Origin: Enterobacterales bacterium
GTDB lineage: Bacteria > Pseudomonadota > Gammaproteobacteria > Enterobacterales > Kangiellaceae
DNA length: 64,000 nt
Direction: 5' to 3'
NCBI GenBank assembly: GCA_030949565.1
Contig: JAUZSK010000060.1
Coordinates: 1-64,000 of the forward strand
Shown here: positions 1 through 64,000 of the stretch, piece after piece
Numbering within the stretch: position 1 is the first letter of the stretch
How the letters are laid out: every line of letters begins with the position of its first letter
Program-made: the position numbers and the translations under genes
Notes under the pieces: model-generated
Database searches by the model: none
Seen by the model: the letters and a program-made list of their open reading frames with translations, nothing else
What the model was told of the DNA's origin: nothing

Positions 1-1119
1 ATGATCTGATGGCGTGTGCTTTGAACCGCCACGTAGGACATATTGATTGACCATAAACTTACCATTATATTCACCAATGGCGCCCTCAGCGGCTTTAAAC
101 CCAGGGTAGGCACAGTAGGCACTTGTGGTCCATTGCCATAAGCAGTTAAATATTTGTTCAATTTTAGAATTGGGATTTTCCTGGATAGAACGAGCGGCAG
201 TTTCCCATTCTTGCTCGGTGGCTAAGCGCATATTTTGACTAGCCGCATAGGCATTGGCCTCAAAATAGCTAATATGGCTTACCGGTTGCTCCCAATCTAT
301 CGGCAACAGTCCGGCAAGCGTGTAGTGATACCACCGATTGTCTTTTTTTAACCAATAAAGTGGCGCGCTAGTGTTGCTTTGTTTTATTTTTTGCCAAGCT
401 TCAGATAGCCAAAACTGAGGTGATTGATAGCCGCCTGCCTGTATAAATTGCAAATATTCGCCATTGGTGACTAAGCGAGAGGCAAACTTAAAGGGCTGTA
501 AATAAACTTGATGTGGTGGAGCTTCATTGTCAAAGTAAAAGCTTTCATTTTGATGGCCTATCGGATAGTTGCCTGCGGAAAACTCGATCCAAGACATGGT
601 CTTATTAGCATGGTCGATCGGGGTTTGATCAAAAACTGCCGGAAAACTTGGATTGAGATAAAAGCCGTGTTTTAGATCGGTCACCATTAATTCTTGATGC
701 TGTTGTTCGTGGTTGATCAGTAGCCGAATGAGTGGGCTAATACCACTCGCGTCTTTACCTTTACACTGCTCAAATAATTGTTGCATGGCTGCATCAACAT
801 ACTGTCGATAAGCAACAACTTGATTGATAGAGGGGCGGCTTAAACAACCTCTTTGTGCCCGTGGATATTGCTCACCTATGGCGTTATAGTAGGAGTTAAA
901 CAGATATTCAAATAATGCATCAAAGGGGCGATAATGGGCTAAGTAGGGTTTAAGGATAAAGGTCTCGAAGGCCCAGCTGGTATGCGCTAAGTGCCATTTA
1001 ACAGGTGACGTATCGGTCATTGACTGGATCTGCATGTCGTCTGCAGTCAGATTGGAACAAAAGTCTCGACTTGCTTGCCGGACATCCTTATAACTTTGGT
1101 TGAGCTGTGCGAGGATAAA
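1..1119 (-). CDS. egtB: EgtB-like ergothioneine biosynthesis enzyme, 3' end outside window
   Basis: EgtB is an iron-dependent sulfoxide synthase that joins trimethylhistidine to a thiol donor during ergothioneine synthesis. The reading frame runs off the left edge. An N-terminal DinB-like part shows WHLAHTSWAFETF and then NHEQQHQE, which matches the HX3HXE iron-ligand motif. A C-terminal formylglycine-generating-enzyme/sulfatase-modifying part shows EANAYAA, RLATEQEWE, LWQWT and VLRGGS. It lies just downstream of gcvP on the same strand but behind a terminator. The start is a problem: the frame opens after a TGA at 1120-1122, and the first in-frame ATG lies inside the conserved domain, while homologues have about 10-15 more residues. 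The 5' end may carry an indel or use a rare start. Family assignment is good; the start is unresolved. Confidence 0.82.
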
Positions 1120-1191
1120 TCACCTACCGCTGAAATCCAATTCTAGGTGACCTAATATACCACAATGGATAAAAATTTCATCCCTGTGATG

Positions 1192-1213
1192 AAAAAGCTA
1201 CCGATAAGGTAGC
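1192..1213 (-). terminator. Rho-independent terminator after gcvP
   Basis: Read on the minus strand this is GCTACC, a five-base loop, GGTAGC, then a run of five T. It sits directly after the gcvP stop and before egtB, so the two genes are probably transcribed separately or with partial read-through. Confidence 0.6.
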
Positions 1214-1226
1214 CTTAGTCGATTAT

Positions 1227-4103
1227 TTAGCGATATTCTTCCGGTGACGGGCAGCCACAATTAAGGTTTCTATCGCCATAAACATCGTCAATTCGGTTAA
1301 CACTAGGCCAAAATTTGCTATCAAGCGCACTTTTGGTCGGAAATAAACCCTGTTCAATGCTGTAGGGTCTATCCCAGTTGATTAGATCACGCTGTGTATG
1401 GGGGGCATTAACCAACGGGTTGTTATCCGCTGGCCATTGCCCAGATTTAACCTTTTTAGTTTCTCGCTTAATTGCAATCAAGGCATCAATAAAGCGGTCA
1501 AGCTCACTGAGTGGCTCACTTTCAGTGGGTTCAATCATAAAGGTCCCAGCCACTGGAAAAGACATGGTCGGCGCATGAAAGCCATAATCCATTAGACGTT
1601 TAGCAAAATCAACTTCGGTAATACCTGTATCGGCCTTTATAGGTCTTAAGTCGAGAATACACTCATGCGCGACCTTGTCGTTACGCCCACGATAAAGGAT
1701 TGGATAATGTTCGCTCAGTTTTTTGGTAAGGTAGTTTGCGCTTAAGAGCGCGGTTTGGGTGGATAAAGTCGCACCTTCACGGCCAAGCATTGCTAAATAC
1801 ATCCAAGTGATCGGTAACACGCCTGCGCTACCATAGGGTGCTGCTGAAACTGCGCCATTGCTGGCTTGGGTATTGGCTATTTTTGCTACACTGTGATTAG
1901 GTAAAAAAGGCTTTTAAATGAGCTTTAACGCCAATCGGACCAACGCCTGGACCGCCACCACCATGCGGAATAGCAAAGGTTTTATGCAGATTGAGGTGGG
2001 AAACGTCAGAGCCCATGATCCCGGGTGAGGTCAATCCCACTTGGGCATTCATATTGGCGCCATCCATATAAACCTGTCCGCCATGTTGGTGGATGAGATC
2101 GCAAATATCCATGATTGATTCTTCAAATACACCATGGGTCGATGGATAGGTAATCATCAAGCAGGAAAGATTATCCGACACTGCTTCTACCTGTTGTTTA
2201 AGATGCTCAAAATCCACATTGCCTTGATTATCACAATTAATGATCACGACTTTCATATTCGCCATTTGAGCGCTGGCTGGGTTGGTGCCGTGGGCGGAGC
2301 TGGGAATTAAGCAAATATTACGATGCCCTTGGTTTTGCGACTCGTGATAAGCGCGGATTGCTAGAAGGCCGGCATATTCACCCTGCGCACCGGAGTTAGG
2401 TTGCATAGAAACGGCGTCGTAGCCTGTCACTTGTGCTAACCATTGTTCTAGATCTTCAATTAGTGCTTGGTAGCCCTTGGTTTGTGAATTAGGTGCAAAA
2501 GGATGAATATTGGCAAATTCTGGCCAAGTAATAGGCATCATCTCTGAACTTGCATTGAGTTTCATGGTACAACTACCCAATGCAATCATAGCGTGAGTGA
2601 GGGATAGATCTTTATTTTCAAGGGATTTTAAGTAGCGCAACATTTGAGTTTCACTGTGATACTGATTAAATACTGGATGATTAAGTACCGCTGATTGTCG
2701 CTTTAAAGCCGCATCAAAGCCCAAGTTACTTTCAAGCTGTTTATCTAGCATAGCAAAATCGATAGATTGGTCATCTCCGGTAATAACACTGACTAGGGCC
2801 TGTAGGGCTTGTTCTGTTACTGTTTCATCCAGCGAGACACCGAGTCGTCCATTGCCATCAATTCGAATATTAATGTTGGCTTCAGCTTTTCTTGCCATTA
2901 TGTCATCACACTGGTCGCCACAGTCAAAAGTTAGGGTATCAAAATAGCTTTGGTTATGAATTTTAATGCCTTTATCGGTCAATATTCTAGCTAACATTGA
3001 AGTATAACGATGGATCCTGTTTGCGATCCGAGTTAATCCTTCTGGACCATGATAAATAGCGTAAAAAGCGGCAATATTGGCTAACAATACCTGCGCCGTA
3101 CAAATATTAGAGGTGGCTTTCTCACGACGAATATGCTGCTCGCGAGTTTGCATCGCCATACGCAATGCAGGGCGTTGTTGAGTATCCACGGAGACACCAA
3201 TGATGCGCCCTGGTATAGAACGTTTGAATTTATCTCGAGTAGCAAAAAAAAGCAGCATGCGGCCCTCCAAAGCCCATGGGGACGCCGAAACGTTGGCTTG
3301 ATCCTAGCACGATATCTGCGCCTAACTCACCGGGGGGAGTCAATAATACGAGGCTCATTATATCTGCGGCGACCACTACAATGGCTTTATTTTGGGCCAA
3401 GCCTTGAATTATCGGCGCCAAATCACGAACCTCGCCAAAGCGGTCAGTGTATTGAATAAAGGCACCAAAAACGTCGTGTTGATTGGCCTGTTGAGGATCG
3501 CCAATGATCAGATCAAATCCATAGGTTTTGGCGCGGGTTTTGATCACATCAATGGTTTGAGCAAAGGCATTTTGATCAACAAAAAATTGATTAGATTTTT
3601 TTATTTTTAGATACTCGTTTAGCCATCGCCATAGCTTCCGCAGCGGCAGTTGCTTCGTCTAAAAGCGATGCACTTGCCAATTCCATAGCCGTTAAGTCCA
3701 TGGTCATCTGTTGAAAGCTAATGATAGCCTCTAACCGACCTTGGGCTATTTCTGGTTGGTATGGTGTATAAGCTGTATACCAACCGGGATTTTCAAGTAC
3801 ATTGCGTAGTATGACGCTAGGGGTGATACAGGGGTAGTAGCCCATACCAATGTAGTTATCACAGAGTTGGTTTTTATCGGCCATTGCACGTATATCGTCT
3901 AGCGCTTGTTGTTCACTGCGTGCTGTAGGTAACTTAAGATCAGCAGTTAACCTTATTTTATTCGGAATGGTCTGGCTGATCAGATCATCGAGCGATTTTA
4001 GCCCCAATTCAGCCAGCATGGCTTGTCGATCGTCGAGATTAGGTCCGATGTGGCGTTGGCTGAACTCTTGTGGGTTTTGTAGCTGCAGTAAATTTTGTGT
4101 CAT
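1227..4103 (-). CDS. gcvP: Glycine dehydrogenase (decarboxylating), P protein; three frame breaks
   Basis: GcvP is the PLP-dependent P protein of the glycine cleavage system. It decarboxylates glycine and passes the aminomethyl group to the lipoyl arm of GcvH. The N-terminal half starts [11 protein letters not shown] and includes QRHIGP; the C-terminal half has the PLP-lysine motif [17 protein letters not shown]. The frame is broken at three mononucleotide runs: T7 at 3596-3602, A8 at 3244-3251 and A6 at 1903-1908 (plus-strand view). Removing one base from each gives 957 residues, the length of the E. coli protein, with good conservation across all joins. The ATG at 4103 is preferred over an in-frame TTG four codons upstream. 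gcvH and gcvT lie upstream on the same strand. I infer one intact gene with three sequence errors; a genuine pseudogene is less likely. Confidence 0.9.
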
Positions 4104-4230
4104 GGTTGATCTCAATGTCTAGCTGATTCTATGGTTGCACTAATAATCGATGCAAGCAGTGGTTTAATGGCGATTAATGGGTGTATAAACTGACTAGTTT
4201 TAACAATAGACTAAGCCCACTCGTTAAAAT

Positions 4231-4257
4231 AAAAAGCCCCAAATAGATTTGAGGCTT
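4231..4257 (-). terminator. Terminator hairpin between gcvH and gcvP
   Basis: On the minus strand AAGCCTCAAA, a four-base loop, TTTGGGGCTT (one G-T pair) is followed by TTTTATTTT. It lies after gcvH and before gcvP, so P-protein levels could be set separately from GcvT and GcvH. Confidence 0.6.
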
Positions 4258-4300
4258 GGTACTTAGGTTAATTTTACTTTTGCCAAAATAGTTTTAAAAA

Positions 4301-4687
4301 TTAGTCATCAATCTCATTTTGATAGGACTCTGCATCAAGCAAGCCTTCAAGTTCTGATGGTTCGGACGGTTGCATTTTAAACATCCAACCGTCATCGTAG
4401 GGTGATGAATTGACAATTTCCGGTGTATCGACCAGATCTTCATTGACTGCAATAATAGTTCCTGAGAGCGGAGCGTATATATCGGAGGCGGCTTTAACCG
4501 ATTCAACGACGGCGATTTCATCTTCTAATGCTACTTCACTGTCAATATCAGGAAGCTCGATAAATACCACATCACCTAATAGCTCTTGTGCGTGATCGGT
4601 AATACCAATGGTGACGCTGCCGTCATCTTCTTCTCTAATCCACTCATGGGAACTGATATATTTTAAATCACTTGGAACGTTACTCAT
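4301..4687 (-). CDS. gcvH: Glycine cleavage system H protein
   Basis: This is the lipoyl carrier protein that shuttles the methylamine group from GcvP to GcvT. The 128-residue length is normal for the family. The lipoylated lysine is K65 in the motif [10 protein letters not shown], and the N-terminal SSHEWI and [15 protein letters not shown] stretches are typical. It lies 71 bases downstream of gcvT on the same strand and is followed by a terminator before gcvP. The frame is intact, unlike gcvP. The acidic C-terminus is ordinary for H proteins. Confidence 0.97.
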
Positions 4688-4758
4688 TAGCTCTCCCCGT
4701 TTAATTGTGCTATTTGCGTTTTCAATTAATCAACAATTTAAATTTGAATGTGTCTATT

Positions 4759-5865
4759 TTACACCAAAGCTTGGCCGTTGCGAACAAAAGAAGGCTTGAC
4801 CACCTTAACTTCAGCCAGTTTACCGCGGATCTCTACCATGGCTTTTTCACCAATGCTTTTAGGCACTCGGGCAATGGCGATACTTTGCTTGAGAGTCGGA
4901 GACATGGTTCCGCTGGTCACTTCACCGATATTATCAGCATTTTGTTGATCAGTATCGGCATCTAGTATCACTTTCATGTGTGATCGGATCACGCCGCGCC
5001 CTTGTAGCACTAGACCCACCAGTTTTTGTTTCACGCCTTGCTCTTTTTGTTGCAAAAGAGCGCTTTTACCAATAAAATCCCGTTCGGCGGGCTGCCAGGC
5101 AATGGTCCATGCCATATTAGCTTCTAATGGTGACGTGTTTTCGTCCATTTCATTACCGTAAAGGTTCATACCTGCTTCTAACCTTAAGGTATCTCTTGAA
5201 CCTAAACCACAGGGCCTTACATGGTTTTTAAGCAATTGATGCCAAAATTCAGCGGCTTGCGCTGCCGGCACCATGATTTCATAACCTTGTTCACCGGTGT
5301 ATCCAGTTCGTGCAATAAAAAGACCTTCGCTTTCTACCGCAAAAAACACACCTAAACCTACCACTGCTTGTTGTTGAACTTGTGACAAAATCTGATTAGT
5401 TTTACTAATGGCATTTGGACCTTGCACAGCGAGCATGGCATAGTCGGTGTTATGGCTGACGCTAACCTTAAAGTTGCTGCCAATTTTTTGCATCCAGGCG
5501 AGGTCTTTGTCTCTAGTGGAAGCATTAACAACCACTCGATAGTCGTTATCAGATAAATAATATACAATTAAATCATCGATCACGCCACCTTGTTCATTGA
5601 GCATACCGCTATACAAGGCTTTGCCTTTTTCGGTCAGTTTATCGACATCATTAGCTAACAGGTATCTTAGATAGTTTTTGGCTTCAATCCCTTTGACTTC
5701 CACTAAGGTCATATGAGAGACATCAAACATTCCTGCGTCTTGGCGAACGGCATGATGCTCTTCCATTTGAGAGCCATAATGAAGCGGCATATCCCAGCCG
5801 CCAAAATCAACAATTTTGGCCTCAGCATCGAGGTGGCACTGATAAAACGGTGTTTTTTGACCCAT
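4759..5865 (-). CDS. gcvT: Aminomethyltransferase, glycine cleavage T protein
   Basis: GcvT releases ammonia from the H-protein intermediate and transfers the one-carbon unit to tetrahydrofolate. The 368-residue protein starts [19 protein letters not shown] and contains [34 protein letters not shown] and [17 protein letters not shown], all hallmark T-protein segments; the folate-binding fold covers residues 1 to about 265 and a C-terminal barrel the rest. It is the first gene of the gcvT-gcvH-gcvP set. I looked for a glycine riboswitch in the 150 bases upstream and saw no convincing one. Confidence 0.97.
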
Positions 5866-6030
5866 GATTGGCTTCCTAACGCTGGTCGTATAACAAACAG
5901 TTCAGTGATTACGACGGGCTAATAATGGCGCGGATTATACCCCTGTCTTGAGGTTTTGAGAAGCTAAGTCAATAGTATTTTTAACTATTTAGAAGGCCGA
6001 GTTGCACCATTTTTGAGTTTTTTGCATGGC

Positions 6031-6447
6031 TTACCAGCTTCCAACACTAGGCATGTCTAGCCAAGGTTGCGCAGGTTGCAGTGCTTCACCGGCCTGCAGA
6101 AGTTCAATAGAGATATTGTTAGGATCTTTAACAAAGGCCATTCGACCATCTTTTGGGGGCCTTAATATTGTCACGCCAGTGGATTGTAAGTGGTGACAAA
6201 GCTGGTATATATCGTCTACTTCAAAGGCTAAGTGCCCGAATTGATCGCCGCCAGTATAGGGCTTCTCATCCCAGTTATAGGTTAGTTCGATGAGCGGCGC
6301 AGTGGCATTTTCACCGATAAAATAGAGGGTGAATCGCCCTGCTTCTACCTTTTTCTCTCGGATCAAGTTTAAGCCCAATCCCTGACAATAAAAATCAATG
6401 GATTGCTGGGGGCAGTTGGTACGAATCATAGCATGCAAATATTTCAT
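6031..6447 (-). CDS. gloA: Lactoylglutathione lyase (glyoxalase I)
   Basis: Glyoxalase I converts the hemithioacetal of methylglyoxal and glutathione to S-lactoylglutathione. With the ATG at 6447 the protein is 138 residues, close to the 135 of E. coli GloA. The four metal-ligand positions are visible: H5 in MKYLHAM, E in PLIELTYN, H in FGHLAFEVDD and E in ISIELLQ. The longer frame starting at 6507 adds 20 residues that overlap the fxsA 3' end and match nothing in the family, so I chose the internal ATG. Transcription is from the fxsA side, 19 bases upstream. Confidence 0.93.
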   Translation of the reverse strand: MKYLHAMIRTNCPQQSIDFYCQGLGLNLIREKKVEAGRFTLYFIGENATAPLIELTYNWDEKPYTGGDQFGHLAFEVDDIYQLCHHLQSTGVTILRPPKDGRMAFVKDPNNISIELLQAGEALQPAQPWLDMPSVGSW

Positions 6448-6466
6448 GGTAATGAACCTATTAATG

Positions 6467-6940
6467 TCACTCGGGGGATGAGCTTTTATCTTCAAACTCA
6501 CCTTCAACGGTGCGCCCAGAAATCGAATCTTGGCTTTGAGGATAACCTTGTCGACTGGCTTCAGCTTGATAAAAGTGGCTGTTACTGGTTGTTTTTAATG
6601 CAATAAACCGGACTGAAAGGAGCTCTCTAACTTTGGGTATCATCAGCAAAAAACCGATACTATCAGTGACGAAGCCTGGTGTTAATAACAAGCCTCCCGC
6701 AAACAGAAGTTGCGCAGCTGAGGCCATTTCAATGGCTGGAACTCGTCCCGATTGAATGCTGAGTTGAATATCATGCCAAGCCTTAAAACCTTGTTGTTTG
6801 AGTAGGTTCACACCTAAAATAGCAGTAACAAAGACAATAACCAATGTTAAACCCAGCCCTAATTGCTCCCCCACTTGAATAAATACCGCAATTTCCACAA
6901 TAGGGACTAAAATAAAAAGTAGTAAAAGGATTCGAAACAT
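6467..6940 (-). CDS. fxsA: FxsA family membrane protein
   Basis: This small cytoplasmic membrane protein has 157 residues. Its N-terminal hydrophobic segment runs FRILLLLFILVPIVEIAVFIQVG, followed by a second around LTLVIVFVTAILGVNLL. Then comes the conserved ALEMA-like SGRVPAIEMASAAQLLFAGGLLLTPGFVTD segment and a charged, serine-rich tail. This matches FxsA, named for suppressing phage T7 exclusion by F plasmids when overexpressed; its normal role is not settled. It is 19 bases upstream of gloA on the same strand. Confidence 0.9.
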   Translation of the reverse strand: MFRILLLLFILVPIVEIAVFIQVGEQLGLGLTLVIVFVTAILGVNLLKQQGFKAWHDIQLSIQSGRVPAIEMASAAQLLFAGGLLLTPGFVTDSIGFLLMIPKVRELLSVRFIALKTTSNSHFYQAEASRQGYPQSQDSISGRTVEGEFEDKSSSPE

Positions 6941-7190
6941 GAGATTTCTCAGATAAATGGGTTAAAGCCGATCGAATGCTGTGCATCATCTATTTTCTGC
7001 AAGAGGATTCACACTTATGACTGCGGTGCTTGAACTATAATGGCGTTTTAGTTAGCGCTTTTCAAGCGATAAGGCGCTTAAATAGACTCTAGCGCTTCAA
7101 GTAAAGGTTACAAATTGTGTTTTTGAGCGGTTTACCTGCTTTGGTCTAGGATTTTCCGAATAATTGGTTTGATAGTTGGACAGTAAAAAA

Positions 7191-8896
7191 ATGAGCAAAA
7201 CACAGCAAAGTGAGCATCAAATTACTCATGCAGTACAGCGCCAGTTTTTACGGCGAACCCCCATAAAGCTCAAGCAATTCGCTCGTTTAATCGACGATAT
7301 GATTGAGCAAAAAGTCGATGAACTCAGAATAAAAGCACTGCTTTCCCAAGTCACTAAAACGCGTGAAGTTTGCTTAACGCAAGGCTATGACTCGACCGCT
7401 CGTTGCTTAACCAATTGGTGTCACAGCTTTCGAAGAACTTTGATTCTTTAGAGTCTCAATATCCACTTTTAAGACGCTTAGGTCGACGGCTTTTAACTCA
7501 CTGCGAAAAAATACAGCTGGGTGTTAAACCCCAGTCTGAAAAACCGGCAGTGCTGGAGCCTCCAAAGAACACAGGATCAGATCTTGAAAAGGTGATCGAA
7601 GAGCAGGGTGGTACGCCTCCTTTTGCCTCATACGGAGACAAGGGGCAATTAATTTTTGTGGAAAACACACCCGAGGTGAATGAGGAATTTTGCAAGCCCT
7701 TTGCGTCGCTGGGTATTGATACAGCTATCGTTAAAGATTTACCAGCGGCGATAAAATTAGTCAGTGAAGATAGCGATAGTATTATTGTTGCGGGATTAGA
7801 TTTGGTTGAGGATAAAGATGTCCAACCAGATGATGTTGTTGAAGAAAATGGTATTCCACTTATTTTTATTGCGGATGAGGATAATCAAAAGAATAGGGCT
7901 AAGGCGATTCGTAATGGTGGTACAGGTTTTATCATAACACCGGTATCAGTTGCTTCACTTTGTGAGCAAATCGAACGGCTACATGATTTACATATCGATA
8001 CACATCGACGTATCTTGGTCATGGAAGATTCAAAAGCTCAGGCTCGATATTATGAAAAAGTGTTAATGAAGGGACCTTTTGATGTGCTAGTGGTCAATGA
8101 TCCGGACGTATTGTTAGAAGCGTTACGAGGGTTTGATCCGGAAACTGTATTGATGGATATGCAGATGCCAGGCTCTTCGGGAGTTGAACTGACCAAAATG
8201 ATCCGACAAATGCCGCGTTATGCACATTTGCCCATTATTTTTCTGTCAGCGGAAGAGAATATGCGCAAGCAGAATCAGGCGTTGATGTCAGGTGGTACGG
8301 CATTTATTGTTAAACCCGTAGAAAAAGAGCAGTTGATGTTTATGACTGAACTCTACACACAGCGATTTAGGGATTTAAGCCCACAGATTGAGGTTAATCC
8401 TGACACTAACCTACTTTACAGCCCACAATTTATGCAAATGATAGCGGTTGAAACTGCCCGAATGACCCGCAGTGCGAGTACAATTGCGCTGGCTATTGTT
8501 CATTTGGATGATTCAGAAAATTTCTCATCCGACGCTAATTATTCTTTTCTGAACAATGCGATCCAACATTTAGCGGGTCTTTTGCGTCAAAGGCTGCGTA
8601 AAACCGATATAATCGGCCATTTAAGTCGTGGTAGACTGGCAGTTATTTTAACTTCAGGACAACATCCTGATTGGTTGGAGATACTAAAAGATGTTCAACA
8701 GCAGTTTGCAAAGTTGCCTTTCTCATTAAGGAATGAAGATAAACACCTTAGCGTCAGTATCGGTGTTTCAGAATTAGCAACCAAGGATAATGCCCATAAA
8801 TGGCTAGAAAAAAGTCGTGACGCACTATCAATTGCACTAGCAGATGGATCTTCTGGCATTCATTTTGCGACAGCTTCTAGCAAAGTAGTTGAGTAA
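7191..8896 (+). CDS. Response regulator with two receiver domains and a degenerate GGDEF domain; one frame break
   Basis: The gene is split at 7403-7404, where one extra T would join the halves into about 568 residues. Residues 1-85 are a charged alpha-helical region with no domain I can name. Residues about 135-250 form a receiver-like fold without a clear phospho-acceptor. Residues about 270-390 form a good receiver domain (ILVMEDS, LMDMQMPGSSG with the acceptor Asp, FIVKPVEK). The last 170 residues have a GGDEF-like fold, but the signature is HLSRGRLAVIL instead of RxGGDEF, so catalysis is unlikely. The ATG at 7191 is preferred over an in-frame TTG at 7176. It could be an output or scaffold protein in c-di-GMP or phosphorelay signalling. 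Partner unknown. Confidence 0.8.
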
Positions 8897-9079
8897 GCCA
8901 TCGCTATAAGCTAGTTTACCGGACTAGATCACTTATTTTGGTGACTAAAGGTGCAACTTTTATTAACGCGGTTAGTCCAATTTTAAACTACATTGCTGCT
9001 AAGACATCGTGGTTAATCTTTTATTAATCTGTTAAATCGGCTTGTTTTAAAGTCATACTTATTTTTACTGAGAAATTAA

Positions 9080-11017
9080 ATGAAAAAATTCATCTATTTT
9101 AGTTTGTTGTTATGGATTACTCTGCTTCAATCACCAATAGTGTCAGCCGAAGAGGCGATTTCTTCGTCTCTGTTTGGAAATGATTCCGAATTCTTAGATG
9201 TTGATGAAGCCTTTATCCTTTCCACTGATTTATTAGATGATCAAATTATCGTCAAGGTGAAAATTGCCGATAATTATTATTTGTACCGCAGCCGATTTGC
9301 TTTTGACGCTAAGGGAGCAACGCTGGGCAAGCCTTATATACCTGATGGTAAGAAAAAACATGATCAATACCTAGGCGATGTGGAGGTTTATTATCACACG
9401 ATAGAAATTAGTGTGCCCTTTGTTTATCAGGATAGCAGTGACAAGAGTTTTGACTTTATCTTTGAATATCAAGGCTGTGCCGATGCGGGGCTTTGCTATC
9501 CGCCGGAAGAAAAAACCTTTGAAATTCGTAACGCTCAAATTATTACTCCAAAAGCTATCGGTGAACTACTTTCAAGTCAGTCCAATCCCTTTGCCAGCTC
9601 TTCCGAAGCGCCCGCGAGGCCCTTATTTGCTACGCAAGCAAAAGAAACTCCTGCCAAACAAGAGACTAAAACTTCAACTTTCGTTCCAGAACAAGAAAAA
9701 GTTTCCAATCTATTAGCCAATAAAAGTCTCTTTGAAATCGTGATAACCATGGTTTTAATTGGTATTGGTCTTGCTTTTACACCTTGCGTATTGCCGATGG
9801 TGCCCATTTTGTCTTCCATTATTGTTGGTCAAGGCAAAAAGGTGACCACTGGGCGATCCTTTGCGCTATCTCTAACCTATACACAAGCGATGGCAATTCC
9901 TTTTGCCGGATTAGGTTTGTTGGTTGGTGGCGCCAGTCAAATTTTTGGATTAGATATTAATTCTAATAGCTTTCAATCGCCTTATTTTGTAATACCTGCC
10001 GCCTTAATGTTCTTAGCACTTTCTTTGTCAATGTTTGGTTTTTATGAACTACAATTGCCGGCTGGAATGCGTAATAAATTATCTAACCTATCCAATGATC
10101 AGAAAGGCGGTACGCTAGTGGGCGCTGCGATCATGGGTGCTTTATCAGCCTTAGTTGTTTCACCTTGCGTGACTGTTCCGGTGGCAGGAATCTTACTGTA
10201 TATCGCGACAACAAAGGATATGCTCATTGGCGGTGTAGCGCTCTACTCGCTGGCAATCGGTATGGGAATCCCGTTATTACTTGTCGGTGTGGGTGGCGGT
10301 AAACTATTACCCAAAGCCGGCGGTTGGATGAATGCCGTGAAAGCTGCCTTTGGTGTAGCAATGATTGCTATGGCGCTATACATTTCAAAGCACCTGATCC
10401 CTGATATGCTTAATATGACCTTATGGTCGCTGCTATTGATTGTCACCGCAACCTATATGGGGGCCTTGTCAGTGGTGCAAACTAACGCGGCGAAATTTTG
10501 GAAAGGGATTGGCTTAGTTATTTTTGCTTATGGCTTATTGCTTTTGATTGGTGCGGGAATGGGAAACCACGATTTATTAAAGCCTCTTAAAGGGCTCAGT
10601 CTATCACAGGGCAACGCAAGTAAGGCATCCATGCAAGTCGATACCAGTCATTTTATCAGAGTTAAAACCATTGCTGATGTAGAGCGACAGTTAATGGCGG
10701 CTAAAGCCAGCGGACAAAATGTGATGTTTGATTTTTTCGCCGAAAGCTGTACCGCTTGTTATGAATTTGAAGAAAAGGTTTTCTCACATCCAATGGTCAT
10801 AGCAACTCTTTCAAATACTATTTTAATTCAAGCCGATGTGACAGCTAATGATGAACAAGATAAAGCGTTGATGAAACATTTTTCAGTCAAAGGTCTGCCG
10901 AGCATTTTATTATTTGATAAAAATGGATTTGAAGATCACCGCTTAAGAGCTATTGGTTTTGAAGAAGCCGAGGTTTTTGTGCAGCGTTTAGAGGCAGCTT
11001 TTACTGCTAATTTATAA
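9080..11017 (+). CDS. dsbD: Thiol:disulfide interchange protein DsbD
   Basis: DsbD carries electrons from cytoplasmic thioredoxin across the inner membrane to periplasmic DsbC, DsbG and cytochrome c maturation proteins. The 645-residue protein has a signal peptide (residues 1-23), a periplasmic alpha domain with the cysteine pair in YQGCADAGLCYPP, and a membrane domain of eight helices with the redox cysteines in FTPCVLPM and VSPCVTVP. A C-terminal thioredoxin-like gamma domain carries ESCTACYEFE. All six catalytic cysteines are present. It stands alone, with a terminator downstream. A DsbA-like protein occurs at 47.4 kb. Confidence 0.96.
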   Translation: MKKFIYFSLLLWITLLQSPIVSAEEAISSSLFGNDSEFLDVDEAFILSTDLLDDQIIVKVKIADNYYLYRSRFAFDAKGATLGKPYIPDGKKKHDQYLGDVEVYYHTIEISVPFVYQDSSDKSFDFIFEYQGCADAGLCYPPEEKTFEIRNAQIITPKAIGELLSSQSNPFASSSEAPARPLFATQAKETPAKQETKTSTFVPEQEKVSNLLANKSLFEIVITMVLIGIGLAFTPCVLPMVPILSSIIVGQGKKVTTGRSFALSLTYTQAMAIPFAGLGLLVGGASQIFGLDINSNSFQSPYFVIPAALMFLALSLSMFGFYELQLPAGMRNKLSNLSNDQKGGTLVGAAIMGALSALVVSPCVTVPVAGILLYIATTKDMLIGGVALYSLAIGMGIPLLLVGVGGGKLLPKAGGWMNAVKAAFGVAMIAMALYISKHLIPDMLNMTLWSLLLIVTATYMGALSVVQTNAAKFWKGIGLVIFAYGLLLLIGAGMGNHDLLKPLKGLSLSQGNASKASMQVDTSHFIRVKTIADVERQLMAAKASGQNVMFDFFAESCTACYEFEEKVFSHPMVIATLSNTILIQADVTANDEQDKALMKHFSVKGLPSILLFDKNGFEDHRLRAIGFEEAEVFVQRLEAAFTANL

Positions 11018-11126
11018 ACTCTTCTGTTATTAAAGCATTCACCGCTGTTTTGTTTTTAACTATGACAAGCCGGATCTAGTGATAGATCCTGGCGCCAAAG
11101 AGACTTCAAGCCTTGCAAGATCCTTA

Positions 11127-11158
11127 ATGCTTTAGAGTGTAAAACTTAAAGCATTTTT
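11127..11158 (+). terminator. Rho-independent terminator downstream of dsbD
   Basis: ATGCTTTA, a 12-base loop and TAAAGCAT are followed by a T run (11154-11158). It lies 110 bases after the dsbD stop. Confidence 0.55.
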
Positions 11159-11245
11159 CTCAATCTTTTCTGTAGACTCCTTATCCTTTTGCATTTTTCT
11201 ACTCAGTTACACCCTGAGCCACTCATTATCAGTTAAATTTTATCT

Positions 11246-11275
11246 AATACGAAACGTATTTTATGTATAACATAA
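11246..11275. promoter_or_regulatory. Tandem palindromes, candidate operator of the XRE regulator
   Basis: AATACGAAACGTATT (11246-11260) is a perfect inverted repeat with a three-base centre. It is followed at once by TTATGTATAACATAA (11261-11275), a near-perfect palindrome. They lie 45-74 bases before the XRE gene, where an autoregulatory operator would sit. A weak TTGTTT/TACTGT promoter pair follows at about 11284-11312. Confidence 0.45.
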
Positions 11276-11319
11276 ATAATTACTTGTTTAACATAAAATA
11301 AACTGCTACTGTTATAGGC

Positions 11320-11532
11320 ATGAGCATACAAATCAATATTGATGTACAAATGGCCAAGAAAAAGGTATCCCTTACGGAACTTTCTGAACGTGTCGGGATT
11401 TCGATGACCAATCTGTCGCTACTTAAAACAGGCAAGGTTAAAGGTATTCGTTTTGCGACTTTATCAAAAATATGCGGCGTTTTGGACTGTCAGCCAGGGG
11501 ACATTTTAGAGTACATCAATGAGCAGCAATAA
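11320..11532 (+). CDS. Small XRE-family (Cro/CI-type) transcriptional regulator
   Basis: This 70-residue protein is almost entirely one helix-turn-helix domain: VSLTELSERVGISMTNLSLLKTGKVKG forms the first helices and recognition helix, and TLSKICGVLDCQPGDILEYI the C-terminal helices. Such YozG-like regulators usually accompany a DUF2975 membrane protein, and here the next gene (24 bases on) is one. Palindromes upstream suggest autoregulation. The inducing signal is not known. Confidence 0.9.
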   Translation: MSIQINIDVQMAKKKVSLTELSERVGISMTNLSLLKTGKVKGIRFATLSKICGVLDCQPGDILEYINEQQ

Positions 11533-11556
11533 GAGAATGTTAAATGGGAGCATCTT

Positions 11557-12147
11557 ATGAAAAATAATGATTATTTATTACCAGCAATAGCCGCAATAGG
11601 GGTGGCTATTTTATATCCCTTGTATTGGATTGTTGTTGTTAATCTGGATCAATTCAGTTTTACCGGTAGTTTTAGCCATTCACCATCGGTGGTGTCTAGT
11701 TTTATTTTATTAGCGGTGGGAACGCTTTCTTTCTATCTCTATTATGGCTTTATGCAACTGCTGCATGACCAACACGATTTTAAGGGTGCCGATATCGCTT
11801 TAATTTCAATCCTAGTGATCACTGTAATTTTCTATCTAGGTACTTTTTTGCTTGAACTAGCCACACCGTGGTTGGGCGAAGATTTAGTTAATGGACTAAC
11901 CACTTGGTTACTAATACTAAGCATTATTATTTACGGTGTAGTTGATATATTGTTGGCTATTATTTTACTGCGCCAGCGAGATAATCTTTCGAGTCTAATA
12001 AATGCTTTTGCAATCATTAATTTAATTATGGGCATTATGGAAGTATCAATAATATTTTCATTTGCAACACTGGTGATTTTTCCGCTGGTAGCAATTGTTT
12101 TAGCCATGGTGTTCTTACGCAAGCCAGAGATGATTGAAATAGTATAG
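11557..12147 (+). CDS. DUF2975-type four-helix membrane protein
   Basis: The 196-residue protein has four to five hydrophobic segments: residues 9-29 (AIAAIGVAILYPLYWIVVV), about 47-67, 82-104, 115-138 and 144-190. Length, layout and pairing with a small XRE regulator match DUF2975 proteins. No catalytic motif is seen. It probably forms an operon with the upstream regulator, since the gap is only 24 bases and there is no terminator between them. It may act as a sensor or target of the regulator; function unknown. Confidence 0.75.
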   Translation: MKNNDYLLPAIAAIGVAILYPLYWIVVVNLDQFSFTGSFSHSPSVVSSFILLAVGTLSFYLYYGFMQLLHDQHDFKGADIALISILVITVIFYLGTFLLELATPWLGEDLVNGLTTWLLILSIIIYGVVDILLAIILLRQRDNLSSLINAFAIINLIMGIMEVSIIFSFATLVIFPLVAIVLAMVFLRKPEMIEIV

Positions 12148-13204
12148 TGAGTAATCAGATTAAGCATGATAACGGTTATAGAGTAAGAACATCGACTCAG
12201 TATGACAATAACCGCTAACGTTTTTAGGCTAAGAGGTGTCGTTTACTTTATAATCTAAAGCTATTTATTAAATTGAGATCTGTTGCACTTAGAACATGAA
12301 ATCAGCGATTGTAATGCGCGACGAAAGATCTGACCCTAGCAGTCCAGCAAGTCCAAGCTTGATGTCGTTGCCTAGTGAGAGTAATCTACAACCGCTGGTA
12401 GGTTAACTATTGTTCTAACAAAAGGAGTTTGCTCATGATCTCTCACCCCAATCGTCTCTCCAATATTGATATGCTACGAAGAACAATACTAGACACTCAC
12501 TATCTGGCAAATCTCCTACAAAGACAATGGTCAATGTCTCACAAGGATTTCAGAAATTGCCTGCATAAATAATAGGTGATTCAGGTTACGATTATGCTCT
12601 AGGTTATTTTTCAAGGAATAAGTATGGCAATAAAACGCAGCGAATTAATCGATAGTGAAACACAGGCTATTACCATCTTATAAGTAGCTGTGTTAGGCGG
12701 ACTTTTCTTTGTGGGGTGGATAAAGCAAAGATGCCCAATCACATCAAATCCTAAACCTTCAATCCCATCAATGGCTCGGTCAAGTGCAACACTTTGGCAC
12801 TCATCAGGGTTATTTGGTTTGAAAATTGCTACTTTTACAGCAATAAGCTGAGGTAATGAAGAAAAAATGGCTGAAGGGCTTTAAAACCTGTCGAAAATTG
12901 ACAATTTAGCAGCCAAAAACCGAATATAAACCTCAAAAATACCCAACTCCAGCCGCTAATAGGCTATTTTTTGCCCATAAATCAGTAGGTTACACTGAAA
13001 ACCCTAAATATCTACCAGAAATACCGACTGTTTTGATAGTTTCTTTTTATTAGCAAGCTAAATAAAGCTCGGTTTTACTCAGTTTTCTTGGTTTTCTGGC
13101 TGTCTACTATTGGTTTGTTACAGGCTCTAAAATGATGATATACCCTAGTGTTGAAATGCGAGTTAACGTAAATAATGCCACCTAACATTCTTTTAATAAT
13201 TATG
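12148..13204. other. Gene-poor accessory DNA upstream of the toxin-antitoxin pair
   Basis: About 1.05 kb with no convincing long gene. It contains a 45-codon frame with a strong ribosome site (12435-12572), a 19-codon frame at 12624 that begins MAIKRSEL (reminiscent of, but far too short for, an HsdM start), and an open minus-strand stretch at about 12600-12880 encoding PNNPDECQSVALDRAIDG with no clear start. Base composition is AT-rich. I read it as remnants of past insertions. Confidence 0.5.
12435..12572 (+). CDS. Possible 45-residue small protein
   Basis: The ATG is preceded by AAAGGAG with eight-base spacing, the best ribosome-binding site in the gene-poor stretch. The product starts MISHPNRLSNIDMLRRTIL and ends RNCLHK; it is basic, without membrane segment or known motif. 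The strong start signal and the intact frame are the only support, so it may equally be the head of a lost gene. Confidence 0.3.
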   Translation: MISHPNRLSNIDMLRRTILDTHYLANLLQRQWSMSHKDFRNCLHK

Positions 13205-13237
13205 CTATGATATACGTATAATACATGTATATCATAG
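13205..13237. promoter_or_regulatory. Operator/promoter of the toxin-antitoxin operon
   Basis: CTATGATATAC (13205-13215) and GTATATCATAG (13227-13237) are a perfect 11-base inverted repeat around an 11-base centre containing TATAAT (13217-13222). Placed immediately before the antitoxin start, this fits a promoter whose -10 box lies under a ribbon-helix-helix repressor site. Confidence 0.65.
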
Positions 13238-13247
13238 AGTGTTTATC

Positions 13248-13460
13248 ATGCTAGCTATTCGATTATCAGAAGAGATTGAGAACAGGCTTTCTTTTTTGGC
13301 CGCTAAAACAGGCCGCACTAAAACTTTTTATGCCAAGGAAGCCATCCTTAAACATTTGGCCGAGATGGAAGATAAGTATTTGGCCATTGATCGTATTGAA
13401 AATCCAGGCAAACGCTGGACTCTAGACGAGGTGGAGCAAGAACTTGACGTGGCTCATTGA
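13248..13460 (+). CDS. Ribbon-helix-helix antitoxin, RelB type
   Basis: This 70-residue protein starts MLAIRLSEEIENRLSFLA, the beta strand and first helix of a ribbon-helix-helix DNA-binding domain. RTKTFYAKEAILKHLAEMED follows, and then a C-terminal toxin-binding tail (RWTLDEVEQEL). The ATG at 13248 is chosen over a GTG at 13239 because the RHH strand normally begins at once. It overlaps the toxin start by 17 bases, as in many TA operons, and probably represses its own promoter through the palindrome just upstream. Confidence 0.85.
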   Translation: MLAIRLSEEIENRLSFLAAKTGRTKTFYAKEAILKHLAEMEDKYLAIDRIENPGKRWTLDEVEQELDVAH

Positions 13461-13710
13461 GTTTGACGATGCAGCGCTTAAAGAGCTTCGTAAACTCGAC
13501 AAACAAGCACAGAATGAAATTCTAAAATATCTTCGAGAACGAATAGCCACTGATGAAGATCCCCGTCGATTTGGTAAGCCTCTGTCTCGCAATCTGGCGG
13601 GACTATGGCGCTATCGCATTCGGAATTATCGCCTCGTTTGTAATATTGAAGATCACAGATTAGTTGTTTTAGTTTTGCGTGCCGCTCACCGTAAAGATGT
13701 TTATGATTAA
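13444..13710 (+). CDS. RelE/ParE-superfamily toxin
   Basis: The 88-residue basic protein has WLIEFDDAALKELRKLDKQAQNEILKYL at the N-terminus and LAGLWRYRIRNYRLVCNIED plus RAAHRKDVYD at the C-terminus. This is the RelE mRNA-interferase pattern, with the basic residues and C-terminal H/R/Y cluster used for ribosome-dependent mRNA cleavage. It starts at TTG inside the antitoxin gene, which suggests translational coupling. The frame is intact, so the pair may be functional. ParE-type activity cannot be excluded from sequence alone. Confidence 0.87.
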   Translation: MTWLIEFDDAALKELRKLDKQAQNEILKYLRERIATDEDPRRFGKPLSRNLAGLWRYRIRNYRLVCNIEDHRLVVLVLRAAHRKDVYD

Positions 13711-13779
13711 TTAATCTTTCTCTAATTATTGTGAAAATTTGACTTGAATTCGTATGCGAGACATCTCAAAGTTTCCTGT

Positions 13780-13786
13780 CTACTAC
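13780..13786 (+). repeat. Target-site duplication, left copy
   Basis: CTACTAC lies directly outside the left inverted repeat of the IS element and recurs at 15565-15571 directly outside the right one. Confidence 0.6.
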
Positions 13787-15564
13787 CTGTCATTCCGCAC
13801 CTAGTTAATCGAATAAGTCCCATCAAAAATACCCTTAAAGGATCTCGATTTGCGATATAATGCCAATTAAATCAAATAGTTATTGACACAGCCTGCTTGA
13901 TTTGATCTATTGTTTCTTTTGAACGTCGGAAACACTATGTCAACGTCTTATTCAACAAAAGGACTCGATCATTTAGGTCTCGTCGCTGGTATGTGCAAAG
14001 AGTTAGGGTTGCCCAATTCTTCGATCAAGCTCATCCTAATCAAAGCGAATACCGCAATATCTCTTGCGGAGAATTGGTCGTTTCTATGCTGTTAAATGGC
14101 TTGGGATTTGTTGGTCGAACACTGCATATGTATCCCGAATATTTTGCAGAAAAACCGGTTGAGCGGTTGATTAGAAAGGGGATCAAGGCTGAGCATATTA
14201 ATGATGATGCGCTTGGACGTTGTCTTGATCAGCTCTATGAAACCGGTGTATCAAAACTCTATCAGGGATTGTCGGAGAAAGTCGTCACTTACCTCGGCTT
14301 ACCTTTGCGAGGGGTTAATCTTGACTCCACTAGCTTACATGTAGACGGTCAATATCATACCGACGGCTCAGAGATCAATGCTATCAAACTTGTCCGAGGC
14401 TATAGCCGCGATCATCGTCCTGAGCTTAACCAAGTGGTGCTCAATTTGATCACTGAAAATCAAGCGGGTATTCCGGTTTATATGCAAGCTGCCAGCGGTA
14501 ATGTTAATGATGCAGAGGGCTTCAAAAAATCGTTAAATCACATATTAAAAGCCTAAAAGCCGCTCAGAAAAGTCGATACTTTATTGCAGACGCAGCCCTT
14601 TATGTGGCAGAAACCATTCAATCGTTAGAGCAACAAAAACAATTGTTTATCACCCGTGTGCCACAAAAGATCACCTAAGCCAAAACAGTTAATTGCCGAA
14701 CATGATCCCGCCACATTCGAACCGATCAGCGAAGGCTACAGCGGCAAATGGTTTGACTCAGATTATGGCGGAGTTCAACAACGCTGGCTACTCATTCGCA
14801 GTGAACAAGCCACTAAACGAGAGCAAAAAACACTCGACAAAAAATACTAAAAACCACCGAGCAATCAATCAAAGCTTTTAAAAACTCTGCCAGCAACGTT
14901 TTGCCTGCACCACCGATGCAAACAAAGCGTTAAACGACTGGGAAAAACAACAAAACATGATCACGGTTCATAACTCAGCGATCATCAGTATCGATGTGTA
15001 TAAAAAATAGCGGTCGCCCCAAACGCGAGCAAACGCCCATTCGAATAGATTACCAGATCAGCGGGGATCTGGCTTGTGACTTACAAAAAAGAGCAACATT
15101 ACTCGCCCAAAAGGTCTGTTTATTCTTGCCACGAATGACTGCTCAAAAACACTCACTATGAACAAAATGTTGAGCCTTTACAAATCGCAACAAAGTGTTG
15201 AAAAAGGCTTTCGTTTCTTAAAAAGCCCCGACTTTTAACCTCATCACTTTACCTAAAAAGCCAGAGCGAATTGAAGCGTTATTAATGATCATGACTTGCT
15301 GCTTGATGATTTATGCGGCATTGGAGCATAAGATCAGAGAAGAGTTAAAAACAAAAAAGTGTATTTTCCTGACATGAAGAAGAAGCCCAGCCAACGCCCC
15401 ACCGCTCGTTGGGTGTTCTTTTGTTTTCAGGGAATTCATGTCTTGACCATTGATGATAGCGAACGACATGTGGTTAATTTACAGCCTAGACACCAGACGA
15501 TTATTAACTGCCTAGGAGATATTTATCAGCAGATTTATTCCTAAAACTGGGTGCGGAATGTCGG
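13787..15564 (+). mobile_element. Decayed IS1634-family insertion sequence, 1778 bp
   Basis: The ends are imperfect inverted repeats: CTGTCATTCCGCACCTAG at 13787-13804, and at 15547-15564 the complement of CCGACATTCCGCACCCAG, matching at 15 of 18 positions. Both sides carry the same 7-base flank CTACTAC. The interior encodes one transposase on the plus strand, broken by many frameshifts. There is no passenger gene. Ends and target repeat are still recognisable, so insertion is not ancient, but transposition by its own enzyme is very unlikely. Confidence 0.85.
13937..15544 (+). pseudogene. IS1634-type transposase, multiply frameshifted
   Basis: Pieces in all three frames line up with one DDE transposase of about 535 residues. 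They are MSTSYSTKGLDHLGLVAGM (DUF4277-like head), then from about 14009 AQFFDQAHPNQSEYRNISCG to PVYMQAASGNVNDAEGF, KAAQKSRYFIADAALYVAE, PATFEPISEGYSGKWFDSDY, and finally SQQSVEKGFRFLKSPDF and a C-terminal tail ending GDIYQQIYS. The likely catalytic acidic residues lie in VNLDSTSLHVDG, FIADAALY and the EKGFRFLK segment. Breaks occur at about 14008, 14525, 14685, 14845, 14890, 15008 and further on. This density exceeds that in the chromosomal genes around it, so this one is a genuine relic. Confidence 0.85.
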
Positions 15565-15571
15565 CTACTAC
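15565..15571 (+). repeat. Target-site duplication, right copy
   Basis: CTACTAC, the partner of 13780-13786, lies directly outside the right inverted repeat of the IS element. Confidence 0.6.
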
Positions 15572-15577
15572 TGGTCA

Positions 15578-15635
15578 TTTTAGTAGTACCAACTTTAACA
15601 CTATTCGTCTGGTACTACTTAAGGTACTACTAAAA
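15578..15635. repeat. GGTACTAC repeats beside tRNA-Leu, integrase arm-site-like
   Basis: TTTTAGTAGTACC (15578-15590) and GGTACTACTAAAA (15623-15635) are perfect inverted repeats, with a further direct copy GGTACTACTTAA at 15611-15622. They lie about 105-165 bases beyond the 3' end of tRNA-Leu, a common site for genomic islands. Clustered GGTACTAC motifs resemble arm-type binding sites of tyrosine integrases. No integrase gene is present in the window. Confidence 0.45.
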
Positions 15636-15676
15636 CAATCAGGTATCACAAAACATTATTAGATTTTACCAGACAT

Positions 15677-15717
15677 AAAAAAGCCGGAAAGCCTTATTAA
15701 GGGTGTTCCGGCTTTTA
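15677..15717 (-). terminator. Terminator of the tpiA-secG-tRNA-Leu unit
   Basis: On the minus strand AAAAGCCGGAA, a 16-base loop and TTCCGGCTTTT run into TTTTTT. It is a strong hairpin 24 bases after the tRNA 3' end, and the A-rich left flank could let it work in both directions. Confidence 0.75.
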
Positions 15718-15740
15718 TTGGTTCTTACTGAACCTAGTAG

Positions 15741-15826
15741 TGGTGCGGATGGTGGGACTTGAACCCACACAGCCATAGGCTACCACCCCCTCAAGATGGC
15801 GCGTCTACCAATTCCGCCACATCCGC
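15741..15826 (-). tRNA. tRNA-Leu (anticodon GAG), CCA encoded
   Basis: The minus-strand sequence folds as a class II tRNA with a long variable arm. The acceptor GCGGATG pairs with CATCCGC before the encoded CCA. The D arm is followed by the anticodon stem CCATC/GGTGG with loop TTGAGGG, giving anticodon GAG (15790-15792). The T loop has GGTTCAAGTCC. The position after secG is the same as leuU (GAG) in E. coli. Confidence 0.96.
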
Positions 15827-15851
15827 AAGTTCTGTTGTTGCGTTAGCCAGG

Positions 15852-16328
15852 TTATTGGTTGCCGCCGTCTTTCTTTGATTCTTGGATTTGTTCTTTCGTT
15901 GTGGCCTGGTCAGTTTGCTTGGCGCTATCCGTTTCAACGGCTGCTGGCTCAGTAGATTCAATTGTATCAGAAGTAGCATCTGCAGGAGGCGCAGCTTCAA
16001 GTGAATCTGTGGCGACATCCGCTGGTGGTAATTCTGAATTAACATCAGTTTTGGCCGCTACGGGTTCCGCGTCAAAAATTTCATCTTTGATGATTTTAGG
16101 CTCTGAGTTTAAATAGCTAATGCTCAGTGCAATGCCAAAAAATAAAATGGCTAAGATGGTGGTGGCTTTAGTGAGTGCGTTACCCGACCCGGCTGCACCG
16201 AATACAGTATTTGCACCACCGGCACCAAAGGAAGCACCCATTTCGGCACCTTTACCCTGTTGAATAAGAATAATGCCGACCAATGCGATGGCGACGACCA
16301 AATAAACGATTAAGATGATTTCTTGCAT
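15852..16328 (-). CDS. secG: Preprotein translocase subunit SecG
   Basis: SecG is the third core subunit of the SecYEG channel. The first 90 residues hold two membrane helices (EIILIVYLVVAIALVGIILIQ and ATTILAILFFGIALSISYL) with the conserved loop QQGKGAEMGASFGAGGANTVFGAAGSGN between them. A roughly 65-residue acidic Ala/Glu/Thr-rich tail follows, which makes the protein longer (158 residues) than the usual 110. It lies 4 bases after tpiA and before tRNA-Leu, the enteric order. Confidence 0.95.
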   Translation of the reverse strand: MQEIILIVYLVVAIALVGIILIQQGKGAEMGASFGAGGANTVFGAAGSGNALTKATTILAILFFGIALSISYLNSEPKIIKDEIFDAEPVAAKTDVNSELPPADVATDSLEAAPPADATSDTIESTEPAAVETDSAKQTDQATTKEQIQESKKDGGNQ

Positions 16329-16332
16329 TTTA

Positions 16333-17094
16333 TTATCCTGCTGCGGAAACGATGTGTAAAAATTCTTCGGCTTTTAGTGATGCGCCACCGATAAGGCCGC
16401 CGTCTATGTCAGCTTGCTCGAGCAAACGCTCGGCATTGCTGGCATTCATGCTGCCACCGTATAAAATTTGTAAATTTTCTGCGATTTGTTTGTCTTGCTG
16501 CGCAAACCAAGCTCGCAATGCTTGATGAACCTCTTGTGCTTGCTCTGGTGAGGCCGTTTTACCCGTCCCTATCGCCCAAATGGGCTCGTAAGCCACCACC
16601 GCATTAGCAAAAGCCTGAATACCGACTTTATTTACCACGGCTTCACATTGTGCAGTTAAAACGTCCAATGTGGCGCCTGCTTCGCGCTGCTCTAGGCTCT
16701 CTCCCACACATAATATGGGCATTATTTCATATTTTAAAGCGGCTTCAAACTTTAACGCCACTATTTCGTCGCTTTCGCCAAAGATATCGCGTCTTTCAGA
16801 GTGTCCAACAAGCACCGTGTTCACTTGATAATCCTTGAGCATACTCATACTTATTTCGCCAGTATAAGCACCACTATCCAGCCAATGGGCATTTTGTACA
16901 CCTAACTTGACTTGGCTATGAGTCATTAGCTTGCTGACGTCAGACAGATGGATGCTTGGCACACAAATGAGTATGTCTCTAGCATCCGAACCAGAGGTTG
17001 ACGCAACAATATGGCTGGCTAGTAATATTGCCTCAGAGCGATTGGTATTCATCTTCCAATTGCCTGCTATGAGTTTTGGTCTATTTTGGTTCAT
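16333..17094 (-). CDS. tpiA: Triosephosphate isomerase
   Basis: TpiA interconverts dihydroxyacetone phosphate and glyceraldehyde 3-phosphate. The 253-residue protein has the active-site lysine in AGNWKMN, the catalytic histidine in VLVGHSERR, the catalytic glutamate in VAYEPIWAIGTGKTAS and the phosphate-binding LYGGSMNASN and GGLIGGASL segments. It is first in the tpiA-secG-tRNA-Leu unit. In many gammaproteobacteria glmM lies upstream; here a GGDEF-EAL gene occupies that place. Confidence 0.97.
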   Translation of the reverse strand: MNQNRPKLIAGNWKMNTNRSEAILLASHIVASTSGSDARDILICVPSIHLSDVSKLMTHSQVKLGVQNAHWLDSGAYTGEISMSMLKDYQVNTVLVGHSERRDIFGESDEIVALKFEAALKYEIMPILCVGESLEQREAGATLDVLTAQCEAVVNKVGIQAFANAVVAYEPIWAIGTGKTASPEQAQEVHQALRAWFAQQDKQIAENLQILYGGSMNASNAERLLEQADIDGGLIGGASLKAEEFLHIVSAAG

Positions 17095-17188
17095 TTTAGT
17101 CTTTAAAATTTAGCCTCTAAAGCACACCCACGCAAAAGGGCGCAAATATTACCTGACTGATGCGCTAGATTCAACTGATTTCGCGGCT

Positions 17189-19281
17189 TTAGGACAGATT
17201 TTTCTTAGGCAGTATCCGATCCATGCGGTGTTCGCGCACAAATGTTTTGAATTCATCTTCTTTTAATGGTTTTGAGAAGTGATAACCTTGAATATCATCA
17301 CAGTGATTTTGCTGCAGAAAGCTGAATTGCTGCCAGGTTTCTACGCCTTCTGCGACCACTTCAAGACGTAGGCTTTTGGCCATAGAGATAATTGCCATAG
17401 TGATTGCGGTATCATCGTTATCAACGACGAGATCATCGACAAAAGATTGATCTATTTTGAGGGCGTCTAGGGGGAAGCGCCTTAAATAAGATAACGACGA
17501 ATAACCAGTACCGAAATCATCAATGGCTATTCGGATCTGCATGGCTTTGATTTTTTCAAGAACTTCGATAGCTTTATTGACGTCCCGCATCAACATGCTT
17601 TCAGTAATTTCGACCTCAAGACACTGTGGTGGTATATTATAATCCTTTAACATATTAGCAATTTGAGAGGCTAAATCAGCCTGCTTAAACTGCATGGCAG
17701 AGAGGTTAACTGCTAAGCGTATTTTCAATTGTTCTTGCAGGCAACTTGAAAGGACCATACAGGCATTTTCGAGTACCCAGTCACCAATTTCTTTGATCAG
17801 ACCACTGCTTTCAGCAATTGGGATAAACTCAACCGGGCTCACTTTTCCAAGAATCGGGTTTTCCCAACGCAGAAGCACTTCGGAACCGATGATGCGATTA
17901 GTAGCCAGGTTGAGTTGCGGTTGAAAAACCAAATAAAGTTCATGATTTTTTATGGCGCCGCGTAATTCGTTGACCACTTGATGACGGCGATTAGCTAACT
18001 GACTGAGATCGGCTTGGTAAAATTCATAGGTGTTTCGGCCAACTTCTTTGGCCTTATACATGGCGGCATCGGCGGCCTTCATTAGTGAATCAACATCCCC
18101 ACCATCGGTGGGATAAACGCAAACGCCAATGCTCACGGTGGTGTTCACTTCATAACTGGATAATTTAAAGGGAAGTTCAAAACTGGTGACAATTTTTTCA
18201 ACAATATCAATAACCTTGTCACTATCACTCTCTGCTATATGGTTGAGGATGATGACAAACTCATCGCCACCTAATCGAGCCAAAGTGTCTTCTGATCGTA
18301 TTTTTTCCTGTAGCCTTTGGCTGGTAGCTTTTAATAACTGATCACCGACGGCATGACCAAGGGAATCATTCACATCTTTAAAATGGTCTAGATCTAAAAA
18401 TAAAACGGCCACCAAGCTTTTAGTACGGGCGGCGCTTTTGAGCGCGTATTTGATGCGGTCCATGCAAAGCGCACGGTTAGGTAATTGAGTTAATGAGTCG
18501 TAATTTGCCAAATACTGGAGGTCTTTAACCGCTCGTTCTAGGCGACGGCGGTTAAGATGAAGCGCCTCGTTGGCGGCATCTCTCTCTAATTGGTTTTCTT
18601 CAATGGTTTCTAGCATTAGGTTAAATGATCGAGCAAGCGAACCATTTCATCGTCACCATAACGAGGGACTCGGATTGAATAGTTGCCACTTTGACTGACT
18701 TTACGGCTGATATTGTCTAATCCAACTAATCGCTCAGAGATGCTTTTTTGCATGCGGGTGGCGACAATATAAATAATGACAAACAGCGCTAATAGTACGA
18801 GTAAACTGGATAGGGCAAAGGTGCGGAGTTTTTGATCAAACACCTCTGTGGATATTTTTAGATAAACCACACCACGCATTCGATTCGTTTCACCAATAAT
18901 CTGCCAAATATGAAGGTATCTCGGTCCCCAGTAGTAATCGGTGGTGGCCTTAAATTCAACTTCGCTAATGTAGTTTTTGCCATTATTGTCGCGCATCGCT
19001 AGTTTTTGGCCGATGGCATCAAAGATAGCAGCACTAGAGTTGCCATCCATAACAATACTGTTGAGCACATCCATAATACTGGCGGTGTTTTTACGTATTA
19101 CCGCACCTTTGGCGTTTTCGGCTAGCAAACGGGCCTGGGTTTGGTAGTCATTGATCATGCTTTGCTTGTTGTTGTCGTAATAGTTAATGCCGACCACTAG
19201 AAAACCGACGCTTAAAGACAATAGGCAGATCGAGAGAATGATCATTAGCAATTGATTTTTTATGGTGCGACGCCAAAACAT
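17189..19281 (-). CDS. Membrane GGDEF-EAL c-di-GMP signalling protein; one frame break
   Basis: The gene reads as two frames joined near 18623-18625, where one extra base in the A/T run restores a HAMP ending (LLDHFNLMLETI) and a protein of about 697 residues. Residues 12-33 are a membrane helix, a periplasmic sensor of about 110 residues follows, then a second helix (about 158-180), HAMP, a GGDEF domain with intact ARLGGDEFVIIL, and an EAL-type domain. The EAL signature reads EVLLRW; EITESM, DDFGTGYSSLSYL, LKIDQSF and AEGVE are present, so phosphodiesterase activity is plausible. Both activities may exist, or one domain may regulate the other. Periplasmic ligand unknown. Confidence 0.88.
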
Positions 19282-19817
19282 AGTTTAATGGGATCTCATT
19301 TTAATAGGCGATATCTGATTGTTCGCCCATATGTTAATCGTCACTGGCAAAAGATTACTTTTTTTAATTTTTTGTGCGATGAAAATAAGAACTATCCTTT
19401 AACCTTATTTAAACAGAGAGGACAATAAGTCCAAATTAGACCCATCAGATTAATAATAACCTAATATTTTGAAAATTGCTTGCCAAAATCAATAAATTTG
19501 TGGATCTCTCAAAAGTCTTAAGTCGTCAGAAAATAAGCAAAAAACCTCGGTTTTTGTTGTTTTCTACTAGTAATTGAGTGATTAATTCTCTTATAATGCG
19601 CGCGTCTCAAAGGGCTGTTTTTGGCGCTGTAAATAGACCATAAGTAACCCCTTATTTAGTTAAATATTAATTTGCCGCATAGAGCCATTTGTTTTAACGC
19701 ATTCAACGCTAGTTAAAAGGGTTTATTGCTAAAAATATTTGGGAAATAACCCTTTTTTATTAGTCTTCAACTATAGTTGTTGGTAATAAAACAAACAGTG
19801 AATACAAAGATAAATCT
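19282..19817. other. Leader/intergenic region upstream of nqrA
   Basis: No gene is seen in 536 bases. It is AT-rich, with a TATAAT box at 19592-19597 (no good -35 match), a small A-rich hairpin near 19540-19556, and a terminator-like hairpin at 19715-19758. The nqr transcript could therefore have a leader of roughly 200 bases. Confidence 0.5.
19715..19758 (+). promoter_or_regulatory. Terminator-like hairpin in the nqr leader, possible attenuator
   Basis: AAAAGGGTTTATT pairs with AAATAACCCTTTT (12 pairs, one bulged T) across a 16-base loop and is followed by a T run ending at 19758. It lies 60 bases before the nqrA start with no gene in front of it on this strand, so it cannot be a simple operon end. 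Confidence 0.45.
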
Positions 19818-21161
19818 ATGATAAAAATAACTAAAGGTCTGGCGCTGCCAATAACTGGTTCGCCAGACCAGCAAATTGTGGATGCTGCTGAAGTCTCAGA
19901 AGTTGCTTTACTGGGTGAAGATTACCTTGATCTTAAAGCCAAAATGATTATTCGTATAGGGCATAAAGTGAAGTGTGGCGACCCTATTTGGAGTGACAAA
20001 AAGAATGAAGGAGTGATATTTACAGCTCCGGCAAGTGGCACCATCACCCATATAAACCGAGGCGCCAAGCGCAAGCTGTTATCGGTGGTGATTCAGGTTG
20101 AGGGCAATGAATATAAAGAGTTCAAACGTTACCCCGAATCGGAGCTTGATAGCTTAAAACGAGACGATGTGGTCAAAAATTTACTTGAATCCGGATTATG
20201 GCCCGCTTTTCGCACTCGCCCCTACAGTAAAATACCAGCGGTCGATAGTCAACCCAACGCGATTTTTGTGTCGATGATGGATACCAATCCGCTAGCGCCC
20301 GATCCACTGGTGATTATCCCTGAAAAAGCATCAATGTTTAATTATGGATTGAGCATTATTAAACATTTGACTGAGGGAGAGGTTTTTGTGGCCCATGATG
20401 CAGCAAAAGATCTTCCTATCCCGAAAAACCCAGTAGCCAATTACCAATCATTTAGCGGTGTTCATCCCGCTGGCAATGTTGGGACCCATATTCATTTTCT
20501 TAAGCCGGTCAATTCAAAACGCTGTGTGTGGCACATTGGCTACCAAGATGTGGTTGCTATTGGCGAGCTTTTTGTGAGTGGGCGGCTTAATTGTCAACGA
20601 GTGGTGTCTTTGGCTGGTCCTGTGGTGAATAATCCTCGATTAGTTCGTTTAATACAGGGTTCACGATTACGAGCGGTGGTCGGAGAGGATATCGATACTA
20701 GCGATCGACGGGTTATTTCGGGCTCGGTATTTAATGGTCATATTGCTACCGGGCATCGTGGTTATTTAGGGCGCTACCATAACCAGATTAGTGTTCTCAA
20801 AGAAGGGCGTGAAAAAGAGTTATTTGGCTGGCTTCATCTAGGACGAGAAAAATTCTCTGTGACACGCGCTTTTATCTCTCATTTAACCGGTAAAAAACGT
20901 TTTGACATGACCACCTCCACTCATGGTAGTGAACGAGCGATTATGCCCATAGGCAGTTTTGAGCGACTCATGCCTTGGGATATTTTGCCCACTCAACTGC
21001 TAAGAGCTTTGGTGGTGGGTGATACTGAAACAGCACAGCAACTGGGTTGCCTAGAATTTGATGAAGAAGATCTAGCTCTTTGTACTTTTGCTTGCCCAGG
21101 GAAATATGAATATGGTCCCATTTTGCGCGACGCTCTAACTCGTATAGAGAAGGAAGGCTAA
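19818..21161 (+). CDS. nqrA: Na+-NQR subunit A
   Basis: NqrA is the peripheral cytoplasmic subunit of the Na+-translocating NADH:quinone reductase and takes part in quinone binding. The 447-residue length is standard. It starts with MIKITKGLALPITG and contains FTAPASGTITHINRGAKR, GLWPAFRTRPYSKIP, FVSMMDTNPLAPDP and the C-terminal CTFACPGKYEYGP. It overlaps nqrB by one base and is the first gene of nqrABCDEF-apbE-nqrM. Confidence 0.97.
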   Translation: MIKITKGLALPITGSPDQQIVDAAEVSEVALLGEDYLDLKAKMIIRIGHKVKCGDPIWSDKKNEGVIFTAPASGTITHINRGAKRKLLSVVIQVEGNEYKEFKRYPESELDSLKRDDVVKNLLESGLWPAFRTRPYSKIPAVDSQPNAIFVSMMDTNPLAPDPLVIIPEKASMFNYGLSIIKHLTEGEVFVAHDAAKDLPIPKNPVANYQSFSGVHPAGNVGTHIHFLKPVNSKRCVWHIGYQDVVAIGELFVSGRLNCQRVVSLAGPVVNNPRLVRLIQGSRLRAVVGEDIDTSDRRVISGSVFNGHIATGHRGYLGRYHNQISVLKEGREKELFGWLHLGREKFSVTRAFISHLTGKKRFDMTTSTHGSERAIMPIGSFERLMPWDILPTQLLRALVVGDTETAQQLGCLEFDEEDLALCTFACPGKYEYGPILRDALTRIEKEG

Positions 21162-22362
21162 TGAAAAGTTTACGAGAAACAATTGACCGCCTAGAACCCC
21201 ATTTTGAGAAGGGAGGGAAATATGAAAAGTGGTATGCCCTCTATGAAGCTGCGACCACTATTTTATACACTCCAGGGCATGTCACTCGCAGCGCTTCACA
21301 TGTGCGCGATAGTATTGACCTTAAGCGCATTATGATTTTTGTTTGGGCCTGTACTTTCCCGGCCATGTTTTGGGGTATGTATAACATCGGCTTTCAAACG
21401 ATTGACGCAATGAATGCTGGTGGCGCTGTTTATTTGGATGGCGTGCGTGGCTGGGTAATGGATTTGGTCGGCGCCAGTTATTCTAAGGACATCACAAGCT
21501 CCTTATTTATTGGCGCGCTTTATTTTGTTCCCATTTATGCCACGGCTTTTATTGTTGGCGGATTTTGGGAAGTCTTGTTTGCCTCTATCCGTGGCCATGA
21601 ATCAATGAAGGGTTTTTTGTAACCTCTATTTTGTTTGCGCTGATTTTACCACCTGATATTCCCCTTTGGCAGGTTGCGCTCGGTATCAGTTTTGGTGTTG
21701 TGATGGCTAAGGAAGTGTTTGGCGGAACCGGTAAAAATTTCCTTAATCCGGCGTTAGCTGGACGTGCTTTTTTGTTTTTCGCATATCCCGGCGATATGTC
21801 GGGCGAAGTTTGGAATGTGGTGGACGGGTATTCTGGAGCAACGCCATTAGTTAATGCAGCTCAGGGGCAGTTAAGTTATATCATTGATCAAAATTGGTGG
21901 GATGCTTTCTATGGCCTCATACCGGGATCGATTGGAGAAGTATCCACTCTAATGATTTTAATCGGTGGTTTCTTATTAATTTACCTGCGAATCGCTGCGT
22001 TACGCATTGTAGTAGGTGTATTTGTTGGAATGTTAGCCACCTCCTATTTACTCAATTGGATTGGTAGCGATACTAACCCAATGTTTGCCATGCCTTGGTA
22101 TTGGCATCTGGTTACCGGAGGTTTTGCCTTTGGCATGATGTTTATGGCGACCGATCCGGTATCGGCGGCAATGACCGATCGAGGAAAGCTATATTTTGGT
22201 TTTTTAATTGGCTTTATGTGCGTTTTTATTCGGGTACTTAATCCGGCATTTCCAGAAGGCATGATGTTAGCAATCTTATTTGCCAATTTATTTGCACCTT
22301 TAATTGATCATCTGGTTGTTCAGGCCAATATTAAACGGAGGGCAAAACGCTATGCCAACTGA
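21161..22362 (+). CDS. nqrB: Na+-NQR subunit B; one frame break
   Basis: NqrB is a large membrane subunit carrying covalent FMN and riboflavin and forms much of the Na+ path. The frame is broken at the T6 run 21613-21618; one more T gives [20 protein letters not shown], the normal NqrB sequence, and about 400 residues. The FMN-attachment motif is present as YSGATPLV. It overlaps nqrA (1 base) and nqrC (11 bases). Because the rest of the operon is intact and tightly packed, I infer a sequencing deletion and not loss of function. Confidence 0.92.
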
Positions 22363-23152
22363 TTCTTCAACTGGGCCTAAACAAGAGAGTGTTGTGCGGA
22401 CAATATTGGTCGCTTTAACGGTTTGCTTGGTGTGCTCAATTATTGTTGCTAGCGCTGCTGTATTGCTTAAAGATAAACAGCTTAAAAATGCTTCGCTGGA
22501 TAAAAAACGTAATATTTTGATAGCCGCGCAATTGCTGACTGCAAGCACCGATATTGAACAAGCATTTGCTAATATTGAAAGAAGGTGGGTCGATTTGGAA
22601 AGTGGGAAATTTGTTACCGATAATATTCCGTCAAATTATGATCAGCGACAAGCTGCTAAAGATCCTGCCGCCAGTGTTGCGATTGATGCGAAACAAGATT
22701 TAGCTAAAATCGGTCGCCGAGCCAAGGTTGCTACCGTTTACCTCGTTAAAAATAAAGGTCAAATAGAAACCATTATTCTTCCTATTCATGGCAAAGGCTT
22801 ATTTTCAACCTTGTACGGTTTTATTGCGCTTAAGGCCGATAAACAAACCATTGTCGGTCTTAAATTTTACGAACAAGGTGAAACGCCAGGACTCGGCGGC
22901 GAAGTTGAAAACCCTCGATGGTTAGCTCTGTGGCCGGGCAAAAAACTGTTGAATGATGAAGGGCAACCTGCGCTGACGCTGGTTAAAGGTGGCGCTAAAA
23001 ATGAATATCAAGTGGACGCGCTTTCTGGTGCATCGATGACAACGCGAGGTCTACAAAAAATGATTGACTACTGGCTAGGAGAGCAGGGTTTTTCAAAATT
23101 TTTGAAAAGGCTGGATGTTAATTCAACAGCGGCTCAAAAAGGGGCGGCATAA
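22352..23152 (+). CDS. nqrC: Na+-NQR subunit C
   Basis: NqrC carries a covalently bound FMN on its periplasmic domain. With the ATG at 22352, preceded by CGGAGGGC, the protein is 266 residues; a longer frame from 22304 would run inside nqrB and is rejected. One membrane anchor lies at about residues 16-36 ([23 protein letters not shown]). The flavinylation motif is [10 protein letters not shown] near residue 230, with the threonine acceptor kept. The ApbE flavin transferase that modifies this motif is encoded in the same operon. Confidence 0.95.
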
Positions 23153-23155
23153 GTC

Positions 23156-23791
23156 ATGGCAATTGATAAGCAAGAGCTAAAAAGTGTTATTTTAAAACCG
23201 ATTTTAGATAACAATCCTATTGCATTGCAGGTGCTAGGTGTTTGCAGCGCCTTGGCGGTAACTAGCAAGCTTGAAACGGCGTTAGTCATGGCTTTTGCTT
23301 TGACCATTGTGACGGCTTTTTCAAATATGCTGATCAGTTTAATCCGTCATCAGATCCCATCTAGCATCCGTATTATTGTGCAGATGACAGTGATTGCTTC
23401 TTTAGTGATCGTGGTTGACCAACTGTTAAAAGCCTACGCATTTGAAACCGCTAAGCAGATGTCAGTATTTGTTGGGCTCATTATTACTAACTGCATTGTG
23501 ATGGGGCGAGCCGAAGCCTACGCCATGAAAAATGGCCCGATCATGAGTTTCTTTGATGGCATCGGCAATGGTTTAGGCTACTCCGCCATCTTGATTACCG
23601 TTGCCATTATTCGCGAGCTATTGGGTTCCGGCAGTATTTTAGGTTTCACTATATTAAATCCCATTCAAAATGGTGGCTGGTACCAAACTAACGGTTTATT
23701 ACTTTTGCCACCTAGCGCTTTTTTTATTATTGGATTACTGATTTGGGTGATTAGAACGTTAAAACCTGAACAGAAAGAGGAACAACAATAA
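23156..23791 (+). CDS. nqrD: Na+-NQR subunit D
   Basis: This six-helix membrane subunit of 211 residues has [23 protein letters not shown] at the N-terminus. Its half-helix cysteine, [13 protein letters not shown], is one ligand of the iron centre shared with NqrE, and [11 protein letters not shown] follows. It abuts nqrC (3-base gap) and overlaps nqrE by one base. Confidence 0.97.
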
Positions 23792-24399
23792 TGGAACACT
23801 ATATCAGTATCTTTGTACGTTCCGTCTTTGTCGAAAATATGGCGCTGTCCTTTTTCTTGGGTATGTGTACTTTTTTGGCAGTTTCCAAAAAAATTCAGAC
23901 AGCCTTTGGATTAGGCGTCGCAGTGGTGGTGGTGCAAGCAATCACCGTACCGGTTAATAATTTGTTGTATACCTATTTACTAAAAGATGGTGCGCTTGCA
24001 TGGGCCGGTATGCCGGATACCGATCTTAGTTTTTTAGGTTTAATTTTATATATTGGCGTTATTGCGGCCATTGTGCAAATACTGGAAATGGTGTTAGATA
24101 AATTTTTTCCGGCCTTGTATCAAGCGCTGGGAATTTTCTTGCCATTGATCACCGTTAACTGTGCGATTTTAGGCGGCACATTATTTATGGTGGAGGGTGA
24201 TTATAACTTTGCTGAATCAGTGGTCTACGGAATCGGTAGCGGCGTCGGTTGGGCTTTTGCCATCGTTGCTTTGGCAGGAATCAGAGAGAAAATGAAATAC
24301 AGTGATGTACCAGAAGGCTTAAGAGGTCTAGGCATCACCTTTATTACCGTTGGACTCATGGCGTTGGCTTTTATGTCCTTTTCAGGCGTTCAACTTTAA
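23791..24399 (+). CDS. nqrE: Na+-NQR subunit E
   Basis: This six-helix membrane subunit of 202 residues is homologous to NqrD in inverted topology. It shows [26 protein letters not shown] at the N-terminus and [18 protein letters not shown], whose cysteine pairs with that of NqrD to bind the intramembrane iron centre. Translation is probably coupled to nqrD through the one-base overlap. Confidence 0.97.
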
Positions 24400-24417
24400 T
24401 AAAAAGGATTAGACAAG

Positions 24418-25647
24418 ATGTTTCAAACAATCGCAATTAGCGTCAGTATGTTTACCTTGGTGATCTTGGCCTTGGTTTTAATCATTCTTTTTGCTAAATC
24501 AAAGCTGGTCAGTAGTGGTCCGGTTCGGATTGGTGTGAATGGTGATGATGAAAAATCACTGACGACTAATGCCGGAGGAAAGCTATTAAGTGCACTGGCT
24601 GATGTCGGCGTTTTTGTACCCTCAGCCTGCGGCGGTGGCGGTACTTGCGGGCAATGTAAGTGTAAAGTTTTATCTGGTGGCGGTAGTATTTTGCCCACCG
24701 AAGAAAGCCATATTAATAAACTTGAAGCGAGTGAAGGTTATCGATTATCTTGCCAAGTCAATGTCCGTCAAAATATGGAGATCGAGCTACCGGAAGAAAT
24801 TTTCGGTGTTCAAAAGTGGCAGTGTGAAGTCATTTCCAATGATAATAAAGCCACTTTTATCAAAGAGCTTAAATTGAAACTGCCAGAAGGTGAAAGCGTT
24901 CCTTTTCGTGCAGGCGGATATATTCAAATTGAATGCCCTCCCTACAAACTGAGCTATAAAGCGTTTGATATTGACCCACAATATCATCCAGATTGGGATC
25001 ATTTTAAAATTTGGGATGTGGTTTCCGAAGTCAAGGAGCCGGTTACTCGGGCTTATTCGATGGCGAACTATCCCGGTGAAGAAGGCATTATCATGCTCAA
25101 TGTAAGAATTGCGTCCCCACCTCCTAGAAACATGAGTTTGCCAGCCGGTAAGATGTCTTCTTATATTTTTAATCTAAAGCCCGGTGATAAGGTCACTATT
25201 TCTGGACCCTATGGTGAATTTTTTGCCAAAGAAAGCGATAACGAGATGGTTTTCATCGGCGGCGGTGCAGGTATGGCTCCGATGCGCTCACATATTTTTG
25301 ACCAACTTAAACGTCTTAAGAGCAAACGAAAAATCTCTTTTTGGTACGGCGCTCGCAGTAAGCGAGAAATGTTTTATGCTGAAGAATATGACCAATTGGC
25401 CAAAGACAATGAGAATTTTGAATGGCATGTGGCACTGTCTGACCCAATGCCAGAAGATCATTGGAATGGCTATACCGGCTTTATTCACAATGTTTTGCTA
25501 GAAGAATATTTAAAATATCATGAAGCACCGGAAGACTGTGAATATTATATGTGTGGACCTCCGATGATGAACGCTGCCGTGATTAAAATGCTTGAAGATC
25601 TTGGTGTGGAAAGAGATAATATCTTTTTGGACGATTTCGGCGGATAG
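24418..25647 (+). CDS. nqrF: Na+-NQR subunit F, NADH-oxidising
   Basis: NqrF is the electron entry point: it oxidises NADH and passes electrons through FAD and a 2Fe-2S centre. The 409 residues comprise an N-terminal membrane helix (5-26), a ferredoxin domain with the cluster ligands in [12 protein letters not shown] and a later LSCQ, an FAD domain with RAYSMANYP, and an NADH-binding domain ([21 protein letters not shown]). It ends IFLDDFGG as usual. Confidence 0.97.
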
Positions 25648-25746
25648 ATTAGTTAAATTCCATAAAAAATGCTATAAAAGGATTTTTCGCGTGATCTTTT
25701 TATGCTCACAGGCAACCACCTTCAATTAGGATGAAAAGGCAATTCG

Positions 25747-26764
25747 ATGAATCTGCGACTCTCTAATAGGCTTTTTTTTGTTTTTGGCCTTGTTGCTAAC
25801 GGCTTGCGAGGATCAAGTTGAATATCATCGCCTTAATGGTCTTACCATGGGAACCAGCTACCAAGTAACGCTACAAATTGAGCCTCAGCGACTTGAATCA
25901 ATAAAACAGTACATAGATCAAAAGCTTGAGAAAATCAATGGTCGTATGTCGACTTATCTGCCTAATTCTGAAATATCGCTGTTTAATAGAACCCATAAAA
26001 ATGATTGCCAAAAGGTATCCAGCGACACGTTTCAAGTGGTTAAAACTTCTCTACGAATTAGCAAGGAGACTGACGGCGCTTTTGATATAACGCTTGATCC
26101 TGTGATTGAAGAGTGGGGGTTCGATAGAAAATTTACCCACCATCAGATCCCATCTCAACTAACAATTGACAGGCTATTGTCTGAAGTGGGCTATCAAAAA
26201 CTGTCTTTAGGTGAGCAGTGCATTAAAAAAGAACACCTTCAATTATCAATCAATTTATCGGCTATCGCAAAAGGTTTTGGAGTCGATGAAATTGCTATTT
26301 TATTACAGCAGCAAGGGATTGAGAATTATTTAGTCGAAATCGGAGGTGAAACAGCTTCTAAGGGTATCAATCCTTTTGGCAAATCATGGCGACTAGCGAT
26401 TGAATCTCCTATTGAAAAATTAAGAGCTATTCAAAAAATATTTTTACCATTGGGTTTAGGTGTTGCGACTTCGGGTGATTATCGAAACTATTTTGAGAAA
26501 AATGATATACGTTATTCGCATACTATTGACCCCAATACCGGAAGACCTATTGTGCACAATCTAGTGTCAGTTACAGTGTTGCATAAAAGCACGATGATTG
26601 CTGATGCTTATGCCACCGCATTATTAGTCATGGGTAAAGATAAAGCTTTAGAGTTTGCTAAAAAACACAAGCTGGCTGTATATTTATTAATTAAAAAAGA
26701 CCAACACTTTGTGGAGAATTATAGCGATAGATTCAAAAAGCACTTACTAGGCAAGGAAGACTAA
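25747..26764 (+). CDS. apbE: FAD:protein FMN transferase (ApbE); one frame break near the start
   Basis: ApbE attaches FMN to threonine residues of NqrB and NqrC. The ATG at 25747 opens a signal peptide, but a T8 run at 25772-25779 shifts the frame; with seven T it reads LRLSNRLFFLFLALLLTACED, a lipoprotein signal with lipobox LTAC. The body has MGTSYQVTL, SAIAKGFGVDEIA, YLVEIGGE, ATSGDYRNYF and SHTIDPNTGRP, all ApbE signatures, and an aspartate-bearing TMIADAYATALLVMG. The corrected length is about 338 residues. Position after nqrF and before nqrM is the usual one. Confidence 0.92.
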
Positions 26765-26768
26765 TCGC

Positions 26769-26996
26769 ATGGAAATATTTATTTTATCTTTTTTAATTAT
26801 GGTTTTAGTCGTTGCCATGATGGCTATAGGCTATATTTTTCACCGAAAAAAAATCAAAGGGAGTTGTGGAGGATTAACCGAACTTGGCTTGGAAAAACTC
26901 TGTGATTGTGATGAGCCCTGCGACAAACGAAAAGAGTTTCTTGCTAAGCTGGCTGATCAAGAAAAAATTGAACTTAAAAATATTGAACATGATTAG
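26769..26996 (+). CDS. nqrM: NqrM, Na+-NQR maturation protein
   Basis: NqrM (DUF539) is needed to insert the iron centre between NqrD and NqrE. The 75-residue protein has one membrane helix (residues 3-24) and the four-cysteine motif CGGLTELGLEKLCDCDEPCDKRK, given here in the order C-x13-C-x-C-x3-C. It is the last gene of the operon, 4 bases after apbE, and converges on tsaC. Confidence 0.93.
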   Translation: MEIFILSFLIMVLVVAMMAIGYIFHRKKIKGSCGGLTELGLEKLCDCDEPCDKRKEFLAKLADQEKIELKNIEHD

Positions 26997-27005
26997 CTTC
27001 CGTCA

Positions 27006-27560
27006 TTAATTCCTAATAACTTTCCCCGATTCCAAATCAATAATTTGCGATGCGGGTTGGCCGCCGCATTCACCGGCAATAACATGGTCAACCTGCCGTA
27101 GCCAGTGGTTTCTGGAAAAAGCCGCGTTTACTGAAACTGGTTTGCCGCTTTTATTGCAACTGGTGGAAACAATTGGATTACCCAACTGCTGACACAGCGC
27201 TTTAGCAATTGGGTGGCGGGTGATTCTAACCGCTAATTTTGGATGCAGTCCTTTGATTAGCGGTGAGACATGCTTTTGTGCCGCTAGCAGCCAAGTGGTT
27301 GCTCTTGGCTGCGGCCCATTAATTAGGGCTAATTGTTGAGAGGTTAATGGTTGAATATAGCGTTCGATTTGTGAAATATCGCTCACCAATAAAATTAATC
27401 CTTTGTTAAAAGAGCGCTGCTTTAGATCAAGAAGCCGGTTGACTGCGGCTAAATCGGCGGCGTCACAGCCGATACCAAATATAGATTCAGTAGGGTAGAT
27501 AATAACCCCACCTTGCTTTAAAGCACGCGTCGCCTGCACTATTTTCCAGCGACTAGTCAT
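27006..27560 (-). CDS. tsaC: Threonylcarbamoyl-AMP synthase, TsaC/Sua5/YrdC family
   Basis: TsaC makes threonylcarbamoyl-AMP from threonine, bicarbonate and ATP for the t6A37 modification of ANN-decoding tRNAs. The 184-residue size matches TsaC, the short type without the Sua5 C-terminal domain. Motifs are GGVIIYPTESIFGIGCDA, LDLKQRSFNKGLILL, ATTWLLAA, LAVRITRHPIAKALC and IVSTSCNKSGKP. It lies 24 bases downstream of purE on the minus strand, probably co-transcribed. Confidence 0.93.
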   Translation of the reverse strand: MTSRWKIVQATRALKQGGVIIYPTESIFGIGCDAADLAAVNRLLDLKQRSFNKGLILLVSDISQIERYIQPLTSQQLALINGPQPRATTWLLAAQKHVSPLIKGLHPKLAVRITRHPIAKALCQQLGNPIVSTSCNKSGKPVSVNAAFSRNHWLRQVDHVIAGECGGQPASQIIDLESGKVIRN

Positions 27561-27584
27561 AGTTGCCTTCTATGCTTGACCGGC

Positions 27585-28088
27585 TTAAGCCAAAGAAGCT
27601 TGTAGCTTTGCATCTTTATCCATAACGATTTTTGCATTGTTAGCGCGGTCATCGGCAACCTTTTGTGCGACTTCTGTATTGCCGATGGCTAACATTTGGG
27701 CTGCTAGATAGGCGGCATTTTTAGCCCCTGCGTTGCCGATAGCGACAGTTGCAACCGGTACGCCAGCAGGCATTTGAACGGTAGAAAGCAAAGCGTCTTG
27801 ACCTTTTAAAGGGCCTCCTTCCATTGGTACGCCGATCACAGGTTTCGTGGTAAGTCCGGCGACAGCGCCTGCTAGATGAGCCGCTAAACCGGCGGCACAA
27901 ATAAATACGGCACAGCCACGTGTTTCTGCATCTTTAACGTAGTCATGGGTGGCGGCTGGGGTGCGGTGAGCCGAGGTGACTTTCACCTCAACCTTGATCC
28001 CAAAATCTTTAAGAATCTTATGTGTGGCTTGCATGCAGGGCCAATCAGAATCTGAACCCATTAAAATAGCAACGAAAGTTTGGCTCAT
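27585..28088 (-). CDS. purE: N5-carboxyaminoimidazole ribonucleotide mutase
   Basis: PurE class I moves the carboxyl group of N5-CAIR to give CAIR in purine synthesis. The 167-residue protein shows the N-terminal MGSDSDWPCMQ, the catalytic SAHRTP, the GAAGLAAHLAG-like stretch CAAGLAAHLAGAVAG and VPMEGGPLKGQDALLSTVQMP. purK, often next to it, is not in the window; tsaC follows instead. Confidence 0.96.
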   Translation of the reverse strand: MSQTFVAILMGSDSDWPCMQATHKILKDFGIKVEVKVTSAHRTPAATHDYVKDAETRGCAVFICAAGLAAHLAGAVAGLTTKPVIGVPMEGGPLKGQDALLSTVQMPAGVPVATVAIGNAGAKNAAYLAAQMLAIGNTEVAQKVADDRANNAKIVMDKDAKLQASLA

Positions 28089-28190
28089 TAGTTTACCTTT
28101 TAGTCAAAAATCAATTGAAGCATGATTATACGCAATATTGACTGATTAACGGGTATAATTGTCTATTTGTTGTAAATTTTTGTTTCAACT

Positions 28191-31100
28191 CTATTTCTTC
28201 AATCCAACTAGCTGGCAAACCCGATGCTTATGATTAAAGCCTTTTAGCAAGACTTCCGTCAGTTCAGAAAACTCAAATTGGTCGCGACATTGAGCGTAGA
28301 TAGGATAGCTAACAGTGATCTCACCGGCACTACAATAACTTTCTAGGCGTGCGGCAAAATTAACCCCGCTACCGACGGCGCGGAATGCGACAATATCTTT
28401 GGAACCAAAATTACCAACAGTGGCAAAATCTTGATGAACGCCTATTCGTAGTTGAACGCTGTGGTCAAACCCGGCTTCGAGCCATTTTTCTGAAAGCTCG
28501 GTCATTGCTTGCTGCATTTTTAAAGATAGACTCGCCGCATTTTGCGCTTGCTGCTGCTTGGTCATGTTATCCAGTGCACCAAACAGAACCACTAAACCAT
28601 CACCTAAAATCTCATTTAAAATCCCCTGATGCTGCTCAACTAATTCGCCCATTCTACCGAGAAAGCTATTGAGGATATCAGTAATAGCTTCCGGCTCAAA
28701 ACGATCGGAAACGGAGGTGAAGCCCGCGAGATCTGCAAATAAAATGGTAATTTGTTTGCGTTGAGCAACAAGAGGGTTATCTTGATCATTGGTAATAATT
28801 TGGTTAACCATTTGTTTTGGGAAATATTTGCCCAATCTTTCGCAAGCCTGTTGCAGTGTTTTGGTATGCTCTTTTTGTCGCTTAGCTTCAACTAATCCTC
28901 CCAGTAGCAACATGGTATGGATTCGACTGAGTAGGACTTCTCTTTCGATAGGCTTAGTTACATAATCATTGGCTCCAGCTTCAAAACCGGCCTTAACATC
29001 TCCAGGCTGATTTCTAGCAGACAAAAGTAAAATAGGTAATTCAACTGCGCTATATTTTTGGCGTAATTTTTTGGTGACTTGGTAGCCTGACATGCCGGGC
29101 ATCATGATGTCTAAAATGGCTAAGTCAAACTTTTCTTTTAGTCCCAACTCTGTTGCTTCTATTCCATCTTTTGTGCTACTGACTTGGTACTGATTCATTT
29201 GCAGTAGGTCTGTCAGCACTTGCAAATTGATCGGGTCATCATCGGCAATTAGTATGCTTCCCTTGTATTGACTAGTGTCATTATTTTTACCATCTTTAAT
29301 CGGCTTTTGAACGGGCTCTGAATGATTTGACTGAGTATCAACATTGTGGCTATTGAGAAAAAATTCTGGTTCATCGGCTAATTGCTGTTTGCTTTGTCCG
29401 TGCTGGTTTTCTAGCCAGCAGGGGAGCGTAAAGTAGAATTTTGAACCCACATCAATAGTTGACTGAACCCAAATCTGCCCCTCATGTTGCTCGATTAATT
29501 GACGTGTAACTGACAGGCCCAGACCGGTGCCTTTTTGTGATACCTTATCTGAAATATCTAATTGCTCAAAAGGTATAAAAATTTCCTCGACATTAGCTGA
29601 ATTAATTCCGATTCCGCTATCAGCAACACAGATTTCGATTTCATTAATGTTGACCCTGGCTGAAATACTAATTTCGCCTTTAATAGTGTACTTAATGGCA
29701 TTACCAATAAGATTATGAAAAATTTGTTGTAATCGATCTTCATCAGCATAAACTAATGGTAAATCTTTTGGTAAATGGTTTCTTAGCGCTAAATTTTTAT
29801 GTTCAGCTAATGGTTTTAGGAGGCTAACAACGACATTTAAAACACTGTGTAGGTCAACCGCTTTACGTTGTAAAACAAGCGTATGATGGGTTAGCTTTTT
29901 GAAATCTAGAATGTCATTGATTAGTTGTGCTAAACGCTTGCCGCCATCGATGATTAAACCTAAATCGTTTAGTGTTTTAGCACTTTGCAGGCCTGCACTA
30001 CCTTCTTTTAATGACTCAGCGATACCAATAATACCATTGAGCGGAGTTCTTAATTCATGTGAGGTGTTGGCTAAAAACTCATCTTTTAACTGGTCGACGC
30101 GCCTCAAGTGTTGGTTAATCGTTTGTTGTTCTCGCAAGGTCTTTTTATGCCGATAAAACAAATAGAAAAGTAGCGCAGTCAATAGTAAAGCATAAATGAC
30201 AAAAGCCCACCATGTCATCCAAAGTGGTGGTAAAATAATGAGCTTAAACGATAATATTTGTTCAGACCAAATGCCATGGCTATTGGTTGCTTGAAGCTGA
30301 AAAGTATATTGTTTAGGATCAAGGTTAGTAAAAGCCGCTTGATTAGGGCTAGAAACTTCAAGCCATTGCTTATTATCCGGCAGTAAACGATAACGGAAAC
30401 GATTGCGGTTAACATGACGAAAATCGAGTGAGGCGAACTCAAAAACCACATTGTTTTTATTATAGTCAAGATTCAGTGATTGGATATTAAGTTGAACGCC
30501 AGCAGGTTTATATTTTTTACCTAAAATTGAAAGTGAAGTAATGACCACGGGGGGAATCAAAATCTGTTTGTTTCTGTTCAGTAGCAGAGACCACAGCGAC
30601 ACCTTTAACACTACCAAAATAGATCTTCCCATCGCTTGCTCGGGTGACCGCATTACCGTTAAATTCATTAGCGGGTAATCCATCCTCGGTTGAAAAGTTT
30701 TTAAATTTTTGATGACGCGGATCAAACCGGGAAATACCGTTATTGGTGCTAAGCCATAGGTGACCATTGGCATCATTCGCGATGCCGTAAATAGCAGCGT
30801 TGGGCAATCCATCTTTTTCAAGGTAGCGTGTAAAATAGTTGCTTCCACTGGCAATTGAACTGGCCGATAGAAGATTTAATCCGTTAAATGTTCCTACCCA
30901 AAGTGCCCCTTTGGCATCCATAAATAAAGACCGCACGGTATCATTGGATAGGGAGTGAAGGTCACCGGGTTTATTTCTAAAACTAGTGATTCGATCAAAT
31001 TCTGGATCGTATTTCTGTAATCCTTTATTCCAAGTGCCAAACCAAATATTTCCTTGATGATCTTGCAGCATCGTGCGAACAGTCGTTTCACCGAGTTTAC

Positions 31101-32619
31101 CATCCTCTGCAAAGCGGAAGTCTTTTATGATTTTTTGCTGGCTGGGATTTATTTTGAGTAAACCATCATCGGTCCCAACCCATATATAACCAAAGCGGTC
31201 GCTTTCAACCATCCGAATTCGATTATAACTAACATAGCCTGTTGGAAATCCTTTGCGAGTAATGGTTCGCGTGGTAGATGTTTGTAGTGAGTAGACCGCC
31301 AATTGTCCTTGCTGGTTGCCAAACCACAAATTACCTTTTTGGTCAAAAGCAAAAGACTGAATTCGGTTTCCTATTGCGCGTTTACGCTGGTCGATAAATT
31401 GACTAAGGTGGGAAAACTGGTCGGTTTTTGGGTTATATCGGTCGAGCCCGTTGAGCGTGGCGAACCAGATATTTGCTTGAGAGTCTTCTTCAATATCCCA
31501 CACAAACTCATGTGAAAGGCCGTTCTTTTGATAAGGCGAATGAGTTAAACGAGAAAATTGGTTGTCGAATGAAAGCGTAGTATTAAGACCACCACCGGCA
31601 GTGCCAATCCAAATTAATCCAGAGCGATCTTGATACAACGACCAGACATCATTAATACTGAGGCTGTGTGCGTCGGAGGAATTTCGTTTAAAACTTAAGA
31701 ATTTTTTATCGCCTTTGCGTCTGACATTAAGGCCGCCTTCTTCGGTTGCGATCCAAAGGTCGCCATTTTTTACGCGTAAAATATTTCGAACATCATTAAA
31801 ACTTAAACTGTTAGAATCGCCTTTTTTATGACTAAAATGCTCAAAACCTTTGCGCATATCTTTAAGGTGAAATAGGCCATCATAACGTGTACCTATCCAA
31901 AGGCTTTTATCGGTATCGAGAAATATATCGTTGATCTGGTTGGGGCTCTTACCCTGTTGCATATAGGTAAAAATTTGTTGCTCCAAATTAAAATGAGCTA
32001 ACATTTCATTACTTGCGACCCACAGGTTGCCTTCACCATCGTCTTCAATATCGACAATTGAACCGGGTGGAAGGGATTGAGCATCCAGAGGATTATTGTA
32101 AAAACGCGCAAAGGCTTGTTTATCTGGCAGGTATAGATTGAGTCCGTGATTAGTGCCAATCCAAATACGTCCTTTGGTATCTTGATGAATGACTTGTACT
32201 TGAGCATGACTGAGGCTGTCGAAGTCATCATTTTTTGAAATAAATCGAGTAAATTGCCCGGTTTTTGGATTAAAACGATTAACGCCATTTTGCGCCGTCG
32301 CAACCCATAAATAGCCAAGGTTATCTTCAATAATGGAGACAACAATGTTATTTGACAGTGAATTGGGATCACTAGGATCGTTTTTAAAAGTAATAAATTG
32401 ATAGCCATCAAAACGACTAAGACCGCCGTAGGTTCCAAACCACATAAAGCCTTGACTATCTTGAAAAATAACATTGATAGTGCTTTGTGGTAAACCTTCT
32501 TCTGTGCCAAGATGCTGAAAACTGACTGAATCTCTGGCAGCCTGCAAGGGCGCCGATAAAAAAGCGAAAAAGAGGCTTAAAATAGCGATAAATTGGGTTG
32601 TAAGGCCTGTTATTTTCAA
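28191..32619 (-). CDS. Hybrid two-component sensor with beta-propeller, kinase, receiver and class III cyclase; one frame break
   Basis: Two overlapping frames join at the G6 run 30549-30554; removing one base gives about 1,475 residues. After a signal peptide (1-27) come about 14 propeller repeats of the DxxGxLWxGT type (Reg_prop, to residue about 690) and a Y_Y_Y domain. A membrane helix follows at about 807 (WWAFVIYALLLTALLFYLFY). HisKA shows NTSHELRTPLNG (phospho-accepting His), then HATPase with NLIGNAIKYT and GTGLGL, and a receiver with LAILDIMMPGMSG. The C-terminus is a class III nucleotide cyclase: both metal aspartates (LFADLAGFTS, LGDGLVVLFG) and the N/R pair (VNFAARLE) are present. 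The gene is monocistronic. Periplasmic ligand unknown; possibly a polysaccharide, as for related hybrid sensors. Confidence 0.9.
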
Positions 32620-32729
32620 AATAACCTGTTAAATAATCCGTTAGAATTTATAATTGTACCTGATCCGCGAAAAACTAACGCTAAAAGCATCAATTTTTTT
32701 CATAACCGGCTTTTAAATCGCCCAAATCA

Positions 32730-34028
32730 ATGAGACTAGCCATGTCGCAGTTATCTGATACCAATATTACAGAACAACGCTCACTGGATTCAATCCCTAA
32801 CGCACCCGATCGTAATAAACCCATTGGTTTTTTATTGCGCTTGGCCAAGGCCTTGCATACCTATGGCCTACCTGCCTATGAGTTAGAGCAAACAATGAAT
32901 GGCTGTGCCGAAGCATTGGGTTACGGCATTCAGTGTATGTCCTTACCGACATCTATTAGTATGACCATTTTACCACCTGACAATGAACCAAAAACCTATC
33001 TGATTCGTGTCGCACCGGGAGAAATAAACCTCGATCGTCTGCGTAAAACCACTGAGGTTGCACGGCATGTTATCGAAGAGCAGATTAACGCTGAACAAGG
33101 GGCTAATCTATTGAAGCAAATTGCCAAGGTGCAGCCTGATTATCCCTATTGGGTGATTGTGATTGCTTTTGCGGTGGTTTCTGGTTGTATTTCTCGGATA
33201 TTTTTTGGTGGACTAAATGAAATGGCGGTTTCTACGCTGATTGGTGGCGTGGTAGGAATGATTGCAGTAGCATCGAAAACTCGACCCATGATCGATCACC
33301 TGTTACCGGCTATTTGTGCTTTTGTTGCCACCTGGATGGCGCTTTGGATTGATCATCATTGGCAATTACAAATGACTACCTCAGTGGTTATCATTTCAGG
33401 ATTGATTATTCTGTTGCCGGGGTTATCCCTAACCATTGCTTTAACCGAACTGGCGACCCAAAATTTGGTCTCGGGAACAGCCCGTTTGTCAGGCACTGCA
33501 ACCACCTTTATTCAATTGGCTTTTGGTAGCGCTCTGGGGGTTGAGTTAGCCTCACGTTTTGGTTACCACATTAACCAATCGGGCCTTAGTCCAGTGGCGC
33601 CTTGGAGTGTGTTTTTAGCCGTCGCTATTGCATCTCTGGCTTTAGTGCCACTTTTTTCCGCACGTATTCGCGATACGGGTTGGTTTCTATTAGCCGCTTT
33701 GACCGCATTTAGTGTGGTACATTTTGCTACATTAAGCCTTGGCGCATCTTTAGGGGCTTTTGCTGGAGCAATTAGCGTTGGGCTTTTGGCAAGAGTGGTT
33801 ACTCACTTTTTTGATGTTCCCGGCGCCATGATTATGATGCCCGGATTCATTATACTGGTCCCCGGCACCGTGGGTTATCGTAGTATTTTGGCTTTAGTGG
33901 AAAAGGATGTCATTGCTGGTCTAGCGACTGCGTTTGAGGTAGGTGTGATTGGTATTTCATTGGTTGCAGGGTTTTTGATATCTTCCTTGGTACCCTTGCC
34001 TAAAGACGCGTCAAAAGATCAATATTAA
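32730..34028 (+). CDS. Threonine/serine exporter family protein (ThrE type)
   Basis: The 432-residue membrane protein has a cytoplasmic N-terminal part (GFLLRLAKALHTYGLPAYELEQTM, about residues 30-55) typical of the ThrE PF06738 domain. About ten hydrophobic helices follow from residue 140 on. The second half (from about residue 290) repeats the fold with VPGAMIMMPGFIILVPGTVGYRSI, as in the PF12821-type half. Both halves are fused, as in Corynebacterium ThrE. The start could be residue 1 or the ATG four codons on (32742). The substrate is inferred only from the family. Confidence 0.8.
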   Translation: MRLAMSQLSDTNITEQRSLDSIPNAPDRNKPIGFLLRLAKALHTYGLPAYELEQTMNGCAEALGYGIQCMSLPTSISMTILPPDNEPKTYLIRVAPGEINLDRLRKTTEVARHVIEEQINAEQGANLLKQIAKVQPDYPYWVIVIAFAVVSGCISRIFFGGLNEMAVSTLIGGVVGMIAVASKTRPMIDHLLPAICAFVATWMALWIDHHWQLQMTTSVVIISGLIILLPGLSLTIALTELATQNLVSGTARLSGTATTFIQLAFGSALGVELASRFGYHINQSGLSPVAPWSVFLAVAIASLALVPLFSARIRDTGWFLLAALTAFSVVHFATLSLGASLGAFAGAISVGLLARVVTHFFDVPGAMIMMPGFIILVPGTVGYRSILALVEKDVIAGLATAFEVGVIGISLVAGFLISSLVPLPKDASKDQY

Positions 34029-34072
34029 CTGTAAAAGCAACAAGACTAGCATTAGTCTTTGAGGAGAATACC

Positions 34073-34852
34073 ATGTGTCGTTGGATGGCATACAAGGGGC
34101 GCTCGGTTTATTTAGAGGACTGGTTGCTCAATAGTGAACACTCGCTAATCGAGCAGAGTAAATCCGCTGATATGACTCAATATGAGGTTAATGGCGATGG
34201 TTTTGGAGTTGGCTGGTACGGCCAAAAACCGCAACCGGGTTTATTTAAAAGTATTCGCCCTGCGTGGAATAATGCTAATTTAAAGAGTTTAGCGGCGCAC
34301 GTACAATCGCCTTTATTCTTGGCTCATGTTCGTTACGCGACGGGTACGCCGATCCAAGAAACCAATAGCCATCCCTTTCAACACAGAAATTGGTTGATGG
34401 TGCATAACGGTATTATCCATGATTTTTGGCGAGTAAAAAAAGACCTCATGCATGAGATAGATGCCCAGTATTTCAATTGTATATTAGGATCAACCGATTC
34501 AGAAATCCTCTTTTATCTGTTGTTAACCAAGGGGTTACAGCAGGATGTGGCCAAAGCGGTGCGAGAGACCATTACTTTGATTGAAGATGTTGGTCAAAAA
34601 TATCAGGTAAAAAATCCTGTATCCATGACCTTAGGGCTTAGTGACGGCCAGTTGTTATGGGCGGTGCGTTATTCCACTTTGCAAAACTCCTCAACACTTT
34701 TCTATTCATTAGAGGAAGAAAAGCAAGCGCCACATTTATTAGTAGTTTCAGAACCGCTCGATGATTGTTCTCGCTGTTGGTCGCCCATCGAGGAAAATAG
34801 CCTGATTCAGTTTGATCAAAATAACCGCATGACAATACGAGCTATATCGTAA
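34073..34852 (+). CDS. Class II glutamine amidotransferase (YafJ-like)
   Basis: This 259-residue protein starts MCRWMAYKG, so removal of Met exposes Cys2 as the N-terminal nucleophile of an Ntn glutaminase. Further motifs are NGDGFGVGWYG, AHVRYATGTPIQETNSHPF and MVHNGIIHDF, the amide-tunnel and glutamine-site segments. No synthase domain follows, so the acceptor is not evident. It sits 44 bases after the exporter gene with a GAGGAG ribosome site. Confidence 0.88.
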   Translation: MCRWMAYKGRSVYLEDWLLNSEHSLIEQSKSADMTQYEVNGDGFGVGWYGQKPQPGLFKSIRPAWNNANLKSLAAHVQSPLFLAHVRYATGTPIQETNSHPFQHRNWLMVHNGIIHDFWRVKKDLMHEIDAQYFNCILGSTDSEILFYLLLTKGLQQDVAKAVRETITLIEDVGQKYQVKNPVSMTLGLSDGQLLWAVRYSTLQNSSTLFYSLEEEKQAPHLLVVSEPLDDCSRCWSPIEENSLIQFDQNNRMTIRAIS

Positions 34853-35232
34853 TATTTAAGTCAGTGAGTTTTATTCATTGACTGTTATCGGCCGTTCCGG
34901 TTTACAACGACTCTGTTTTGCAAATTAGCAGTCAATTTTCATCAATCAGTTGTATTTGTTCACCTTTGTAAGATGGTATAAATGGATTTAAACCTATTGC
35001 CTCATTTCTTCTACTTGAATTCATAAGTAAATGCCGTTAATATTACATCTTAATATAGGTGGTATTGTGTTTATGGTGGTGAGGGCTTCAAGTAATATTT
35101 CTAGCAAAAGTAGATCAAAGGTCTAGATTGCCTGACTTATCTACAAGATAAATTAGCCCGCTAGGTGCTCTGTTTAGGAGTAAAGCGAAGAGATAAAATA
35201 ATGAGAATAAAGTCAAAAGAAGGAGTATAACA
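34853..35232. other. Intergenic region before the zinc-ribbon gene
   Basis: There is no gene in 380 bases. A short hairpin AGTCAGTGA/TCATTGACT at 34859-34883 without a T tract may end the amidotransferase transcript. A good AGAAGGAG ribosome site precedes the next gene; I see no clear promoter. Confidence 0.45.
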
Positions 35233-35703
35233 ATGGCATTAATTAACTGTTTTGAGTGTGGTAATCAGGTATCTGATTTAGCCAAGGCTTGTCCTCAATG
35301 CGGGGCCCCACTCGTAAAATCACCAGAGGCTAGTAGCAATACAACTTTTGCTTCAACTATTCCTAAAAAGAGTCAAATTCAATGTCCATTTTGTAAAAGC
35401 GCTTTAGATGCGGAAGCCATAACTTGCGGGTATTGTAGTGCTGAATATGGTTGGAATTATGCTAAGAGCCCGCATATTTCAGCTAAACCACCACTTGATA
35501 AGGAGTTTGGAATCGCTTTAGTCTTTTCCTTAGCTTTATCTATTTATTCTTTTATGCTCGGCAGTTCAGGCGTTTTTACTAGCATAACCTTGTTTTTTAG
35601 TGGTCTCTTTTATCTTGTTTGGATAGACAATTTTGGTGCCAGAAAAAAAGGCAAAAAATGGTGGAAAGGCCGTCAAGTAAAGAGCCGTTTAGGTAAAAAT
35701 TAA
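35233..35703 (+). CDS. Double zinc-ribbon membrane protein
   Basis: The 156-residue protein has two zinc ribbons, CFECGNQV...CPQCGAP (residues 6-25) and CPFCKSAL...CGYCSAEYG (about 56-75). A hydrophobic hairpin follows (about 95-135: IALVFSLALSIYSFMLGSSG and ITLFFSGLFYLVWI), then a strongly basic tail. It resembles zinc-ribbon proteins that anchor at the membrane, but I cannot name a function. It converges with mutH, with only 3 bases between the stops. Confidence 0.7.
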   Translation: MALINCFECGNQVSDLAKACPQCGAPLVKSPEASSNTTFASTIPKKSQIQCPFCKSALDAEAITCGYCSAEYGWNYAKSPHISAKPPLDKEFGIALVFSLALSIYSFMLGSSGVFTSITLFFSGLFYLVWIDNFGARKKGKKWWKGRQVKSRLGKN

Positions 35704-35706
35704 CTC

Positions 35707-36375
35707 CTATCGCTTTAACGCCCTATCTAATAAACTTTGGGTAAAGCGACTTCGAAGATAAAAACCGCGCGGCAGTGTTTGGCTACTTTCGCCATCTTCG
35801 TTAATGGTTTCAGTAATCACTCGTGAATGAGCCGCCTTGGGTCTGACCTGCAACACTTCGCCCATTCGTGCAGAAATTTGATGAATTTCACCCATGCTAA
35901 CTTTGTCCATCACGTTTTCCCAGTCTTGTCGTAAAAGCCTTTCTTGGGTTGAATCCATGCTCCAGAAAAAAGGTGTAGCTATCCGTGATTCTAATAAAGA
36001 TTGCCCTTTAACATGGGCAATGGGTACCCAAAGCACTTGTTTAAGCTTTTGATAGACCACACTTTCACGCCAGTTTTGTCCTAGCGCTCCTTTCAAATTA
36101 ACCACTGAGACGTAGGTTGATTCTTGCACTAGCCCATGGGGGGAGATGGGTAGCGTTTTTAATTCAATTCCCAGTGTTGAAAAGTCGGGTTGCGGAAGGT
36201 TGCCACCATCGGCGCCTAGACAGCGTTCAATAAACTGTCCGCACCAACCTTTTTGTTTTTTAAGGTCCTGAGGTGGCTTTTCATGCATTATCTGCGCAAG
36301 ATGCACCAGTGTTTTACCTGCAAGGCGGTTGGCATTTTGTAGCAGTTCTTGCTGAGTTTGCGGTGCATTAATCAT
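35707..36375 (-). CDS. mutH: DNA mismatch repair endonuclease MutH
   Basis: MutH nicks the unmethylated strand at hemimethylated GATC sites after activation by MutS/MutL. The 222-residue length is typical. The active-site pattern is visible as DFSTLGIELKTLPIS (D and ExK) with an earlier acidic residue, and the N-terminal LVHLAQIMHEKPPQDLKKQKGWCGQFIE matches. Its presence implies Dam-directed repair and supports a gammaproteobacterial source. It is divergent from rppH. Confidence 0.95.
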   Translation of the reverse strand: MINAPQTQQELLQNANRLAGKTLVHLAQIMHEKPPQDLKKQKGWCGQFIERCLGADGGNLPQPDFSTLGIELKTLPISPHGLVQESTYVSVVNLKGALGQNWRESVVYQKLKQVLWVPIAHVKGQSLLESRIATPFFWSMDSTQERLLRQDWENVMDKVSMGEIHQISARMGEVLQVRPKAAHSRVITETINEDGESSQTLPRGFYLRSRFTQSLLDRALKR

Positions 36376-36507
36376 GCAGGTTTTAGTCGTATTGATTCAA
36401 TAAGAGGCAAATTCTATCGGTTATGGCAAATTAATTCCAAAGAAATTTGCCGAAAAGCGCTTTCTGTGTTTGAATTGGGTCAACAAAGATTTAATTGGTA
36501 ATCATAA

Positions 36508-37065
36508 GTGATTGATTCAGAGGGATTTCGATCCAATGTCGGCATTATTGTGTGCAATGACTTTGGAAATCTGCTCTGGACCAGACGCATAGGACAAAAT
36601 TCTTGGCAATTTGCTCAAGGTGGCGTTGATCCCGGCGAGTCGGCTGAACAAGCTATGTACCGGGAGCTCACCGAAGAGATAGGTTTAACAAAACAGGATG
36701 TTCGTATTTTAGGCTGTACAACTGAGTGGTTAAAGTATCGCTTGCCTAATCGTTATATCCGACAAGACAGCTTGCCCCTTTGCATTGGTCAGAAGCAGAA
36801 ATGGTTTATGCTCCGTTTAGTGAGTCATGAATCTGCTATACATTTTGATGAGACAGGCCATCCAGAGTTTGACCATTTTATGTGGGTCAACTATTGGTAT
36901 CCATTGCGTCAGGTGATCGCTTTTAAACGAGAAGTGTATCGTCAGGCGTTGGTTGAGCTTATGCCTTGTGTAATTGAACAACAAGCAAGGCAAAGGAAAA
37001 AGCGCAACCGGAACCACCGCTCTAAAAAGCGGCGTACAGAAAGAGGTGGCTCATCCTCGCCGTGA
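36508..37065 (+). CDS. rppH: RNA pyrophosphohydrolase
   Basis: RppH removes the 5' pyrophosphate of mRNA and starts 5'-end-dependent decay. The 185-residue protein begins at GTG with [14 protein letters not shown] and has the Nudix box [22 protein letters not shown] in its canonical GX5EX7REUXEEXGU layout. [12 protein letters not shown] and [10 protein letters not shown] are RppH-specific. A very basic tail ends the protein. It overlaps ptsP by 4 bases, as in the enteric rppH-ptsP pair. Confidence 0.96.
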
Positions 37066-39368
37066 TAGGCGATAGCGCAGTAGCAAGGAGTCACCCATTG
37101 TTTGGTAAATTATCTAGAATTACCCAAGCAGTTAGTCTGGCAGATAACCAGCAGCAGGTTTTAGATCTAATCGTCAGCAAGGTTTGTAGTGAACTTGGGG
37201 TTGAGGTTTGTTCTATTTTCCTGGCCGATCATCAGCTAAACCAATTTGTCCTTAAGGCCGCACAGGGGCTTAACCCTGATAGTATCGGCCACCTCAAAAT
37301 CGATTTTAACGAAGGCTTGGTTGGGCTTGTTGGCCAACGGGAAGAGCCTATCCACCTTCATTCTGCGGATTCTCACCCAGCCTTTCATTATGTGGAAGAT
37401 ATTCGTGAAGAAGATCTATCGGCCTACCTTGGCGTACCCATCATTCATCAACGAAAAGTGTTAGGTGTGATTGCTATTCAGCAAAAAGAAGCTAGACCTT
37501 TTGAAATTGATGAAGAAACCTTTTTAATTACTCTAGCGGCGCAGATTTCATCCGTTTTATCCGACAATGAAACCGATCAATTGATTGAAGATGAACTGAG
37601 CCCACCTCTTATTCGCTGTATTAATGGTATTCCTGCCTCTAGCGGGGTTGCGATTGGCTTAGCTAAGGTGGTTTTTCCGACCATTGACTTGTCTTCCATT
37701 CCTAAGCGTATCATCCAAGATGTGCCAAAAGAGATCAAAAAACTGCACAAAGCGGTTAAGCGAACCCATTTGCAACTGGAAAAAATGTCTAACCGCATGA
37801 AAGGGCTGATTTCGGACCAAGAACTGTCACTTTTTGATGCTTATCAGCAAATATTGGGTTCTGCAGGCATTGAAAAAGAGGTTGAAGAACAGATTGAAGC
37901 GGGGTATTGGGCACCCTATGCCTTAAAAACCGTGATTAATAAGCATCTAAAGGCTTTCCGTTCGATGGAAGATCCCTATTTGCGAGAAAGAGCTCAGGAT
38001 ATTGAAGATCTAGCCAATCGAGTGTTAGCTAATTTGATGCGTAAAGAAACGCTGTTGTTTGAACCACAAGAAAATACCATCTTGGTAGCGGAAACCATCA
38101 GTGCCTCGATGCTAGCGGAAATACCCTTGGAAAATATTTGCGCAGTAGTCTCTCTTAAGGGATCTTCTACCTCACATGCTGGGATTTTGACCAAAGCACT
38201 CGGCTTGCCAGCTATTATGGGACTTGATCCTTGCCAAATCAATCGCCTTGATGGCAAGCAAATGATCGTCGATGCTTATAATGGTCAAATTTTTATCTCT
38301 CCTGATCCGGAATTAATCAGCCAATATGAAAAGCTAATTACTGAAGAAAAAGCCTTGTCGGCGGATCTTGAGAAAGAACATGATGAACCTAATTTGACCC
38401 GTGATGGCACTAAAATCGAACTTTTGGTCAATTCTAGTCATCCCATCGATTTTGAGAAGGCGCGGCAGTCTGGCGCCAAAGGGATTGGTTTATATCGGAC
38501 TGAAATTCCCTTTATGCAACAACAACAATTTCCATCAGAAGCCACTCAGGTGCAAATTTACCGCACTATTATGCAGGGCTTTGAAGGTATGCCGGTGACT
38601 ATTAGGACCTTGGATATTGGTGGAGATAAGCAGTTACCCTATTTTAAAATTGTTGAAGATAATCCTTTTTTAGGTTGGCGTGGGGTTCGTGTGACACTGG
38701 ATCATCCGGAGATATTTTTAGTCCAGCTGAGGGCTATTTTTAAAGCCAGTATTAACCGGAAAAATGTCAAAATAGCCATCCCTATGATCTCCACGGTGGA
38801 AGAACTAGATGCGAGTTTGCGTTTGATCAATCGCGCTTTTGCAGAAATTGAAGGGGAGATCACTCGACCGGATGAAAAACTTTATCGTCCTAAAATTGGT
38901 ATTATTTTAGAAGTCCCTTCGATGTTATATCAGTTAAAGAGTGTGGCCAAGCGAGTGGACTTTATCTCCATTGGTACCAATGACTTAATCCAATATTTAT
39001 TAGCGGTAGATCGTAATAATCTGCGTCTTAGAAATCTATACAGCCATTTTCAACCGCCGGTGCTTAAAGTAATGAAACAGCTCATACGTGAGTGTCAGCA
39101 GGCCAAGATCGAACTGCAAATTTGCGGTGAAATGGCATCAGATCCTTTAGCGGCGATTGTTTTGATTGGCATGGGTTATCGTGAGCTAAGTATGACTGCC
39201 GGAAATATATCTCGGGTGAAACGGGCTATTCGTCACTTTAGTATCCACGAAATGAAGCAGCTTTCAGAGCAGGTGATGCGTTATGAAACAGCCGCTAAAG
39301 TAAAAGATGCTTTGCTTCAGGCTATCGACAAACGAGGTCTGGGCGGGCTGATCCGTGCTGGCCATTAG
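37062..39368 (+). CDS. ptsP: Phosphoenolpyruvate-protein phosphotransferase PtsP (EI-Ntr)
   Basis: PtsP starts the nitrogen-related PTS phosphorelay from PEP to NPr and EIIA-Ntr. The 768 residues comprise a GAF domain (about 15-165), which in E. coli binds regulators such as glutamine, then the linker. The phosphohistidine domain has [21 protein letters not shown] (His about residue 372). The PEP-binding barrel has [42 protein letters not shown] and the catalytic Cys in [11 protein letters not shown]. Translation starts at GTG overlapping rppH. npr and ptsN are outside the window. Confidence 0.96.
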
Positions 39369-39404
39369 CCACTTGATCAAGCGTCATCAGAAGGAGTATT
39401 AAAA

Positions 39405-40202
39405 GTGGAAATCTGGTTGGTATTTGCTGTTGCCGGATTGCTGGCTGGGTTTATGGCAGGGTTACTGGGTATTGGTGGTGGATTTATTTTCGTACCTTTT
39501 TTGCTGCTGGTTTTACCTCAAATTGGATTAGAAGATCATCTCATCGCCCACTTTGCCATTGGAACATCACTCGGTTGCATCAGTTTAACCTCTATCTCAT
39601 CGGCTTATGCACACCATAAAAAAGGTGCAATTATAGGACGGCTACTAGCCTATTTAGTGCCTAGTCTATTAGTTGGTTCGGCAATTGGATCTCTACTTGC
39701 TGGAATGATTGCAGGAAAATATCTGGTGGCGATTTTTGCTATTGGCGCTTTGATAACGGCGAGTTATCTATTATCTGGACACCAGCCTAAGTTTAGACCG
39801 CATCAACCCTCTAAAAGTATTTATTTTATCTATGGAAGTTTTACCGGCATTGCTTCGGCGCTTATTGGTATCGGTGGCGGTTCTATTTTAGTACCTTTTC
39901 TGGTTTATCGAGGTCATCCGATGGTTCAATCAGTTGCTACTGCGGCGCTGTGCGGTTTTCCGATTGCGCTTGCAGGCAGTATTGGATTTATTTTTACCGG
40001 TTGGCAGTTTGGTCGGGAGGTTGATTATGCGACGGGTTATATTTATTGGCCTGCATTGATAGGAATGGTGGTTTTTTCAGCAATTAGTGCGCCCTTAGGA
40101 GCCAAGTTAGCGCATTTTGTGTCGGAAACAATACTAAAACAGTTTTTTGCTGTGTTTTTGATTTTCAGCAGCGGCCAAATCATTTATAGTCATTGGCTTT
40201 AA
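39405..40202 (+). CDS. TauE/SafE family membrane permease
   Basis: The 265-residue protein has eight hydrophobic segments in two repeats, each with the family signature GLLGIGGGFIFVPFLLL (residues 19-35) and ALIGIGGGSILVPFLVY (about 150-166). Members move sulfonate, sulfite or related anions, but the substrate cannot be read from the sequence. It lies between ptsP and lgt in the same direction with gaps of 36 and 22 bases, an arrangement known from other gammaproteobacteria. Confidence 0.9.
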   Translation: MEIWLVFAVAGLLAGFMAGLLGIGGGFIFVPFLLLVLPQIGLEDHLIAHFAIGTSLGCISLTSISSAYAHHKKGAIIGRLLAYLVPSLLVGSAIGSLLAGMIAGKYLVAIFAIGALITASYLLSGHQPKFRPHQPSKSIYFIYGSFTGIASALIGIGGGSILVPFLVYRGHPMVQSVATAALCGFPIALAGSIGFIFTGWQFGREVDYATGYIYWPALIGMVVFSAISAPLGAKLAHFVSETILKQFFAVFLIFSSGQIIYSHWL

Positions 40203-40224
40203 TATTAAATAAAGATAGCAAGCG

Positions 40225-41028
40225 ATGGAATTTCCTAATATTGACCCCGTGATCTTTCACATTTACGGTAATATTGGCCTAAATTGGTATGGTTTAATGT
40301 ACCTAGCGGGTTTTGCTGGTGCATGGTATCTCGGCGTTAAACGAAGCCAATTAGCGAATGCACCATTTAACGCCGATGAAGTCGCTGATTTCCTATTTTA
40401 TGCCTTTTTAGGCGTGATCATTGGTGGTCGTGTTGGTTATGTTGTTTTTTATCATTTCGATTTGTTTTTAGATAACCCGCTTTATTTATTTAAGATTTAT
40501 GAAGGCGGAATGTCCTTTCACGGTGGCCTTCTTGGGGTTGCCGCTTCCTTTTGGTATTTCTCGCGTAAAACCGGTAAATCCTTCGCCATTATTTCGGATT
40601 ATTTTGTACCGATGGCGCCGATTGGACTGGCAACCGGCCGTATTGGTAATTTTATCAATGGTGAGCTCTGGGGTAAGCCTGCTGATGTAGCAGAAGTGCC
40701 GTGGGCGATGATTTTTCCCGGCGACCGATTAGGTCTTTATCGTCATCCATCACAACTTTATGAATTTGCATTAGAAGGTGTTGTACTTTTTATTATTTTA
40801 TATTTTTATAGTAAAAAAACCAGACCACCTCTTGCCGTTACCGGCCTATTTTTATTAGGCTATGGCTGTTTTCGTTTTCTGGTTGAGCATTTCCGAGAGC
40901 CTGATGAGCACTTACGGTCTATGGCAGAGGTTATTTCTATGGGGCAACTGCTTTCACTACCCATGATCATTGGCGGCTTAGTATTGATTATTTGGGGCTA
41001 CAAGTCACAATCTAACAAGGCTTTTTAA
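40225..41028 (+). CDS. lgt: Prolipoprotein diacylglyceryl transferase
   Basis: Lgt transfers diacylglyceryl from phosphatidylglycerol to the lipobox cysteine of prolipoproteins. The 267-residue protein has seven membrane helices and the motifs [30 protein letters not shown] (essential His) and the Lgt signature [15 protein letters not shown]. The C-terminal half has [11 protein letters not shown] and [14 protein letters not shown]. It is followed by thyA after 34 bases. Confidence 0.97.
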
Positions 41029-41062
41029 GTTTTCCCAAAAGAAACAACCAAGAGGTACGCAC

Positions 41063-41857
41063 TTGAAACAATATTTACAAATGCTGCAGGATGTTTTAGA
41101 CCAAGGTAATGATAAGGGCGATCGGACTGGAACCGGTACTCGAAGTCTATTTGGCTATCAATTGCGTTTTGATTTACAAAAAGGTTTTCCTTTAGTCACT
41201 ACCAAAAAATTACATTTACGCTCCATAATGATCGAGCTTTTATGGTTTTTAAAAGGTGATACTAATGTAAAATACTTGCAGGATAACGGAGTAAAAATTT
41301 GGGATGCTTGGGCCGATGAAAATGGCGATCTAGGCCCGGTTTATGGTGAACAATGGCGACACTGGAAAACCCCAAATGGTGATACTATTGATCAAATAAG
41401 TCATGTGGTTGAAACGATTAAGACCAACCCGAATAGCCGCCGTATTTTAGTTGTGGCTTACAATCCTGGCGTCGCCGATGAAATGGCGTTGCCACCTTGT
41501 CATTCTTTGTTCCAGTTTTATGTGGCCAATGGGCGTTTGTCCTGTCAACTTTATCAGCGCAGTGGTGATATTTTTCTTGGAGTGCCTTTTAATATTGCCT
41601 CCTATGCCATGTTGACTCATATGGTGGCGCAACAGTGTGATCTTGAAGTGGGGGATTTTATCTGGACAGGTGGAGACGTCCATTTATATTCTAATCATTT
41701 CGAGCAGGCCAAGCAGCAGTTGACACGTACACCCTATGAGTTGCCAAAACTCGTTATAAAACGCCGCCCTAAGGATCTGTTTAGCTATGAGTATGATGAT
41801 TTTGCCATTGAAAATTATCAGGCACATCCTGCTATCAAAGCGGCTGTTTCAGTGTAG
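41063..41857 (+). CDS. thyA: Thymidylate synthase
   Basis: ThyA methylates dUMP to dTMP with methylenetetrahydrofolate. The 264-residue length equals E. coli ThyA. Motifs: [19 protein letters not shown], the catalytic cysteine in [35 protein letters not shown] and GDVHLYSNH. The start is TTG with an AAGAGG ribosome site. It is directly followed by folA, which regenerates the folate it consumes. Confidence 0.98.
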
Positions 41858-41871
41858 AGAGGGCAAAATCA

Positions 41872-42384
41872 GTGACTCAGAATAAAAAACCATCTCAGAT
41901 CATTTCGTTAGTCGTCGCCACCGCAAAAAACCGAGTCATAGGCCTTAATAATAAAATGCCGTGGCACTTGCCAGCCGATCTTAAGCATTTTAAAGCGGTG
42001 ACCATGGGCAAACCGATTATCATGGGCAGGAAAACCTTTGAGTCTATTGGTCAAGCATTGCCCGGTCGGCGAAACCTAGTGATCAGTCGAAACTTAGATT
42101 TTAAAGCGCGTGGTTGTGAAGTGCTACCCTCGATCGAAATGGCGTTGCAGGCAACCGATAGTGAGCCAGAAGTGATGGTGATTGGCGGCGGTTTTTTATA
42201 CCAGCAAATGATCAATCAGGCAAACCGACTTTACCTGACTTTGATTGACCTAGAGATTGAAGGCGATACTTATTTTCCTGAATACGAATCACTTAATTTA
42301 ACTGAAATTTCTTCAGAGTCACATGCTGCGGATGAAAAAAATCCCTACTCTTATCAATTTATTAGTTATCAGGTCAAGCAATGA
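41872..42384 (+). CDS. folA: Dihydrofolate reductase
   Basis: FolA reduces dihydrofolate with NADPH. The 170-residue protein starts at GTG, 15 bases after thyA. It contains VVATAKNRVIGLNNKMPWHLPADLKHFK with the catalytic acidic residue at PADLKHF, MGRKTFESIGQALPGRRNLVISR, and VMVIGGGFLYQQMI. It overlaps the next small gene by 4 bases. Confidence 0.97.
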   Translation: MTQNKKPSQIISLVVATAKNRVIGLNNKMPWHLPADLKHFKAVTMGKPIIMGRKTFESIGQALPGRRNLVISRNLDFKARGCEVLPSIEMALQATDSEPEVMVIGGGFLYQQMINQANRLYLTLIDLEIEGDTYFPEYESLNLTEISSESHAADEKNPYSYQFISYQVKQ

Positions 42385-42776
42385 AAAATATTGTTAGCAA
42401 ATTAGTTGTCAGTTTGTTTTTTACACTAGGTCTTGTATCTTTTGTCAATGCACAAGAGATCAAGGATAAAGCTTTTATTGGTCATTGGGTGGGTCACTGG
42501 GATAAGAGTTATATTTTTTGTTTGGATATAAGTTCAATTGAAAAAGGAGAGAAAGTCGAATATCGTTGGCAAGAGCAGCCCAAAGGCGCTTTTTCTCATT
42601 CACAGAAAAGCGTTAAACGAATTAATAAAAACACCATTAAGATGGAAAATATCTTGCTAGTAATAGATCAAGAAGATCCTAGTTTAGCAATGGCATTGGG
42701 TATTTTTAAATATCAGACTCGGCGCTCTTTTATGATAAAAAAGACGTCCATTGACTCAAGCTGTGTGGCTGGTTAA
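42381..42776 (+). CDS. Secreted protein of unknown function
   Basis: The 131-residue product has a clear signal peptide (residues 1-24, KLVVSLFFTLGLVSFVNAQ with cleavage after NA-Q). The mature part starts with GHWVGHWD and has three cysteine or tryptophan-rich spots but no family I recognise. The 4-base overlap with folA points to co-transcription; the role is unknown. The frame is intact and the codon use resembles the neighbours. Confidence 0.7.
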   Translation: MKNIVSKLVVSLFFTLGLVSFVNAQEIKDKAFIGHWVGHWDKSYIFCLDISSIEKGEKVEYRWQEQPKGAFSHSQKSVKRINKNTIKMENILLVIDQEDPSLAMALGIFKYQTRRSFMIKKTSIDSSCVAG

Positions 42777-42794
42777 TGAGCGGTGAGAAGTCAT

Positions 42795-42839
42795 CGTGGC
42801 AACCTTTTTTAATGCACAAGGCATTAAAAGATTGCCACG
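42795..42839. other. Long inverted repeat between convergent genes
   Basis: CGTGGCAA (42795-42802) pairs with TTGCCACG (42832-42839), and inside it TTAATGC (42809-42815) pairs with GCATTAA (42821-42827), almost one continuous 20-pair stem. There is no trailing T tract on either strand. It most likely acts as a two-way terminator for the folA unit and the minus-strand gene at 42861. Confidence 0.5.
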
Positions 42840-42860
42840 TCATTGTATTCTCAGAAAAGG

Positions 42861-43184
42861 CTAGTTTCTGGCTTTTCGACGCTTTTGTCGGTCATGTTTA
42901 TTGTGTGCGATTTTTCTAGATTCAAGTGCTGCCTTAGCCTGCAAACGGGCGCGTTCTTTATGAGTGACGACACCATCTGCTTTGGCGCGGCGCTCCATTT
43001 TATTGAGTTGTCGCTGCCCTTGCACCAATTGTTTGGTTTCTTTTATGGTTAACTCACCACTAGCGATACCTTGTTTTATTCTTTGCCGTTGATTTTGTTG
43101 TTTCTGATTAATGCTAGTGGCCATTACTTGACCAGCAAAAGTAAATACGCTTAAAAACAGAATGATCTTAGAAATATTTTTCAT
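42861..43184 (-). CDS. Small secreted, highly basic helical protein
   Basis: The 107-residue protein has a signal peptide (residues 1-23, IILFLSVFTFAGQVMAT). The mature part is almost all charged helix, rich in Lys, Arg and Gln (INQKQQNQRQRIKQG, ERARLQAKAALESRKIA, KHDRQKRRKARN). The ATG at 43184 follows TAGGTG; an in-frame GTG three codons upstream is less likely. Similar small basic periplasmic proteins occur in many bacteria without known role; DNA, LPS or metal-stress binding are guesses. Confidence 0.65.
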   Translation of the reverse strand: MKNISKIILFLSVFTFAGQVMATSINQKQQNQRQRIKQGIASGELTIKETKQLVQGQRQLNKMERRAKADGVVTHKERARLQAKAALESRKIAHNKHDRQKRRKARN

Positions 43185-43294
43185 GATTTTCACCTAGTTT
43201 GTTGATGGATTTAATATTTAAACGAGGTGCAGCCAAAAACGATGACAGGGGATTTAAAATTTGTTGTAAATGATTGGAGCGAAGGACTAAAAAG

Positions 43295-43804
43295 TTAAAT
43301 ATCAAAAGATTCTGTAACGCCCAATTTATCTTTAAAACAAAGGATCACCCTTTTATCTCTCGCTCGAGTGGAATGCTGTCTCACTTCGCAGATGATACGC
43401 TGTTTTTTCATTCCATAGAGTTCAATAAACTGTTGTTGCTTGATAGCCAGTTGTTCTTTCTGTTGTGGATTGAGTAACGACACAGCCTGTTGGTACTGTT
43501 GCTTCCATTTTGTGATATTTGATTCTTTCGCCACAGCCAGCCATGCCATACCTGCTATTGGATCGGCCTGAGTTCCTTGGCCTTGCATGTACATAAATGC
43601 GACAAAATACTGAGCCTGTTTTAAACCAATTTGCGCCAGAGGCTGTAACAATTTAAATGCCCTTTCAAACTGGCCATTTTTATATAATTTACTACCCTTT
43701 AGTTCCTCCATTTGTAAACGCCATGTGGTTTTACTAGAGTCTGCCAGGGCTAAAGCCGATAATAAAAAGAATCCTAATATCAATTTTAAAATAGATGTCA
43801 TCAT
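43295..43804 (-). CDS. Secreted Sel1-like repeat protein
   Basis: With the ATG at 43804 (ribosome site CAGGAAA) the product has 169 residues and a signal peptide (SILKLILGFFLLSALALAD). Then one to two Sel1/TPR-like helical repeats: GSKLYKNGQFERAFKLLQPLAQIGLKQAQYFVAFMYMQGQG and ADPIAGMAWLAVAK. Sel1 proteins are scaffolds in signalling or envelope complexes. The longer frame from 43843 would bury the signal peptide and is rejected. The C-terminal part is unassigned. Confidence 0.75.
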   Translation of the reverse strand: MMTSILKLILGFFLLSALALADSSKTTWRLQMEELKGSKLYKNGQFERAFKLLQPLAQIGLKQAQYFVAFMYMQGQGTQADPIAGMAWLAVAKESNITKWKQQYQQAVSLLNPQQKEQLAIKQQQFIELYGMKKQRIICEVRQHSTRARDKRVILCFKDKLGVTESFDI

Positions 43805-43866
43805 AATTTCCTGATTGAATGGGGTTGAAAACTGCAAATGCAAGTCAATCGTTTAAAGTAAGGTCT

Positions 43867-45012
43867 CTATAACTGTTTTAGCAGTTGTGCCGCTTGTTTT
43901 AGTGTTGCTTCATATTTTGCAAAACAAACACGGATGACTCGGCTATCACAGCCTTTTTCATAAAAAGGGCTTAAGGGAATCGCTGCCAGTCCATTTTCTT
44001 TACAAAGCCATTGGCAAAATTCACGATCGGGGAGATCCGATATTTCACTATAGTCTAATAATAAAAAATAAGTCCCTTTTGCGGGTAATATTTTAAAACG
44101 AGACCCTGCTAAAGCTTGTATCAACAAGTCTCTCTTTTGTTGGTAGAAGGCGCTTAAATTTTGAATATGATCATGCCCTTGTTGTAACATGCTTGCGATT
44201 GCCACTTGAAACGGGGTCGGGCTACAAAAGGTGACATACTGATGGATCTTTCTAAATTCATGGCTGAGTTCTGCTGGCGCGACGCAGTAACCCATTTTCC
44301 AACCTGTGGTATGAAAGGTTTTGCCAAAGCTGGATATTACAAAACTTCGCGCAAAAAGTTTGGGGTATCGCAGTACGCTTTCATGGCGCTCACCATCAAA
44401 AGTAATATATTCATAAACTTCATCACTAATTAAATAGAGTGAATTTTCCACAACTAAATCCTGTAGTTTCTGCATTGCCGCTTGGTTTAACAAGCTGCCG
44501 GTTGGATTGTGCGGACTATTGATGATAATCGCTTTGGTCTTGGAGTTGATGGCATTTTCTAGCTGCTGCCAGTTAATTTGATAACTCGGTTGCTGTAAGG
44601 CGAGGTGAACACATTTTCCACCGGCCATTTCAATGGCTGGGGCATAAGAATCATAAGCAGGGTCGAAAATTATCACCTCATCACCGCTAAAAACAATTGT
44701 CTGAATAGCGACGAATAGTGCTTCGGTGGCGCCTGAGGTGATAGTGACCTGCATAGCGGCATCAAGGTCTAATCCATATTGTTTTTCGATTAGCATCTGA
44801 ATGGCATTTAGCAGCTCAGAACGTCCGGCGGAAGGAGAATATTGATTGAGATCTTGATTGATGGCTTGATTAACCGCTTGCTTTAAAAATTGCGGCGCTT
44901 CAAATTCTGGAAAACCCTGTGACAGGTTGATAGCACCAGTTTGGGCAGCTAAAGCTGACATTTCGGTAAATATGCTAAGTTCCACCTGGGGTAATTTTGA
45001 TTGAATAGACAT
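43867..45012 (-). CDS. PLP-dependent aminotransferase, YbdL/methionine aminotransferase type
   Basis: This class I/II aminotransferase has 381 residues from the ATG at 45012; a frame four codons longer exists. It has INLSQGFPEFEAP near the N-terminus, TSGATEALFVAI, INSPHNPTGSLL, YLISDEVYEYITFDG and the PLP lysine in SSFGKTFHTTGWKMGYC. C-terminally it has the arginine of VIRVCFAKYE. The overall pattern is that of YbdL/MtnE-like methionine or kynurenine aminotransferases. It stands alone, and substrate choice is not certain. Confidence 0.87.
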   Translation of the reverse strand: MSIQSKLPQVELSIFTEMSALAAQTGAINLSQGFPEFEAPQFLKQAVNQAINQDLNQYSPSAGRSELLNAIQMLIEKQYGLDLDAAMQVTITSGATEALFVAIQTIVFSGDEVIIFDPAYDSYAPAIEMAGGKCVHLALQQPSYQINWQQLENAINSKTKAIIINSPHNPTGSLLNQAAMQKLQDLVVENSLYLISDEVYEYITFDGERHESVLRYPKLFARSFVISSFGKTFHTTGWKMGYCVAPAELSHEFRKIHQYVTFCSPTPFQVAIASMLQQGHDHIQNLSAFYQQKRDLLIQALAGSRFKILPAKGTYFLLLDYSEISDLPDREFCQWLCKENGLAAIPLSPFYEKGCDSRVIRVCFAKYEATLKQAAQLLKQL

Positions 45013-45179
45013 AAAGCGGATCACTTTGGTTATGATTTGTTACTTTTGCTAACAGTCTAACGCTTCATGTCATGATAGGCTAGTGATAAGTCCTTTAGAA
45101 TAGGGATTGGACGAAAGGAATAAAGTGGCCTTTTACTCGTTAAATAGTAAAGCTAAAGTTTATAGAGAGGAAATATAAA

Positions 45180-45398
45180 ATGAATGGTCAAGGATCTGGA
45201 GGTAATGTTATCGCGGCTCTGTGTAGTTTTTTTATACCGGGTTTGGGGCAATTACTACAGGGCCGATTGCTGTTGGCTATTTTTCAGTTTATTCTTAGTG
45301 CGGTGCTATGGATCATCTTACTCGGCTGGGTGGTGCATCTTTGGTCGATTATTAGTGCGGCCATGTTTGAACCGCCGTATCAGCGGCACTATAACTAG
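45180..45398 (+). CDS. Small two-helix membrane protein
   Basis: The 72-residue product has a glycine-rich start, then CSFFIPGLGQLLQGRLLLAIF and FILSAVLWIILLGWVVHLWSII as two hydrophobic stretches, ending AAMFEPPYQRHYN. The PGLGQLLQGR motif recalls TM2-like small membrane proteins, but the family is not certain. A good AGAGGAAA ribosome site supports it. A second overlapping frame at 45184 is rejected as a shadow. Confidence 0.7.
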   Translation: MNGQGSGGNVIAALCSFFIPGLGQLLQGRLLLAIFQFILSAVLWIILLGWVVHLWSIISAAMFEPPYQRHYN

Positions 45399-45443
45399 AG
45401 CTCAATAATCAGTTTAAAACATCTTTGGATGCAATAGTTATGG

Positions 45444-45845
45444 CTAACTCTTTAGCCAAACATCCTCCGCCCATTGCCAGATATCCAGCCATACTTGGTC
45501 GGTTAATTCACCCTCTTGCCAATATTGAACTTCACCCTCTTGGCTAATGCAATAATAGTGATCGCCATCTTGGCAAACCACCATTAAGTCGCGCGGTAAG
45601 CCGTTGGCCCAAGCGTTGGCCGTGACTTCGGGTAGGTGGGTGTGAGCGCCGGGATCAGCCACGGTGACGGGTTCTAGTCTTCCTATTAAGACATCGCTGC
45701 ATTCTAACAAAAAGGTGCGAAAATCTCTGGGGATTGGTAAAAGTATTTCCTCTTCAACTTCTACTAGCTGATCATGGCTAGGTAATTCTAGATAAACCGC
45801 GCTTTTAACAGCTGCCTCTCTAATTATATCGATGGTATCTTCCAT
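45444..45845 (-). CDS. SMI1/KNR4 family protein
   Basis: The 133-residue acidic protein has LPSHDQLVEVEEEILLPIPRDFRTFLLECSDVLIG at its N-terminus, the SMI1/KNR4 (SUKH) helix-strand pattern, and DGDHYYCISQEGEVQYW in the second half. SUKH proteins are often immunity proteins in contact-dependent toxin systems, but no toxin gene is near, and housekeeping members exist. It is downstream of engB on the same strand after 57 bases. Confidence 0.8.
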   Translation of the reverse strand: MEDTIDIIREAAVKSAVYLELPSHDQLVEVEEEILLPIPRDFRTFLLECSDVLIGRLEPVTVADPGAHTHLPEVTANAWANGLPRDLMVVCQDGDHYYCISQEGEVQYWQEGELTDQVWLDIWQWAEDVWLKS

Positions 45846-45902
45846 AGGACCTTCTATTATTTTTCGACTGGTTTAGGCTGATAGAGTTTTGCTTTAAATC
45901 AA

Positions 45903-46547
45903 TTATTCTTCAGCTGTCTGTTCAGCGTCTTTGACTTGAGTAAAGCCGTAGCAATCACTGAGCGTGGCGATGAGTTGTTCAAGGCCCAATTTACTGGTGG
46001 CTGAGAAAAGCTGGCAGGTGATAGCAGGAGAAATCCGTTGCAGCAGTTGGTTGACAGTTTTAAAGCTGGCTTTACGTGCCCCGCTTTTTAGCTTGTCGGA
46101 TTTACTTAAAACCACGTGTACACGCAGATCAGCGGTGACCGCCCACTGCAACATTTGTTTATCGGTTTCTTTAAGTGGGTGGCGGATATCCATAATGACC
46201 ACCAGCGCTTTAAGGCACTGTCTTTCTTGCAAGTAGCGGCTTAAGGTGCGTTGCCATTGGGCTTTCTGATCTTTTGAGACTTTGGCAAAGCCATAACCTG
46301 GTAAATCGGTGATTCGATGGTCATCATCAATTCGAAAAAGATTGATTAGCTGAGTACGCCCTGGGGTTTTACTGGTCTTGGCTAAGTTCTTTTGGTCGGT
46401 GATAGCGTTGAGTGCACTCGATTTACCGGCATTCGAGCGTCCAGCCATAGCGACTTCCACCCCAAGATCCGGTGGCAACTGTTCGAGTTTAGCCGCACCC
46501 ATCAGGTATCTGGCAATTCGAAATGGATTGTGGATTTTATTTGTCAT
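45903..46547 (-). CDS. engB: Ribosome biogenesis GTPase EngB (YsxC/YihA)
   Basis: EngB is a GTPase needed for 50S subunit assembly. Motifs in order: G1 AGRSNAGKSSALN, G2 TSKTPGRTQLINLF, G3 DLPGYGFA, G4 VLSKSDKL and G5 FSATSKLG. With the ATG at 46547 the protein has 214 residues, close to the usual 210; the longer frame from 46616 adds 23 residues absent from homologues and was not chosen. It is divergent from the cytochrome c4 gene, as in Pseudomonas. Confidence 0.95.
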   Translation of the reverse strand: MTNKIHNPFRIARYLMGAAKLEQLPPDLGVEVAMAGRSNAGKSSALNAITDQKNLAKTSKTPGRTQLINLFRIDDDHRITDLPGYGFAKVSKDQKAQWQRTLSRYLQERQCLKALVVIMDIRHPLKETDKQMLQWAVTADLRVHVVLSKSDKLKSGARKASFKTVNQLLQRISPAITCQLFSATSKLGLEQLIATLSDCYGFTQVKDAEQTAEE

Positions 46548-46741
46548 TTTTGCTGGTAATTCGCCTGTGCATTGTCTATAACTAGGAAATAACGCGCGAT
46601 TAGGGTTATAATTCACGCATTCGTATTTGTTGGTCGTTAAGTATAATGATAGCGGCTAATTTAAGGCAAGTTTTAATATTTTATATTTGTTCTTGAGTCT
46701 TTAATATCAAGCAATTTCAATTAAGGTGAAAAGGTAAAATA

Positions 46742-47338
46742 ATGAATAAAATCATTGGATTAGTAGTAGCAGTTGTGTTTTCTGCAGGCGTTCATGCGGG
46801 AGATGTCGCTAAGGGGCAAGCAAAAACTGCAGTTTGCGCCGGTTGTCACATGGCTGATGGAAATAGTGCAATCCCTAATTATCCTAAATTAGCGGGTCAA
46901 GGCGAAAAATACCTGATCAAACAAATGCACGATTTCAAATCAAAAAAACGTGATAACGCGACCATGTACCCAATGGTTGCTAACCTTTCGGATCAAGACA
47001 TTGAAGATATAGCAGCTTATTTTTCTTCTCAAAAAATCCAGCACATGGCGGTCGATGATCAATACATTCAAATTGCTGAAAAACTTTATCGGAGTGGTGA
47101 TAGTGACCGAGATATTCCAGCTTGTATGGCTTGTCATGGTGCCCATGGAATCGGCATCGCGACGGCCGGTTACCCTGCTATCGGCGGTCAAAACCCGCAA
47201 TATACCATGGCCGCACTTAAAGCCTTTAGAAGTGGTGAAAGAGCCAATGACAGTAATGAAATCATGCGTGATGTAGTGGCCAAAATGAGTGACAAGCAGA
47301 TCACAGCATTAGCCTATTATTTGGCTGGTTTGCACTAA
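46742..47338 (+). CDS. Cytochrome c4, di-haem periplasmic
   Basis: Cytochrome c4 carries electrons to terminal oxidases in the periplasm. The 198 residues have a signal peptide (1-19, VVAVVFSAGVHAG) and two similar halves, each with a haem site: CAGCHMADG (about 33) and CMACHGAHG (about 130). Each half has a distal methionine (TMYPMVANLSDQDIEDIAAYF; MRDVVAKMSDKQITALAYYL). It is followed by a terminator and the DsbA gene. Confidence 0.95.
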   Translation: MNKIIGLVVAVVFSAGVHAGDVAKGQAKTAVCAGCHMADGNSAIPNYPKLAGQGEKYLIKQMHDFKSKKRDNATMYPMVANLSDQDIEDIAAYFSSQKIQHMAVDDQYIQIAEKLYRSGDSDRDIPACMACHGAHGIGIATAGYPAIGGQNPQYTMAALKAFRSGERANDSNEIMRDVVAKMSDKQITALAYYLAGLH

Positions 47339-47361
47339 TAATTTAAGACTGATTAGTTAAG

Positions 47362-47394
47362 AAAAGCGGCTCTAGAGGCCGCTTTGTTGTTTTT
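47362..47394 (+). terminator. Rho-independent terminator after cytochrome c4
   Basis: AAAGCGGC, a seven-base loop and GCCGCTTT are followed by GTTGTTTTT. A strong GC stem, 24 bases after the stop, separates the cytochrome from the dsbA-dgcP genes. Confidence 0.8.
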
Positions 47395-47438
47395 GGAGGC
47401 CCTCGCATGTTAATGTTATGGTTTAAAAGAGATTTGCA

Positions 47439-48101
47439 ATGATGAGAAATGTTAAAAGTCGGTTTGTCCTCTATGTTCTATTGATTTTTCATAGTTTTAT
47501 TGTAACTGCTTTAATCGCTGAGCAGCAAGCGCCCTATGAGCTAGGTGTTGATTACCAGAAAATTGTGAAACCACTGCAGGTCGCCACCAATATTGAGCAG
47601 CTAGACCAGTTAGAATCAGTGAGTCATATTGAGCTCTTTTACTGGATTGGCTGTGAATCTTGCTACCAAGTAGAAGCCGAATTAATCCTCTATTTGAATC
47701 AACACCCTGAATACACCTTCCGCCGCACACCTTTAGTGGCGAGAGTTGAATGGCGTCAGCAGGCCTATCTACAGGCGATTATTCAACAGATCCCTGACCA
47801 AACCATGGGTTTAGATGTGCTGGATCTTTATCGTCAATGTTTAACTGATTGTGAAGCCTTTACCAAGGTTGAAAGTAGCATTGAATGGCTGTTAAAGGGC
47901 ACTGATTTAGACTCGCGGCCTCAAATCGACTACGAAAAACTATGGCAGCAACAAAAAAAGTATCAAAAAAGAGCAGATTTATTTTCAATTACCCAAGTAC
48001 CGACTATCATTATCAATGAGACCTATCAGGTTAACGGCAGTCAAGCCCAATCAGCTAAGCGTATGCTGCAGATTATTGACTACCTTTTAACGCTTGAATA
48101 G
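47439..48101 (+). CDS. dsbA: Thiol:disulfide interchange protein, DsbA type
   Basis: This is a periplasmic oxidoreductase that introduces disulfides. The 220 residues have a signal peptide (about 1-28) and a thioredoxin-like N-terminal segment HIELFYWIGCESCYQVEAEL, so the active site is CESC in place of the usual CPHC. The cis-proline motif is QVPTIIINETYQVNG. The order cytochrome c4-dsbA-EEP-dgcP matches the Pseudomonas dsbA1 locus. The unusual CESC dipeptide could shift its redox potential. Confidence 0.87.
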   Translation: MMRNVKSRFVLYVLLIFHSFIVTALIAEQQAPYELGVDYQKIVKPLQVATNIEQLDQLESVSHIELFYWIGCESCYQVEAELILYLNQHPEYTFRRTPLVARVEWRQQAYLQAIIQQIPDQTMGLDVLDLYRQCLTDCEAFTKVESSIEWLLKGTDLDSRPQIDYEKLWQQQKKYQKRADLFSITQVPTIIINETYQVNGSQAQSAKRMLQIIDYLLTLE

Positions 48102-48213
48102 CGGTACACGCCAAGGCTATCTTGATACGAGTTAGCAGTAAACGATCAATTGGCTGGGCGATATTGCCCTTGGGGTTATTATTAATACAATTAAGCAAAA
48201 CCAGCGGTTAAAG

Positions 48214-48993
48214 TTGTTGAGTTATAATGTACAAGTAGGGATAGACAGTGCAAGTTATGGCGATTATATTACACAAAGTTGGCGTCATCTTTTGCCAGAT
48301 TCCAAACGAGCGGTCAATTTAGCACGGATAGCCTCATGGCTTTCTGAATTTGACGTTGTAGCGTTACAAGAAGTCGATGCCGGTAGTCTACGCTCTGGTT
48401 TTATTAATCAGGTCAATTATTTGGCTGATTTAGCGGGTTTCCCACACTGTCATCAACAGCAAAACCGCCGAGTAGCAGGAATAGCAGCACATTCGAATGG
48501 TATTTTAAGTAAATATGCCTCGACCCAAGTGATTCACCATAAACTTCCAAGTCGCATACCCGGTCGGGGTGCCCTTGAGCTGACCCTTGAATCGGGAGGT
48601 GTTGAACTTCTGATTGTCTCGGTGCATCTTTCTTTGAGTCACAGAGCGCGTTGTTTACAGCTAGAATATATTGCTCAACTAGTAAAAAATGCACCACATT
48701 TTGTTTTAATGGGAGATATGAATTGTCCTCCCTCCGTGGTGGCGAAAGAATTTGCAAAATTAGGTGTAAAAGTAAAACAAGGCAATAAGACCAGGCCAAC
48801 TTTTCCTCGCTGGAAACCTCGTCATAGTTATGATCAGATTTGGGTCAGTGAGGACTTAAAAATACTGGGTGGTGAAGTGCTCAATTACGGTGTATCGGAC
48901 CATCTGCCTATTTCATTAGAAATTGAAATACCTTCATGGAATGAGCAAGACTCATACCGAAAAGACGCATTATGTAGCGCAATTGGTTATTAA
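48214..48993 (+). CDS. Endonuclease/exonuclease/phosphatase family protein
   Basis: The 259-residue protein shows the EEP fold: LSYNVQVGID at the N-terminus, VALQEVDAGS (metal-binding Glu), VSVHLSLSHRARCLQL, LMGDMNCPP and the C-terminal YGVSDHLPISLEI with the catalytic histidine. Substrate not predictable. A start at TTG 48214 is listed, but the frame is open back to 48142, and no ATG exists, so a few extra N-terminal residues are possible. It corresponds in position to the EEP gene between dsbA1 and dgcP in P. aeruginosa. Confidence 0.85.
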   Translation: MLSYNVQVGIDSASYGDYITQSWRHLLPDSKRAVNLARIASWLSEFDVVALQEVDAGSLRSGFINQVNYLADLAGFPHCHQQQNRRVAGIAAHSNGILSKYASTQVIHHKLPSRIPGRGALELTLESGGVELLIVSVHLSLSHRARCLQLEYIAQLVKNAPHFVLMGDMNCPPSVVAKEFAKLGVKVKQGNKTRPTFPRWKPRHSYDQIWVSEDLKILGGEVLNYGVSDHLPISLEIEIPSWNEQDSYRKDALCSAIGY

Positions 48994-49043
48994 GAATAAC
49001 TGAGTATTAGTCAAATTAAAGCGATAAAAAAATTGTATAAAAT

Positions 49044-50671
49044 ATGATAAACGAAGCTAACGACAACCTACTAGAAACTGAATGTGCTGAGTTAAGGCGG
49101 GGCTTATCTCGTCTTAGCTTTATCGGTATGGGAATGTCGTCTGAAATGGATAAGGCATTAGCCGATCTGCGCAAAGGAATAAAAAAAAGAGCAACAAATT
49201 GAGGATATTCAGTTTTCACTTAATCACATCAGTAAAATTTTACGAACACTTGATGACCAAGCTGAGCAACAAGAATCAAAAAAACACCAGCTCGATGCGT
49301 TTAGTTTAATTTTGAATAAAGAGTTACCCAAAAATCTAAAAAAACAACTCAAAAAAGCTAAAAAAACAAAATACTAACGAAGATGCCAACAAGGTGATGG
49401 CATCTATCGTCGATGTTGTTTGTCTGCATCTTGAACAGGTTGAAATTGAGATTAGTAAAAGTAATCCAGAGCAGGCCAAAAAAGGTTTTTTAGGAGGCTT
49501 ATTTTCTCGCAGCAGCAAAGAACCATCTAAATTAGATGAACAGCAGAGTGAAGATGAGTATTCCAAAGGTGACGAGACTTCCTTATCGACAGAACAGGCT
49601 GTTTTACTCAATGAGGCAGTACCTCAAGATATTAAAGATTCATTACAACATCTGATTGAACAGCTGGCAAGTATGGATGGCTACTCGGAAATTGCCGATC
49701 TGTTAAAAAAGGAAGTTAAATCCATTACACAGATTATTCAACTGGCCAAAATTTTAGAAATGATCACTAATGCATTTGTGGAAATATCCGACCAAGAACA
49801 TATACAATTTGAAAAGTTTCTTAAAACACTTAATACTCGAATTAAAAGAGTTAATACATTTATTAGCGATACGTTGGACTATAGCAAAACTGCCGCCACC
49901 GATAGTAAACAACTGAATACTAGTTTAAACACCAATTTTAGTGGGATGAAAGACAGCCTAACTAATTCAAAATCATTAGAAGATGCAACTAGTGTGGTTT
50001 TTTCGCATCTTGATCAGATGACTGAACAGCTTGATCAATACTGTGAAACACAACAGAAAAATAGTGAGCAGTTAGTGCAACAAATGGACAAGTTGTCGGA
50101 GCAATTAAGAGCGACCGAAGATGAAGCTTCTCGTCTTAAAGACGACCTTGCCGAACAGCGGGTGAGAGCACAAACTGACCCTCTAACCAATCTTCCTAAC
50201 CGCTATTCCTATAACGAGCGACTGACTCAAGAATATAATCGATGGCGCCGTTATCGTAATTCTTTAACCCTTGTTATCGCGGATATTGACTTGTTTAAAC
50301 AGGTTAATGATGTGCATGGTCACGCTTTTGGTGACAAGGTTCTTAAAGAGATTGCTTCCTTTTTAAGTGCTGGCGTTAGAGAGTCGGATTTTATTGCACG
50401 ATTTGGTGGCGAAGAGTTTATTATTCTGCTACCTGAAACCAGTATTGTCGATGCCACACGAGCCATGAACAAAATACGATTAGGTGTGTCTAAACTTGAA
50501 ATTACCCATCAAAATACACTCGTACCGGTGACACTTTCATTCGGATTATCGGAGTTTGATAATGATGATACGACTAAAGCCGTTTTTGAGAGAGCCGATC
50601 AAGCGCTCTATCGAGCGAAAGAAAAAGGTCGAAATCGTGTTTGCTGCCTGAGAGCTAAAGCTGAAGAATAA
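49044..50671 (+). CDS. dgcP: Diguanylate cyclase, DgcP-like; two frame breaks
   Basis: One ATG-started gene is broken at A8 (49181-49188) and A7 (49360-49366). Removing one A at each gives a continuous 541-residue protein starting MINEANDNLLETECAEL. The first about 370 residues are helical and charged, with a coiled coil just before the catalytic domain (EQLVQQMDKLSEQLRATE). The GGDEF domain follows with DPLTNLPNRYSYNERL, IADIDLFKQVND and RFGGEEFIILLPE, the GGEEF form being active in most cyclases. The gene order engB/cyc4/dsbA/EEP/GGDEF agrees with P. aeruginosa dgcP, which localises to the cell pole. Symbol given on synteny plus domain layout. Confidence 0.85.
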
Positions 50672-50713
50672 CCTTGTTTTTAACTCATTGAACTTTACCG
50701 CCATTTAGGGTTA

Positions 50714-51913
50714 ATGACTCACATGCTAATTAACCACTCTGCAAGTGCCCTTGAACAAAAAACTCAATATCAAACAATATTGATTGAATTAGATCAGATT
50801 GCACACCACACAATCGACACTCCTATTTTTCTGCGTGACCAAGTTGAAGAAAAATTAATGAACTCTATTTACCAACAAGATTTTGATGCTCTGTTCGGTG
50901 GTTGTGTGATACAACAACCCGATTGTTTCCACAGCAAACCTTTACTATATAATTTGTATTTGTCAGATATCTATTTAACCGCATCTCGAGTTCTATTTAA
51001 TGGTCAACTACGCTTGGTGGGTCAACAGATCTTAGATTATTTGAATGAGCTGTTTATTCAATCAAAAAGACCAGTAAATCAAAGTCTTAAACTCGAGGAT
51101 TTAAATCATTTCTTCACCCGCCAACAAATCAATCAGCACTTAACAGGTAGTGAAAAGAATTTATTTTTTTCTCTAATAAAACAGCAGCCAGACTCACGCC
51201 TTAGTGAGCAGCAAGGTTTTTGCTACTATAACAAAAGAAGTCTATATGAATCTGCAAAGTTTATTGGTATGGATTTAAAGCAAGCGCAGATTTTAGAATA
51301 TTCATTACAACAAAAACTGAAAAATTTAGTTAAAGATTCATCTGTTAATTCATCGACTAAGGCTGACAATCAAGTTCGATTAGAAAATAAAAAAATTAAT
51401 GATATTCAACCGAAAATGCAATTTATTATCAATCGGTGTAAAGAAAATTTTACCAATAATAGAATACTACAACTTGATTCTATTAGACCGCAGTTAGTGG
51501 GTTATTTGTTAGAATCTAATTTAAATATTGCCTTGAAAACTCAAGTATTTTATGCCAGCCTATTTTTTTTGCAACTCGATTTTGATAAAAAGATCGTTGC
51601 TTGTTTGAAGAAGTATTGGCAAGAAGACTTTTGCAAACTTGACGACAAAAGGCTTTTTAAAGACTATCCGATAGAATTAGCGGCAATCCATTATTTTTCG
51701 CAGGCGTTTTTTGAATTACAACAGCCTGAAAGTTATAACTCGGACAAAGTGGTCGACTTTAAGCCCACACCACAATCAAAAGCAGTAGAGACTAACGGCG
51801 AGAAAATGAAAGGACAAATTATCCTGTTTAAAAAAAATGACCTCACTTGTTTGGAGAAAATTAGTCGATTACGCGCAGAATATCAGTTACATCGATTTGT
51901 TTTCGTGCTTTAG
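50714..51913 (+). CDS. Unknown 399-residue protein next to dgcP
   Basis: The intact frame starts MTHMLINHSASALEQ 42 bases after the cyclase. There is no signal peptide, membrane helix or clear motif. A segment FDALFGGCVIQQPDCF followed by LLYNLYLSDIYL faintly recalls the toroid part of YyaL/SPATA20 proteins, but the thioredoxin half is missing and the match is weak. Polar and Lys/Gln/Asn-rich, probably cytosolic. Possible partner of the cyclase through shared transcription; no function claimed. Confidence 0.6.
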   Translation: MTHMLINHSASALEQKTQYQTILIELDQIAHHTIDTPIFLRDQVEEKLMNSIYQQDFDALFGGCVIQQPDCFHSKPLLYNLYLSDIYLTASRVLFNGQLRLVGQQILDYLNELFIQSKRPVNQSLKLEDLNHFFTRQQINQHLTGSEKNLFFSLIKQQPDSRLSEQQGFCYYNKRSLYESAKFIGMDLKQAQILEYSLQQKLKNLVKDSSVNSSTKADNQVRLENKKINDIQPKMQFIINRCKENFTNNRILQLDSIRPQLVGYLLESNLNIALKTQVFYASLFFLQLDFDKKIVACLKKYWQEDFCKLDDKRLFKDYPIELAAIHYFSQAFFELQQPESYNSDKVVDFKPTPQSKAVETNGEKMKGQIILFKKNDLTCLEKISRLRAEYQLHRFVFVL

Positions 51914-52013
51914 TAAATAAATTTACTTCTTTGGTCGCTTCACTCATTTTTCTGTAACATTAAAATTTATCAGCGGTCTAACTATTAATCTTAAACAGTA
52001 ACCTGAGTTGAGT

Positions 52014-52193
52014 ATGAAAAGCCCCTCTTTTAAATTTTTACCCTGCATCTTCTGCAGTATAGGATTCAATCTTTACGTGTTGCTGAGGCGAGTTATTGAT
52101 CCCATATTGCGCTTATTTGCCAGTCATGCCACTAAGTCAGGGCTCGAGCAAGATGAATTAGATCAAGATAAGGCACAAGCTGAGTCAAAATAG
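52014..52193 (+). CDS. Possible 59-residue small protein
   Basis: The frame starts MKSPSFKFLPCIFCSIGFN, continues through a moderately hydrophobic stretch (LYVLLRRVIDPILRLF) and ends with an acidic tail QDELDQDKAQAESK. The ribosome site is weak. It stands between two genes in the same direction, and the amphipathic middle with a charged tail resembles small membrane-associated proteins, but it could be chance. Confidence 0.35.
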   Translation: MKSPSFKFLPCIFCSIGFNLYVLLRRVIDPILRLFASHATKSGLEQDELDQDKAQAESK

Positions 52194-52286
52194 CGATAAC
52201 TTGTCGCCGCAGTTAAAATCCTGCTTGAGCCCTTGAGCTAAACCCAGTATCCTCAGGTTATTCATTAGCTTAGAGGTTTTCCGGTT

Positions 52287-53585
52287 ATGACGCTTATTAA
52301 ACGCTTTGCAATTTTTGTTGTCTTTTCATCTTTTAATTTTGCAGCTTCAGCTTCCAATGAAGCGCTAAATCCATTGATTGAGCAAGTTGAATCTAAGGTA
52401 ATTGAGTGGCGGCGTTATTTTCATGAACATCCCGAACTCTCCAATCGAGAATTTAATACCGCAAAGGTAATTGCCAAGCACCTTGAATCTTTAGGTATAG
52501 AGGTGCATACCGGTATTGCCCATACTGGGGTGGTTGGTATTTTGCGCGGTGGTAAGTCAGGCAAAGTCGTGGCTTTGCGAGCTGATATGGATGCGCTGCC
52601 GGTTTATGAAAAAGTCGATCTACCCTTTGCTTCAAAAGTTACTTCGACCTATGCGAATCAAAAAGTAGGTGTCATGCACGCTTGTGGTCATGACTCTCAC
52701 GTGGCGATATTAATGGGTGTGGCTGAGGTTTTATCTAAAGTCAAAGATACCATACCCGGCACGATTAAGTTTATATTTCAACCAGCAGAAGAAGGTGTAC
52801 CAGAAGGTGAAGAGGGTGGTGCAGAGTTAATGATCAAGCAGGGCGTTTTAAAATCGCCCGATGTGGACGCCATTTTTGGTTTACACATCAAGTCAACCAT
52901 ACCTGTAGGAGTTATCGGTTATCGACCGGGCGGTATTATGGCTAGTGTGGATGATTTCCGAATTCGTATTCATGGTAAGCAGGTACACGGGTCGAGGCCT
53001 TGGAACGGGGTTGACCCTATCGTTGTTGCCGCGCAGATTATTAATTCATTGCAAACCATTGTCTCGCGCCAAATGCCATTAACCAAGCAGGCGGCAGTGG
53101 TGACTATCGGTAGTATCCACGGCGGCGTACGCTCCAATATCATTCCTGCCGAAGTCGAATTAATCGGTACTATTCGGGCATTGGATACCGGCATGAGAAA
53201 ATCTATCCATAAAAAAATCCATAGAACTGCCAATTTAGTGGCACAAAGTATGGGTGCCACGGTGGATATTGATTTACCTATGTCGAGTTCATACCCCGTG
53301 ACCTATAATGCTCCGGCATTGGTGCAACAAATGTTACCAAGCATGATAGCTCAAGCCGGTGAGCAAAATGTCAAATTGATTAATGCGGTGACGGGCGCCG
53401 AAGACTTCTCATTTTTTGCGCAAAAAGTTCCGGGTTTTTACTTCTTCTTAGGTGCTATGCCCAAAGGCGTTAAACCACAGGATGCACCGGCTCATCACAC
53501 GCCTTATTTCTTTATCGATGAATCGGCGATGAAGCTCGGGGTTAAAACGCTATCGAATATGGCACTTGACTATCTCAAACAATAG
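52287..53585 (+). CDS. M20 family amidohydrolase, secreted
   Basis: The 432-residue protein is an M20D-type metallo-amidohydrolase (hippurate/IAA-amino acid hydrolase relatives). It has a signal peptide (residues 1-22, FAIFVVFSSFNFAASAS). Catalytic parts are RRYFHEHPELSNREF, ALRADMDALPV, VMHACGHDSHVAILMG and the glutamate pair FQPAEEG; a C-terminal metal histidine lies in APAHHTPYF. A dimerisation domain occupies about 195-310. It is 12 bases upstream of the AstE-like gene. The substrate is likely an N-acyl amino acid in the periplasm. Confidence 0.88.
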   Translation: MTLIKRFAIFVVFSSFNFAASASNEALNPLIEQVESKVIEWRRYFHEHPELSNREFNTAKVIAKHLESLGIEVHTGIAHTGVVGILRGGKSGKVVALRADMDALPVYEKVDLPFASKVTSTYANQKVGVMHACGHDSHVAILMGVAEVLSKVKDTIPGTIKFIFQPAEEGVPEGEEGGAELMIKQGVLKSPDVDAIFGLHIKSTIPVGVIGYRPGGIMASVDDFRIRIHGKQVHGSRPWNGVDPIVVAAQIINSLQTIVSRQMPLTKQAAVVTIGSIHGGVRSNIIPAEVELIGTIRALDTGMRKSIHKKIHRTANLVAQSMGATVDIDLPMSSSYPVTYNAPALVQQMLPSMIAQAGEQNVKLINAVTGAEDFSFFAQKVPGFYFFLGAMPKGVKPQDAPAHHTPYFFIDESAMKLGVKTLSNMALDYLKQ

Positions 53586-53597
53586 GAAACAAAAGAC

Positions 53598-54645
53598 ATG
53601 CTTTTTTCGCAACATTGGGCGTCATTTTTATCGAGTGGACAATTTTTAAAATTGACCAGAGCGTTTGAAGATCCTCTCCAAAGAACCGAAACATTCGTGT
53701 TAAATCGCGGTATTACGGGGCGGCTTCATGATACGGGCATATTAAGTTTCACACCACAAAGTAAAAGTGATACCTTTCTTTTGATCTCGAGTGGTATCCA
53801 TGGTAATGAAACCGCACCGATTGAAATGGTTGACCAGCTTTGTCAGGCGATTATTAAAGGTGAGCTAGAGGTGAAGGTGAATCTTATGCTGATTATTGGC
53901 AATCCGGCGGCTATTGATTTTGGCCAGCGCTTTGTTGAGCAAAACCTTAATCGTCTTTTTTGCGGTCTATATAAAAAACAATCTTCTTTTGATTATGAAG
54001 TTAAACGAGCAGAAATGATTGAAAAATCGGTGTATCAATTTTTTGCGGCGGCAAAATCTATCGATAAACCAAAGCTTTACCATTTAGATATGCACACCGC
54101 AATCCGTACCTCAAAATACCAACGTTTTGCGCTATGCCCTTATCTTGATGGGCGACCGTTAAACCAAGATTTTATCTCTATATTTGGTGGGTCAGGGCTG
54201 CAAACGCTGCTCCTTGGTAATCAACCTGCCGGGACCTTTAGCTACTTCACCAGTCATATTTTTAAAGCTAACTCTGCAACACTGGAGCTAGGAAAAGTGC
54301 GTCCTTTTGGTGAAAATGATAGTGTAAAATTTTTACCGGTTAAAACTAATTTAGAGAAAATGATAAGCGCTCAACTAGTTACCAAAAAAAGCTTTTAACT
54401 ATCAAGACTATCGTGTGTTTCGGGTAAAAGGCGAAATTATCAAACTGAATCCACAATTTAAATTATTGCTCGATGACAAGGTAGAAAACTTCACTTCATT
54501 TAAGCAGGGTGAGATACTAGCCAGCGATAAAAATGGTCATGAATATCGAGTAGAGAAAGAGCAGGACGCTATCGTTTTTCCTAACAATAATGTCCCCGTT
54601 GGTCAGCGCATGGCGGTGGTCATTGAAAGGGTTCTAGCCGACTAA
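53598..54645 (+). CDS. Succinylglutamate desuccinylase/aspartoacylase-like enzyme; one frame break
   Basis: A zinc carboxypeptidase-like deacylase. The first frame stops at 54398, but removing one base from the A7/T4 runs at 54384-54396 continues into NYQDYRVFRVKGEIIKLN and the C-terminal beta domain, giving about 348 residues. Zinc and catalytic residues: SSGIHGNETAPIEMV (H and E), later NLNRLFCG and LDMHTAIR. Best named AstE-like; arginine succinyltransferase genes are not nearby, and its neighbours are argC and argB, so another N-acyl amino acid is possible. Confidence 0.83.
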
Positions 54646-54688
54646 AGTAGTCTATTAAATATTCCAATAGCGATTTAAGGAAATCATT

Positions 54689-55745
54689 ATGTCAACAACG
54701 AAAGTATCGATCATAGGTGGCGCAGGATATGGTGCTGCCGAAATTCTCCGTCACCTGCTAGCAAGAGAAGATGTCGAAGTGTTACGCATCTCTAGCAAAG
54801 ACTATATTGGCCAAAGCGTGAGCCAAGTGCATCGTAATTTACCCGGCTATAATGAAATTAAAATGCAGGATATTTCACCTCAAGCCTGTGCTGAGGGTGC
54901 TGATATCCTGTTTCTTGCTATGCCGCATATCATCACTGCTAAAGTCGCTATGCAACTGTTTGATTTGGATGTTAAATTAATTGATCTCTCTGGTGATTTC
55001 CGATTAGATAATTTAAAGGACTACATCCGAGACTATGCACCACAGCATCCCTGCCCAGAGCGACTCGGTAGCTTTGTTTATGGTATGCCAGAGCTTAATG
55101 CTGAATCTCAAAGATGCAAAGCATGTGGCAAGTCCTGGTTGCTTTGCCACCGGAATTGCCATGGGCTTGTTACCGCTCGCCAAGGCCGGGCTGCTAAAAT
55201 CAGTCAATGTTCGAACCGTAGCAATGACAGGCTCTTCAGGTTCAGGCGTAAAACCCCAAGCTGGCACACATCACGCTATTCGAGTGAACAACCTAAAGCC
55301 CTACAAGGCACTGCATCACCAGCATCGAGCCGAAATCGTACAGACCTTAACTAAAGCCGGCGGTGATCAAATTGCGTTAGATTTTGTGCCTGTTTCTGCA
55401 CCCTTAGTCAGAGGCATATTAGCCGTTAGTCAACTAGATTTACCGCTAGATCACGACCAGAACAGCATCCAAGCCTTGTATGAAAACTACTATGCGGATC
55501 ATTTTCTAACGCAAGTGAGACCAGCCGGAAGTGCCGCAGAAGTGGTTGCCGTTTCAGGCACCGCTAGAGTTGAGATTAGCATCGATACACGAGTGGACGA
55601 AGATACCGGCAAGCGCACTCTCTGTGTCACTAGTGCGATTGATAACTTGATAAAAGGTGGCGCAGGACAAGCCATCCAATCGTTTAATCTAATGACCGGA
55701 AAAGCCGCTCACTTCGGTTTAGATAACCCGGGTTTGTGGCCTTAA
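54689..55745 (+). CDS. argC: N-acetyl-gamma-glutamyl-phosphate reductase; one frame break
   Basis: ArgC reduces N-acetylglutamyl phosphate to the semialdehyde in arginine synthesis. Start MSTTKVSIIGGAGYGAAEILR gives the NADP-binding loop. The frame is lost at about 55105-55109: adding CT (or removing one T) joins MPELNAES to LKDAKHVASPGCFATG with the catalytic cysteine. Later parts TGSSGSGVKPQAGTHHA, FVPVSAPLVRGIL and AIDNLIKGGAGQAIQ are normal. About 351-352 residues result. argB follows after 16 bases. Most likely a sequence error, here not a mononucleotide run. Confidence 0.9.
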
Positions 55746-55761
55746 AAAAGCAGTAGCCGTT

Positions 55762-56601
55762 ATGATTGAATCGAGAAAAATAAATAAAATAGCTGTTATT
55801 AAAGTCGGTGGCGATGTGTTGTTAGATGCGCAAGAAATCAGCGGTTTAGCAAAAAACATACAGCAACTTTATCAGCAAAAATGGAATATTGTTTTACTGC
55901 ATGGTGGCGGGCCACAGGTCAATCAATTGCAAAGCATTTATGGATTAACCAGCAACAAGGTTGCAGGGCGAAGAATTACCTCCAAAGCCGACCTTAAGGT
56001 TGTGAAACAAGCCATTGCCGGTGAAGTTAATGTTAACTTGGTAGCCGAATTAGTTAAACAGGGCTTACCGGCTTTCGGTTGTCATGGCGCATCAGCGCAG
56101 CTTATTCAAGCGACTAAAAGACCACCTATTTTAGTGTCCGGTGGTGGTGATCAGCCGATTGATTTTGGTGAGGTGGGTGATGTTACGGCAATCAATGCAG
56201 CGCTACTCAATTCGCTTCTCGATTTAGATTTAATTCCAGTGATTGCCACCCTCGGGATCTCACAGCAAGGCGAAATTTATAATATTAATGCCGATACAAC
56301 GGTGGTACAAATTGCCACAGCCTTGTCGGCTAACCTTTTGTTATTAACCACTCAAGTGGGTGCCGTTTTTAAAGACCTCGATCATCCAGAAACGCGCATA
56401 AAAAGCATCAATCCTCAACAGGCGAAGGACTTGATCGCTCAAGGTGTGATCCAAGGCGGAATGATCCCCAAGGTTGAAGAAGCCATCGGTTTGTTGCAAC
56501 AAGGTGTTGAAACCATTGCCATTGTTAGTGGCAAACACAGTGGTGCATTCTTAGATGTGGCGCAAGGGAGCGGCGCTTATGGCACAAGGATTAGTTTGTG
56601 A
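55762..56601 (+). CDS. argB: Acetylglutamate kinase
   Basis: ArgB phosphorylates N-acetylglutamate. The 279-residue protein has the amino-acid kinase motifs IKVGGDVLLDA-like KVGGDVLLDA, VLLHGGGPQVNQL, GRRITSKADLKVV, GDVTAINAALL, INADTTVVQIATAL and GGMIPKVEEAIG. It follows argC directly; argJ, argD and argF are not in the window. The frame is intact. Confidence 0.95.
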   Translation: MIESRKINKIAVIKVGGDVLLDAQEISGLAKNIQQLYQQKWNIVLLHGGGPQVNQLQSIYGLTSNKVAGRRITSKADLKVVKQAIAGEVNVNLVAELVKQGLPAFGCHGASAQLIQATKRPPILVSGGGDQPIDFGEVGDVTAINAALLNSLLDLDLIPVIATLGISQQGEIYNINADTTVVQIATALSANLLLLTTQVGAVFKDLDHPETRIKSINPQQAKDLIAQGVIQGGMIPKVEEAIGLLQQGVETIAIVSGKHSGAFLDVAQGSGAYGTRISL

Positions 56602-56636
56602 TCCACTGATCGCTAAAAATAATTCACTACCGCATT

Positions 56637-57530
56637 TTAAGAATCAGTCCGCGTAGCCCGCCGATGAATGGTGTTGCTTAAATAAAGTGCCAAACCGATC
56701 CAGATAAAAATAAAGCTCAATAATTGTTGGCTATTGAGTGGTTCATGGTAAACCAAAGTAGCGAGGAAAAAAGTGATAGTGGGTGCAATAAACTGTAAAA
56801 AGCCCATACCGCTTAAGGGAATTTTTTTTGCTGCTGTAGCAAACATGACCAATGGAATGGTGGTGATGATACCGCCAAGTAAAAGTAGCCCATCGGTAGT
56901 TAAGTCAAGATTTAAAAATGCGCCCTGAGCGGAAACTAAACTCCAAATAATATATCCACCGGAGAAGGGTAAGGCCAAGGTAGTTTCCATTAAAAAACCG
57001 TTTAACGCATCGACTTTCAATTGTTTTTTAATAAAGCCATAAATAGCGAAGCTGGTGGCGAGTGACAATGCAATCCATGGGATTTCACCATAAACAAAAA
57101 TTTGATTGGCCACACCCAAAATAACAAAACCTACTGCTGCCCATTGAAAGCGATTGAGTTTTTCTGACAGGATCACTACGCCCATTAAGATCGACATAAT
57201 CGGATTAATAAAATAGCCTAGGCTTGTGGCAAGGATTTTTCCATTGGTCACAGCCCAAGTAAAGACAAACCAATTAACGGAAATTAACAGGGTACTTAAT
57301 ATTAAAAGTCTTAGTAATTTGCGATCAGAAAAAATAAGTTTTAAAGCAACTTTCTTTTTTAATAAAGCCATTACCATGAGTGTTACTGGAATACTCCAAG
57401 CGATACGATGGGCTAAAATTTCGGCAGCACTGACATGGGCTATAGCCTTAAAGTAGATAGGCGCAAGCCCCCACCAGACGAATGCCGCTAGACCGATTAG
57501 CCAGCCAAAAAGAGATGATTGATTTGACAT
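56637..57530 (-). CDS. rarD: EamA-type transporter, RarD family
   Basis: The 297-residue protein has ten hydrophobic helices in two five-helix EamA halves. RarD features are WWGLAPIYFKAI near the N-terminus, LAHRIAWSIPVTLMV, NWFVFTWAVTNGKILATSLGYFINP and GFLQFIAPTITFFLA. RarD proteins are inferred exporters or importers whose substrate is not settled (some handle chloramphenicol or amino acids). The ATG at 57530 is preferred over an in-frame TTG at 57539 next to the thioesterase stop. Confidence 0.9.
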   Translation of the reverse strand: MSNQSSLFGWLIGLAAFVWWGLAPIYFKAIAHVSAAEILAHRIAWSIPVTLMVMALLKKKVALKLIFSDRKLLRLLILSTLLISVNWFVFTWAVTNGKILATSLGYFINPIMSILMGVVILSEKLNRFQWAAVGFVILGVANQIFVYGEIPWIALSLATSFAIYGFIKKQLKVDALNGFLMETTLALPFSGGYIIWSLVSAQGAFLNLDLTTDGLLLLGGIITTIPLVMFATAAKKIPLSGMGFLQFIAPTITFFLATLVYHEPLNSQQLLSFIFIWIGLALYLSNTIHRRATRTDS

Positions 57531-57539
57531 ACTATTCAA

Positions 57540-58007
57540 TTATCCCATCATGTAGGTGCCGGTGCCCAGCGCGATAAGGGTGTCTTTATTGTCGTGGAGT
57601 TCCATCCGAACTACAGAGACTTTGCTACCGCTTCTTAGCAGGCGTGCTTTGGCATAAAAAGACTCACCGCGACCAGGACGCACATAGTCTACTCGCAGAT
57701 CAATGGTACCAATTCGAGCCAGTTTTTGGGCCAATTCAAGTTCATCTGCATCAGGATATTTTTGCATCATGGCGACTGCCGCCATTGCGCCACCCACCAC
57801 ATCAAGCGCAGTGGCTGTGACCCCGCCGTGCAGAATATTTTGCACAAAGTTGCCAATGAGTTCGGGTTTGTTGTCGAAACTAATCTGACAACCCTCGGTG
57901 GTCAAGTGATCAAACTTTAAGCCGATCACATTATGAAAAGGCACACTGTTACTAAAAACCTCTGCCATTTTAGCCAGCATTTGTTGTCGCTTTTCCGAAG
58001 CAGCCAC
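57540..58007 (-). CDS. Hotdog-fold thioesterase, PaaI/YigI type
   Basis: The 155-residue protein has the hotdog helix with NILHGGVTATALDVVGG (HGG motif used by PaaI-like acyl-CoA thioesterases), preceded by NKPELIGNF and followed by LRVDYVRPGRGESFYAKA. It sits directly upstream of rarD with the stop adjacent. Substrate is probably a medium-chain acyl-CoA, as in YigI, but this is inference. Confidence 0.87.
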   Translation of the reverse strand: MAASEKRQQMLAKMAEVFSNSVPFHNVIGLKFDHLTTEGCQISFDNKPELIGNFVQNILHGGVTATALDVVGGAMAAVAMMQKYPDADELELAQKLARIGTIDLRVDYVRPGRGESFYAKARLLRSGSKVSVVRMELHDNKDTLIALGTGTYMMG

Positions 58008-58117
58008 GGTCGAACCCTCTGTTTTAAACCAATCGTAATTACCCGACTTTAGATGCCGGCTAGTGTAACCAATTCAAGTCGGCTGCACTAGCCTTTACTG
58101 CTTTAAATCATAACAGG

Positions 58118-59395
58118 CTATAATGCGCTAGTGAAACATTCCGCTAGCTTATCTAAACCTTCATGAATTAATTCATCACTAATGGTTAAGGGAGGTAAAA
58201 AACGCACAACATTGCCTCGGCTGCCACAGCTGAGTAAAAACAGTCCTTTTTGATAGGCAAGAGCAATGATATTAGCGGTGAGTTCAGGATTGGCCTTTGT
58301 CGGATCTTGTTCGCTGACCAGTTCTATCGCGATCATGGCACCCATCACACGGATATCGCCGATCACACTAAATTCTACTTGCATGGCTTGCAAACCTTGT
58401 TTGAAAACTTGACCAATTTGCTCCGCTCGGTCAACTAAATTTTCTTCTGTTATAACATCAAGTACGGCTAATGCCGCGCTACAGCCAATCGGTGAACCGG
58501 CATAGGTGCCACCGAGACCACCGGGAAGCGGGGAATCCATAATATCGCTTTTGCCAACCACTGCGGACAAGGGAAAACCGCCAGCGATACCTTTGGCCAT
58601 AGTGATTAGATCAGGTTCAATATCATGATGTTGCATGCAGAACATCTTGCCGGTACGACCAAAGCCGGTTTGAATTTCATCGGCGATCATCACAATACCC
58701 TGCTGATCACAAAGTTCGCGGATCGCTTGTAAAAATTTGCTGGAAGCGGAATAAAAACCACCTTCGCCTTGCACCGGTTCAATAATGATCGCTGCGACAT
58801 CACTAGCCGCGATATCACAATGCAACAGGGCATCTAAGGCTTTGAGGCTGTCGGCCTCGCTGATCCCATGATACTCAATCGGAAAGGGGATATGATAAAT
58901 ATCATTGGGGAAGGGACCAAAAAGGTTTTTATAGGGCGTCATTTTACCAGTCAACCCCATAGTCATATTAGTGCGACCGTGAAAACCACCATGAAAAGCG
59001 ATAATACCGCGACGGCCAGTATGGGCACGGGCAATCTTAACGCAGTTTTCCACCGCCTCGGCGCCAGTGGTCACAAAAATAGCTTTCTTTTCACTGCTTC
59101 CGGGAGCAATTTCCACCAGTTTTTCGGCGAGTTCTACCGCACTTTCATAGGGCGTGACCATGACGCAAGTATGGCTAAAATTTTCTAATTGCTGCTTGAC
59201 TGCGGCCACCACCTTAGGATGACTGTGACCGGTATTATTGACCGCGATGCCGGCACCAAAGTCGATATAACGCTTGCCTTCTTCATCCCAAACTTCTGCA
59301 TTGAGCGCCTTTTTGACATAAACAGGCGCTAAATTACCCTGCCCACGGGCAAAGACTTTGTCTTTTCTATCTTGTAGCTGTTGGTTGCTGCTCAT
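58118..59395 (-). CDS. gabT: 4-aminobutyrate aminotransferase
   Basis: GabT moves the amino group of GABA to 2-oxoglutarate and yields succinate semialdehyde. The 425-residue class III aminotransferase has NTGHSHPKV, FVTTGAEAVENCVKIAR, FHGGFHGRT, IADEIQTGFGRTGKMF and the PLP lysine in LITMAKGIAGGFPLSAV. The C-terminus has GGLGGTYAGSPIGC. The next gene on the minus strand upstream encodes the succinate-semialdehyde dehydrogenase, so the assignment to GABA use is strong. Confidence 0.94.
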   Translation of the reverse strand: MSSNQQLQDRKDKVFARGQGNLAPVYVKKALNAEVWDEEGKRYIDFGAGIAVNNTGHSHPKVVAAVKQQLENFSHTCVMVTPYESAVELAEKLVEIAPGSSEKKAIFVTTGAEAVENCVKIARAHTGRRGIIAFHGGFHGRTNMTMGLTGKMTPYKNLFGPFPNDIYHIPFPIEYHGISEADSLKALDALLHCDIAASDVAAIIIEPVQGEGGFYSASSKFLQAIRELCDQQGIVMIADEIQTGFGRTGKMFCMQHHDIEPDLITMAKGIAGGFPLSAVVGKSDIMDSPLPGGLGGTYAGSPIGCSAALAVLDVITEENLVDRAEQIGQVFKQGLQAMQVEFSVIGDIRVMGAMIAIELVSEQDPTKANPELTANIIALAYQKGLFLLSCGSRGNVVRFLPPLTISDELIHEGLDKLAECFTSAL

Positions 59396-59445
59396 AATGT
59401 GTTATTTCCTGAAAAATGCCTTTAAAAAAGGTCTTAGAATGAATG

Positions 59446-60907
59446 TTATTGGTCAATACCGCCCATGCAGAGGTATTTTATTTCTAAATAATCTTCGATG
59501 CCGTATTTAGAGCCTTCACGACCGGAGCCTGACTCTTTAATACCGCCAAAAGGTGCCATCTCATTGGAAATAATCCCTTCATTGATACCAATAATGCCGT
59601 ATTCCAGCGCTTCGCTCATGCGCCATACGCGACCGATGTCGCGGGTATAAAAATAAGCAGCTAGACCGACCGAAGTATCATTAGCAATGGCAATGGCCTC
59701 CGCTTCATCCTTAAATTGAATAATAGAAGCCACTGGGCCGAACACTTCCTCTTGAGCAATCGCCATCGCATTAGTTACACCGGTTAAAATGGTTGGTGGA
59801 TAGTAGCAGTTACCAATTGCGCTGGGCTCGCCACCTAACACTAGCTTAGCGCCTTGCTGTTTGGACGCTTGTACTAGATCATTCACGTTTTGACAGGCCT
59901 TTTTATTAATTAAAGGACCGTTAGTGGCCTTAGGATCAGTGCCTTTTCCCACTACCAACTGCTGTTTTGACTTTTGCTACCAGCTGCTCAACAAAGTTTT
60001 GCTGGATATCTTTATGCACTAAAATACGATTGGTGCAAACGCAGGTTTGACCGCTATTGCGATACTTAGACGCAATCACACCATCGATGACCTTATCTAA
60101 ATCCGCATCGGGGAAAATAATAAAAGGTGCATTGCCGCCAAGCTCCATACTGGTTTTCTTAAGTGTCTTAGCACAGGCGGCCACCAACTTTTTCCCCACC
60201 TCGGTAGAGCCGGTAAAGGTTAGTTTTCTGATTCTCGGATCATCGGTCAGGCAAGGACCAATCTCACTAGAAGATCCCACGACTACATTGATCACACCCT
60301 TTGGAATACCGGCTCGATGCGCTAGCTCAGCCAATGCTAAGGCCGAAAGAGGCGTTTCAGAGGCTGGTTTACACACCACGGTACAACCGGCGGCTAAAGC
60401 GGGAGCAATTTTACGGGTGAGCATGGCGCTGGGGAAATTCCAAGGTGTGATACAAGCCACCACACCCACAGCCTGCTTAATACAGACGATTCGTTTGTCC
60501 GGTGAAGGGCCAGGGATTGTATCGCCGTAGATGCGTTTGCCTTCTTCCGCAAACCATTCTATATAACTAGCACCGTAAGCGATTTCACCTCTTGCCTCGG
60601 CTAAAATTTTTCCCTGCTCGGCGGTCAGTATTTGCGCTAAATCTTCCTGATGCTGCATGACTAGATCAAACCATTTGCGCAGTAGTTGTGAACGCTGCTT
60701 GGCGCTCAGTTGTTGCCATGGCGACAGAGCCTGCTCGGCGGCGGTGATTGCCTGCTTGGTGAGTTTCGCATCGGCTTTAGTCACCGATGCGACCGGAGAA
60801 GCGTCGCTGGGATCGATAACTGTAAGCTGCTGCTCACCGCTAAGCCATTCACCGTTAATGTAAGCGCCGGTTTGTAGTAATTGGGGGTCGGATAAATTTA
60901 AAGACAT
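59446..60907 (-). CDS. gabD: Succinate-semialdehyde dehydrogenase; one frame break
   Basis: GabD oxidises succinate semialdehyde to succinate with NAD(P)+. Two frames join at the T4 run 59944-59947 (minus-strand AAAA); one base less gives KVKTAVGSGKGTDPKATNG and about 486 residues, near the 482 of E. coli. Catalytic parts are WNFPSAMLTRKIAPALAAGC, KLTFTGSTEVGK, ELGGNAPFIIFPDAD and the nucleophile in SGQTCVCTNR. It starts upstream of gabT on the same strand. Four copies of a 7-base repeat lie right before its start codon. Confidence 0.92.
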
Positions 60908-60923
60908 GGTAAAGCCTCTATAT

Positions 60924-60951
60924 TGTTAATTGTTAATTGTTAATTGTTAAT
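60924..60951. repeat. Four tandem copies of TGTTAAT
   Basis: Perfect 7-base units lie 17 bases upstream of the gabD start, in the gabD leader or promoter. Confidence 0.9.
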
Positions 60952-61225
60952 TGAGTTTACTCTCAACTGGATAAAATAGGCAATCGAATCGCTACTAGCA
61001 AAAAGCACAAAGAATGGTTTTGTAGGGATTAAACCGCAGAATATTTCGCCTTGTCCAGTCAACTACCCCTAAAGAGGAGGATGGATTTCCAATCAATGCA
61101 TAATCTCGTTTGCCTTTACCCATTAGATATGGAATAGAATGTGTGAATTAGGAAAGGTTGGTCTGTCCCGATTAAGAAAAGCTTTTACGAACTCAAGGAG
61201 AACATAGTCAATGATTGTAGTAAAA

Positions 61226-61267
61226 GTATCAGGTATCAGGTATCAGGTATCAGGTATCAGGTATCAG
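61226..61267. repeat. Six tandem copies of GTATCAG
   Basis: Six perfect 7-base units without spacers. They differ in sequence from the array 275 bases away but have the same unit length. Confidence 0.9.
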
Positions 61268-61438
61268 CATCTTGCCGCGAGAATCTTAAACTTTGAGGTG
61301 ACAAAAATGAGAGCAAGATTTAATCAATGGTTTAAAGCTGGATAGTATTGAACATATAATGGCTCTCACTAAATGTTTCAGGTAGAATCTTGGTGCTAAA
61401 TTGAAAAAATTAATTTTAATTGAAGGAAATTGTTAAGA

Positions 61439-61772
61439 ATGGTTGGACTAAATATGAATGATATGCAATCAATAGACTTAGTTCTAGAAACTATTACTTA
61501 TTTTATTACCATAGTAGGTGTTCCTGTAGCAATCTATATTTACCTTCGGGAGCAGGAAAAACAAAGAGCAGAGAGAATACGGTACATTTGATACGCCCTA
61601 TAAAAACCTTCAAAACTATCAAGAGAGGAAGATAAAAATTCAGACTATTTCGATCAATCATTTTCTAATTATTTTAACGAAAAAGGTGAGGTTTGAATGG
61701 CAGGAAGAAAATTCAGAACAAAGAAATACACAAGAAGTAGTTGGTGAGCCCTTAGGGGCGAGTAATATTTGA
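61439..61772 (+). pseudogene. Possible remnant of a small membrane protein gene
   Basis: ATG with AAGGAA ribosome site opens a 50-residue frame with a helix (ITYFITIVGVPVAIYIYL) and charged end EKQRAERI, ending at 61591. Shifting the frame gives QREYGTFDTPYKNLQNYQE and onward to a stop at 61770-61772. The helix plus REYGTFD motif resembles the head of larger uncharacterised membrane proteins. I read it as a decayed or mis-sequenced gene; confidence is low. Confidence 0.35.
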
Positions 61773-61801
61773 CTAAAAAAACATACAAGGAGTTTAGAAT
61801 A

Positions 61802-62608
61802 ATGACTAAAATCAAATTAACACTGGTACTAATCGCGGGCCTGCTCATCGGTGTAATCATTGGGATGCGATGGATGCCGAGAGACAACCCACAGTCTAGC
61901 CTTGAGTCTTTTCCCTCAACAGCTATGAATCAAACTGCCGCAGTGGTACAAGTGCCAATGGGTTTAGAAAGTCATTCTGCGCTTAAACAAACCTCAGTGG
62001 ACCAAGGTCTAACAGTAAAAACAAATGCTGAAACCCACCAAGCCAATCAAAAGCTGCAACAATTGAATCAACAAATTAAACAATTACAGCAAGCTTTGGC
62101 CGACAAGGAGAAAGCGCTTGCTTCGGCCCTGGCGGAAAATGAAGCTCTTATGTCAATAGTTGCTCAGATAGACACCAAAAAAAGTGAAGATGAGGTGGTG
62201 CAACTCAGTCAAGCTGAAGTGGATAAGTTTTTACCCTCACCCTTTAATCAAGCCATGGTAGGGGCTAAAGGTTCGCTTGCAAAATATTTTAATCAATATA
62301 TTGATGAAGAAATCGATTATAACTGGAATCAAGAAATGGAGAACAACATTAATCAATTCATAACGCTGCATCAACAATCTTACAACCTTGAACTGGAATC
62401 AGTGCATTGTAAGTCTACTACTTGTGAAGTTAGAGGATTTGAAAAAGCCGGAGGGGCTTGGCAGATCGTAATGGTTGGTATGATGCAGCAGGATTGGTGG
62501 CAGTTTGGAGGTAGCAGTTCAACTAGTCGAGCAGGCAATTCAGCTGAAAGCGAAAGTTCAATAAAACAACAAAATTATTTCTATTTGCTTGCTTCAACTT
62601 CACCTTAA
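61802..62608 (+). CDS. Membrane-anchored coiled-coil protein of unknown function
   Basis: From the ATG at 61802 the 268-residue product has an N-terminal anchor (LTLVLIAGLLIGVIIGM), a Gln/Ser-rich linker, a coiled coil (residues about 75-115: QKLQQLNQQIKQLQQALADKEKAL) and a C-terminal globular part with VHCKSTTCEVRGFE, a possible disulfide pair facing the periplasm. No family recognised. The longer frame from 61769 puts charges before the anchor and was not chosen. Confidence 0.72.
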   Translation: MTKIKLTLVLIAGLLIGVIIGMRWMPRDNPQSSLESFPSTAMNQTAAVVQVPMGLESHSALKQTSVDQGLTVKTNAETHQANQKLQQLNQQIKQLQQALADKEKALASALAENEALMSIVAQIDTKKSEDEVVQLSQAEVDKFLPSPFNQAMVGAKGSLAKYFNQYIDEEIDYNWNQEMENNINQFITLHQQSYNLELESVHCKSTTCEVRGFEKAGGAWQIVMVGMMQQDWWQFGGSSSTSRAGNSAESESSIKQQNYFYLLASTSP

Positions 62609-62645
62609 ACCAGATGTATTTTATTTTAGCGGTTAAGATTAAATC

Positions 62646-63866
62646 ATGAATAACAAAAATAATACAGGTCCCTTAACTGGTTTAAAAGTACTCGATCTAA
62701 GCCGCATTTTAGCCGGCCCTTGGGCCACCCAAATGTTGGCCGATTACGGTGCCGAAGTTTGGAAGATCGAAAGACCTGGTCAGGGTGATGATACCCGCGC
62801 TTGGGGTGGCGGCTTGTCGAGCAATGGAGAAACCATTGACGCCAGTGCTTATTTTCTTTGCGCTAATCGCGGCAAATATTCGCTGAGTTTAGATATCGCG
62901 AGTCAGCAGGGGCAACAAATTATTCGCCAGCTATTAACTGAGGCGGATATTTTAGTGGAAAATTTTAAATGGGGTTCGCTGCAAAAATATGGGCTAGACT
63001 ATGCGTCACTCAAAAAGGAATTCCCTCGTTTGATCTATTGCTCCATCACCGGTTTTGGGCATACCGGACCGTTTGCCGATCAGGCCGGATATGATGCCAT
63101 GATTCAGGCCTCCGCTGGTTTGATGAGTATTAATGGTGAGGCAGGAGGTGCCCCGCAAAAAGTGGGAGTAGCGGTGTCTGATTTAAGTACCGGGCTTTAT
63201 GCTGTGACGGCGATATTAGCGGCACTTTATCACCGTGAAAAAACAGGGCAAGGGCAGCAGATTGATTTGGCTTTGTTTGATACGCAGGTTGCATGTTTAG
63301 CCAATCAAAGTATTAACTACTTAGTTTCTGGCAATATACCGAAACCCATGGGAAGTTCTCATCCGAGTATTGTTCCTTATCAGGCAATGCCATGTCAGGA
63401 TGGCGCGATCATGTTGGCAATTGGCAACGATAAGCAGTTTCAAATGCTGTGTCTTTTGTTAAATCAAGCTCAGTGGGGCAATGACGAGCGTTTTGCAACG
63501 AATAACCAGCGGGTAAAAAACAAAACCCTCCTGCTGCCTTTGCTAGAACAAGAATTAAAACAAAACAGCTGCCAACATTGGCTAACCCTGCTGGCTAGTA
63601 AAAAAGTGCCTTGCGGTCCAATTAATAACTTAAAACAGGTTTTTGAACACCCTCAAATCGCCGCTAGACAGATGCAATTTGACTTAATGCATCAACAGCT
63701 TGGCGCGGTACCGCAGGTTGCTAATCCGGTTAAGTTTTCACAAACGCCGATTGAATACAACAAACCACCGCCCTTATTAGGTGAAGATACTCATTCTATT
63801 TTAAGCGACAAACTCAGTTTTTCTCAAACTGAAATAGCAGAACTTACTCAATTGGGAATTATTTGA
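62646..63866 (+). CDS. CaiB/BaiF family CoA transferase (family III)
   Basis: The 406-residue protein belongs to the class III CoA transferases that swap CoA between acyl-CoA and carboxylates. Motifs are LTGLKVLDLSRILAGPWATQMLADYGAEVWKIE, the conserved LDIASQQGQ, and SITGFGHTGPFADQAGYDAMIQA with the catalytic aspartate (about residue 158). QQIDLALFDTQVACL follows. The substrate cannot be told. It is followed after 13 bases by a Bcr/CflA exporter gene. Confidence 0.92.
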   Translation: MNNKNNTGPLTGLKVLDLSRILAGPWATQMLADYGAEVWKIERPGQGDDTRAWGGGLSSNGETIDASAYFLCANRGKYSLSLDIASQQGQQIIRQLLTEADILVENFKWGSLQKYGLDYASLKKEFPRLIYCSITGFGHTGPFADQAGYDAMIQASAGLMSINGEAGGAPQKVGVAVSDLSTGLYAVTAILAALYHREKTGQGQQIDLALFDTQVACLANQSINYLVSGNIPKPMGSSHPSIVPYQAMPCQDGAIMLAIGNDKQFQMLCLLLNQAQWGNDERFATNNQRVKNKTLLLPLLEQELKQNSCQHWLTLLASKKVPCGPINNLKQVFEHPQIAARQMQFDLMHQQLGAVPQVANPVKFSQTPIEYNKPPPLLGEDTHSILSDKLSFSQTEIAELTQLGII

Positions 63867-63879
63867 TAATAAAACTTCA

Positions 63880-64000
63880 ATGAAACTCGATCCTAAAAAA
63901 CGCCTAAGTTACTTACCCTTATTTGCTGCCGTTACTGCTGTAACGCCTTTAGCGATTGATATGTATTTGCCGGCAATGCCTACAATTGCTTCCAGTTTAG
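63880..64000 (+). CDS. Bcr/CflA family drug exporter, start only
   Basis: The first 40 residues are visible before the window ends: MKLDPKKRLSYLPLFAAV, then a membrane helix and AIDMYLPAMPTIASSL. The DMYLPAMP motif in helix 1 is typical of the Bcr/CflA branch of the major facilitator superfamily. Substrate and integrity unknown. Confidence 0.85.
   Translation, partial: MKLDPKKRLSYLPLFAAVTAVTPLAIDMYLPAMPTIASSL

Follow-up and report, generated by a model that had tools for sequence, protein, structure and literature searches.

The sensor-cyclase gene and its frame break

The window analysed in this study is a 64,000-nucleotide stretch from the genome of a marine Kangiellaceae bacterium (contig JAUZSK010000060.1). 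On its minus strand, a sensor-cyclase gene spans positions 28191-32619, and the coordinates and strand given in the original prediction hold. The region is not one open frame and consists of two overlapping ORFs in different frames. The first, P0001 (30517-32619, minus strand, 700 aa, TTG start), has a hydrophobic N-terminus followed by Reg_prop beta-propeller repeats, which were matched in a profile search at E=3e-68. The second, P0002 (28191-30854, minus strand), is 887 aa as listed, with true homology starting near residue 100, and carries a Y_Y_Y domain, a transmembrane segment, a histidine kinase, a receiver, and a cyclase. The frame breaks between the propeller and the Y_Y_Y-kinase-receiver-cyclase part at a C6 run (30549-30554, minus strand), and the end of P0001 is read in the wrong frame (DFDSP, then RGHYFTFNFR and a stop). 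When one C was removed to leave C5, the joint read ...TDFDSPVVITSLSILG... and aligned to the orthologues without a gap.

Two other genes of the window are also split. In nqrB (21161-22362), two ORFs match consecutive parts of PF03116 with a break near 21600. In asd (aspartate-semialdehyde dehydrogenase, 54689-55745), the NAD-binding and dimerisation domains lie in overlapping ORFs of different frames, probably through another assembly indel. A Crp-type regulator gene of the same genome, located on contig C69, is likewise frame-split. It is conceivable that this copy is a real pseudogene, or that the C6 run is a site of programmed or phase-variable frameshifting, either of which would be compatible with the other readings discussed below. 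The frame is indeed broken at a homopolymer, but three more genes in the assembly are split alike, two of them housekeeping genes, and the break is absent from every full-length orthologue, so this explanation is rather doubtful. Since the orthologues are unbroken and nqrB, asd, and the C69 regulator are split too, the frame break at C6 is likeliest an assembly error. The original prediction of one polypeptide therefore stands for the family, in which 15 orthologues are unbroken single frames of 1460-1494 aa, and is not confirmed for the sequence as given.

The domains were ordered by profile search as Reg_prop propeller, Y_Y_Y, HisKA, HATPase_c, Response_reg, and Guanylate_cyc, all encoded on the minus strand; the propeller, histidine kinase, receiver, and class III cyclase that had been predicted were thus all recovered. 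The Y_Y_Y domain (30234-30410), a profile match, would be periplasmic by the topology inferred from the transmembrane segment. This segment, the predicted helix WWAFVIYALLLTALLFYLF (30156-30212; Kyte-Doolittle 2.1), is the single strong transmembrane stretch and is placed between Y_Y_Y and the kinase. HisKA (29889-30086) carries the phospho-acceptor His in SHELRTP, the N and G boxes of HATPase_c (29421-29744) are intact, and the receiver (28920-29255) has its DD, phospho-Asp, Ser, and Lys, so that the residues expected of a hybrid histidine kinase are present. The kinase His, the ATP-site Asn and Asp, the receiver residues including the phospho-Asp and Lys, and the cyclase residues were invariant in 17 sequences. 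The class III nucleotidyl cyclase domain (Guanylate_cyc, 28227-28763) was matched at E=1.3e-23, and its AlphaFold model, a monomer, had a pLDDT of 90.8. No propeller-cyclase fusions were found in the literature search.

The divergent neighbour of the gene encodes a ThrE-family threonine/serine exporter (32730-34028, plus strand). An exporter of this type adjoins the sensor-cyclase gene in 14 of 16 orthologous loci, and a shared promoter region or a functional link is possible. A search with a simple consensus for CRP-binding sites upstream of this gene, a possible sign of control by cAMP, gave no match in the window or in 16 orthologues.

Base-recognition residues of the cyclase and their phylogeny

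The original prediction placed a Glu at the position of the adenine-recognising Lys and an Arg at the second recognition position, with the metal-binding Asps and the Asn/Arg pair kept. We aligned the domain with three solved cyclases using HMMER, and no gaps occurred at either recognition site. The Glu in LNEILGDG (E59 of P0003; 28611-28613, minus strand) occupies the first base-recognition position, which is Lys in adenylyl cyclases, and corresponded to the Lys of CyaB (3R5G, GTIDKFVGD) and CyaC (1WC1, GTVDKFVGD) and to the Glu of the guanylyl cyclase Cya2 (2W01, GTIDEFMGD). The Arg in AFRAVGSGVN (R136 of P0003; 28380-28382, minus strand) occupies the second position, Thr or Asp in adenylyl cyclases and Cys or Gly in known guanylyl cyclases, and corresponded to the Thr of CyaB (MDYTIIG) and CyaC (SDFTAIG) and to the Gly of Cya2 (TKYGVVG). 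Both assignments were therefore borne out, and the catalytic residues were found as predicted. The predicted structure matched CyaB (Z 29.6), CyaC (27.9), and Cya2 (27.1) over nearly the whole domain. The domain thus has the Guanylate_cyc fold, the two metal Asps, and the transition-state Asn and Arg of a class III nucleotidyl cyclase, with Glu and Arg instead of the Lys and Thr/Asp of a canonical class IIIb adenylyl cyclase.

The Lys-to-Glu change sets guanylyl cyclases apart from adenylyl cyclases (PMC4215837, PMC7384201). In guanylyl cyclases of solved structure, this Glu is bonded to guanine N1/N2 and accounts for most of the GTP specificity, while the second residue varies (PMC7384201, PMC3591389) and may serve shape rather than form a bond (PMC7384201). 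The residues listed for guanylyl cyclases at the second position are C, S, T, H, A, and G, with Arg absent (PMC4215837). The domain studied here therefore shares the first residue of known guanylyl cyclases, and its invariant Arg falls outside the listed second residues.

Glu and Arg (the E/R pair) were invariant in 19 of 19 aligned orthologous cyclase domains. The same held for the two metal Asps, for the Asn and Arg of the transition state, and for the equivalents of the triphosphate Arg and the gamma-phosphate Lys. All eight catalytic and base positions lay among the 55 invariant of 198 positions (hypergeometric 2.4e-5, n=19 orthologues), a crude measure in that invariant columns cluster in the core. 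The catalytic residues were kept in sequences down to about 50% identity. As all kinase, receiver, and catalytic residues are invariant, the enzyme is likely to be active, and these sequences are best read as those of a working cyclase that recognises its base in a non-standard way and takes its input from the receiver. One E/R member of 1587 aa (L053:876-5636) has Ile in place of the transition-state Asn, and that copy may be impaired.

The E/R pair was rare in two samples of best-scoring matches, which are not a full census: of the 80 top-scoring relatives from the genome collection, only the six closest had it (K/T was present in 59 of the aligned domains), and 30 further loci of the class had other pairs, including E/A, E/G, and E/D, with no E/R outside the window gene. 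The two of these six that were profile-checked (L052 and L053) share the propeller-kinase-receiver-cyclase architecture. Across the family, an E/R cyclase was found in 18 of 40 genomes and in none of a Kangiella-like genus. A DNA pattern for the pair, run over 398 genomes of the phylum, matched only in the genome that the window comes from; this is weak evidence, the pattern being narrow and the set being without other genomes of the family.

A tree of 132 cyclase domains grouped the E/R members in one clade (support 100/98), and the pair occurred in none of about 105 other cyclases. The sister of this clade is a Q/T cyclase (L129/L188) on a hybrid kinase without a propeller, and the next branch is an R/T cyclase (L054) of an acidobacterium, with CyaB nearby. 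The nearest relatives of the E/R lineage have thus lost the Lys as well. The acidobacterial protein (L054:1041-5600) has the propeller-kinase-receiver-cyclase architecture with Arg and Thr at the recognition positions. Cya2 and most other Glu-bearing cyclases were placed elsewhere in the tree. Because the E/R clade and Cya2 lie in different places, the Glu of the E/R clade arose, judging from the tree, separately from that of Cya2, and descent from Cya2-type guanylyl cyclases was ruled out.

Two canonical adenylyl cyclases, one K/D and one K/T, are also encoded in the genome itself, as is a true CRP (L005), so a separate cAMP channel already exists. One own-genome cyclase with the canonical K/D pair (L002, G000:C15:15276-15752) is followed by an apparent FHA domain.

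A Crp-type regulator linked to the cyclase

A co-occurring cyclic-nucleotide receptor had been proposed as a check, and a strong candidate was found in a Crp-type regulator of about 230 aa that carries a DNA-binding HTH. Its gene lies about 0.5-1 kb downstream of the cyclase gene on the same strand in ten orthologous loci (L037-L043, L046, L052, and L053), a genetic linkage of the CgrA type. These loci come from six family genomes and other lineages (G048, G049, L052, and L053). In the loci where this was examined, the two are separated by a Sel1-repeat gene of opposite orientation. The Q/T sister cyclase is also adjoined by a Crp-type gene, divergently placed. In the genome studied here, the regulator orthologue (L004/L209, G000:C69:27073-27725) is not beside the cyclase, and keeps the same Sel1 and HisA-like neighbours on contig C69. 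It is a different gene from the housekeeping CRP.

We examined the distribution of the two genes in 40 family genomes. Both were present in 17, the cyclase only in 1, the regulator only in 1, and neither in 21 (Fisher 3.5e-9). Nearly all of the genomes with neither gene belong to one Kangiella-like genus; with that genus left out, the association was not significant (Fisher p=0.19), as a single genome with neither gene then remains. The cyclase-only genome is 73% complete, and the regulator-only genome is 82% complete.

The regulator pocket has RTA in the phosphate-binding cassette and ATE in the C-helix in 18 of 18 family orthologues. All 19 homologues examined elsewhere in the class have RSA, mostly with LTEN or LTDN. 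RTA is also present in the CRP of the Kangiella-like genus, so it is not diagnostic and does not prove cGMP binding. The best alignments of the regulator were to CRP and Vfr. The Crp-type regulator is probably the dedicated receptor of the cyclase product; its pocket residues set it apart from the homologues but do not by themselves point to one ligand.

Substrate of the cyclase and comparison with known systems

We propose, with a probability of roughly 0.57, that the protein is a membrane hybrid histidine kinase with a class III cyclase output that makes cGMP from GTP, which is read by the Crp-type regulator. An external ligand would bind the periplasmic propeller, and the signal would pass through Y_Y_Y and the transmembrane helix to cause autophosphorylation of the kinase His. 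The phosphate would then move to the Asp of the adjacent receiver, and receiver phosphorylation would alter the geometry of the cyclase dimer via the short linker, turning it on or off. In the active site, the Glu would take hydrogen bonds from guanine N1/N2. The Arg, a donor at the site where known guanylyl cyclases have Cys, Ser, or Gly, would face guanine O6/N7. The dedicated Crp-type transcription factor, whose gene lies close to that of the cyclase in many relatives but on another contig in the genome studied here, would then read the product. The propeller ligand, the His-to-Asp phosphotransfer, the gating by phosphorylation, the GTP substrate, the Arg contact, and the role of the regulator as receptor are what we infer rather than observe. 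The predicted non-standard choice of base is most likely a choice of GTP, the substrate of guanylyl cyclases, and not of a more exotic nucleotide.

Several observations weigh against the cGMP proposal. Arg is not among the listed second residues of guanylyl cyclases (PMC4215837), and so large a side chain could pair with the Glu and occupy the space meant for the base. The R/T relative of the same architecture and the Q/T sister show drift of the pocket within this lineage, the transition-state Asn is missing from L053, and the reading frame is interrupted in this assembly. In a rival reading, the enzyme would be an adenylyl cyclase that accepts Glu/Arg and supplies cAMP to the Crp-type regulator, as P. 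aeruginosa CyaB serves Vfr. This would agree with the tree, in which CyaB is closer than Cya2 to the E/R clade, with CyaB being both the closest solved structure and the closest characterised relative (6.5e-36; Z 29.6), and with the alignment of the regulator to CRP and Vfr. We consider it unlikely, because every orthologue has an acidic residue where adenylyl cyclases have the Lys that bonds adenine N1, a change that distinguishes guanylyl from adenylyl cyclases (PMC4215837, PMC7384201), and two canonical adenylyl cyclases are already present in the genome.

The use of UTP, CTP, or several nucleotides, with the regulator reading an unusual cyclic nucleotide, is less likely still. Glu and Arg could pair with uracil (N3-H to Glu and O4 to Arg), the E/R pair was unique in the set examined, and a Pycsar PycC profile matched at 8.7e-24, a match that any class III cyclase may give; against this, guanine needs no new chemistry, the profile-checked neighbouring genes include no Pycsar effector, and the linked protein is a transcription factor. 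In its most specific form, Glu/Arg would read a base other than A or G, most plausibly uracil, since the Arg donor fits uracil O4 as well as guanine O6/N7, and would give a sensor-driven cyclic-UMP circuit with its own Crp-type factor apart from cAMP-CRP; we give this only a slight chance. A cyclase domain with little or no catalytic activity, serving instead for regulation or dimerisation, would fit an Arg that blocks the base and the missing Asn of L053. It is hard to reconcile with catalytic residues that are invariant down to about 50% identity and with the linked regulator of cyclic-nucleotide type, and we hold it to be very improbable.

A Pycsar defence cyclase was considered and rejected. 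PycC matches were obtained, but no TIR or membrane effector of the kind that reads cCMP or cUMP was found among the profile-checked window genes next to the cyclase, and in relatives the linked protein has a DNA-binding HTH. The PADLOC Pycsar PycC profiles match P0002 (28191-30854), a non-Pycsar cyclase, at the above value, and automatic defence annotation could mislabel such cyclases as PycC.

Bacterial cGMP signalling is documented in few systems only. If the proposed cGMP circuit is correct, the fixed and unlisted Glu/Arg pair would be a new solution to base selection in class III cyclases, the whole chain from sensor to cyclase would lie in one protein with a probable dedicated Crp-type receptor, and a cyclase paired with a Crp-type protein, much as in the CgrA circuit, would be known from another bacterial lineage. 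Cultured Aliikangiella strains hold intact genes, so direct testing is possible.

CyaB of Pseudomonas aeruginosa (3R5G) is the closest solved cyclase domain (32% identity, Z 29.6). It serves the Crp-type transcription factor Vfr and resembles the system proposed here in this pairing, whereas it is a Lys/Thr adenylyl cyclase not fused to a hybrid kinase. In CyaC of Arthrospira/Spirulina platensis, a class III cyclase is likewise joined to a histidine kinase and a receiver, and the cyclase (1WC0-1WC6) has the same fold. However, CyaC is a Lys/Thr adenylyl cyclase without a periplasmic propeller, in contrast to the Glu/Arg pair and propeller found here. Bacteroides HTCS proteins combine a Reg_prop propeller, Y_Y_Y, kinase, and receiver in one protein with an AraC-type DNA-binding output, whereas the C-terminal output here is a cyclase and not an AraC domain. 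Cya2 of Synechocystis (2W01) also has Glu at the first position and the same fold (Z 27.1), but has Gly rather than Arg at the second and belongs to a different clade.

In the gammaproteobacterium Xanthomonas campestris, XC_0250/XC_0249 links a class III guanylyl cyclase with a cNMP-binding protein (PMC3770947). XC_0250 differs in that it contains TPRs, has Ala as its second recognition residue, and lacks the Asn/Arg pair; the receptor for its product is a GGDEF protein. Among published circuits, the closest is RC1_3785-gcyB-gcyC-cgrA of Rhodospirillum centenum, in which cyclase genes are clustered with the cGMP-responsive Crp-type CgrA (PMC4681086, PMC10127613). The logic of a cyclase with a Crp-type regulator is alike in both. 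The R. centenum system belongs to a different lineage, the regulator described here is a putative cGMP receptor, and only here are the sensor, kinase, receiver, and cyclase one protein.
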